Shown here: positions 1-37,404 of the stretch, piece by piece | How the letters are laid out: every line of letters starts with the position of its first letter | Numbering within the stretch: the stretch's first letter is position 1 | Assembly: GCA_947170225.1 (NCBI GenBank) | Contig: CAMVSQ010000009.1 | Span: 1 to 37,404, forward strand | From: an uncultured bacterium | GTDB lineage: Bacteria; Patescibacteriota; Gracilibacteria; Absconditabacterales; Absconditicoccaceae | DNA length: 37,404 nucleotides | Reading direction: 5' to 3' | Notes under the pieces: generated by a model | What the model saw: the letters and a program-made list of their open reading frames with translations, nothing else | The model's database searches: none | What the model was told of the DNA's origin: nothing | Position numbers and translations under genes: made by a program

Positions 1-1
1 T

Positions 2-160
2 AAAATTTGTTAGAGGATTACCTTGTACAATTAATCATTCTCCAATGATGTACTTTGTACGATAATACCCCCCATTCATCTTTACTACTTCAAATGGAGT
101 GTTGTTTCACTTTTCATATCCGTAGTAATTTCTTCCGTTTCATTTACTTACTAATGTCAT
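2..160 (-). CDS. Hypothetical protein, N-terminal part (runs off left edge)
   Basis: An open frame of 53 codons starts at an ATG at 160-158 and is still open at the window edge. It needs TGA read as Gly several times. The N-terminus reads MTLVSKGNGRNYYGYEKG and is rich in Gly, Tyr and Asn. I recognise no family. No clear Shine-Dalgarno sequence precedes the ATG. A terminator-like hairpin with its T-run on this strand lies just upstream, so the gene either has its own promoter close by or is reached by readthrough past an attenuator. The many in-frame TGA codons without TAA or TAG are the main support. Confidence 0.45.
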
Positions 161-177
161 GATCTAACGATTAAGAA

Positions 178-209
178 ATAAAAAGACTGCATCTATATGA
201 GCAGTCTTT
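178..209 (-). terminator. Intrinsic terminator or attenuator
   Basis: Perfect 9-bp stem AAAGACTGC (182-190) with GCAGTCTTT (201-209) and a 10-nt loop. On the minus strand the stem is followed by TTTTTATTT. It stands directly upstream of the left-edge minus gene, so it either ends a transcript from the hairpin-rich stretch to its right or attenuates the edge gene. Confidence 0.6.
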
Positions 210-688
210 CGTCTTTGTGCTTATTCTCTTATCATGAGAGCGACATTGTCTTTGCGGTAAGAAAAAAGTACTCACTCATATCGTGCTATAGGAGGTTTTG
301 GCAGTGCCTATAGCACTATATGAACAAGTACCATTTACCAAAACCTATTCTGATAAGTACTTTGTGTAGTATTATTATAGAGTGTGGTGTAGTGCCTATC
401 TGCCGACTAATAGATAGCACAAACTATAATAAAAAGCACCTATCATTATTGATAAGTGCCTCTTATTATAAGTTTAACTCGCAGTGGATACATTGTGCAA
501 ACCAAAAATACTCATTTTTTAGCTAAATTCAGATACTCCTCTTTTTAAGCCGATTTTTCAAAAAAAATGACAAAATTTATCCATAAATATATTAAAAATG
601 AAAATTTTTATTACTTTTGGACAGAGTAGAGTTAATAGGGGAAAGAACACTACTCCACCCTTAATAACTCCTGAATTATGACTATATA
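210..688. other. Hairpin-rich stretch without a supported gene
   Basis: No convincing coding frame on either strand under code 25. It holds several inverted repeats: CTCT/AGAG around 221-240; a perfect 10-bp pair GTGCTATAGG (283-292) with CCTATAGCAC (307-316); GTGCCTATCT with AGATAGCAC (392-402 and 412-420); and CACCTATCA with TGATAAGTG (436-457). The words AGTGCCTAT and AGTGCCTCT recur at about 303, 391 and 455, so the hairpins share a core. It may be a structured leader or small RNA that ends at the 178-209 hairpin on the minus strand, or degenerate repeats. I cannot tell which. Confidence 0.4.
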
Positions 689-716
689 TTGACTTTTTGT
701 GTAAAATAATTATATT
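689..716 (+). promoter_or_regulatory. Sigma70-type promoter for the acidic small protein
   Basis: TTGACT at 689-694 and TATATT at 711-716 with a 16-bp spacer, about 70 bp upstream of the ATG at 788. This leaves a 5' leader of about 65 nt that contains the palindrome at 758-773. Confidence 0.5.
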
Positions 717-757
717 AACTATAGCTAGTTTAAAGACACTCTGAAAAGGCAGAGAAA

Positions 758-773
758 ATAGGTATATACCTAT
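758..773. promoter_or_regulatory. Perfect 16-bp palindrome, operator-like
   Basis: ATAGGTATATACCTAT is a perfect palindrome lying between the predicted promoter and the start codon at 788. It could be an operator for a dimeric regulator or a weak mRNA hairpin covering the start region. The gene has no good Shine-Dalgarno sequence, so control through this site is possible but unproven. Confidence 0.4.
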
Positions 774-787
774 CTAGCTTAGAAAAT

Positions 788-1048
788 ATGGGAAAAGGAT
801 ATCACGAAGAATCGGATTACACTGGCGACGCTCACTGCACCATCTACAATGATGAAGGCAGAGAAAGCTGGGATGAGAATTCTCAAGGCGACATCACTGG
901 AGATCATGTAACACTCAATGAAGACCAAGACCAACACTACGATCTTCCAGACAGTAGTGAAGCGAACAACGAGTACACCCCAGAAAGCCAGTATGATGAA
1001 GACAATGGCCCGGATCCTTCGGACTATCGCACCGATAACGATGATTAA
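788..1048 (+). CDS. Small acidic hypothetical protein, 86 aa
   Basis: Encodes 86 residues that are extremely acidic and hydrophilic (Asp, Glu, Asn, Ser, Tyr, His), with no signal peptide or membrane segment. The C-terminus PSDYRTDNDD and several DE/DD runs suggest an intrinsically disordered protein. I recognise no family. Codon use is richer in G and C than in neighbouring genes, and all glycines are GGN with no TGA codon, unlike core genes of the window. That pattern fits recent acquisition or unusual selection. A promoter and a palindrome lie upstream and a strong terminator follows, so it is a single-gene unit. It could bind basic proteins or nucleic-acid-binding partners, but nothing here shows that. 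Confidence 0.6.
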   Translation: MGKGYHEESDYTGDAHCTIYNDEGRESWDENSQGDITGDHVTLNEDQDQHYDLPDSSEANNEYTPESQYDEDNGPDPSDYRTDNDD

Positions 1049-1076
1049 GAGAAATCTCGCCGTAGATCCACCCTAA

Positions 1077-1108
1077 AAAAAGGATGATTGTCAGCAGTCA
1101 TCCTTTTT
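1077..1108. terminator. Bidirectional intrinsic terminator
   Basis: Stem AAAAAGGATGA (1077-1087) with TCATCCTTTTT (1098-1108), loop of 10 nt, A-run on one side and T-run on the other. It separates the plus-strand acidic gene (ends 1048) from the convergent minus-strand membrane protein (ends 1130) and can serve both. Confidence 0.8.
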
Positions 1109-1129
1109 ATAAATAAAACTAAATAATAA

Positions 1130-1384
1130 CTACCGATGAAACAAATTTCAAAACAATATATCAAGACCACATTTTCTACCACCAGAAGCACATTTTTCGT
1201 TTAAACCACGATAAAATTCGACATCCTCTGGTGCTACTTCATCTAAATCATACATCGTACAACGTCTCTGTACTGTTATACATCAATATTTCGGTCAAAT
1301 GTATTTGTAGCAAAGAATTAACAATCATATTAGAACTATAATTGAAGCTAAAATTATTAATAATATTTTTATAGATTTTTTCAT
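1130..1384 (-). CDS. Small membrane-anchored Cys-containing protein, 84 aa
   Basis: With TGA as Gly this frame runs from ATG at 1384 to TAG at 1130. Residues 1-6 (MKKSIK) are followed by one hydrophobic segment (about 7-26), then a short domain with five Cys that includes CITVQRRC and CASGGRKC, ending GNLFHR. It looks like a signal-anchor or lipoprotein-like peptide facing outward; a Cys at about residue 25 sits at the end of the hydrophobic stretch but does not form a convincing lipobox. An upstream ATG in the same frame exists, but the extension looks unlike a protein, so the internal start was chosen. Family unknown. Convergent with the acidic gene. Confidence 0.55.
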
Positions 1385-1453
1385 AACAACAAATAAAAGA
1401 TAAACAATAATAAAATATTCATATTTATGCAATAAGTAATAGCTATCCAAAAT

Positions 1454-1548
1454 AAAAAAAAGAGCCCACGCAAACAACGGTTGCTTCCAAACCGACTCAC
1501 ACTCTATCATAGCCTCTGACACAAAGGGACACCACACAATCCGAGCAG
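1454..1548 (-). ncRNA. Candidate small RNA with own promoter and terminator
   Basis: This stretch is richer in G and C than its surroundings. On the minus strand TTGAAA (1582-1577), a 16-bp spacer and TATTTT (1560-1555) form a promoter. The predicted RNA of about 95 nt ends in GAGTC...GGCTC followed by eight T (1461-1454). Inside the end structure a GGTT/AACC hairpin carries the loop TGGAAGC. It resembles no RNA family I can name; the GGAAGCA word recalls SRP RNA, but the rest does not fit. A frame crosses it on the same strand, but its protein is unconvincing. Confidence 0.35.
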
Positions 1549-1677
1549 ACAATCAAAATAAAGATTTTAAAACATTTTTCAAGACAAAGCGACAAAATCT
1601 AACTTGAAAATAAATTTCATTTTCATAAAAGATACCCCGTTAACAAAATTTTCAAAAAAAAGAAAGGGCTTTATTTT

Positions 1678-1935
1678 ATGAAACAATTTTGCGTACCAGA
1701 AGAACTAATGAACAAAATCAATATAGCCAAAGGAGACCATCTTGAACTTCACACAACAGGAAATTTATGTATTTTCAACTACGATCGTTCATCCTTCGAT
1801 AGTGAAAAAGTAGCAAAAGAGCTGACCAGCCACATCCAAGAAATTTTAGAAAAAAACCAGGGTTATAAAGTTGCTAGTACCAACAACAATCCTGATCTCA
1901 ATCTAATCTTTGTGGTTTTTGACTCCAAAGACTAG
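1678..1935 (+). CDS. Hypothetical protein, 85 aa
   Basis: Begins MKQFCVPEELMNKINIAKGD and ends FVVFDSKD. GAAAGGG lies about 9 nt before the ATG and is a credible ribosome binding site. The opening resembles the start of AbrB/SpoVT-type swapped-hairpin proteins (short strand, then an amphipathic stretch and 'KGDHLEL'), but this is only a resemblance. The rest is mixed alpha/beta, soluble, without membrane segments. Its three glycines are GGN and no TGA is used. It is a stand-alone unit with a strong terminator 17 nt after the stop. Function unknown. Confidence 0.65.
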   Translation: MKQFCVPEELMNKINIAKGDHLELHTTGNLCIFNYDRSSFDSEKVAKELTSHIQEILEKNQGYKVASTNNNPDLNLIFVVFDSKD

Positions 1936-1951
1936 CAAAATCAAATGAAAA

Positions 1952-1985
1952 AAAAATAGCAAGTAGCTTCCTTCTTGCCATTTTT
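1952..1985 (+). terminator. Intrinsic terminator of the 85-aa gene
   Basis: AAAAATAGCAAG pairs with CTTGCCATTTTT across a 10-nt loop; the A/T flanks extend the stem and give T-runs both ways. The next gene on the right ends at 2007 on the minus strand, so this hairpin also closes that transcript. Confidence 0.75.
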
Positions 1986-2006
1986 AGTATCAATAAATTT
2001 ATTTAA

Positions 2007-2855
2007 TTATTCTCAAACTAATTCTCACAATAAATCACTGATTACATTTCCACCTTCTTCCTCCTCTACTTCTAATTCTTCTCACTCATGACTATGATCA
2101 AGAGCTTCATATTCTTCATCAGATAATTCTGGGATACATCTTCTACATGGGTCTGTTAAATTTCTTTCGTAAGCATCAGCAACTGTTCATTCATAAACAG
2201 TTTCACTATTTGAGAAAGCTGGACAATCAGGATCTACATGATATTTTTTACTGTGTGGAGCCCAATAAACTTTTCCATCTGGACTTACTTGTAGTACTTC
2301 TTGTTCTGCTCTTTCTAATCATTCAATAGAAACAGGATTCCAATCATAACTTCACAAAAATGCTATAGCTAATACAGCCACTCATACACCTCCAAGTAAT
2401 TGCTTTGACTTTTTATCTAATTTTTTATCAGATAACAGGAATATAATTATAGGCAAAAATGCTACTACAGACATAATTGATCATAAGTTATTCCACAACC
2501 AAAACTTTAGTTGATTCTTTTCAGAAGCTGGATCAATGTGATTTGCTTTTTTCCACAAGAAAGATCAAATAAGAACAAATACCAAATCAATTCAAAAGCA
2601 AATTAATATGAAAGTTACAATTTCCATATTACTAAACCAATCGATATTACCATTTAATCTTAAGATTCCGATAACTTCAAATGCAATAGCGATTACCCAA
2701 CACAAAACTGCAAAAAGTCTTCTACATCCAGCTCTTTTTTTAGGATCTCATGTTTGTTCAATCTTGATAATCTTTCCATGACTATCCTTTCAGTAAACTT
2801 CATTACTTGCTGGCTTTGAACTTTCAACCTTTACATAAGTTTTTTCCTTTGCCAT
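2007..2855 (-). CDS. Four-TM membrane protein with Cys/His C-terminal module, 282 aa
   Basis: Starts MAKEKTYVKVESSKPASNEV, followed by a charged N-terminal stretch of about 45 residues and four hydrophobic segments (roughly residues 52-72, 80-105, 120-145 and 155-175). The soluble tail holds KYHVDPDCPAFSNS (about 208-222) and DPCRRC (about 241-246), then a very acidic end. The H-x5-C ... C-x2-C spacing looks like a small zinc or disulfide module; similar 'HxxxCP...CxxC' tails occur in CPR proteins of unknown role, as far as I recall. Several Gly are TGA codons. It stands alone between terminators and repeats. Function not assigned; a membrane sensor or envelope protein would fit the shape only. 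Confidence 0.7.
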
Positions 2856-2968
2856 TTAAATTATTTAAAAATTAAAAATAATAACAAAAATAATTCACAA
2901 TACGAATCACTATACAAAATTTTTAACCAAAATCAAGTTTTGGTAAAACCGCTCAAATTATTTGTAAA

Positions 2969-3100
2969 CAACCCCTCAGGCCGACTTGTCGGTCACAGCT
3001 CCTACCGCCTTGCGGCATAAACCTATCAGGTTTACCACGCTATGCGTGGGAGCAAATTCCTCCCCCTGTCAGGGGGAGTGCCCGTAGGGCGAGGGGGTTG
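2969..3100. repeat. Composite hairpin repeat (REP/MITE-like), first copy
   Basis: Terminal inverted repeats CAACCCCTC (2969-2977) and GAGGGGGTTG (3091-3100) enclose a row of short perfect hairpins: CCGAC/GTCGG, CCGC/GCGG, AAACCT/AGGTTT, CCACGC/GCGTGG, CTCCCCCT/AGGGGGAG and GCCC/GGGC, each with a 2-4 nt loop. It is far richer in GC than the genome around it. The layout matches non-autonomous, REP-like elements known from many bacteria. No coding capacity. Confidence 0.65.
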
Positions 3101-3157
3101 CTAAAATAAAAAAAATCCTCAGCCAAAAATCTTTCATTTGTCAGACTATGTAGAAAC

Positions 3158-3309
3158 AACCTCACCCTAAATCCCTCTCTCCTGCTAAAGCCGGACGCGG
3201 CTCACAGAGAGGGACTTAAAATCAAAAAAACACCCCTTCTCTTTTCCTCCCTTGATAAGGGGAGGTGGCGAAGCCAGAGGGGTTTGAGAAGGGGGCGGGG
3301 GATGAGGTT
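3158..3309. repeat. Composite hairpin repeat (REP/MITE-like), second copy
   Basis: AACCTCA (3158-3164) and TGAGGTT (3303-3309) bound a GC-rich stretch containing CCCTCTCT/AGAGAGGG arms (about 3173-3211), CTCCC/GGGGAG-type arms and CCCCTTCTC/GAGAAGGGG arms (about 3233-3296). Same style as the element at 2969-3100, only 57 bp away, but with different internal hairpins. The two together separate the membrane protein from the lipoprotein gene. Confidence 0.6.
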
Positions 3310-3342
3310 ATTTACAGCAGATCAAAAAAGAAAAAAATCACT

Positions 3343-3936
3343 TTATCCAAAAACACATTCTCAATCAACAATTTCAGCTAATTCTGTTTCTTCCTCAACT
3401 CACTCCAACATCATCATGCATCTATTAAAATATGTATTTCCATCTTTTCAACAAACTAAATCTTCTCAAGCAGATAAACATGATTCATAAATTGCATCAT
3501 ACTCTTCAACTTCATCTTCATCATAATAAAACTCTCATTTGCTACAATTTCAGACAACTAAATCATCAAAATAACAAAAGCTATTGTCATCAAAAGTACA
3601 AACCTCCTGCTCTTCTCCTCACTCTAACCAAATTTGATAAGTTCATCAATTTTCTTCACAATAAACAGATGGTGGCATATCTCACTCATATTCGTATTCA
3701 TATCACAATAAATCACATCCACCATCCTCAATATCAAACATATAACAAAATTCATCATTTGGCAAAATACAAATTGCCTCTCAATCCTCTGTCTCAGAAA
3801 TCTGACCATCAAAATCAAGACAAATCTGCTCTGCACTTTTTTCCATTCAGTCTCAATCCATTATCTGAAACTTATCACATCATGTAAAAACTAAACAAGC
3901 ACAAAACAACAAAATAAACAAAAAACTTTTTTTCAT
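3343..3936 (-). CDS. Lipoprotein with two DUF333-like units and a Kazal-like domain, 197 aa
   Basis: Starts MKKSFLFILLFCACLVFTGC: a type II signal peptide with lipobox VFTGC, lipid anchor at Cys20. Then come two Cys-spaced repeats: about 37-75 (ICLDFDGQ...AICILPNDEFC...GGC) and about 89-130 (PPSVYCEENGGTY...VCTFDDNSFC...GNC). The second closely follows the DUF333 pattern (NPASVYC..NGG...C.LPDG..C...C). The end, about 157-196, reads SCLSAGEDLVCGKDGNTYFNRC and then DGEC, the Kazal serine-protease-inhibitor pattern VCG.DG.TY.N.C. It is therefore probably an outward-facing anchored protein, possibly shielding the cell from foreign proteases; that role is inference. TAA stop. The plus strand shows long open frames here that are shadows. 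Confidence 0.75.
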
Positions 3937-3961
3937 AATTTAAATTTTAAAATATAAAAAT

Positions 3962-4984
3962 CTATTCCAAAATCACAATCTTTCTTCACACTTTCTGCCT
4001 TTCTCTACTATACACTTCACCAATACAAAAAAATTTCCAACCAAAAGTACTACTCCACTTTTTAATCTCCTGCTCCAAAAAATTATTTTGATTTATATAG
4101 TATGGTATTGTAAAAAGTGCCTTTGTATTATGTTCTTTCCTAGTTTTTGAGATTGTAGTAATGAATTTCTTGTACAAATCCCAAACTTGATTTTGATATT
4201 TCATTATGTCTATTTGTGTTGATTTTTCTGAAACGATTGGTCACAACCATCATTCAGAAACGACTAAAATATTACCTTGTAAAATTCAATTTGGAATTTC
4301 TTTTGTGATATCGTGTTGAAAAATTTCAAATTTTTTATCTGTATGCAATGAATTTTTCATCCACCACTCTTTATTGTTTTCCAAATGCTGAATATTGATA
4401 TCTGATCAAAAAAAATCATATCAAAAATAGTTTGCCAAAAATCATGTCGTTCCAGATCAAGCAAAAGGATCATAAATCGCAACCGGTCTTTTTTTGCAAA
4501 TTCACAATCAAATATTCAACATAATGTGTGTAAATTTCGCTGGCATCATTCCCATTTTCATGCTACGAGATGGTTTGGAAAAATCGATTTCCTCGTATAA
4601 TCAAATATTTTGATATCATTTCACAATTCCATATTTATCCTGAATTTTCACTACTTCAATTCATTTATTTTTCACTTCTTTATCAGTTTTAAATAGATCA
4701 ACTAACTTAAATCTCTTGATTCAAAACTCTTTTTTCAATTTTATTCAAAAATCTTTGTCCTTTGTTCACAAGATTTTCTGTCACTCTAATCTATTTTTTA
4801 ATCAGTCTTTATCTACTATTTCTCACCATTTAATAATTCATCACAATAGACCTAATTTCTCAACACAATCAGTTTCAAATGAAATAATGACATCATTTAA
4901 TTCTACAATATTTTTTGGTTTCACAAATTGTAATTCCATCAAGCTTATTTTTTTATTTTTACCTAATATTGCAAAATATACCAT
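3962..4984 (-). CDS. TRM11-family SAM-dependent RNA/DNA methyltransferase, 340 aa
   Basis: Residues about 185-200 read AIYDPFAGSGTTGFLANYFG, the SAM-binding motif I of the class I N-methyltransferase fold; GSDIN (about 206-210) is the acidic motif II region. NILVVSEGWLGP (about 247-258) stands where NPPY-type motif IV lies in DNA methylases; the E-G-[YW]-L-G-P version is what I know from TRM11-like tRNA guanosine methyltransferases in CPR genomes. The N-terminal half is a probable substrate-recognition region (THUMP-like, not recognised with certainty). No restriction enzyme or specificity gene lies beside it, which favours RNA over DNA as substrate. Gly is partly TGA; TAG stop. Orphan DNA methylase is the alternative. 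Confidence 0.75.
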
Positions 4985-5099
4985 AATACTCTAAACAAAT
5001 AAAAAAACAAAATCATAATACTAAAAATTCAAAGTTATTCAACAGAAAATAATAGCTTAAACAATTCCAAGTTAGATAAATTTTCAAAACAAAAAAAAA

Positions 5100-5127
5100 G
5101 ACCACTCCATGAAAACATAGCGCGGTC
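5100..5127 (-). terminator. Strong intrinsic terminator
   Basis: On the minus strand a 12-bp stem (5127-5116 with 5111-5100; one G-A mismatch and some G-U pairs) has a TTTT tetraloop and is followed by nine T. It closes the structured RNA at 5100-5421 before the methyltransferase gene at 4984. Confidence 0.8.
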
Positions 5128-5421
5128 CGCTTCTAGGTATACCTAGAGACGGGCACTCCCTTACCATATATGAGAGTTATAAAATGAAATTAATCCACAT
5201 AAAATTACAATCCCATTTTATAACTCCATACATTTTTTGATTTCAAAACTTTACTTTCAAATCAAAAAACCGTCTCTAGATTTTTCTGCATGTCCTTCAC
5301 TTGGATAAGTTACTATTCATGCACATAGCTCTAATTTGAATACAAATTTAGAAACCATGGAAAAAATCTTTCAGCTTTGGTAAACCATCCTTACGGGACA
5401 TTCACCTCTACTTTTTTGTTT
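5100..5421 (-). ncRNA. Unassigned structured RNA of about 320 nt
   Basis: Non-coding on both strands, yet it contains four perfect long-range or local pairings: 5143-5152 with 5270-5279 (CTAGAGACGG), 5174-5186 with 5214-5226 (13 bp), 5233-5243 with 5259-5269 (11 bp) and the palindrome CTAGGTATACCTAG at 5133-5146. A minus-strand promoter (TTGTAT 5455-5450, 16-bp spacer, TAAATA 5433-5428) and a strong terminator delimit it. The 5' end reads GTAGAGGTGAATGTCCCG. RNase P RNA is found elsewhere in the window (25.5 kb), and I see no tmRNA or SRP signature. The palindrome and the 10-bp long-range stem share 5143-5146, so two folds compete. Confidence 0.55.
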
Positions 5422-5427
5422 AATTTT

Positions 5428-5455
5428 TATTTACATCTTGTGTTTAAATATACAA
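5428..5455 (-). promoter_or_regulatory. Promoter of the structured RNA
   Basis: On the minus strand TTGTAT (5455-5450) and TAAATA (5433-5428) are 16 bp apart, placing the RNA start near 5421. No gene on the right reads into it: dnaB ends at 5617 and the AT-rich spacer between shows nothing else but an imperfect repeat of TTAATTGTTAAT at about 5592-5620. Confidence 0.4.
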
Positions 5456-5616
5456 ACAAAAAAAACAACAAAAATATACAAAAATACTCTAACTTTTTGT
5501 TTCCACATTATTTTAAAAACCAAGTACAATATATAGACATTTAATAAAAAAGATGATATTTTATAATAAATAATTACAAAAATCCCAAGTCTTAATTGTT
5601 AATTTATAATTGTTAA

Positions 5617-6978
5617 TTAGTATGTTCAATCATTTTTTTCTCATTTTTCAGTTTCCACAAACTTCATAATACTTGCCATAAATTTCAATTCAACTTCTCA
5701 AACTGCTCCATTTCTATTTTTTCTAACACAAACATCAGTTGCTCATTTTTTATCTGTATCTGGATCATAATAATCCTCTCTATGCAACATAATTACACTA
5801 TCCGCATCCTGCTCTATTGCTCCAGACTCCCTAAGATCACTAAGTTGTGGCTTTTTGTCTACCCTCTGCTCAACATTACGAGAAAGTTGAGACAAAGCTA
5901 TGATAGGTACTTCAAGCTCTTTTGCCAATTCTTTTAATCATCTTGAAATTTCACTGATTTCCTGAACTCTATTTCACTCATAGCTTGTTCATCTCATCAA
6001 CTGCAAATAATCTATAATTACAAGGTCCAAAGCTCATTTTTCTATTTTCAATCTCCTCAATTTTGATTTCAAAACAGGAACTGTAAGTCATCACTGATCA
6101 TCAATAAATATTTTTTTGCTACCTAACAATGAAATTGCTTCTCCCATATTTGAAAAATCCTCATTATCCAATTCTCATTTAGTGATTTTCGACATTGGAA
6201 TCTGAGAAACTTCAGCAACCATCCTATCAACAATCGACTCTGAACTCATTTCCAAAGAAAATATTGCAACCAATTTGTCCTGTTGCATTGAAACATTTGA
6301 AACCACATTTAATGCAAAAGATGTTTTTCACATAGACGGTCTTGCTGCCAGAATAATCAATTCTCAAGGCTTGAATCCTGCCAACATATCATCCAATCAC
6401 TTATATCATGAAAACACCTTTTTCTCATTTATTTTTTCAGGATTATCTATTATCGAAACATATTCCTCCACTCTCGAATTCAAAATATCAGAAATCGATT
6501 CAATTCACTCTCATGTCTGATTTTGTGTCAAATCAAATATTTTTTTCTCAATAGATTCCATGATTGAAACAGTATCATCTTGCTTATACACATCTCAAAT
6601 AATTCATTGAGAAACTTTCAAAATACTTCTCAAAATCGACTTATCTTTCACAATTTTAGAATAATCTCCACAACCAGAAGTTGATAACAAAAAAGTCGAT
6701 AAATCATACAAATAATCCATTCATCAAATATCCATCAATTTTCAATCTTTCTGCAACTGATCTCAAACAGTCACTACATCAATAGTTTTACGATCTCCCC
6801 ACAATTTTTTTACTGCAGAATAAATTGCTTGATGCTCTTTCTGATAAAAATCAGCAGGTTCCAACTTATCTGCATCATAAATCCAAATAGTTTCATTGTC
6901 CATCAAAGCTCAAGCCAAAACTCCTTTTTCAGCTTCTAGATTTTGTGGTGGTGTCTTGATATCATCCATAGTAACCAT
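5617..6978 (-). CDS. dnaB: Replicative DNA helicase DnaB, 453 aa
   Basis: The hexameric helicase that unwinds DNA ahead of the replisome. Normal length for the family. The N-terminal helical domain begins [20 protein letters not shown], the usual 'P.nleAE..vLG.ll.d'. The RecA-like domain shows [19 protein letters not shown], Walker A ARPSMGKTSFALN (near residue 215), FSLEMSSE, Walker B-type [10 protein letters not shown], and [29 protein letters not shown]. The last residues read ETEKGEKNDGTY, then TAA. Many Gly are TGA. A structured RNA gene lies downstream and a short repeat element upstream, so it appears to be transcribed alone. Confidence 0.95.
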
Positions 6979-7013
6979 AAGATAATTGAGATGAAGAATT
7001 AAAATTAAACATA

Positions 7014-7091
7014 TCATTCTGAATTTATACAGCTATGCTGTACGAAGTGAAGAATCTATTTTAAGATTCTTCGACCACTGCCTCAGAATGA
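7014..7091. repeat. Short hairpin repeat (REP-like)
   Basis: TCATTCTGA (7014-7022) and TCAGAATGA (7083-7091) bound an element with inner hairpins ACAGC/GCTGT and AAGAATCT/AGATTCTT. Elements of the form TCATTCTGA...AAGAATCT...AGATTCTT...TCAGAATGA are widespread in bacterial spacers, to my knowledge. It sits upstream of dnaB. The remainder of 6979-7274 is AT-rich with nothing recognisable. Confidence 0.6.
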
Positions 7092-7274
7092 CAATCACAC
7101 ATTAACTATATACAAAAAAATATTTTTATTTCAAGAGAAAATACCAGTTTTTAACTAGTATTTCCAACACAATATTAACATTTTTTCAACACTATTTTTT
7201 AATCAATTTATTACTTGAGAAACACACAAAAAATATTTATAATAAAATATCATTTAAATTATTTCTGCCAAAGA

Positions 7275-7562
7275 ATGCCAAAATCACCACTCACAAAACT
7301 ACCAAATATCTGACCAGTAATAGCAGACAACCTAATGAAAATCTGAATTACGACACCTGAAGAATTCCTTAAAAGAGATCCTTATGAAATTTTTCATGAA
7401 CTAAAAACCAAAGTTGACCATACACTTTGTCGCTGTGCATTAGCATCAATAGTTTGAGCTCACGAATGAAAAAAACGAAATTTTATACGCAAAGAGTCAG
7501 AAGAAAACTACCTAAAAAAATATCCAAACGATAAGTTTGATACCACGCGAAAAAATTGCTAA
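7275..7562 (+). CDS. Helix-hairpin-helix protein resembling the TfoX C-terminal domain, 95 aa
   Basis: Starts MPKSPLTKLPNIGPVIADNL: the LPNIGPVIADNLMKIGI stretch is a helix-hairpin-helix as in the C-terminal domain of TfoX/Sxy (L.niG...a..L...GI.t...L). The following KRDPYEIFHELK and CRCALASIVGAHEG fit that domain too. All four glycines (NIGP, KIGI, VGAHEG) are TGA codons, so without recoding the gene is invisible. Only the C-terminal domain is present; the N-terminal TfoX half is absent. Such stand-alone domains are usually annotated as 'helix-hairpin-helix' or 'pathogenicity locus' proteins; role unknown, probably DNA binding. Confidence 0.75.
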
Positions 7563-7618
7563 ATAAGTTTCAAAAAAATAACATATTTTAAATTAAAACT
7601 TTTCCCTACAAAAGAATA

Positions 7619-7670
7619 GAGATTCTAGTAACTCAACATTACAAAACGCAAATTAAGCCACTAGAATCTC
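7619..7670 (-). terminator. 3' hairpin of cassette gene A
   Basis: Perfect 11-bp inverted repeat GAGATTCTAGT (7619-7629) with ACTAGAATCTC (7660-7670), loop about 30 nt. A related hairpin (8162-8216) follows the paralogous gene at 8263-8577, and the two 3' flanks align over about 65 nt, both beginning with CAATGA and a T-run. The right arm of the stem contains the TAG that ends gene A under code 25. Confidence 0.55.
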
Positions 7671-7993
7671 ACAAAAAATCATTGTTTTTTTTTCACAGCC
7701 GACATTTCAAGACGGCGTTTCTCCTGCTCGGAAAGTGCATCAGGTCTCAAGTCATAGATCACCCTAAGGATTTTCTTTGGAAGCGGATTCCCAAGCCGCT
7801 TATGATGCAAAGCACATTCCACAAGTTTCTGAGGCGTCACTGATTTCGCGGTCAAACCGCCATTGACCCTCTGAATAACCAAGTTACCTGACTTCGCATC
7901 ATAGTAAATCCGATGCTTCTCGAAAGAATCAAGTCGATTCTTCGGCACTCCAAGTTCAAGGAGTTGTTCTTTTCGTTTCTGTTTTGGATCCAT
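7661..7993 (-). CDS. Cassette gene A: basic small protein, 104 aa plus code-25 extension
   Basis: From MDPKQKRK (ATG 7993) the frame runs 104 codons to a TGA at 7681-7679. Read as Gly it continues GFFVRF to TAG at 7661 (110 aa). The core is basic, with LLELGVPKNR near the start and GNPLPKKILRVIY near residues 68-80; both match the paralogue at 8263-8577 (LLEAGVPERH, GVPLSKVALRDLY). All five other Gly are GGN. An upstream in-frame ATG at 8047 exists, but that extension would cover the palindrome at 8008-8027 and lacks a paralogue counterpart. Family unknown. The paralogue's stop is TAG at the equivalent place, so this TGA may be an inherited stop. Confidence 0.65.
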
Positions 7994-8007
7994 TTTATAA
8001 ACGATTA

Positions 8008-8027
8008 CCACGACAACGTTATCGTGG
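8008..8027. promoter_or_regulatory. Dyad upstream of cassette gene A
   Basis: Minus-strand sequence CCACGATAACGTTGTCGTGG, an almost perfect 20-bp palindrome 14 nt before the ATG. Its core ACGTTGT is identical to that of the dyad upstream of cassette gene B. It could be an operator or an mRNA hairpin that presents the core in the loop. Confidence 0.5.
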
Positions 8028-8161
8028 GCAAAGTTAAATATATACAAACAAGAATCTAAGTCAAGACATAATAATATTTTTATCCCATTTTACTCATAAA
8101 ATTATTGAATCAATAAACAAAAATTTTTTCATATTAGATAATACTATATAAAAAAAATAGA

Positions 8162-8216
8162 GATCCTACTAATCCAACACCACCAAACATGAATAATTGA
8201 ATCAATAGAATCTCAA
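8162..8216 (-). terminator. 3' hairpin of cassette gene B
   Basis: GAGATCCTA pairs with TAGAATCTC (one mismatch), wide loop. The minus-strand order after the stop (CAATGA, T-run, GAGATTCTA) repeats that behind gene A. Confidence 0.5.
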
Positions 8217-8262
8217 AAAAGTCATTGCTGTTAACACCTTTTCGGAGTTATCCTTCGCTCAC

Positions 8263-8577
8263 CTACCTTCTCCGTTTTTTAGGCCACTTCATTTTGCCTA
8301 TACGATGAAGTTCATCTTTAGATAGCTTAACACCACCTGCATAGAGATCTCTCAAAGCAACCTTTGAAAGAGGCACACCCGAGGAACGAAAATCAAGCAA
8401 CCCTGAAACAACAGATGCCTTAGAATCGCAAGGCACTGTTTTCAGCTTATTATCCTTAATAATAAGGATTCGATCCCTAGTTCTAGTAACATAAGGCATT
8501 CCCTTATCTAGGATTGAGAAATGCCTTTCAGGCACACCAGCCTCTAGCAAACTGTTTTTTAATGATTCCGTTAACAT
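8263..8577 (-). CDS. Cassette gene B: basic small protein, 104 aa, paralogue of gene A
   Basis: Starts MLTESLKNSLLEAGVPERHF and ends KMKWPKKRRR, TAG stop. It aligns with gene A at a constant one-residue offset: LLE-x-GVP near residue 10-16 and G-x-PL-x-K-x-x-LR-x-[IL]Y near 67-79, followed by a basic tail. No membrane segment or signal peptide. All seven glycines are GGN and none TGA, and G/C-ending codons are common, unlike core genes nearby. It has its own dyad upstream and hairpin downstream, so each paralogue is a one-gene cassette. The basic tail suggests nucleic-acid or membrane contact. I know no family for it. Confidence 0.7.
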   Translation of the reverse strand: MLTESLKNSLLEAGVPERHFSILDKGMPYVTRTRDRILIIKDNKLKTVPCDSKASVVSGLLDFRSSGVPLSKVALRDLYAGGVKLSKDELHRIGKMKWPKKRRR

Positions 8578-8592
8578 AACTAAGATTTTTAT

Positions 8593-8613
8593 ACCAAAAC
8601 AACGTGTCTTGGT
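8593..8613. promoter_or_regulatory. Dyad upstream of cassette gene B
   Basis: On the minus strand ACCAA...TTGGT arms enclose GACACGTTGTT, 15 nt before the ATG at 8577. Position and the core ACGTTGT match the dyad before gene A, while the arms differ in sequence but keep pairing, a compensatory pattern that favours an RNA hairpin. Confidence 0.5.
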
Positions 8614-8702
8614 GTCAGCAATTATAATTATTTATTCAAAAAAGTCAAATATATTACATCATTATTTTTTACAATATTTTTACAAGAATATTTTCAAAAA
8701 AA

Positions 8703-8906
8703 CTAGAAAATATCAACAAAACAAATAACCAAAACAATAGTTAATATAATTGGCCAAGATTTTTTGAATTCACTTTTAAATATTTGCTTTCGACTTTTCC
8801 ATGCCCTTTGACGAGCAATTTCAATCAGACAATAAACTACAGTACATACACAAAAAACAATCAAACATTCTAATACAAACCTTAATAATCAGGCAAAAAA
8901 GTTCAT
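8703..8906 (-). CDS. Small two-TM membrane protein, 67 aa
   Basis: Starts MNFFAGLLRFVLECLIVFCV. Two hydrophobic segments (about 5-27 and 49-65) flank a basic cytoplasmic loop EIARQRAWKSRKQIFKSEFK. One Gly is TGA. It is the last gene of the long minus-strand series from ftsH (15760) downward, about 70 nt after the nucleotidyltransferase gene. Nothing in it points to a function; the size and topology resemble small membrane peptides that are often missed. Confidence 0.55.
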
Positions 8907-8975
8907 TTTATACAAATTAAAATCTAAAATATATATTTTTTTCATATTTCATTCTTAATTCTTAATTATTAATTC

Positions 8976-9797
8976 TTAATTATTTTCATACTCCTCTATT
9001 TGCTTTTTCACAATAGCTTCATCATCTGGATTTGTCACTCCAAACCATTGATCAGGAGTCGAATAAATTTTCATATTTACTCACGTATTTTTGATAATAT
9101 TCGTCAATTCTACTGGCAAATAGCATTCAATTCTCCTATCTCAAACATGCTCTTTTTTGAATTCAGCCAAAATTTCACTCAACATCTCCAGAGCTTTCCT
9201 ATTTAAACCAAAAATATTCATACTACACAAAGCATCCAATGTTAATCCAAAATCAGATAATTTAGATTTTTCAATTCAGATTGTCTCATTAATATTTTTT
9301 ACATATCAATCCTCTACCGTAAAAATTCACCTGTTAGTACTTCCTATTTCAGGAATTACATTTCACAAAATATATCATAAAGTACACAATTCATCAGGAT
9401 TATTTGCCAAATGATCATACAAAATTTTGAACGAATTTTTTCCATAAATGTCATCACCATTACAAACAACAAATGGTCAATCAATACAAGGTAACGCAGA
9501 ACAAACAGCATCTACAGTTCCCCAAGGTCTGTCTCTATCAGCTTCATCAAAAGTTTGTTTTGCATATTCTACAGGGATTCATTGATAGTTATCACCAAAC
9601 ATTTCTCTAAAAGGTCATTCAGTCATTTTTCAAACAATAAACACAATCTTTGAAAATCATGCTGGCAATGCTTGACTCAAAGAGTACTCAATCAAAGTAG
9701 AATCATTTGGTCAAACTTTTGCAAATTGCTTAATTCTTCATCCAAAACGAGAAGACATTCCTGCTACCATGTAAACAAGTGAAATGTTTTTTTCCAT
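8976..9797 (-). CDS. Sugar-phosphate nucleotidyltransferase, 273 aa
   Basis: A GT-A-fold NTP transferase, which joins a nucleoside triphosphate to a sugar phosphate to make an activated sugar. The signature near the start reads VYMVAGMSSRFGGRIKQFAK, a variant of the G-x-G-x-R...K nucleotide-binding loop. PWGTVDAV (about 90-97) is the substrate loop and VVCNGDDIYG (about 110-119) holds the metal-binding Asp. The N-terminal loop is A-G-M-S-S-R-F-G-G where many relatives have G-G-x-G-T-R-L. The exact nucleotide and sugar cannot be read from this. Next to a Nudix hydrolase in the same direction, which suits nucleotide-sugar metabolism. Confidence 0.8.
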
Positions 9798-9829
9798 GTG
9801 ATTTTATGATAAAAAGTTAAAAAATAATA

Positions 9830-10255
9830 TTAACATTTAAGGAACTTTTTCTCTCAAAACTTTTCTCTCAAAATCAATCACTCTCTTTTTCAAAAGAAGT
9901 CTAATATTCTTTCTCTATGGCTTTCTATAATATTTTCTGGTAATTTGTCTGCTCTAAATCGTCAAAATAATTTTGCTTCATCATTAAAAGACAATTCTCA
10001 TCATATGTTATTACAATGAAAAAGAAAGACTAAATCTTTCTCATCTTTTTTATTGTATAATCAAACTAACGAAATTACTGATGAATCAAGTCATGTCTCT
10101 TCCTTAATTTCACGAATAACAGCATTCCATGGCGCTTCTCATTCTTCCACTCATCATCACGGTAAATTCCATTTATCAATATCATTTCTCAATACCAAAA
10201 GTACACGATTATTTTCATCAAGTATTATTCAAAAAGCTCAAAGAGAAAATGACAT
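9830..10255 (-). CDS. Nudix hydrolase, 141 aa
   Basis: Hydrolyses nucleoside diphosphates linked to another moiety (MutT/NADH-pyrophosphatase-like). The complete Nudix box is present at about residues 35-57: G-x5-E-x7-REIKEETGL, preceded by three consecutive TGA-encoded glycines (LPGGGVEEGE). Start MSFSLGAFGIILDENNRVLL is the usual first strand. The C-terminus runs on past several TGA to FLKC and TAA. Substrate unknown. It lies 32 nt upstream of the nucleotidyltransferase start and so probably shares its mRNA. Confidence 0.88.
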
Positions 10256-10286
10256 TACAATAGGTTATAAAACAAAGTATATTTGT

Positions 10287-10312
10287 GCCCCTTTACTGAA
10301 AGGGGCTATTTT
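10287..10312 (+). terminator. Hairpin between the Nudix and four-CxxC genes
   Basis: GCCCCTTT (10287-10294) with AAAGGGGC (10299-10306) and loop ACTG; the T-run (10308-10312) is on the plus strand. Flanking genes are on the minus strand, where the T-run is missing, so it may act as an RNA-stability hairpin there rather than as a terminator. Confidence 0.5.
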
Positions 10313-10325
10313 TAATGAGATATTT

Positions 10326-10661
10326 TTACTTTTCCTTATTCCTTTTTTTGTGTCATGAACATTTTTTACATATACTGGAATATCATAGTTTCGTATCATA
10401 CTTAAAATTTCTCATACTCAAATTATATGTTTTGTGACATTTATTACAAACTCTCTTTGGTACGTGTTTCTTACAATCATCACATACTCATGTTACATCT
10501 CATGTATCATCTCTAGTTTGAGGCAGATAAGAGAAACGACTAATAGGTTTAAACGTTTCACACTTTTTACAAAACATTGTAGGCTCTTGGTTTTGTGTTC
10601 AATGCCATTCTGGTCTATCATTTTTAAAATGTGCTTTTAATAAATTAAGTCGTTCTATCAT
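10326..10661 (-). CDS. Four-CxxC zinc-binding protein, 111 aa
   Basis: Contains four Cys pairs: TMFCKKCET (about 29-32), GVCDDCKK (about 63-66), RVCNKCHK (about 75-78) and SICKKCSG (about 99-102), enough for two zinc ribbons or treble-clef units. The ends are basic (HKKRNKEK). Start MIERLNLLKAHFKN. No catalytic residues are obvious. The layout recalls the Cys-rich part of recombination-endonuclease-VII or HNH proteins, but without the HNH residues. A nucleic-acid-binding role is likely from zinc ribbons plus basic tail; this is inference. It follows the M20-like gene by 10 nt and precedes the Nudix gene. Confidence 0.7.
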
Positions 10662-10671
10662 ATTTAATCCC

Positions 10672-11973
10672 TTATTTCCTAAAAAACTCATACAAAAATT
10701 CTGTTCATTTTTCCAATAATTCCACATCCAAATTTTCATTTATTCCATCAATATTACTATCCACATTTACCAATGGAACATTGACAATATTTTGTACATT
10801 AGACAAAACAGTTTTTGCCACAGGCAATGAAAATCATGATAGAACTTGCCCAACTTTTTTGCCAAAAATCTGAGATAACAAAGTTTCAGCTTTGTTAGCA
10901 AAATAATTTGAAACACTAAATTTTATTGGTTCAGATTCTCACAAAAAACTTATCTCATAATCCAAATCTTTTGCAATATTACTTTTTATCCATTCTTGGA
11001 ATAAACTTTTTATTGCATCCACTTTTTGATTTGGCACAAGTTTAAAATTCAATACTGCACTAGCCTCCTGTTGCAATAATTCCAAAGACAATCCAGTATT
11101 TCAAGAATCAAAACTTACAACTTCTATGCAAGGCTTTCCTCAAATTTTAGAATAATAGTCTATATCATCCAATTTTATAGTTTTAGCTCCAAACTCCTGC
11201 AAAACCAAATCTTTATCAAATGGCAATCTAGCATTCAGTGTTTTTTCATTTGCAGAAATATCATCCATTTCATAATAAAAATAAGGAATCGTTATACGAT
11301 TATTTGAATCATAAATCTTTGACAAAAGTTTGCTCAATTCTTGAATAGAATTTTGCAAAATTCATCAATACTGTGAAACTATTGATATTTTTTCTGCAGT
11401 TTTTACCTTAATTTTTGCATTAAAAGATCACCTAAATCATGTAGTCAAAATAGGATTATTTTGTATCACTGTTCATATATTTGAAAAAAAGAAATCTGCT
11501 TTAAAATTATTCTCTTGAAACAATTTTATCAAATTTTTAGATCATTTCAATTTTTCTCATTCAATCACAAAAATTATGTTATATTTCAATTTATTTTCCT
11601 CAATTAATTTGAAAATATTAAACATATTCAACAAAGTTATAGCTTTTCCACCAGCCAATCCTCTACCAAAAATTTTATCTTTTCAAAAATACAAAGAAAA
11701 TGGATCATCTTTCCATCAATCTTTCATTTCTGCAACATTCACATCATAATTTCAGTAAATAACTCAAGTTTCACATTCTGATCAAACATCATATTGAGCC
11801 AATATTATAGGTGATTCTTGTCAGTTCACAACTCTGACATTAAAACCACTTTTTACAAACAAATTATACAACCATTCTCCACATTTTTTATGCTCTTTTA
11901 CACAATCATTTCCAAATGGCAATGTTTTAAAAGAAAGAAATTCTCTCAATAATGCATAATATTCAGCATTCAT
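10672..11973 (-). CDS. M20-family peptidase homologue lacking the metal ligands, 433 aa
   Basis: Length and sequence order fit M20 dipeptidases (PepV/CNDP type): VIYGNYDVNVAE (about 72-83; family YGHYDVQP), WKDDPFSLYFGKDKIFGRGLAGGKA (about 90-113; family GRG..D.KG), VIEGEKLKGSKNL (about 136-148; family EGEEEIGS), FSNIGT (about 163; family D), then FRGSFNAKIKVKT and SGFSLPV (family GGSIP). At each metal or catalytic position the usual residue is replaced: His to Asn, bridging Asp to Gly, Glu-Glu to Lys-Leu, Asp to Asn, terminal His lost. It is thus probably a pseudoenzyme: binding or scaffolding rather than cleavage. Embedded in the ftsH-side gene series, 24 nt after the TPR gene. Confidence 0.8.
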
Positions 11974-11997
11974 TTTAAAAAAAATAAAATAATAAAA

Positions 11998-12918
11998 TTA
12001 CCTATTCAACGAATATTCTTGTATTTTTCTTTTTGCTTTATCATTTGTTGGTTCTTGCTCCAAAACTTTGAAATAATACTTTTTTGCATTATCAAAATCT
12101 TCAATTTCTTCATAAAGTTCAGCCAATGTTAGTGCATAATTTGAATTTGTTGGCCTCAATTTTACTATTTTTTCCATTGTAGCAATAGCATCTTTTTTTC
12201 TATCCGTATTGTACAAAATTTCTACCATACTAATATAATATTTTGGATTGTTTGGTTTCAAATTTATTGCTTTTTCAATAAGCAATTCTGCAGTTTCATA
12301 ATCTCCCATAATCAAATATATTTCTCAAATTTGCCAAATTACATTATTGTCCTCTGGATCCACTTCAATTATCTTTTTCAACAAAGATAAAGCCTTTTTG
12401 TGATTTCAAATAGTAAAATACAAATCTGCCAACTCTTTGTTCAATTCTAAATTTTCTGGATCAATAGCCAATCACTCAATCAATTTTTTTTCATATTCTT
12501 CCAATTTTCATTCCTTTTTAAAAATATTAGCCTCATACGAAATTTTTTCTAATAATTTTTTTTGTTTTTCCTGTATAATTTTATTTTCAGATCAATCACT
12601 TCAAGCAGGAATAGCATTGATATCACCAGATTTATCTGTCGTTTTAACATCATTATCAACTACAGTAGTTTCAAAAATATTTGCAATAATAGTTTCTTCC
12701 GAGATAATTATATTATTTTCATCTCTTGTTTCTTTTGCTGTTTGTTGCAATAAATCATTTTTTATTTTCTCAAGTGCCTTTACATTATCTATTTTTTGCC
12801 TAATAAATTTATAAAACGACAAAATTTGTTTTCCAAGAAAATAAAACAAAAATCAAACTGGAAACAACAATAGCAATACTGTAAACACAATTCGAACAAT
12901 AACCAAAGCTTTCAACAT
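11998..12918 (-). CDS. Membrane-anchored TPR protein, 306 aa
   Basis: Residues about 1-30 (MLKALVIVRIVFTVLLLLFP...) form a signal anchor. A charged coiled-coil-like stretch follows, and from about 145 on there are at least four tetratricopeptide repeats, e.g. NKELADLYFTIGNHKKALSL, MVEILYNTDRKKDAIATMEK and LAELYEEIEDFDNAKKYYFK, each with the usual small and aromatic residues. TPR domains mediate protein-protein contacts; partner unknown. TAA stop. It lies 25 nt downstream of the PSP1 gene and 24 nt before the M20-like gene, so is probably in the same mRNA. Confidence 0.8.
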
Positions 12919-12943
12919 CTTTTTTAAATAATACTAAATAATA

Positions 12944-13852
12944 TTAACCTTCAATCTGACTTTTTATTTTTTCTAATTCTCTTTCCTCTTCTGTTTTTAC
13001 TCTAGGATCAGGCATTTTCAATATTTTAAGTTCTCAAGCAGGTAATCTATACATTTCGCTATTTTTTGTCTTAAATGTCACATCACCAGTCATAATATTA
13101 TAAGATGTCACAATTCACGAAATATCAGATTTCAACATTTTTACTTCACTTCATTTTTTGGGATAGTTTTTGCTTTCTTTTTTGTATATATCCAACTCAT
13201 AAATCAATGAACATTTTAATTTTCCACATCTTCATTTCAACCTTTCTATATCTCTTCATTCCAAATTTTGCAAAATCAAATTTTCCATTTCAATACTTGG
13301 CAATGGCAATGTGGTTTTACAATGCATTGGGATTATTCAATCAGCACCACATGGCAAATTATCTGTTCTTGGATCCATCTTTACCATATCTCTTGCTCAC
13401 ACTTGGAATAAAAAGATATTTTTTCAAATCTTCTCTCTAAATTTTTTCACAAAATCTGTAAACACATACCTATCTTCAGAATAAAAATAGAAATATAATT
13501 GATCCAAATAGATATGAAATCTGGCAGTCACTGGAATAGAATTTGGGAATTCTGCTTTGAATTTCTTTTTGAAAATAGGGAATATTTTCAATGCAAATTT
13601 ACTCTGCTCTTCAAAAAAAGTTTTTTCATCTCACTCCAATCTTTTTGTAAAATGCCCTACTCTATCTGTAGTTATATCATGTCATAGATAAACTCAAATT
13701 GATGGTTTCTGATGGTTATCTTCCATCGAATAAACCAGTTTGTCTCCAGGTTTCAATTTTTGTATAATTTCTGGATCAATATCTACAACTTTGATATTTT
13801 TATTTGTATACCAATCCAATACATATACATACTTTTTAGTTTGTTCAGACAT
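12944..13852 (-). CDS. PSP1 (YaaT-like) domain protein, 302 aa
   Basis: Residues about 100-235 carry the PSP1/YaaT signature: YFYFYSEDRYVFTDFVKKFR, LFQVGARDMVKMDPRTD, LPCGADG, then GRDIERLKGRCGKLKCSLIYE, with a Cys in CG and the closing C-G-K-L-K-C as in YaaT (QIGVRDEAK...GPCGR..CC). The N-terminus MSEQTKKYVYVLDWYTNKNI is a small beta domain. YaaT-type proteins work in RNA-processing complexes with RNase Y in Firmicutes; whether that holds here is unknown. Directly downstream of ftsH (63 nt gap). Confidence 0.78.
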
Positions 13853-13915
13853 TTTTTAGTTTATATTCTAAATTACAAAATTTCAGTGCTACCAGTTTCT
13901 TACAGAGAGCAAGTA

Positions 13916-15760
<1,845 letters not shown>

Positions 15761-16129
15761 GTTTTTTTTCAGCTTATAATTACTAAAACAAAATTAAATA
15801 GCTTCAACTAAACACTTATACAAAAATACATTGGAATTTCAAATAAAAAAAAGAAAATAAATTTGCCAAAAAAATGCAAAAAAAAATAAATCTTGCAATT
15901 ATAACATACTTCAAAAACAATTGACTTTACGATACCTTCAGGTTGCTTATGCCTATACTACAAAATATCCTTCAAGAAGACAAATTGCGGAAGATATCGC
16001 AAAATGCCTTCTTTTTCTTAAAAGGTAAACAATAGTATAAACATAAGCTCTTTCTTTATATCAATTTTTTCAAAAAAATTAAACAAATCAGAAAAAGTTA
16101 TTCTATCAGAAATCTGTAATTTTTTCACC
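15761..16129. other. AT-rich spacer between ftsH and the DUF4143 gene
   Basis: The ftsH promoter must lie in the left part (about 15765-15870), but I see no clean -35/-10 pair. The middle (15874-16035) holds a doubtful short frame listed separately. A less AT-rich patch at about 15935-16020 also reads as an open frame in a second register (…YPSRRQIAEDIAKCLLFLKR), which may be a decayed gene end. Confidence 0.4.
15874..16035 (+). CDS. Doubtful short ORF, 53 aa
   Basis: Under code 25 a frame runs MQKKINLAIITYFKNNGLYD... to TAG at 16035, with one TGA as Gly. Composition is protein-like (basic, alpha-helical), but there is no ribosome binding site and another register over the same bases is equally open. 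Could be a real small protein, a remnant, or chance. Confidence 0.25.
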
Positions 16130-16184
16130 ATTATTCCATCGAAAAAGTGTATTATTTTCATAATTATTCCATCGAAAAAATGTA
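16130..16184. repeat. Direct repeats ATTATTCCATCRAAAAA before the DUF4143 gene
   Basis: ATTATTCCATCGAAAAA occurs at 16130 and 16163, 33 bp apart, each followed by GTGTA or ATGTA. A third copy with A for G lies at 17566, just after the stop of the same gene. Two copies in the promoter region at near-integral helical spacing (three turns) suit a binding site, perhaps for autoregulation; flanking copies would also suit a mobile gene. Confidence 0.5.
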
Positions 16185-16260
16185 AAATGGTTTGATTTTT
16201 GAAAAATAATATGTATTATTAAGCGGTAAATCACATTTTATAATTATTTTCATAATTCCC

Positions 16261-17553
16261 ATGTATAGAAAAGCTATAGAACAACTAAAAAAATGGAAAA
16301 GCTCAAAAACAAGAAAACCATTACTCATAACTTGAGCAAGACAAGTATGAAAAACTTTTTTAATTAAAGAATTTTGAAACGAATGTTATTCAAATCAAAT
16401 TTATTTGAACTTTGAAAATGCTCCGATAGAAATTACTCAACTTTTTACAAATGATTTAAACCCACAAAAAATATTAACAAATTTAGAAATATATTTCAAA
16501 CAAGAGATTATTCCATGAAAGACCTTGATAATCTTCGATGAAATTCAAAGCAATCCAAGAGTCCTTACATCTTTAAAATATTTCAATGAATTAGCTTGAG
16601 AATATCATATTATCGCATCAGGTAGTTTATTATGAATAGCTTTACACAAAGAAACATCTTTTCCTGTATGAAAAATCGAATTTCTACATTTAGAACCAAT
16701 GAATTTTGAAGAATTTTTATTAGCAAATGGGGAAGAAAGACTTATAAAATCATGCAAAAAAGAATTAAACCAAAACTTTAATGATAAATTATACGAATAT
16801 ATGAAACAATACTTATTCATAGGTTGAATGCCAGAAGTAGTTCAATCGTGGATTAGCGAGCAAGATGTAGAAAAAGTTGACCTACTACAATGAAATATTT
16901 TACAATCTTATAAATATGATTTCTCAAAACACACAACAGAACAAATGACGAAAAGATTAACACAAATTTGGGAATCTATTCCACTACAATTCGCAAAAGA
17001 AAATGACAAATTCATACGATGAGTGATCAGAGAATGAGCAAGAGCAAAAGACTATGAAATAGCATTACAACGATTAGAAGATAGTGGACTTGTGAGAAAA
17101 GTAAATAGAATAAAAAGATGAGACAAATTACCACTTTTAGCATACCAAGAAGAATCTATTTTCAAACTGTATTTCTTGGATATATGACTTTTGAGAAAAC
17201 TTGCTGATATTCCAAGCCAAATACTAATGAACAAATCAACAATTTTTGATGAATATAACTGACTTTTTGCAGAACAATTCGTACTACAAAATTTACAAAA
17301 ATATAAATTTTTTTACTGGACCTCAAATGCCAATGCTGAAGTAGACTTTATATCACAAATCGGTGAATATATAATTCCATTTGAAGTAAAAAGTGGAAAA
17401 AATACAAAATCAAAAAGTTTAAAAATATATCGCGAAAAATATAATCCTAAAAAATCTATCCGTTTTTCTCTATTAGATTATATTGAACAAGAATGACTAA
17501 AAAACATACCACTATACCTAATATTTTGCTTTGATGAAATCTTACAAAAATAG
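16261..17553 (+). CDS. AAA ATPase with C-terminal DUF4143 (PD-(D/E)XK-like), 430 aa
   Basis: Starts MYRKAIEQLKKWKSSKTRKP. Walker A ITGARQVGKTFLIKEF near residue 25, NFENAP, Walker B TLIIFDEIQ, sensor-like HIIASGSLLG, then MNFEEFLLANG and FIGGMPEVVQ, the standard order of the AAA_14/DUF4143 family. Near the end AEVDFISQIGEYIIPFEVKSG matches the D...E-x-K nuclease-like core of DUF4143. The family is very common in bacteria and archaea, spreads horizontally, and has no settled function. Many Gly are TGA, so it is adapted to this genome. Flanked by three copies of a short repeat. Confidence 0.88.
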
Positions 17554-17818
17554 CTCTCAAATACAATTATTCCATCAAAAAAATATAAAAATAATAAAAA
17601 AAACAATCTTTCATTTTCAACACACAAAATACCTTGACATATGACAGTATAAAATACCACAAAACAACATGACCCGCTAAAGAGAAAAACTCATTGAATA
17701 ATAAAAGAAAATAGATAAATTAGTTACTAGTCGTTTGCTACTAGTCGCTAAATAGCATGAATACAAAAATCAGCGACTATAGGCCGGTGACTAGCGACTT
17801 TTAATCGTAGAGTAAAAT
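17554..17818. other. Spacer between DUF4143 gene and recG
   Basis: Contains the third copy of ATTATTCCATC (17566), a TTGACA at about 17633 and, at 17724-17800, a cluster of related words (ACTAGTCGCT, AGCGACT twice) forming inverted repeats AGTCGCT/AGCGACT. These may be decayed repeat elements or protein-binding sites upstream of recG. No coding frame. Confidence 0.4.
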
Positions 17819-19873
17819 ATGGATTTAACAAAAATTCTAAAAACCACAGCAAGATATACCACAATTTTGAACAAAAACTGAATCAATTCAGTCAGAGATT
17901 TTTTGCAATATTTGCCAAGGACTTACGAAAATAGAGAAAGCTTATTGATGTTAAATCAGATAAATTTACAAGATAAATCAATTGTTTGCTCAGTAAAATG
18001 AATCATTACAGATAAATGATTTTTCCAAAAAGGAAGATTAAAAATCTACGATATCAAATTTCAAGACGAGCTATGAAATTTGGGAAAGATTGCAATTTAC
18101 AATGCATCATATCTTGCCTCAAAAATCGAAAAAGACAAACGATATATCATCACCTGAAAACCAGCATATAAATTTTGAAGAATTGTTTTCACAAATCCTG
18201 AAGTCTCTCCATCAGAGTTTACAGAACTTCAAAACAATATGTCAGAGTGATGAATTTTCCCAATCTATTCTGAAATGAACGGAATCAAACCAAATTGGTT
18301 TGCAAATAAAATGCGATTAGTTTTACCTGAGGTAAAAAATCTATTTTCAGAATATTTGCCAGCAGAATTTTTACAAAAATTTGGTTTAATGTGAATTCAA
18401 AACACATTTAAACAGATTCACTACCCCGACAATATAGACAAACTTTGACAAGCAAAATATAGAATTTTTTTCGACAAATTATTGAGAGTCCAATTACATT
18501 CGCTACTTATGAGAAAAGAATACCAAGATTGAACAACATTTAACACAAAGTGTCAAGTAGACCGGGCTATTATAAAAGACATATTGTCAAAATTAGACTT
18601 TCAACTCACAAATGCACAAAAAAAAGCATTAAAAACCATTATAGAAAATCTTCACGAAGAAAAACCAATGATGAGACTGCTCCAATGAGATGTCTGAAGT
18701 GGAAAAACAGTAGTTGCTGCTATCGCAGCATATTACACTTTCAAAAAATTTTGAGCACAATCTGTATTTCTCGCACCATTGGAAGTTTTGGCAGATCAGC
18801 ACTACAAGACATTAGCAAAACTTCTTTTGCCACTTGGGATGAGAATCGAAATTTTGAAATGATCGCTGACAAAACAACAAAAAGATAAAGTAAAACAAGA
18901 TCTAAAAGATTGAAAAATAAATCTCTTGGTTTGAACACATGCAGTAATTCAAGATGATGTAATGTTCAAAGATTTGATGTATGTAGTAATCGATGAACAG
19001 CACAAATTCTGAGTAAAACAAAGATCTGCTTTCAATAAATTTGGAAGTCCACACATTTTGCAAATGTCAGCAACTCCAATTCCAAGATCAATGGCTTTAG
19101 CATTTTTTGGAGAATTTGATGTCAGTGTAATCGATGAACTACCAGCCTGAAGAAAAGAAATTAACACAAAAATAATCTCTGAAAGCGAATTTTTGAAATT
19201 AAAAACACGAATTTTAACCAAAATCGCACAAAAGCAAAAAGTTTTCATAGTCACTCCTCTAATCCAAGAATCAGACAAAATGGAAGATTTGAAATCAGCA
19301 ATTGCAGAATTTGAAAATATAAAACAACTATTTCCATGAATAAGCAACAAAATCTGACTTCTTCATGGAAAAATGAAATCAATAGAAAAAGACGAAGTGA
19401 TGAAATGATTTAAAGGAGATAAATTTGACATACTAGTTTCCACGACTGTAATAGAAGTCTGAGTCGATGTCCCACAAGCTACAATTATGATAATAAAAAA
19501 TGCAGAAAGATTCTGACTTTCTCAACTCCACCAACTCAGATGAAGAATTTGAAGAAACAGTTTGCAATCTTACTGTTTTTTGGAAACAAAGAAAAAAACA
19601 GGAGAAGTCATGAAAAGACTTGAAGCTATGGAACAGACAAACGATTGATTCAAATTAGCAGAGCTAGACCTCAAAACTCGTTGAGCAGGAGAAATTCTGG
19701 GAACGATGCAATCATGAGAAACAGATATTCCATTAGAAATCTTGAGCGATATGAGATTTATAGAAAAAGTTAGAGAATGAGCAGAACGACTCCTCCAAAA
19801 ATATCCAAATCTCAATTGATTGGACTGACTTCAAAGGTACTTGAACGAAAGAATTGGAAATGTACTGGCTTAA
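17819..19873 (+). CDS. recG: ATP-dependent DNA helicase RecG, 684 aa
   Basis: Branch-migration helicase that rescues stalled forks and processes recombination intermediates. Usual length. An N-terminal OB/wedge region (about 50-150) is followed by Walker [16 protein letters not shown] (about 286-300), [30 protein letters not shown] (the RecG DEQHRFG box with Lys), [13 protein letters not shown], then [28 protein letters not shown], and the RecG tail [23 protein letters not shown]. Many of these glycines are TGA. It ends at 19873, one base before the stop of a convergent gene. Confidence 0.95.
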
Positions 19874-19874
19874 A

Positions 19875-21029
19875 CTATTTAGAAATATGTCACAAATAAA
19901 CAGGTATAAGTAAATTTTGATACTCAAAAAAATCATTTGGATGTGTCTTTGATCTTATTTTATGAACATCATTTTTCATAGACTCAATATAAATATTTCG
20001 AATATTTTCATTAAGCTTTCATAAAAAAGAATATTCTCAATCATCAGAAAATGGAACTTTTTTGTTTTCATCAAAAGATATTGATTGAGTTATTAATTCA
20101 ACACAATTATACTTATCATCAAAAGTATTAGATAATCAAAGTCACTGTCTTAATGCAGACAAGTTATCATATCATGAACCAAGTTTTTCTTCACTAGACG
20201 CTAATATTGATTGCAAAATCGACTCATCAGGCCTCAAAACAACAATATCATATCATTCAGCATTTGATCTATCTTTATCAAAAACATAACTACTTAATGT
20301 AGTATTTTCCACTCAAATTTCATGCAATTTTTCAGTAACAGTGGTGGAATGCCTAACCAAAATATTTCAATCTTCATCAAATCAAATAAAAATTAGCACA
20401 TGTGTAAAATCAGTTAAGTACTTATCGTCAAAAATCTTCAACGCTTTAGTTCAAATATCAAAAGGAGAATTTTTTTTATTAATTAAAATAATATCTCATA
20501 CTTTCAAATTTTGCTTCAAAAGTTCCAATGGATCATTTACAACTCAATTAAGTATATTTTTTTTATCTTTAATAATACTCAAAATTTTAGTAAGAGCCTG
20601 ACGACATTCTACATTTTTTTCTACTGATATATCATATTCAAGATGTCTTATTAAATTATTCAAAATCCATTGACAATTTTCTTCATTTTCAATTCACTCC
20701 AAAAGATTATTAGTTTCCTCACAAATATCATCAAATTCATGGAATCAAAATCTATCATCTTTTGTAAACAATTGACGAGTCATCTCAAAAATACTATTTC
20801 TATATTTTATAGTTTCTTGCCTTGCATGCTCAATTCCATCAAATATAACATACGAATCCATTTCCTTAAATTTAATTTTTTCATACTTGCTTTCTTTTTG
20901 AAGACTATCAGATTCTTGAGAATAAGAAAAATTAGAAGATCAAAGAGCCAACAATAAAGCAGCCAATATTCATTTAATCTTTCAAGAGAATTTAACTTTA
21001 TTATCGATGTTTTTTCTCTCTTTTTCCAT
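19875..21029 (-). CDS. Secreted permuted-papain (YiiX/NlpC-like) cysteine hydrolase, 384 aa
   Basis: Residues about 14-38 (KIKGILAALLLALGSSNFSY) form a signal peptide. A helical region of about 150 residues precedes a domain opening LKVGDIILINKK, with FTHVLIFIGFDEDGNILVRHS (His at about 212), YDIVVLRPD, then GSGYDNLSAL and KYNCVELITQS (Cys at about 309). The order His before Cys, with THV.iyiG and Y.C.EL, is the circularly permuted papain-like fold of YiiX/YebB and LRAT-like proteins. It may cut peptidoglycan, lipid amides or host peptides; substrate unknown. Its stop is one base from the recG stop on the other strand. Confidence 0.7.
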
Positions 21030-21124
21030 CTAAAAAAATCAAAATATACCAAAATATATTTATAAAGATATTGACAAAAATATCAATAGCATAATAAAAA
21101 AACAAATAGAAAAATATTTTAAAA

Positions 21125-21405
21125 AACGGCTCGAACTAGCCAAAAATTTTTCCATCTAAAAAAATTATAGTTCATGCAATTTCACTTGCAAGCTGTTCAA
21201 GTCAATCTGCAAATATCTATTCACAAGTAGGCGAACGAGCCCATGCGAGTGAGCTTCGTATTCAATATACTTGTATGGAATGCAGAACATCGCTTGCTGA
21301 AATTGGCATGCCAAGCAAAGGGCTCTTTTCCCTCGACTTTTCCAGCTCGACTGTGGGAAAAGTCGAGTCAGGGGTTTTGGGGGCGAAGCACCCAAAATAA
21401 AATAA
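21125..21405. other. GC-richer island with strong hairpins, uncertain coding
   Basis: Stands out by base composition. A perfect 12-bp inverted repeat CTCGACTTTTCC (21332-21343) with GGAAAAGTCGAG (21356-21367) and a GGGGGCGAAGCACCC arm structure (about 21379-21393) lie at the ung-proximal end. Both strands stay open for over 70 codons. The plus frame reads ...YTCMECRTSLAEIGMPSKG... but lacks an ATG before that Met and a ribosome binding site. Could be a structured RNA, a repeat element or a gene remnant. Confidence 0.4.
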
Positions 21406-21407
21406 TA

Positions 21408-22091
21408 TTAATTCAAATCTCGATTAATTTCCTCCTTTCACTCTTTCCTCAAAATTTCATTTATTTTTGAAAAATGCTTACATCAAAAAAATCACCTATA
21501 TGCACTCAAAGGAGACGGATGTGCCGCTTCAAGAACATAATGTCTACTTTTGTCTATAAGTGTCTTTTTTGACCATGCAAATGCTCACCATAAAACAAAA
21601 ATCAATCATTCTTTTTTATCTGACAAATGCTTAATAGTTGCATCTGTAAATTTTTCCCAACCAATTTTTGAATGAGACATTGGTTCAGATTGTCTCACTG
21701 TTAATGATGAATTTAACATAAACACTCATTGATCAGCCCATTTTTGCAAACATCAACTTTTAGGCGGATTAATTCATAAATCAGATTCTAATTCTTTGAA
21801 AATATTTTGTAATGATGGAGGAAATCTTACTCCCGGTTGAACTGAAAAGCACAATCAATGAGCCTGTCAAGGCTGATGATAGGGATCTTGTCAAATCAAA
21901 ACCACTTTCACTTGATCAAACGGAGTGCTGTTGTATGCATTGAAAATATTTTTTCATTCTGGATATATTATTTTTCATTCACTTTTTTCTTTTTGTAAAA
22001 AATTTTTTATCTCCAAAAAATATGGTTTTTGAAATTCATCCCATAATTCTTTTTTCCAAGATTCATCTATTTGTGGATCTATCATTTTCAT
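21408..22091 (-). CDS. ung: Uracil-DNA glycosylase, 227 aa
   Basis: Removes uracil from DNA in base-excision repair (family 1). Motifs: [22 protein letters not shown] with the catalytic Asp (about residue 68), the uracil-binding region [22 protein letters not shown], and the closing HPSPLSAY with the catalytic His (about 190). Starts [12 protein letters not shown] (a second Met two codons later is an alternative). Ends [11 protein letters not shown]. It lies 16 nt downstream of tRNA-Arg on the same strand and may be co-transcribed with it. Confidence 0.95.
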
Positions 22092-22107
22092 AAACAAAAA
22101 ATAAACC

Positions 22108-22178
22108 AAGGTCGGTAGGAATTGAACCTACTACACATGGCTTCGGAGACCACTGCTCTGCCGATGAGCTACGACCTT
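22108..22178 (-). tRNA. tRNA-Arg (anticodon CCG)
   Basis: 71 nt folding into a full cloverleaf: acceptor AAGGTCG/CGACCTT, D stem GCTC/GAGC, anticodon stem GTGGT/GCCAT with loop CTCCGAA, T stem GTAGG/CCTAC with loop TTCAATT. Anticodon CCG reads CGG (Arg). No CCA is encoded. A weak G-T closes one end of the anticodon stem. Confidence 0.93.
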
Positions 22179-22299
22179 TTGATTTATCCATAATAAGAAA
22201 ATAATTTTCGTAGTCAATTTGAAATTTAATTAACAAAAAATCTTGTTTATTATTTCTCATTTACTATTATAAAAAAAGTTTATACTTAAATTTATCATC

Positions 22300-23526
22300 A
22301 TGTCCAAGTATTCCATTTCTCAAGTTCAGACCTATGTCCAATGTCCACTAAAGTATCGCTACAAATATGTAGACAAAATTCCCACACCAGAATTTGTAGA
22401 AACTGCTGATACTTTGCTTTGAAGTATTGTCCACAAAACTTTAGAGAAATTATACGATGATGTAAGTATTTTTAAAACTCCAAGCAAAGAAAATTTGCTA
22501 AAATTTTATTACAATTTATGGACAAAAAAAGAAAATGAAGCAAAAGAAAATTGATGAGAAATTCAAGTGATAAATAAAGATTTTACCATTAATGACTACA
22601 AACATAGAGGTGAATCATATTTGACAAAATATTATGATAAACATTCACCATTTGAAGATATTAAAGTAATAGACACAGAAATGCAAATCATGTTTAAACT
22701 CGATAATGACATAAATTTTCAATGATTTATTGATAGACTAGATAAAGTTTGAAATACTTTTGTAATTTCTGACTACAAAACAAACAAAAGGCTACCAACT
22801 GAAGAAAAAGATGAATATATCGAACAGCTTACTTTGTACTGAATTGGAATTAAACAAAAATATGAAAAATATTTTGAAAATATGAAAGCTAGACTATATT
22901 TTTTGCATTTTGATATAGAAGATGAACGAGATCTAACATCTGATCGTATGGAACAAGTGAAACAAAAATATATCAATTTAATCAAAGAAATTGAAGATAA
23001 AAAAACAAAATATGCAATGTGAGACAAAAAATGTTTTGAAACAAAACAATCTCCACTTTGCCAGCGATGTGATTATCTTTCAATTTGTCCACTATTTAAT
23101 GCGATAAATACTGATGAAGAAATCGTATCAGAATTATCTGAAAAAACATTAGCATCACTTGTAGATGATTTTATTTCTTTGAGCAATCAAATTTCTGATT
23201 TAGAGAAGCAAAAAGATGGATTAAAAGATATTTTTCAAAAATATGTATTGAAAAAAGATCCAAACAACGAACAAACTGATTTTTTAATTGCAGGTAATAC
23301 CTGAAATGTCAGAGTTTCAAAAAAAACAAAAATTTCAGTATTAGATAAAGATAAATTCATTGAAAAAATAAAAAAACTTTGATTGTTTGATTCTTATGCC
23401 GATATATCTTGGCAAAATGTAGATAAATTATTTTTAAAAGATTGATCAGCAAGCATAGAAGATTTTATGTGAGCAGTTTCACAAGATATTAGATTTGATG
23501 TAAGAAAAGTAAATAAAAAAATTTAA
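22300..23526 (+). CDS. RecB-like PD-(D/E)XK nuclease with Fe-S cluster motif, 408 aa
   Basis: Starts MSKYSISQVQTYVQCPLKYR, the usual opening of RecB/Cas4/AddB-type nuclease domains (S.S....y..CP..y.y), whose Cys is the first cluster ligand. The His of GSIVHKTLEK (about 50), FQGFIDRLDKV (about 140) and VISDYKTNK (about 155) supply the D...D-x-K active site. KQSPLCQRCDYLSICPLF (about 250-268) provides the three remaining Cys of a 4Fe-4S clamp. The C-terminal part is helical with a coiled-coil-like stretch. No helicase domain is fused and no CRISPR array is present; probably a DNA-repair exonuclease. Many Gly are TGA. Confidence 0.85.
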
Positions 23527-23536
23527 AAAATTCTAA

Positions 23537-23576
23537 AGTTATATCCAATAATAAAAAGTTATATCCAATAATAAAA
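23537..23576. repeat. Tandem duplication of a 20-bp unit
   Basis: AGTTATATCCAATAATAAAA occurs twice head to tail just after the stop of the nuclease gene. No stem is formed; probably a slippage duplication in the spacer before the DUF2207 gene. Confidence 0.7.
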
Positions 23577-23646
23577 AGTCTTCAAAAATTTGATAAATTC
23601 ATTTTTTTGTTTAAAATATAAACAATTTATTTTTTTAAAACAATAA

Positions 23647-25431
23647 ATGAAAAAAATTATAAAAGTTTTTTGATTAGTTATAGGTTTATTTTCCACAATA
23701 ACTTTTACTCAAGCAAATGACTATAAATATACAAATTTAGATATAAATGCTGATATTTTAATTGATTGAACAATAAACATAAAAGAAACATATACAGCTG
23801 ATTTTTTTGTCAATAAACACGGTATATATAGGACAATTCCAGTAAATTATTCTGTTGATTGAAATAAATTTCATATTGATATAACAAACATACATGTTGA
23901 GTGAAAAAAATATACAACAACGAGAAATAACTGAAAATGGACTATTAAAATTTGAGATGCCAACAAATATGAATATTGAAAAGTAATATATCCAATTTCA
24001 TATAGTGTATACTGATTAATCAAAAATTTTTCATGAATGTGATATTCTGAATTATATCGAAATATAGTGTGACAAGAATTTGATACAAATATAGAAAAAG
24101 TGGTAGCTACAATAAATTTACCACAAACATATACATGATTCAAAAATTCCGATTTTTTAATAACCGCTGATTGAATTACAAAGTCAGTAAATGATTTTAA
24201 ATGAACAGTTGATTGGAGCCAGTGAAATAAAATTGTAATTACATACAACAAGTGATTATCTGCCTATCAGTGAATTACTTTGGCAATAAAATTTCCAAAT
24301 AATTATTTTAAATTTGATGATGAAAAACAAGCAAAATTAGTTTGAAATGCCAAAATTTGAATTATGTGAAGTATAAAATCGTTTATTTCAAATATAAATT
24401 TTCAACAAAATTTTGAGAAAATATTTTGAATATGATTATTTTTTATTGTAATTCCACTCACCATTTTTTGATCATATGTAGAAAAAAAATATAAAAGTAA
24501 AATAAATTTAAAAAGATATAATTTAAAATGAAAATTTGCAAAACAGTTTAAAGTAATAGTACAATATGCACCGCCAAAATGATTAAATTCCGCAGAAGTC
24601 TGATTATTATTACATCGTAAAGCCCAAATACAAGATTTATTTAGTCTTATTTATAAACGAGCGGCACAATGACTTATTGAAATAAATGCAGATATTCCTA
24701 CATTAAAATTTAATATACAATTGATAAAAAATATAAAAATAAAAAAATTAAAAGAAATTCCCGAATCATCACCACAATTTGAAAAAACATTTTTTAATTC
24801 GTTTTTTTATAAGGATGAAATAGAAATTTCTCATTATAACAACAAACATTTCACTGATTTGGAAAATTTAAAGAATCATTGAATCAAAAATGTATGGTTT
24901 GAATACAAAACTGGTGATAAAAAATATATTATATTAGCAGGGATTATTGCTTTTCTTTTTATGTTTTTTATACCAATATTTTGAATAATCATTGCCATTA
25001 TTATTGTTGTTGTTATTTGGAATGTGTTTAAAAAAAATTTGAAAGAGACTGAAAAAGGAGCAGAATTAATATCTCATATATTATGATATAGACAATTTTT
25101 AGCAGCATGTGACGAAAGACAATTAAAAACTTTTTTATCACAAGATCCTTTATATTTCGATAAGACACTACCTTATGCTGTAGTATTTTGAATAGAAACA
25201 GAATTTTTGAAAAAAATCACACCAATCATGCAAGAACACAACATTACTCCAACTCGATATATTGGAGATCTAAAAAATATTGGTTATTGTATAACAAGTA
25301 CTAATTCTACATGAAAACAGTCTGTATATACTGAACATAGTTGATTTGATAAATGATCTTCTTTTTGATGATGAGGTTGAGGATTTTCTAGTTGATGAGG
25401 ATGATGAGGTGGCTGATGAGGAAGTCGATAA
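23647..25431 (+). CDS. DUF2207 membrane protein with Gly-rich tail, 594 aa
   Basis: Signal peptide at about 1-23 (MKKIIKVFGLVIGLFSTITF), then an outward beta-rich DUF2207 domain (NADILIDGTINIKETYTADF, GIYRTIPVNY), a membrane segment near 258-280, a cytosolic part (YAPPKGLNSAEVGLLLHRKA), two close membrane segments near 430-460, another cytosolic part, and a C-terminal tail of almost pure Gly, Ser and Phe ending GGGSR. That order is typical of DUF2207, whose function is unknown. The tail is encoded largely by TGA codons in runs, so without recoding it would be a string of stops. Confidence 0.88.
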
Positions 25432-25457
25432 TTTAACAAAAAAATATACAAAAAAAC

Positions 25458-25528
25458 AGGGCTTGAGGGAATTGAACCCCCTACGCGGAGCTTTGGAGAC
25501 TCCCGCTCTACCAATGAGCTAAAGCCCT
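25458..25528 (-). tRNA. tRNA-Trp (anticodon CCA)
   Basis: 71 nt cloverleaf: acceptor AGGGCTT/AAGCCCT, D stem GCTC/GAGC, anticodon stem GGAGT/GCTCC with loop CTCCAAA, T stem GGGGG/CCCTC with one G-T, loop TTCAATT. Anticodon CCA reads UGG only, so it would not translate UGA as Trp, consistent with UGA being Gly here. No CCA end encoded. A T-rich tract follows on the minus strand and can end transcription. It lies 13 nt after rnpB on the same strand. Confidence 0.93.
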
Positions 25529-25540
25529 ATTTTCTAATTG

Positions 25541-25867
25541 ATCTAAACTATAAGCCTGATTATGTACTATGGTGCAATATATCTAAACTATCTTGTAGAT
25601 AGTATTGTGCACTGCCCTATTTCTAGGTAAGCTTGCATCAATCACGGTTTACCCCTCATCAAACAATCTGCTTGATTGAGTAGAAGTAGCCAAAAGGCAT
25701 CTTCACGTTGCATCTTTCCTACGAATTAACTCCGCAGTAGTTTTCGTTTCTGTGGCACTTTCGTTTGCCCCCTTTCGGGGCGGTCCAGCAACCATTAGCT
25801 GCTAATCTTTTTGTGATGTCAGGACTTTCCTATCCAATTAGCTTGGATTAGCACCTTGCTTAGACAA
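25541..25867 (-). ncRNA. rnpB: RNase P RNA
   Basis: Catalytic RNA that trims the 5' end of tRNAs. The minus strand shows the conserved blocks in order: AGGAAAGTCCTGACA (P4 5' strand), CCACAGAAACGAAAACTAC, GGGGTAAACCGTGATTGATG and ATAATCAGGCTTATAG (P4 3' strand). AAGUCCUGA pairs with UCAGGCUU leaving one U bulged, as in P4 of known RNase P RNAs. Outer ends GTCTAA and TTTAGAT pair as P1. The block before the P4 3' strand reads ACATAA where ACAGAA is usual. Ends are approximate. tRNA-Trp follows at once, so the two probably share a transcript that the RNA itself may help process. Confidence 0.88.
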
Positions 25868-25912
25868 ATAAACTTTTAATTAAATAGATTCAAACTTCAA
25901 GATAAAATGAAA

Positions 25913-25946
25913 AAAATCTCCCTCTTGCTTCCAAAAAGGAGATTTT
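25913..25946 (-). terminator. Terminator of the surface-protein gene
   Basis: AAAATCTCC (25913-25921) pairs with GGAGATTTT (25938-25946); on the minus strand the stem is followed by TTTTTTTC. It separates the surface protein gene (ends 26021) from rnpB. The stretch 25950-26020 holds words like CTATCGACTGCC that recall the repeats at 17.7 kb; no gene. Confidence 0.75.
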
Positions 25947-26020
25947 CTATCTTGTTGATTTATAATTTCTTTCAAAATATCAATTCTAGCAACTAATAGC
26001 TATCGACTGCCAACTGCCGA

Positions 26021-28036
26021 TTAAAGACTAGACACTCTCTTAAATATCACCCAAACTCGTTTCCTTAACTCTTTTCTAGTCAGTGGACTATCTATTTGAG
26101 TCATAAATCAGTTATCTTTTAATACTTTCAAATGGTTTTCATAATATGGATGTTCTACTGTGTGTTTTACATTATATACATCTCAATACAATATCCTTGA
26201 TACTATCGTCCCAAATTCTGCCCTACTTACTATATCATTTGGCAAAAATTTATTATCTTCCATATCTATTCACATGATTCACAATGCACATGATCTATCC
26301 GCATAATTTCTAATCTCTTGTGATTCTCGTACTGTTTGCTCATCATTTCGTGTTTTACATATTTCTGGAATCTCTGTTGGTTCGCTATATCCCAACACAT
26401 TTACTACAAAATTTACTACCATCTTTGCCATGTGTCATCTCTTTACATATCAGTCTGGATCTGCTAACGCAAATCCACTTATCGTTGTTATTCAGTTTTC
26501 GTATGCTCGTTCATAGGCAGATTTTAATTCTTCGTCTAACTGCCATTTTTCTTCGTCATTCTGAACCTGCAAAGAATCTTTATTATCATTTATAGATTCT
26601 TCACCTCCAGTTTCTCCGTTATTCTCTGCATTATTCTCTGGCATTCCACATGTTCAATCATAATAACTACTTGAATAATCTCCATTTGGACAATCATCTA
26701 TTTTTGGTTTGTCTCATGCTCATCATCCACTACTTCCTCATCAATTACTTCATCCACCATTAGTCCCTCATCCGTTATTTCCTCCCGTTTCTTGTTGTGC
26801 TTCATCCCATCTTGCATAAAGCATCATATTTTCTTCAATTACCATATTTTCAAAACTAAATTGATCTCACTGTGTCTCTGCATTTACATACCATCCATGA
26901 AATGTATATCATTCTTTATTCATCTCACATGTAGGTGCTGTAGCATAATCCCCAAAACTTACTGTCTGGGTAGGTATTGTGTCATCATTTCCACATTTTC
27001 ATCAATTTAGATCAAATTCAACATTTAGTGGAATAGCTTTTGTTTTTATTGTTCAAACCCGATTCTCAGGAAATGATCGAATATTCTCATTGAGTCCACC
27101 CAAATTAACCACTATACTATCATGGAAAATATCATAATCTGTAGGCAATCCTAAATCTGTTTCTTCACTAAATATTTTTCATGTACAATACAAATTTTCT
27201 GACCTTCGACCGAGCTGCATATCATGACCATCTGCTTCATCCCATCACCAATACAAAGTAAAGTCAAAAACATTAGCTCAAGGTATCAATGTTTGCCTAT
27301 ACATGTCTATAGCATCTATCTGATAACCCCATTCCCAAGTACAACCTTCTGGTGCATCAAAGTACAATTCAGCATGGATATCTTTTTGCAAGGTTCCAGA
27401 CCTAAAAACAGCTTGTAGTGTCGCTCATCACTCTGGCATAGTATCTGGAAAATTTGGATCCCAATACGCAAATACCCTTCCATTCTCTTTTTTCTCTGGT
27501 TCTCACGGATACATTAACCAAATATCATCTCCTACATTCGCTGTGATCGGATCAAATAATTCAGTAACTCAATCTTCATCTACAAAATTTATTGTTGCTA
27601 ATTCCCTTTTGGCAGCTAATCTTCAATTCCAATCTGCGGGAATCGCACTTGGATTGGTAATTTCTATACGATCATTTCAAACTTCCATATAATCATCATC
27701 TATGTCCAATCGGTAATTTGTAGTATCAAACTCCGCATCTACTGGAGAATAAATTTCAAATTCAACCACTGTCTCAATTGGGTCAAAAGTTATCTCATCC
27801 TCTCCCCAAACAGCCTGAAAACTAAAACTATTATCCCCAGGATACAATGTTTCATATGCCATGGGCTCACCATTCGCCAAATAGCGAAAAGTAACAGAAT
27901 ACCCCTCTGGTGCATCTAAATAAATATTAGCATTTACCTCTCTTGTCTCTGCTGCTGATACATAATTTACAAAACTGAGCAAAATGTTTGCCACAAGCAC
28001 AAATATGGCCAAAATTCAAGAAATTTTTTTCCTCAT
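26021..28036 (-). CDS. Large surface protein with InlB-type repeat and SLH-like C-terminus, 671 aa
   Basis: Signal peptide MRKKISGILAIFVLVANILL with cleavage after about VSAA (residues 31-34). Several beta-rich units follow, two of them sharing the phrase 'LYFDAPEGC' / 'IYLDAPEGY' and 'YPGDN'/'IPGAN'. An InlB B-type (Flg_new) repeat lies at about 340-412 (VEFDLNGGKCG ... GYTFHGWYVN ... LYARWDE). Then a linker of Gly, Asn and Ser (about 417-440), a Cys-containing stretch, and a 180-residue end with SLH-like phrases (YENGITTISG, NDIVSRAEFGTIVSRILYG, LKDNGFMTQ). A wall- or envelope-bound adhesin or S-layer component is likely. A C12 tract lies 83-94 bp upstream of its ATG. Confidence 0.82.
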
Positions 28037-28118
28037 CTCTTATTTTTTTATTAAATAAAAATTGTTACACAATTAAAAATAACTAAAATTATTTTTATTT
28101 CAAGCCTTTTCTCTAATA

Positions 28119-28130
28119 CCCCCCCCCCCC
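28119..28130. repeat. C12 homopolymer tract in a divergent promoter region
   Basis: Twelve consecutive C in a very AT-rich spacer between the surface protein gene (minus, start 28036) and nth (plus, start 28226). On the minus strand the G-run is 15 bp upstream of TTGAAA, a likely -35 element of the surface protein promoter. Such tracts change length by slippage. Confidence 0.85.
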
Positions 28131-28225
28131 ATTATGTTTAATTTGTGATATAATATGTGTTTTTTAATAAATTTAATATTGTTTATTGATAGTATTTTTT
28201 TAAAAACAATACATTGATATCAATA

Positions 28226-28861
28226 ATGATCAAAATGCAAAAAAAACATATAGATTTTATATTTCAAACATTGGACAAACTATATCCAAATGCTGATACT
28301 GAACTAAAATTTTCAAACGATTTTCAGCTAGTTTTGGCAGTGGTTATGTCTGCTCAAACTACCGACAAACAAGTAAATAAAGTGACAGAAAATTTATTTA
28401 AAATTATCAAAACTCCCCAAGATGTTTTAAACTTATGATTAGAAAAATTAACTAAATCAATTTCATCCATCAACTATTACAAAAATAAAGCCAAACATAT
28501 TTTTTGACTATCAAAAATGCTAGATGAAAATCCATGACTACTCTGCCCAGATTTAGAAGAATTACAAAAATTACCCTGAGTCTGAATAAAAACGGCCAAA
28601 GTAGTTTCCTATGTACTTTTTGGCTCCAAAGTGATCGCTGCAGATACTCATGTACACAGAGTTTCAAATAGATTATGACTTGTAAATACAAAAACACCAG
28701 AAAAAACATCCCAAACTCTTGAAAAAATAGTACCAGATAAATATAAACAAATCGCACATCACACTTTGATACTTTTTGGCCGTTATCTCTGCATTGCTAG
28801 AAATCCAAAATGTGAAAGCTGTCCATTTACACAAATATGTGAATACAAAAAATCTTTATAA
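28226..28861 (+). CDS. nth: Endonuclease III, 211 aa
   Basis: Bifunctional DNA glycosylase/AP lyase that removes oxidised pyrimidines. Motifs: MSAQTTDKQVNKVTENLF, the helix-hairpin-helix LPGVGIKTAKVV with the catalytic Lys (about 122), ADTHVHRVSNRLGLV with the catalytic Asp (about 139), and the Fe-S cluster C-x6-C-x2-C-x5-C at about 190-206 (CIARNPKCESCPFTQIC). The ATG at 28226 is preferred; an in-frame TTG at 28214 and ATG at 28235 are alternatives. It is followed 18 nt later by the PAP2 gene. Confidence 0.94.
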
Positions 28862-28879
28862 TAAATAACTTTTAAACAA

Positions 28880-29533
28880 ATGATCCCATTCGCCTTACAA
28901 GAGCCACTACGATGAATTAAAACAGTTTTGTTGCTAAATGAATATATGAAATACCACGATTTTTTACTGTCTATAATCCCGCTTACTGCCGATATTTTTG
29001 TATTTTTATTCCCAATATTATTGGTCGCAATATATATTATCTGACTGATCAAAAAAAATGACACAATCAAAGAATCCGCTCTACGAGTTTTTTGGTCTGC
29101 AATAATTACATCAATTGTAAACATTTGTATCCAATTCTTTTTTGTAAAATTTAGACCCACAGTATTGTTGTTTGGACATCAAGAGGAAACCATTTTGCAC
29201 AAATTTTTGCCAAATAGTTCATTTCCTTCAGATCATTCTGCCATGTCCATGTGATTTGCTATGTGACTTTTACTTTGGTGAATCAAAAACAAAGACAAAA
29301 AATATACACGATTATGAATTTTATTTTTGGTATTTGCCATAATCACTGGATTTTCTAGGATCATGGTTTGAGTCCACCGACCCACAGACATTATCTGATG
29401 ATTTGCTGTCTGAATCATCGTACCACTAATTTTGAGCAATGACAAAATTTACCAACTTTTGAAAAAAATATTTATAAATCCACTAATAATGTTTCAAAAA
29501 ACATTACGAAAGATATTTTGAGTAAAATACTAA
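28880..29533 (+). CDS. PAP2-family membrane phosphatase, 217 aa
   Basis: Phosphatase of lipid phosphates such as undecaprenyl pyrophosphate or phosphatidate. The three family motifs are present: KFRPTVLLFG (K-x-R-P, about 95), FPSDHSAMSMG (PSxH, about 118-122) and FSRIMVGVHRPTDIIGG (SR-x5-H-x3-D, about 160). PSDH has Asp where Gly is usual. About five membrane segments. Several Gly are TGA. It is in the same direction as nth, with an 18-nt spacer, and ends in a shared terminator. Confidence 0.88.
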
Positions 29534-29534
29534 A

Positions 29535-29559
29535 AAATACCGTCCACAAGACGGTATTT
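29535..29559. terminator. Bidirectional terminator
   Basis: AAATACCGTC (29535-29544) with GACGGTATTT (29550-29559), loop 5 nt; T-run of six on the minus strand. It lies between the convergent PAP2 (ends 29533) and HTH (ends 29580) genes. Confidence 0.8.
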
Positions 29560-29579
29560 ATAGACCAACAATTTTTATA

Positions 29580-30155
29580 CTACATATTTTTGAAAATCAA
29601 AACAGCGATCAGAGCAATTATAAACAATATTGCCAAAGACAAAAAAATTATATTTTTTCATTTTTCCACTTTTACAGTACCTTTCAAAGATTCTATTTTT
29701 TCTTCCAATTTCTGTTTTTCTAGCATAGCTTCTTGTTTTTCTCTGGTATAATCTGGCAATGCAACCATAGTTTTCAGTTTAGTTTCCAATTCTCAAACTC
29801 TTTGTTGCAACATAAAAATTACTTTGTTTTTTTCTTCCAAAATTTTGTCTTTTTCTTTAAATATCAGCATAAATTTATCTATTTTTTCATCTATAGCTTT
29901 TTCCAAAGCTGGATTCACCACAGAGACAGTTTTTTGAGCCATTTCGTGATTTCTGACCAATTCTGTACTAGCTTCTTGATGCAAAGCACCATAATCCTCC
30001 TGTAAAGTTGCAATTTCCTCTTTTGCTAATAATACTTTGTTTGCCACTTTTTTGTAAGATAACTTTCCAGATTTGATATATCTATCAATAGTTCTAGTAG
30101 AAATACCCAACATGTTTGCTGCACTCTCTCTAGTAATTCAATAAGTTCTCGACAT
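29580..30155 (-). CDS. HTH DNA-binding protein with coiled coil and C-terminal TM anchor, 191 aa
   Basis: Starts MSRTYGITRESAANMLGIST, continuing RTIDRYIKSGKLSYKKVANK: a MerR/excisionase-type helix-turn-helix. A long coiled-coil-like middle follows (about 45-160), with the heptad-rich IDEKIDKFMLIFKEKDKILE, and then a single hydrophobic helix (about 169-188, NIIFLSLAILFIIALIAVLI) ending FKNM. The HTH is cytosolic and tethered to the membrane by its C-terminus. Such a design suits a one-component membrane regulator or a DNA-membrane tether; target unknown. 38 nt downstream of an 84-aa membrane protein gene. Confidence 0.75.
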
Positions 30156-30193
30156 AATAAAAACTATATATTAATCAATTAAAATACTATTGG

Positions 30194-30448
30194 TTATTTG
30201 TTTAAATCAAATTTTGTTGCGTCTTGTCTTTTTACATCCTTTAGCAAAGACTGGACATACAATAGCAAAAGCATACCATCCAAAATTCCCATAAACATTA
30301 CCTTCATATATACATTTGTCACCAAAGCACTTCTATTTCCATAAAACACCATTATAGATCTTACTGTCACATTTTGAAAAATAGGTATCGCTATGAGGAT
30401 AGTAAGGATAATAAATCAAACCAAAAACAATAAATTTCATTTTTTCAT
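30194..30448 (-). CDS. Small two-TM membrane protein, 84 aa
   Basis: Starts MKKGNLLFLVGFIILTILIA. Two hydrophobic segments (about 4-24 and 45-67) enclose an outward loop with IFQNVTVRSIMVFYGNRSAL; the tail LLKDVKRQDATKFDLNK is cytosolic. The topology recalls LapA-like proteins, but no motif confirms it. Its ATG is one base after the stop of the holin-like gene, so translation is probably coupled. Confidence 0.65.
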
Positions 30449-30449
30449 T

Positions 30450-30848
30450 TTATAATTTTATTTTTCTAATTAAAAAGGCAATAAACGAAGATACCAACGA
30501 CATCAAAACTACTTGCACGATATTTCCAATATGGACTACTATTCATAGTCCAGATCAATTAACAATGTACTCAAATATGTACATAAGCACTACATTTAGT
30601 ACCATTGTAAAAGATCCAAAAGTCAGATAAGTGAGTGGCAAAGACAAAAACTTCAAAACTCATTTCACTATACCATTTACTATCCAAAATAGTATCGCTA
30701 GCAGTATAAATGTCAAAAATATATCATATTCTGTAGCCTCTACCCAAAATCGTCAATCTGTGTATTGATGGAGCAAAAACAAATATATCCCATAAATCAA
30801 CACACTAAATAGTAAACTCTTTAATATCCTAAACAATCACTTTCACAT
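30450..30848 (-). CDS. Four-TM holin-family (DUF360-like) membrane protein, 132 aa
   Basis: Starts MGKGLFRILKSLLFSVLIYG. Four hydrophobic segments; the second half reads FWIVNGIVKGVLKFLSLPLT, then YLTFGSFTMVLNVVLMYIFE, which follows the pattern of the 'mycobacterial 4 TMS phage holin' family (N..i+p.l..l.lPltiLTlGlf.lviNal.l.l), a widespread membrane family not limited to phages. No lysin gene is near, so a phage role is unlikely. First gene of a minus-strand group with the 84-aa and HTH genes. Confidence 0.75.
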
Positions 30849-30925
30849 ATATATCACGCATATAAATATATAAAACATATATACAAATATTTTTTGTCAT
30901 TTCAAGACATTTTGTCTAAGTTTGT

Positions 30926-31315
30926 CTACTCATCTATCAGATCATCAAAATCATCGGTTTTTCAGTCTGCCAAATACTGATGTATTGCATTTCTCAATGC
31001 CAAAATTGGCAAAACGCTAGCTCTTTTCCTCTTGGCTGAAACTTCAAAATTATTGCTTACCAAAAAATCATAATCCCAAGCTAAAATATCATCCAATGAT
31101 ACATCAAACAAAAATTCCGACAAAAATCCAGCACTAGCCAACGAAACAGTAGATAAATTTCAAGTATATCAATAATCAATTATTTTTTCTCAATCAATTT
31201 TCAAAAAAACTGTAATATCATCTCCACATATAAAATTTCATTCATGATATTTTACCGTAAAATCTTTTAATTCCATATTATAAACAGGATTTTTTGAATA
31301 TTCTTGTACTATCAT
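30926..31315 (-). CDS. IscU/NifU-like scaffold homologue with missing cysteines, 129 aa
   Basis: The start MIVQEYSKNPVYNMELKDFT keeps the IscU opening (NP motif), and NFICGDDITVFLKIDGEKII keeps Cys30-Gly-Asp, the first cluster ligand region. GYTGNLSTVSLASAGFLSEF stands where f-x-GCG-x-A-I-A-S-S-S lies and has no Cys; AKRKRASVLPILALRNAIHQ stands where K-x-HC-x-L-A lies and has no Cys. Thus one of three ligands remains. A start at 31276 would remove the NP motif, so 31315 is preferred. It may have become a binding protein or use other ligands. No iscS or other Fe-S gene is adjacent. Confidence 0.65.
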
Positions 31316-31402
31316 ATTATCTTTTTTTTCTCAAAACAATCACATCAACAAATATTTAAAAATAAAAAAATATCACCACTACCAGTCAATCTAACTTTTA
31401 AC

Positions 31403-31440
31403 AAAAAACATAACAATTTCAAGACTGTTATGTTTTTTTT
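31403..31440. terminator. Bidirectional terminator after atpG
   Basis: AAAAACATAACA pairs with TGTTATGTTTTT (about 31404-31414 and 31426-31437); A- and T-runs on both sides. It ends atpG transcription (minus strand) and isolates the IscU-like gene. Confidence 0.75.
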
Positions 31441-31470
31441 TGGATTATTATGATAAGAACTACTCTCACA

Positions 31471-32340
31471 TTAATAGGCTGTTTTTAATGTCATAATATT
31501 TGATATTTCTTTAGTCAATAACGATTGACACATTCTATTAAAAGACAATCTCAAATCTTTTACAATAAAATCCGATGTGTTTTTTATATTTTGAAGGACT
31601 CAAATACGCGAAGTCAATTCAGCCATCCTATTTTGCAATGCTGCACCATACAACATATATTGCAACAGCTGTTTTTCCATTTCAAATTTAAATTCTTCAC
31701 TTTCAGATCACAAATTTACTCAATCATAAGTAGCAATATCTGACACTTTCATTCACAAACTTTCCATAAATATTCACAACGAATTTTCATCTACTGGATA
31801 TAAATTATAGTTTATTACTTCAGAATTTACTTTACTTCTCACAGAATTTAAATAAACTGCAATATCTCAATAATCCTTACTTGAAATACTAGAAACAAAA
31901 TAATCATAAATTTCAGATAAATCATCTTGAGTAAATTCATCCGCCAATTTCAAATATCATACTATATTAAATCATTTCTTTGCAAAAAATTCAAACGCTT
32001 TCTTACCAACACAAAATACATCCACTTTATCTATATTCTGGCTATATTCTGCATATATATTTCTAAATAGTTTACTGTTGTAATTTCCACAAAATCATTT
32101 ATCAGTAGAAAAAACCAAAATAAGTTTCCTATCATTTGCTCTACTATGTCAAATATTAAACAAATTTGCATCAATAGATCATACTATACCAAAAAAATCT
32201 TGCATAAAAGATTTATAACAAGCAATTTGTTTTTTTGCTTTTTCAAGCTTTTCGCAATCAGCAGATTCCATGGAATCAAACAACTGTTTCATATTTGAAA
32301 CAGAATCAATTTTAGTTTTAATATTTTTCATATTAGGCAT
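31471..32340 (-). CDS. atpG: ATP synthase F1 gamma subunit, 289 aa
   Basis: The rotor shaft that links proton flow to catalysis in F1. The N-terminal coiled-coil helix MPNMKNIKTKIDSVSNMKQL resembles the family start (…i+.RI.Sv.nt.qIT.AM). STDKGFCGNYNSKLFRNI (about 77-94) matches SDRGLCGG.N. The C-terminal helix ALQNRMAELTSRISVLQNIK...FNRMCQSLLTKEISNI matches NRM.aM..A..NA...Yn..RQa.IT.Ei.eI. Sequence is divergent overall. No other ATP synthase gene is next to it: upstream is a small unknown gene, downstream a terminator. Confidence 0.85.
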
Positions 32341-32481
32341 GGGATTTTCTAACATTGAAATAAAAACTACAATTTTTGTAATAACAAAAAAAAATCATTT
32401 TTCAAGACTTTTTTGAAAAAAACAAAAACATCAATAACTACAAGTAGTTTTTCACATTCCCACGCCTAACAAAATAGCTTT

Positions 32482-32754
32482 TTACAGTTTAGACCTCAAT
32501 ACTTCAATCAAATTTCTCAAAGCAACCACCAAACTATTTGTCAAGTTTATCATAAATCCCTTAAAAGAAACCACTTCAAAAGCAGATATCAAGCCACAAT
32601 CATCTGTAAACCTCAACAAAAACTTTTGAGAGTTTATATTAAGAGATACATCATAAGAATTTTTGTCTGACTTTACAAATACCGCATGAACTCACTCCAT
32701 ATCCACCACTTTAGCTGCCAACAAATTCATATTTAGCAAAGAATTTTGAGACAT
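32482..32754 (-). CDS. Hypothetical protein, 90 aa
   Basis: Starts MSQNSLLNMNLLAAKVVDME and ends LVVALRNLIEVLRSKL. It is mixed alpha/beta, soluble, with no Cys motif; one Gly (AVFV... CGLISA region) is TGA-free and others mixed. I recognise no family. It lies 141 nt upstream of atpG, a spacer that holds a short AACTA/TAGTT hairpin (about 32434-32447), and is divergent from the AbiEi-like gene. Not an epsilon subunit by any motif I can see. Confidence 0.55.
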
Positions 32755-32868
32755 GGTGAAATGACAAGTTAAAATGTAAAATCAAAAATCTCATGACAGT
32801 TGCATTATTATTTTTACAGATCACAAAAACAATAGAAAAATCATTAGAATTTTTGTGGAAAAATTGAC

Positions 32869-32898
32869 TTGATTTTTTTAGAAGAATTATTATATATT
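32869..32898 (+). promoter_or_regulatory. Promoter of the AbiEi-like gene
   Basis: TTGATT (32869-32874) and TATATT (32893-32898), spacer 18 bp, about 32 bp before the ATG at 32930. AAGGG at 32923-32927 is a close ribosome binding site. Confidence 0.5.
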
Positions 32899-32929
32899 TT
32901 TTTGTAAATTTATAATTAAATAAAGGGAT

Positions 32930-33700
32930 ATGAGAAAAAACAATTTCGACATTACTGTCAAAAGTTTATCAAAACACAAAAACAAATTGATTTGAATAAA
33001 CAAAATAAAAGAAATAATCCAAAATATTATGGATACAGACTACTCTGAAAATAAAGCATACAAAATAATTCATCAGCTAAAAAATAGATGATATCTAGTA
33101 AATCTCAAAAAAAGTATATTTTTGGTAAAAGATCCTGACAAAGAATATGCCGAAGATCAATTGCTAGAAAGTTATTATCGAGAAATACTAAAAAAACATT
33201 GCAAAGATTTTACAAATGGAAAACGATATATTTGATGACTAAAGGCTCTTGAGCTAAACCTCACAAATTTCGACATACCAGAAGAAATTTTGGTAGTAAA
33301 TGAAAACAAACAAGCAAATGAAACTATAATATTTACAAAACAAATCATACTAAAAACATACGAATCAGACAAAAAAAGCCTATTCAACATATTCAACAAA
33401 TTCACCAAAAAAATATATATATGAAAAAATGTATTTCCAATTGCAAATATAGAATTAGCGATGATCGAAAGCCTCTACAATACTTCTATAATAAATAAAT
33501 GATATGTAGAAGAAATTATTAAAAAAATCCTCAGAAAACAAAAAAAGACGATAGATTACAATATTTTTGAAACCGTACTAAAAAACAACAAACATCACTC
33601 AAGCATAAACAGACTTTACAGGCTTTCTTTATGAATAGATCCAGAAATTTCCAATAAGCTGAAAAACCTAATCAAAAAATATAGTTATTTCATAAATTAA
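32930..33700 (+). CDS. AbiEi-like wHTH transcriptional regulator, 256 aa
   Basis: Starts MRKNNFDITVKSLSKHKNKL. An N-terminal winged-helix region (about 20-70) ends in QLKNRGYLVNLKKSIFLVKD, the 'L...G.L.+L++G.Y.l' phrase of AbiEi antitoxins and related regulators. The middle, with KALELNLTNFDIPEEILVVN and a Lys-rich stretch, and the helical tail fit the AbiEi C-terminal domain loosely. In the AbiE system the partner is the nucleotidyltransferase toxin AbiEii; none is found here, as lgt follows on the other strand. It may be a free-standing regulator or a leftover antitoxin. TAA stop 16 nt from the lgt stop. Confidence 0.55.
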
Positions 33701-33716
33701 AAACTTTTGTCAGCAA

Positions 33717-34556
33717 CTATTTTTTTGAAGTAGAACAAATAAATATAACTATTCACAATACAAACGATCACAAAAAAATCCACTGGCTTGTAGTAAACAT
33801 TCAAATAATCTGAGATTGACTATCCACTCTCAAATATTCTATAAAAAATCTAAATAAACTATAAAAAATCAAAAACACGCTAGAATTTAATCAAATTTTT
33901 ATTTTTTTGTTTTTTAGTTGTTTTAAAGCGACAAGCAAAATCACAAAAAACAATACCAATCACTCAAAAAACATAGAAATAAAATTAGTATTTACTCTCA
34001 ATAGATCATCAATTTTGGAATACACATGAAAAATATTTGTATTCACAAAAAAATCATACAATCAAGATGACATTCACCAAGCTCCATCTGGCACAGCTAA
34101 TCAGTATAATTCTTGATTCAAATAATTACCAAATCTACCAAGTAAAATACCAATCGGAGCAATCACAACCAAAATATCCAAAAGTAAAATAAAATCTTTC
34201 CAAGATAATTTTTTTAGATGAAACAAAACAATCACAGACAATATAACTCCAATCATTCCACCAAAAAATGACATTCATCCATGCCAAACTTTGATTATTT
34301 CCAATAAATTTTGTGAAAAATAATCTCGTTCATAAATAAACACTTCTCACAATCTACCACCAATCAAAACTCAAATAATCAATGCTATCATCAAATCATC
34401 CAAATTTTTTTTCAAAAAATTTTGTAATTTGGGAAAATCAGACAAAATTTGAGATTTTCCAAGGAAATACAAAAAAAGATAGGCCACAATAAATCCTATC
34501 AAATAAAATATACCATACCAATATATATTCAATCAAAAAATAGAAAATGCAATCAT
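33717..34556 (-). CDS. lgt: Prolipoprotein diacylglyceryl transferase Lgt, 279 aa
   Basis: Transfers diacylglycerol from phosphatidylglycerol to the lipobox Cys of prolipoproteins; first step of lipoprotein maturation. Seven or so membrane segments. Motifs: GGRLGEVFIYERDYF, VWHGGMSFFGGMIGVILS (H-G-G-[LM]-S-F-x-G-G) and the Lgt signature APIGILLGRFGNYLNQELYG (G-R-x-G-N-[FY]-x-N-x-E). The C-terminus continues past a TGA into YSLFRFFIEYLRVDSQSQII (family YsifRfflEflReD) and ends at TAG; a stop at the TGA would lose this conserved tail. It serves lipoproteins such as the Kazal-like one at 3.3 kb. Confidence 0.95.
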
Positions 34557-34629
34557 TTAAAAAAATACAAATATAAACACAACAAATACAAAAGATAATA
34601 TAAAAAAAATTTTTTTAGTTTCAACAAAA

Positions 34630-35262
34630 TTATTTAAACATTTCCAATATATCGTATTTATTGCGAGAAAAATAATCATATTTATTTTGCAAAATATCAT
34701 AATAATATTTTATCTGAGAGTGCATTTTTTCATAAGCATTGTAATTTATCCTAGATTCTACAGAACATTTTTCATTTTCAATTGATATAGAGAGATATTT
34801 TTCCATATTTGCAGAATCAAAATCTTTCAGAGCTAAAGAAAAACTCTTATCTCACTGCTTTTTCAAACTATCACAATTGTCTTTTTTTTGAATTAAATTT
34901 TTTTTCTCATTATCAAGATGTATCATAAAAATATTTGATGTATTCAAAATTGAATTAGTTTTAGTCAAGAAATCATCCAAAGATGATTGTGGATACATAG
35001 ATTTTTTTATGTATTGTAGCACATCCACATCCGCATAATATTTCATGTTTTGTGCCAATGATGCAAATGACAACACAATTCCATCCCCAGATTCTCACAT
35101 ACCGATTTCTTTGTGCATATCTAGCAAAAGAGGCACTACTCCATAATATTTAGAAAGCTCCATATCAGCCACAGAGTTATCCAAATTTTGTGCAATTACA
35201 ATTTTTTGAAAACAACAAATAGAAATCGCAAATATTATCAATCAATAAAGTATTTTTTTCAT
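34630..35262 (-). CDS. Secreted protein of unknown function, 210 aa
   Basis: Signal peptide MKKILYGLIIFAISICCFQK with likely cleavage near IVIAQ (about residue 25). The mature part is alpha-helical and charged, with a coiled-coil-like stretch around NIFMIHLDNEKKNLIQKKDN and the ending YDYFSRNKYDILEMFK. Few Gly. It lies 30 nt after pilC in the same direction, so is likely co-transcribed with pilB-pilC and might serve the pilus machine; sequence alone does not show it. Confidence 0.7.
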
Positions 35263-35292
35263 AATATATGATAACAAAATAAATGATTTTTG

Positions 35293-36396
35293 TTAATTTC
35301 CGAGCAACTCCACAATACTTGCCATTGGTAAAAACATTGCAAGCACTACAGATCATACTATAGCAGCAACAAATACCAACATGATAGGTTCCAATGCTTG
35401 CATCATTATATCTATCTTAGTCTCCAATTGCGATTTATAAAAAGAAGATATTTTTGCCAATACTGATTTAGTTGTTCCAGTACTTTCTCATACATGTATA
35501 ATCTGAATCAAAATAGCATCAAATAATTTTGATCATTCCATTCATTCAAAAATAGAAAATCAAGCCTCCAAATCCCTTTTAATTTCCAAAACTTTCTTTT
35601 TGTACTGATAATTTGTAAATATATTTCATATTAGTTGCAAAGACACAACAGGACTCATTCATGCTGCATAAAATTGAGAAAGTTGTTTTGCAAATTTATA
35701 TTGGTAATTTCACTTAATCACTGGTGATATAACAGGAGCGGTCACCATCAAATTGTCGATAAAAATTTTAAACGGCAAAATTTTACGATATGAATAAACA
35801 AATACAGCAATAACTGAAATAATTGCTATTACCATATATACCCAATTAGCCATAATAAATTCAGATAGCCTCATCATCAGTTTGGTAATTCATGGCAATT
35901 TGTCAGCATTATCTTCGTACAAAGACATAAAATTTGGCAAAACACTTATATCAATATACAAAGCTGCTGCAATTGATCAAAAAAACAAAATCAATGGGTA
36001 CATCAGAGCTTTTTTCAATTTTCAAGATATTTCATTTGATTGCTCCAAATTATCAGCAATATCATTTAAAGTATCTATCAAATTTCAAGCTAATTGAGAT
36101 GACCTAACCAATTCTATTTCATCTTGCCCAAAAAACCCTTTATGATATTCCATAGCATCAGACAAATCAACTCACTGCACCAATTTATCAATCAAATCTT
36201 GCAAAATTACACGCATTCACTTGTGCTCTTCTGAATCCAACAAAGCATTTAAGGCATCAATCATACCAAGTCACGCTTTTTGAGAAACAGAAAACAGTCT
36301 ATAAAAGTTTGTTTTATTTTTCAATCATGGTTTATTTATTTTTGCCTCCAATTTATCCAAAAATCACATCTTTCTTTCTTGTAAAATTACTTGCAT
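35293..36396 (-). CDS. pilC: Type IV pilus / type II secretion inner-membrane protein PilC, 367 aa
   Basis: Platform protein of the type IV pilus assembly machine. Two T2SSF domains: first KTNFYRLFSVSQKAGLGMID (about 29-48), then the loop QLAGNLIDTLNDIAD and a hydrophobic segment near 140-160; second YQYKFAKQLSQFYAAGMSPV, with HVGESTGTTKSVLAKIS and the final membrane helix PIMLVFVAAIVGSVVLAMFL, then PMASIVELLGN, as usual for the family. It follows pilB by 24 nt. Confidence 0.92.
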
Positions 36397-36420
36397 TTTT
36401 TGTTTATGTTAAAGTGTAAA

Positions 36421-37404
36421 TTAAATATCTTTTATTTTTACAAACTGGTAAGCTTCATCTAAATCAATAATTCACTTAATTACTTTAAAAATTCCATCCC
36501 TCTCCAAATTGATCATTCAATTTTGCAAAGCAACTTGCTCAATTTCCATATTTGAGCGTCACTCCATCAGCATTTTTTTTATTTCATCATTGTAATCCAT
36601 CAATTCAAATATTCAAATTCTTCATTTATATCCAGATCCTCCACAGTGTGGACATCTTTCTCAATTCACTTTTCATGTTCATTTTATCATTTTTCACTCT
36701 ATCATAAATTTAGCCCATTGTTCCTTTGTCACTCCTCTATCATGCAATTCCTTTTTTAATAACTCTTTATCAAAATTCATAAAAGCTTTTTTTGCATGTC
36801 TCCATCTAATATCATCTCTAATATCTATTTCTGCACTACACTTTGGACAATTTTTTCTAGCCAACCTTTGAGCAATAACAAGGTTAAATGTTCAAGCTAC
36901 CATATATGCTTTTGCTCACAAATTTAGCACTCTACTAATAGTCTCCACAGCAGAATTGGTATGGATAGTACTAAACACCAAATGTCATGTCAAAGCAGCT
37001 TCCATAGCCATTTCCAGTGTCTCACTATCACGAATCTCTCACACCATAATCACATCTGGATCTTGTCTCAATGCAGACCTCAATCAACTAGCAAAAGTAA
37101 ATCAAACATCAGATCTTACCTGAGATTGATTTAGTCATTCCATTTTATTTTCCACTGGATCTTCAAATGTTGTAATATTTATATCTGGCTTGTTGATATA
37201 ATTTAAACAAGCATACAGTGTCGCTGTTTTTCCAGATCATGTAGGTCCAGTATTCAAAAGAATTCCATTTGGATAAGCCAATTCATTAAAAATAATCCTC
37301 TTGTTGCGTCATTCTAATCATAAATCTTCCAAAAGTGGAGTTTTTTTTGATTTATCCACAATACGCATTACCAATTTTTCTCACCAAACTGTAGGCAAAG
37401 TATT
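36421..37404 (-). CDS. pilB: Pilus assembly ATPase PilB, C-terminal part (cut by window edge)
   Basis: The extension ATPase of the type IV pilus (GspE family). The 327 visible residues include [19 protein letters not shown] (Walker A), [20 protein letters not shown] (Asp box), [20 protein letters not shown] and [20 protein letters not shown] (Walker B), and [20 protein letters not shown] (His box). Behind it come two Cys pairs, KNCPKCSAE and [20 protein letters not shown], the zinc site of PilB/GspE. The start lies beyond position 37404. First gene of pilB-pilC-(secreted protein)-lgt. Confidence 0.94.

Follow-up and report, generated by a model that had tools for sequence, protein, structure and literature searches.

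A putative lineage-specific RNA gene with mutually exclusive pairings adjoining dnaB in uncultured Absconditicoccaceae

A putative structured RNA gene adjoins dnaB in the genome of an uncultured member of the Absconditicoccaceae (assembly GCA_947170225.1), where it occupies the minus strand from about position 5434 to about position 5091 (~344 nt) of the window, that is, of the whole 37,404-nt stretch analyzed here (contig CAMVSQ010000009.1). Sequence comparison makes it probable that the gene is free-standing and lineage-specific, with a promoter to itself, and that its structured RNA, not catalogued before, has been kept in numerous species from a single group of tiny, uncultured bacteria. 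Its start at GTAAAT (5434) and the end of its U-tract (5091) are both kept in relatives. It is flanked by dnaB (5617-7017; DnaB domains by Pfam) and by a methyltransferase-like gene (3962-4984) with an N6_N4_Mtase match below the Pfam cut-off. Open reading frames overlap the RNA (95 aa in G033, 45 aa in our own genome). Elsewhere in the window, positions 3346-3936 (minus strand) encode a putative protein in which DUF333 is combined with a Kazal-type inhibitor domain and the N-terminus resembles a lipoprotein signal by eye.

The initial annotation had described 5100-5455 as holding a structured RNA of no assigned family, able to adopt two competing folds. That observation is confirmed, with the strand and extent of the RNA refined to those given above. 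The four perfect pairings on which that annotation relied are all exact, namely a 13-bp helix (5174-5186/5214-5226), an 11-bp helix (5233-5243/5259-5269), a 10-bp pairing (5143-5152/5270-5279), and the palindrome CTAGGTATACCTAG (5133-5146), the last two being mutually exclusive as claimed. Perfect helices of at least 10 bp number three in 5100-5455, compared with a mean of 0.13 in 300 dinucleotide shuffles, none of which reached three. The minus strand folds with a z score of -6.11 and the plus strand more weakly (-4.83), with 0/100 shuffles as good in either case.

Scanning with R3, which models the 84-nt promoter module from sequence alone, located homologues of the RNA in 30 of 49 whole genomes from this family, representing 9 of 22 genera; conservation in sister genomes is thus present. 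The R3 scores are separated by a gap, the strong places in the 30 genomes reaching at least 29.3 bits and all other matches at most 24.7 bits (matches of at least 29 bits were inspected). Because a strong match is absent in 19 of the 49 genomes, the RNA is not universal in the family. The RNA itself was read at the R3 places, or at R1/R2 matches for those homologues found earlier. BLASTN in relatives gave a single clear copy, in the same-genus genome G001 behind dnaB (E 7.7e-9), its other matches being short. Reading the dnaB neighborhoods of 30 genomes by eye added G030, G022, G016, and G002, and a DnaB-based search for related loci yielded one useful relative among 80 loci, "Candidatus Absconditabacteria bacterium isolate STD2_163" (L148; hereafter STD2), with the RNA 2 kb behind dnaB. 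R1, a model of the H2/H3 domain (described below) built from six homologues, scored those six at 43.6 bits or more on the same 30 loci against a background of at most 18.3 bits, and raised further homologues over the 49 family genomes. R2, a model from 17 sequences scanned over 242 genomes of the class, added G004, G071, G062, and G027; outside the family but within the class, no convincing homologue was present among the R2 matches opened. Reading of the context led to the dismissal of R1/R2 matches in a first set (G030:C4, G017, G071:C11, G011, G012) and a second set (G239, G041, G029, G043, G226, G119, G035:C11), and given these rejected matches the raw tallies of 26/49 (R1) and 53/242 (R2) are not homologue counts. 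Two exact matches of the fixed pattern AGAGACGGTTTTTT outside the genus (L072, L077) were likewise dismissed on reading, and the two viral contigs matched in a pattern scan carry matches that look coding. The RNA runs off the contig end in G003 and G018, where just an H3-like part is visible, and in G067 the promoter and the RNA are split between two contigs, each at a contig end.

The promoter lies at 5441-5468 on the minus strand and consists of a -35 element TTGTTT (5468-5463), a 16-nt spacer, and a -10-like TAAACA (5446-5441), as judged by column conservation in alignment A6 (19 homologues). The -10-like element is weak in our own genome; among relatives it is TATNNT-like. Farther upstream, A6 contains a block TGTGNTAACNAAAG-TAGAGGATT (5480-5507; TGTGGAAACAAAAAGTTAGAGTATTTTT in our own genome), which begins with TGTGNTAAC and is situated ~73 nt upstream of the start at a spacing nearly constant across the 19 aligned homologues. 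The R3 scan found no second strong copy of this block per genome, the 84-bp promoter module having a single strong copy that is sited at the RNA. A weak site resembling the promoter block, at 3890 in the window, is of low complexity. At the other end of the gene, the P6 hairpin (5099-5128) is followed by a U9 tract (5099-5091), forming an intrinsic terminator. A consensus scan gave 8 promoter-like sites against 5.5 expected and 0 terminators, and hence no support to either element; we call both because they are conserved between genera. This conserved pair suggests that the RNA is transcribed from the minus strand.

From 5' to 3', the RNA comprises an A-rich leader GUAAAYAAAA, the hairpins H1, H2, and H3, the P4 5' strand, P4a, P4b, the P4 3' strand, P5, and P6. 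H1 (5379-5406) is a variable 5' hairpin, GGUGAAUGUCC-cguaa-GGAUGGUUUACC, found in both the MFE and the centroid fold. H2 (5329-5354) has a conserved loop GUAUU(U)C (5343-5338) in the R1/R2 alignments. H3 (5287-5323) is built from an outer stem, an AGUA/GAA internal loop, an inner 4-bp stem, and a terminal loop that reads AUCC here and ACCA or ACCC in relatives. The internal loop, which we take to be sarcin-ricin-like, is seen in many homologues. In the alignment of H2 and H3 (16 distinct rows), 74.9% of the cells are paired compared with 41.9% and 47.1% when the pairing is slid by one column, in an alignment fitted to the model and hence biased towards the model pairing. The H3 inner stem is 96.9% paired with double changes at three of its four pairs, and H2 merely 57.0% paired; RNAalifold predicts the H3 inner stem only. 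Pairing of the H3 loop (UUACC) with the P4b loop (RUAA) as a pseudoknot was considered and rejected by eye, as ACC is constant and its supposed partner varies.

The 3' half of the RNA is organized around P4, a 12-bp helix between a 5' strand, X (AUCUAGAGACGG, 5270-5281), and a 3' strand, X' (CCGUCUCUAGGU, 5141-5152). It encloses P4a (5174-5226), a hairpin with the 13-bp perfect core, and P4b (5155-5177), an alternative hairpin ACUCUC-auauaugguaa-GGGAGU, the 5' arm of which is in common with P4a. At least 3 nt are in common between P4a and P4b in 13 of 22 homologues; the P4b loop has UAA as its last bases in 21 of the 22, and the P4b arms vary in sequence while the pairing is kept. X' also serves as the 5' arm of P5 (UCUAGG-uaua-CCUAGA, 5132-5147), the palindromic hairpin that excludes P4. 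This exclusive pairing is kept in homologues, the P4/P5 overlap in them being by construction, since the P5 search required at least 3 nt in common with P4. The P5 3' arm in turn overlaps the P6 terminator stem by at least 3 nt (3-6 nt) in 21 of 28 homologues, which may amount to an exclusion of the antiterminator/terminator type, and P5 is local, without overlap of P6, in our own genome and G001.

P4 and P5 both co-vary between genera. Over 28 full-length homologues (27 genomes plus STD2, leaving out G035, apparently identical to STD2, and two truncated ones), the own-strand P4 duplex has a mean of -32.0 kcal/mol, compared with -17.8 kcal/mol when strands are swapped between genera, and 0/200 draws of genus representatives (7 genera) had any permutation as low; the outcome was the same on 22 homologues. 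No swapped strand equaled the own partner in 19 of the 28, while in the other 9 some strand from another genus pairs equally well. The corresponding values for P5 are -9.3 and -5.5, and a fraction of 0.0009 of the permutations was as low. Co-variation between genera, which marks a structured RNA, is therefore found in the P4 and P5 swap tests as well as in the H2/H3 pair counts. When the bases behind P4 were shuffled, the strength of P5 was reached in 0-16 of 200 shuffles in 18 of 22 homologues (11 in our own genome), and P5 was weak by the same measure in four (G001, 36/200; G071, 116/200; STD2, 96/200; G027, 39/200). The P4 state is more stable than the P5 state in 22 of 22 homologues, by 0.9 to 20.1 kcal/mol, and given this advantage P5 may be rarely formed.

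The same energies bear on a rival reading, in which the RNA is a static ribonucleoprotein or scaffold RNA that depends on P4 and P6 alone, P5 having arisen as a by-product of folding or as a leftover from the evolution of inverted repeats. It agrees with the greater stability of P4 in every homologue compared, and with a P5 that is weak in the four homologues just named and borderline in our own genome; against it stand the co-variation of P5 between genera and its overlap with P6 in most homologues, and we consider this reading somewhat unlikely.

The chain of exclusive stems recalls trp-leader-type attenuators, which are built as a chain of 1:2, 2:3, and 3:4 hairpins. The RNA is like them in having overlapping exclusive stems that end in an intrinsic terminator, and in our own genome the next gene (3962-4984) is co-directional and 106 nt away, as would suit a cis-acting attenuator or riboswitch in which H1-H3 sense a signal and P4, P5, and P6 set termination before that gene. 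Across 17 homologues, however, the gene after the RNA differs and is convergent in 10. A cis riboswitch reading fits poorly because the downstream gene is not conserved and is often convergent; gene order largely excludes it, and we regard it as improbable. Unlike the attenuators, the RNA here forms a separate gene, its neighbors vary, no regulated gene is conserved, and its P5/P6 overlap is short and is absent in our own genome.

The neighbor that does recur is dnaB. The RNA lies within 8 kb of dnaB in 16 of the 20 genomes in which both loci were placed, and they are on different contigs in G024, G025, and G032. This proximity, and the fact that inverted repeats occur in DNA too, could be taken to mean that the locus works at the level of DNA, or belongs to the 3' end of the dnaB transcript, and is not an RNA gene. 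The RNA is nevertheless on the strand opposite dnaB in genus g4 (G030, G022, G004) and 220 kb from it in G015, and an RNA is indicated by the G-U pairs, the loop motifs, and a layout that runs from promoter to terminator. We find this reading scarcely credible.

No known RNA family accounts for the locus. Rfam 15 gave no match at the gathering threshold and, at a permissive threshold, only chance-level snoRNA, miRNA, and leader matches; over the 20 homologous loci, our own included, the single match at the RNA was a chance-level L20 leader in G027, so that nothing above chance was obtained and the initial annotation's description of the RNA as unassigned is supported. The 6S RNA model (RF00013) matched neither at the locus nor elsewhere in our own genome. 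The SRP RNA model (RF00169) matched none of the 49 family genomes, our own (G000) among them, and nothing at the locus, while 12 of 14 control genomes gave a match; SRP RNA is thus unrecognizable by this model in the family. ARAGORN found no tmRNA (RF00023) in the window, the genome's tmRNA being elsewhere (G000:C6:30236-30605, 78.8 bits). The RNase P RNA (RF00010) that had been located at 25.5 kb is confirmed as the genome's only match (25535-25867, minus strand), slightly under the Rfam cut-off (96.7 vs 100 bits); it is directly upstream of tRNA-Trp. In G005, G002, G034, and G026 (L144, L145, L146, L147), 6S-like matches below the Rfam cut-off were observed (E 4e-8 to 5e-5). A literature search over titles and abstract openings returned no paper on this RNA, and none describing a regulatory RNA in these uncultured code-25 bacteria.

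That neither 6S nor SRP RNA is matched in our own genome, and SRP RNA nowhere in the family, would suit a very divergent copy of one of these universal RNAs. Yet the Rfam matches at the RNA are at chance level in our own genome and at the 19 other homologous loci, G002 carries both the RNA and a 6S-like match, the layout differs from a single long helix with a bubble at its center, and a strong match to the RNA is absent in 19 of 49 genomes. We hold a divergent universal RNA to be very unlikely. 6S RNA is known for a conserved rearrangement. 6S RNA and Ms1 (see PMC4191392) are similar to our RNA in being free-standing bacterial RNAs of a few hundred nucleotides. Unlike 6S RNA, the RNA described here has no RF00013 match and carries two loop-motif hairpins at its 5' end. 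The P4-P6 part of the G027 homologue shows a weak likeness to the L20 leader (RF00558; 26.6 bits, E 0.46, cut-off 58.7), but this chance-level score occurs at one of 20 loci, and no ribosomal protein gene was recognized alongside in a non-systematic reading of the neighbors. ROOL, GOLLD, and OLE are larger than the ~344-nt RNA. They are alike in being free-standing ornate bacterial RNAs (see PMC12286853), whereas our RNA matches none of them in Rfam.

The comparisons show a conserved promoter module, a 5' two-hairpin domain with conserved loops (GUAUUC in H2, ACCA in H3), and a 3' domain in which P4, P5, and P6 make up a chain of exclusive or overlapping pairings. The explanation we favor, to which we give about even weight, is a trans-acting lineage-specific RNA with P4 as its default, in which capture of X would bring about strand exchange to P5. 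P4 would form once its 3' strand is transcribed, because the 5' strand is already present and P4 is the more stable; with P4 formed, P6 would fold fully, transcription would end, and a stable ~344-nt RNA would be made. If a protein or another RNA occupied X, X' would be freed to pair forward into P5, which would open P4 and, in most relatives, loosen the base of P6, so that the RNA would toggle between two states or transcription would read through. The RNA would act in trans and not on a neighbor gene, and a partner would probably bind at the H2/H3 domain.

A bolder and, to our mind, unlikely extension is that an attenuator-like chain of exclusive stems has come to regulate in trans, flipping once X is captured by a partner RNA or protein. 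It would then serve code-25 bacteria as a global RNA specific to their lineage and might, in genomes in which 6S RNA is not found, have assumed a function such as the regulation of RNA polymerase. The conserved RNA gene, with its highly specific promoter and co-varying switch, can be addressed concretely by RNA-seq, probing, and pull-down. It is unusual for a chain of attenuator type to have no gene to attenuate; if this one is functional, it would show how switches of this kind can work in trans.

Follow-up and report, generated by a model that had tools for sequence, protein, structure and literature searches.

What are two small genes of matching design doing head to tail between a DnaB gene and a nucleotidyltransferase gene, and where did they come from? 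The window, the whole 37,404-nucleotide stretch analysed here, is contig C9 of a 952,577-base Absconditicoccaceae genome (completeness 94%) in which TGA codes for about 62% (61.5%) of the glycines in the genes. A sequence-only reading of the locus had described the two genes, here called A and B, as paralogous single-gene cassettes and had suggested a gene family that spreads or duplicates as a unit.

Two related one-gene units

The locus has the following features, in window coordinates:

5617-7017: DnaB gene, a chromosomal neighbour conserved in relatives
7018-8975 (unstranded): lineage-specific insert between the DnaB and nucleotidyltransferase genes, from comparison with the congeneric genome G001
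7610-7681, minus strand: 3′ element of A, with a T-run, a 23-bp RNA hairpin (7619-7670) and a T-rich tail; probable terminator
7679-7993, minus strand: ORF A, a basic protein of 104 aa (pI 10.1) when TGA is read as stop
8008-8027, minus strand: leader dyad of A, CCACGATAACGTTGTCGTGG, 14 nt before the ATG
8037-8064, minus strand: promoter-like site of A, TTGACT-N16-TATATT, 10/12 match
8151-8228, minus strand: 3′ element of B, with CAATGA, a T-run, a 23-bp RNA hairpin (8160-8214) and a T-run; probable terminator
8263-8577, minus strand: ORF B, a basic protein of 104 aa (pI 10.3), remote paralog of A
8593-8613, minus strand: leader dyad of B, ACCAAGACACGTTGTTTTGGT, 15 nt before the ATG
8621-8648, minus strand: promoter-like site of B, TTGACT-N16-TATAAT, 11/12 match
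8976-9797: nucleotidyltransferase gene, a chromosomal neighbour conserved in relatives

The two units are about 541 nt apart. Both ORFs carry the shared motifs LLExGVP and GxPLxKxxLRx[IL]Y that had been noted earlier, and the kinship of the proteins is above chance: they align over nearly their full length at 25–29% identity (pairwise BLASTP E 6e-6), and in a six-frame search of the genome A and B are each other's sole match (phmmer E 0.015 for A). AlphaFold2 models of the pair (pLDDT 84 and 74) place two helices, three strands and three helices in a common order at nearly identical positions; since B was part of the alignment used for A, the models are only partly independent of each other. 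Judged by sequence, A and B are remote paralogs, that is, distantly related small genes. The length of A depends on the genetic code. Under the standard code it ends at 7679 and its 104 aa equal the length of B, while under the host code, with TGA as glycine, it runs on as Q-GFFVRF to a TAG at 7661, giving 110 aa (7661-7993).

The promoter-like sites of A and B have identical N16 spacing, and in both units the leader dyad sits between this site and the ATG, at the distance of 14-15 nt reported before. The dyads fold more weakly than the 3′ hairpins (z about −2); by folding energy, the leaders of A and B rank 2nd and 5th among 118 promoter-linked leaders of the genome. The correspondence of ORFs, promoter spacing, dyad position and 3′ element, head to tail, supports the proposed duplication as a unit. 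The proposed spread does not hold up in the same way: searches with the proteins and with a covariance model of the 3′ element returned only A and B in the genome, and none of the collections searched yielded a relative. Neither spread as a family nor a novel type of mobile cassette is supported.

Searches with the single sequences and with a two-row profile found no relatives of A or B in 59 relatives, 380 genomes of the phylum, IMG/VR, GTDB contigs, plasmid records or 50,697 phage records, the profile being a weak one that may have missed distant relatives. Some weak partial matches in the phylum, of which the best had E 0.0055 and several contained internal stops, were attributed to chance. 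The proteins had no profile match over cut-off in Pfam, NCBIfam, PHROGs or PADLOC, in agreement with the earlier statement that no described family resembles them, and no relative among PDB sequences. Fold searches with the models gave no clear structural match, the best Z scores of 4.5 and 4.7 lying within noise, as do single rows such as SpoIISA (Z 4.5).

Foreign composition and probable origin

In G001, the only congeneric genome, with proteins about 70% identical to those of this genome, the nucleotidyltransferase gene comes directly next to the DnaB gene, at a distance of about 355 nt and without A and B. The corresponding gap here is 1.96 kb. It is mixed, since besides A and B it holds a TGA-containing gene (7215-7562) and a small ORF (8703-8945), whose arrival may have been separate from that of A and B. 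A second lineage-specific insert lies at 9830-10739, where two ORFs (one NUDIX-like by eye, one cysteine-rich) separate peptidase-like and nucleotidyltransferase genes that are adjacent in G001. Elsewhere in the window, an acidic 86-aa ORF at 788-1048 (plus strand; GC 47%, seven glycines, zero TGA), followed by a strong hairpin, is a candidate acquired unit.

The composition of A and B differs from that of the genome. Their GC contents are 44.6% and 40.4%, versus 30% for the genome, and the spacers around them have 19–25%. A codon log-likelihood as low as that of A occurred in none of 954 host samples, each 100 codons long, and one as low as that of B in a single sample. None of the 12 glycines of A and B is coded by TGA, versus 61.5% in the genome (p about 1e-5), the TGA at the end of A not being counted. 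The earlier claim that neither gene uses a TGA glycine codon is thus correct for these 12 residues and has to be qualified for A, where a single TGA stands in frame at the end of the gene. By these measures both ORFs look foreign, and a standard-code bacterium or phage is their most likely source.

Could A and B instead be native but fast-evolving genes, with a composition that reflects selection (for example, for high expression) and not transfer? The failure to find an outside relative in the collections searched and the match of both promoters to the host's usual N16 type agree with such an origin. Against it, A and B lie at the extreme in codon usage and GC even among all long host ORFs, TGA codes for none of the 12 glycines, the genes are absent at the same junction in G001, and the hairpin model has no match in 48 other genomes of the family. 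We therefore regard a native origin as unlikely.

Instead, A and B are probably a tandem pair of horizontally acquired, paralogous orphan genes that form self-contained, moron-like units. In each unit, a sigma-70-type promoter would be followed by a hairpin or operator in the leader, then by the gene for a basic protein of 104 aa, and finally by a strong RNA hairpin that most likely ends transcription of the one-gene unit; promoter and terminator activity are inferred here from sequence features. The donor, presumably a standard-code bacterium or a phage, would be one in which TGA does not mean glycine, and the point of entry would lie between the nucleotidyltransferase and DnaB genes. Such insulation would let A and B be expressed alone and leave their neighbours undisturbed, and their function would be most like that of phage 'morons' or similar accessory genes. 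Some findings go against this explanation. The ORFs have only 38% nucleotide identity (38.5% when codon-aligned), while the 3′ elements have kept 80%. Plain duplication would have left the coding sequence better conserved. The collections searched also yielded no donor or homolog from which to read source and direction of transfer.

Phage morons are accessory single-gene units in prophages. Like them, A and B are genes of foreign composition, each with a promoter and a stem-loop terminator of its own, set between conserved neighbours. At the sequence level they resemble autonomous one-gene units (promoter-like sites, hairpins with T-runs), and their base composition is unlike that of the surrounding genes. 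In contrast to morons, they stand among chromosomal genes, the neighbours being DnaB and nucleotidyltransferase, and no phage genes were recognised nearby, which is why we call them 'moron-like' and not morons. They further differ in being two tandem paralogs, in encoding orphan proteins and in having a leader dyad as well. Predicted phages of Gracilibacteria/Absconditabacteria can lack in-frame TGA and put several stops at gene ends (PMC10746230). As in these standard-code-compatible phage genes, the gene bodies of A and B are free of in-frame TGA, and A has a second stop (TAG) close behind its terminal TGA. Unlike those genes, A and B lie outside any phage genome and have no homolog among the phage records or in IMG/VR. 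These phage traits would fit a phage route for A and B but do not demonstrate one.

The 3′ hairpins

The 3′ elements are homologous, with 80% identity over 71 aligned nt (z 16 versus shuffles), and the conservation extends to unpaired and flanking bases. The similar hairpins and T-run described earlier are thus present, and the folding energy of both hairpins is far lower than in shuffled sequences (z −8.6 and −7.0). The further description of a hairpin following CAATGA applies as sequence to both units; this motif ends the ORF only in A, whereas in B it lies about 35 nt past the TAG stop and out of frame. Between the copies, 10 of the 23 stem pairs differ, three of them by changes on both sides, and all ten are still standard pairs on the gene strand. 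Shifting the partner columns lowers pairing to 30–50%; a shuffle control, weak with two sequences, reached the observed values in 57 of 500 shuffles. On the opposite strand the G-U pairs turn into mismatches and the element folds poorly. The hairpin therefore seems to be maintained as RNA, which points to selection on the gene-strand transcript.

The simplest reading of the hairpin is an intrinsic terminator, although hairpin A is followed by a tail (TATTCTTTTG) that is weak for a terminator. That the 3′ element has outlasted the ORF could reflect strong constraint, later conversion between the copies or fast divergence of the ORFs. In an end-gap-free alignment, leaders and the DNA past the hairpin showed no similarity between A and B above chance, but this alignment is a blunt tool in which the ORFs failed to align too. 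An Rfam search of the window returned two tRNAs and nothing else. Exact-pattern searches matched arms of one hairpin in two IMG/VR contigs and of one in Telluribacter; the neighbouring ORFs are unrelated, and we attribute these matches to chance resemblance. The genome is rich in dispersed REP-like hairpins such as GTCATTCTGAACGAAGTGAAGAATCT...AGAATGAC at many intergenic sites (for example, after C2:15954-16568, C2:17242-18018 and C1:25324-26097). A dispersed-repeat reading of the A/B element was rejected, as it has only two copies.

More than termination may be at work. The hairpin could be an RNA element with sequence specificity; the basic protein encoded by the unit might bind it and, together with the leader dyad, form an autoregulatory loop. 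A 3′ element far better conserved than its ORF, down to unpaired and flanking bases, is in line with this idea, as are pairing that survives ten changed pairs, the high pI of both proteins and leader dyads that are unusual for the genome. From charge, one might guess that A and B are nucleic-acid-binding accessory proteins. However, a terminator by itself accounts for hairpin and T-run, two sequences cannot distinguish constraint from recent conversion between copies, and the fold searches recognised no RNA- or DNA-binding fold in A or B. Overall, we consider an RNA element of this kind improbable. The conservation of a hairpin beyond that of its gene is a question in its own right.

Tandem single-gene units in one orientation, each with a 3′ hairpin, also call to mind integron gene cassettes, with the hairpin as attC site. 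GTTRRRY is indeed present in the descending arm of both hairpins. In an attC site, R″ (RYYYAAC) and R′ (GTTRRRY) occupy the stem ends; here, the core lies within the stem, and RYYYAAC is absent from the gene strand of both elements. The stems depend on G-U pairs, which would be mismatches in DNA, so that pairing is at the RNA rather than the DNA level. Unlike cassettes, A and B have promoter-like sites of their own, and the genome contains no match over the integron-integrase cut-off, all TIGR02249 matches falling below it. An integron origin is thus very unlikely. Equally implausible are non-autonomous single-stranded DNA units of the IS200/IS605 type: a hairpin does lie near each end of each unit, but there are only two copies, the hairpins are of RNA type with G-U pairs, and no Y1 (TnpA) transposase was found in the genome, though mobilisation of a non-autonomous copy from elsewhere is conceivable.

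TGA-free single genes across the genome

A search for TGA-free genes with at least five GGN glycines, based on plain ORF calls and not on curated annotation, returned a set of single genes. These roughly 25 genes, often GC-rich and enriched for a strong TTGAC[AT]-N16-TATAAT promoter and a terminator, are probable horizontal acquisitions. For comparison, we used class genes of at least 80 aa (n = 25) and 334 TGA-rich genes with at least 100 nt upstream. A strong promoter (11 or 12 of 12 matches) precedes 13/25 TGA-free and 31/334 TGA-rich genes (Fisher p 4e-7), and a terminator follows 13/25 and 40/334, respectively (Fisher p 5e-6). In length-matched sets, both occur together in 9/20 versus 8/199 genes (p 1e-6). 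In G006, a second genome of the family of which 800 kb were read, terminators (5/11 versus 11/170, p 0.001) and the combination (4/11 versus 6/170, p 0.001) were enriched, while strong promoters alone were not (2/11 versus 13/170, p 0.23). N16 is the host's usual promoter type, being the commonest spacing among its TGA-rich genes as well.

Examples of TGA-free single genes are C1:102460-103083, C2:88439-89836, C4:14134-14634, C4:57316-58596, C6:30705-30956, C7:5229-5723, C7:15423-16472 and C10:11012-12046. The product of C7:15423-16472 is a secreted protein that carries a Por secretion sorting tail of the Bacteroidota type and has a signal-peptide region in common with C1:127147-127623. C10:11012-12046, TGA-free and GC-rich, is one of two thymidylate synthase genes and likely an acquired copy alongside C1:73037-73864, the presumably native one, which has seven TGA glycines. 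The small ORF C1:53970-54188, whose I-HmuI NUMOD-like match is weak and under the cut-off, has its sole TGA near its end, shortly before a TAG, as in A.

A and B belong to this set of stand-alone, probably acquired genes. The earlier gene-family proposal is thereby narrowed: the two paralogs stand, and the package around them is common to TGA-free, foreign-looking genes and not diagnostic of a special cassette family. It is conceivable, though doubtful, that selection keeps such one-gene packages TGA-free because they travel between code-25 cells and standard-code partners (prey, host or shared phage) or are expressed in both. If true, the TGA-free packages, including A and B, would amount to a gene pool that crosses genetic codes and shares one insulated format.

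In a genome that reads TGA as glycine, genes without it are probably recent arrivals from elsewhere, and the A/B pair is a good illustration. As a lead, the whole TGA-free class is more interesting than the pair: it offers a simple handle on what episymbiotic CPR bacteria take from bacteria and phages, and on how acquired genes become expressed.

Follow-up and report, generated by a model that had tools for sequence, protein, structure and literature searches.

A TGA at the apparent donor end of a small, putatively foreign cassette gene in a code-25 bacterium

In an integron cassette, a single open reading frame (ORF) is followed by the hairpin-forming attC element, which contains the boxes RYYYAAC and, further on, GTTRRRY, and whose bottom strand folds better. 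The two small genes described here, A and B, likewise consist of an ORF followed by a hairpin element, and GTTRRRY is found in the elements of both; when A's element was shuffled, 536 of the 5000 versions also contained this motif. In contrast to attC, the gene strand has RYYYAAT instead of RYYYAAC in both elements, a separate promoter-like site lies before each of the two ORFs, and the conservation between the two copies extends beyond the would-be junction. Furthermore, with RNA parameters the gene strand folds far better (-27.9 and -24.7 kcal/mol for A and B) than the opposite strand (-13.6 and -4.2 kcal/mol), and on these tests, together with the missing RYYYAAC, the attC reading was rejected.

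Phages linked to Gracilibacteria and Absconditabacteria avoid in-frame TGA and, where TGA serves as a stop, have another stop close after it (PMC10746230). Genes A and B resemble such code-11-compatible phages, as described there, in that no in-frame TGA is used in a code-25 setting and in that the TGA of A is soon backed by a TAG. That study deals with whole phage genomes, whereas A and B are two orphan genes on a contig of the chromosome, next to which no phage gene was recognised; Pfam detected no phage-specific domain in the 12 window proteins scanned. All Gracilibacteria and Absconditabacteria prophages in the same study are reported to be TGA-dense (PMC10746230), and this speaks slightly against placing A and B in a long-resident prophage. 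Phage morons, as defined in PMC6316719, offer another likeness, A and B being apparently complete small transcription units set among other genes and, in this case, foreign in composition. Judging by their promoter-like sites and hairpins, the two look like moron-like units whose donor used the standard code and may have been a phage. No phage gene was identified around them, and their promoters and terminators are putative, suggested by motif and fold. The PeSL cassettes of T4-like phages, as presented in PMC4503421, similarly have regulatory flanks common to divergent small ORFs and place the stem-loop of one unit before the promoter-like site of the next. In contrast to PeSL, A and B are present as two copies only, about 90 nt separate the stem-loop from the next promoter-like site, a 5' leader hairpin is present, and no T4-like genome was recognised around them. 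Among the titles surfaced by the literature searched, none reported such a standard-code cassette in a chromosome. Gene A adds a neat further example to a situation already described and involves no new mechanism. It provides a concrete example of an apparently standard-code gene in a code-25 chromosome, in which one stop codon would have changed its meaning at a known place.

The window, i.e., the whole stretch of 37,404 nucleotides that was analysed, is contig C9 of an assembly of 952,577 bases in 24 contigs that is 94% complete. To describe the decoding of TGA in this bacterium, we examined its release factors and tRNA genes. RF2 was not detected in the genome, the best match to the prfB model reaching 248.5 of the 370 bits required, and the gene giving this match exceeds the prfA cut-off (445.6 versus 400 bits) and is thus RF1. 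At 94% completeness of the assembly, RF2 is likely to be absent from the genome. At C10:30895-30968 of this genome (G000), ARAGORN identified a TCA-anticodon tRNA, labelled tRNA-SeC because the program assumes the bacterial code, which we take to be the UGA-reading tRNA-Gly expected in code 25. Since RF1 is present, RF2 was not detected and a UCA tRNA is encoded, TGA, including the one at the end of gene A, should be read as glycine in this host. The glycine-type tRNAs seen have the anticodons UCC and UCA, of which UCA carries the SeC label (L046 2172-2245 and L053 1498-1574), and no tRNA-Gly(GCC) was found among the tRNA genes scanned.

Coordinates of the features of cassettes A and B in the window
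Feature	Position	Strand	Description
Promoter-like site of B	8621..8648	minus	TTGACT-16-TATAAT; 11/12 consensus matches; pattern match only
5'-UTR hairpin of B, ACCAAGACACGTTGTTTTGGT	8593..8613	minus	z -3.60
Gene B	8263..8577	minus	104 codons (8577-8266) and TAG stop (8265-8263); GGN-only glycine
3' module of B	8152..8229	minus	CAATGA as in A, here noncoding and 35 nt beyond the stop of B; hairpin z -6.55
Promoter-like site of A	8037..8064	minus	TTGACT-16-TATATT; 10/12 consensus matches; pattern match only
5'-UTR hairpin (near-palindrome) of A, CCACGATAACGTTGTCGTGG	8008..8027	minus	z -3.67; 0/200 shuffles as stable
Gene A	7682..7993	minus	ATG at 7993; 104 codons, the last Gln; GGN-only glycine
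TGA after codon 104 of gene A	7679..7681	minus	Putative stop codon of the donor; should be read as Gly in this host
Read-through tail FFVRF and TAG (7663-7661)	7661..7678	minus	Within the 3' module of A
3' module of A	7611..7686	minus	CAATGA, T-run, long hairpin, T-rich run; fold z -9.12

The initial annotation had reported a TGA at the expected stop position of gene A, and this was confirmed on the minus strand, where the translation reads MDPKQ...AVKKKQ, TGA, FFVRF and TAG. Its proposal that reading TGA as Gly would add GFFVRF and reach the stem of the gene's own 3' hairpin also agrees with the coordinates: the arms of the stem lie at 7670-7653 and 7636-7619, its first base being 7670, and the 5' arm holds the last two tail codons together with the TAG. 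Such a close second stop is not unusual by chance: in the noncoding stretches used, 36 of the 133 TGA triplets that had a stop further on were followed by TAA or TAG within six codons. A run of nine A residues (7685-7693, gene strand) stands immediately before CAATGA, at the junction of the ORF and the module of A, and is likely a slippage site.

Both proteins are 104 residues long and basic, with pI values of 10.1 for A and 10.3 for B, and share 25% identity. Their local alignment score of 69 was reached by one of 5000 shuffles (shuffle maximum 79), and a search with A found B at E 0.0155. The aligned ends differ by one column, in line with the earlier remark that the paralogue has a TAG within about a codon, and the basic C-termini are alike (KKKQ in A, KKRRR in B); an in-frame TAA lies five codons beyond the TAG of gene B. 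At the DNA level, 173 of 336 columns of the coding sequences are identical (z 4.0), and the promoter-leader regions gave a z of 3.2 in the shuffle comparison. The kinship of A and B is weak at the protein level and is backed by their clearly common 3' module.

This module of about 75 nt is identical between A and B in 59 of 77 columns (z 11.6, 1000 shuffles), and its order is CAATGA followed by T or C, a T-run, TGAGATTCTA, the long hairpin, TCTCTATT and further T. In A the CAATGA block is read in frame, its last three bases being the TGA, whereas in B it is noncoding; the reassigned TGA thus sits in a common regulatory module, outside the coding sequence proper. Because the block is common to both modules and noncoding in B, a fresh point mutation at the TGA is unlikely, and the suggestion that a host mutation from TAA or TAG had created it is disfavoured. 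The arrangement favours a TGA that served A as its stop in the donor or that the module provided as a stop.

Each of the two 3' hairpins has 23 pairs on the gene strand, with none of 200 shuffles as stable. Pairing is kept at 23 of 23 positions in both copies (46 of 46 cells), with three pairs changed on both sides, and sliding the partner lowers it to 30-50%; in the covariation control, which rests on two sequences and is not decisive, 62 of 500 shuffles scored as high. A T-rich run comes after each hairpin, and a terminator role is possible; neither hairpin was listed by the terminator scan. In the own genome, the hairpin model R1 recovered A and B only, plus one row at E 8.4. Among 99 relatives it gave three rows only (E 0.25-0.86), and a scan of 379 phylum genomes yielded a single row, its E value of 0.0088 per genome being chance-expected over 379. 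A pattern of the 3' hairpin had no match in genome_contigs or viral_contigs, and Rfam reported nothing at gathering score in the A/B region, with three chance-level rows. Ten viral contigs with CAATGANTTTTTTGAGATTC were judged chance matches, the long 23-pair hairpin being present in none of the printed folds; nine of them have identical surroundings and the tenth different ones, and one contig ends inside the stretch. In another genome of the phylum (G195), two adjacent long GAAGT..ACTTC hairpins in an intergenic position (L087 1265-1341) resemble the 3' module in shape, not in sequence.

Upstream of both genes, the first hexamer of TTGACT-16-TATAWT starts 71 nt before the ATG, and the leader hairpins comprise 8-9 bp. 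Promoter-like sites overall numbered 14, compared with 8.2 in shuffles (sd 3.3), which is no clear excess. The picture is that of two putative monocistronic cassettes, with B upstream of A.

Codon usage was compared with 27 window ORFs, hand-chosen from 95 as likely host genes with other plausible ORFs excluded; in these, 428 of 620 Gly codons are TGA versus none of 12 in A and B (0/5 and 0/7, respectively), for which the chance is P 7.8e-7 if codons are independent. All five Gly codons of A are GGN, so the statement that no other TGA occurs in this gene is correct. Scored for host-like use of synonymous codons, A and B rank lowest among the 29 genes, outside all 27, and the score of each is below all of its 5000 synonymous simulations. 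Their GC3 values (0.44 for A and 0.33 for B) compare with 0.13-0.31 in the host genes measured alongside them. With regard to gene order, the interval from dnaB to the nucleotidyltransferase gene is about 390 nt in one congener (G001) versus about 2.0 kb in the window, and therefore the segment was either gained in this genome or lost in that congener; in a further genome (G004), the nucleotidyltransferase gene has different neighbours. Two more genes lie in the same extra segment. In the Cdd1/TfoX_C-like gene (7278-7562, plus strand), all four Gly codons are TGA and codon usage falls outside its 1000 simulations, and in the gene at 8703-8945 the single Gly codon is TGA. Since the former is odd in codon usage yet uses TGA, odd usage alone is no proof of a standard-code origin. 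Based on these comparisons, A and B look foreign and derived from a standard-code source. The idea, already raised from the sequence, that the TGA is a stop inherited from a standard-code donor gains support from codon usage, the GGN-only glycine, GC3, the absence of the segment in the one congener examined and the lack of RF2.

AlphaFold modelled A from two sequences with a mean pLDDT of 83.4, as helices, three strands and helices, which indicates a fairly confident small fold. When the tail was included, pLDDT was below 50 at residues 102-110; this predicts disorder for the tail and is consistent with a tolerated extension.

We assign a probability of about 0.7 to the reading that A and B are autonomous cassettes from a standard-code donor, possibly a phage, and that the TGA is A's donor stop, now decoded as Gly. 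A code-25 bacterium would have acquired two small cassettes, each made of a promoter-like site, a 5' hairpin, a 104-codon ORF and a long 3' hairpin. In the donor, A would have stopped at this TGA, which is part of the conserved 3' module behind each ORF. The host, if it expresses the gene, would read this TGA as Gly and append GFFVRF, so that the protein gains six residues and translation stops within the 5' arm of the stem, at the TAG. The protein would probably tolerate the disordered tail, while a ribosome ending within the stem may disturb hairpin formation. Against the donor-stop reading, B ends in TAG, so the pair is no proof of TGA use by the donor, and the module rests on two sequences only.

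The 35-nt spacer that separates the stop of B from CAATGA is missing in A, and the A junction is the nine-A run; both would fit a short deletion after arrival that removed the stop and spacer of A and fused its frame to the module, in which case the TGA was always Gly and TAG the sole stop. We consider this unlikely, given that the two proteins end within one aligned column and with the same basic tail, as expected if the TGA is the old end. Alternatively, the protein could be native to code 25, with the TGA as one more Gly codon and GFFVRF as its regular C-terminus; the host decodes TGA as Gly and uses it for most Gly codons of the 27 window genes. This seems quite improbable, considering that A and B have no other TGA, that the codon lies within a module that is noncoding in B, and that the tail has a low pLDDT.

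The foreign composition of A and B, and the lack of relatives outside the own genome in 59 near and 379 phylum genomes, are likewise what an assembly chimera or contaminant DNA, absent from the bacterium, would produce. Such an artefact is very hard to reconcile with a segment that is embedded in an uninterrupted contig, flanked by genes in the host's code, and in which neighbouring genes (7278-7562 and 8703-8945) use TGA for Gly, and it is accordingly given little credence. Returning to acquisition from a standard-code donor, a broader version of it would regard A and B as members of an undescribed family of mobile, RNA-structured cassettes that cross code boundaries, in which the 3' module can supply the stop of an abutting ORF and, in code-25 hosts, yields a short tail and a ribosome inside its own stem. 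This broader version is speculative and rather improbable.

To identify potential relatives, A and B were compared with Pfam, PHROGs, NCBIfam, PADLOC and PDB sequences, and nothing exceeded any cut-off. Foldseek returned no structural match with E <= 0.001 in the PDB and viral sets, and the best Z from VIA-align was 4.5, too low for use. For A, no relative except B was found by pattern scans and tblastn of viral_contigs and genome_contigs, by tblastn of plasmids and phages, or in 59 related genomes; the A1 profile matched nothing in viral_contigs and, among the 379 phylum genomes, its own genome only. Gene B had no relatives in phages, plasmids or viral_contigs, and the A/B region had no match in 50,697 phage records. 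With no orthologue of A in the databases searched, none was available there that bears a conserved GFFVRF or that resides in a standard-code genome. Sub-threshold partial matches to A were seen at E 0.01-0.07 in three genomes and at E 0.008 in G031.

Beyond the 3' end of gene A, a REP-like inverted repeat was observed at 7019-7098 of the window (CATTCTGAAT...GAAGAATCT...AGATTCTTCG...CTCAGAATGACA); in the same genome, loci L004 and L006 contain pieces that resemble it.
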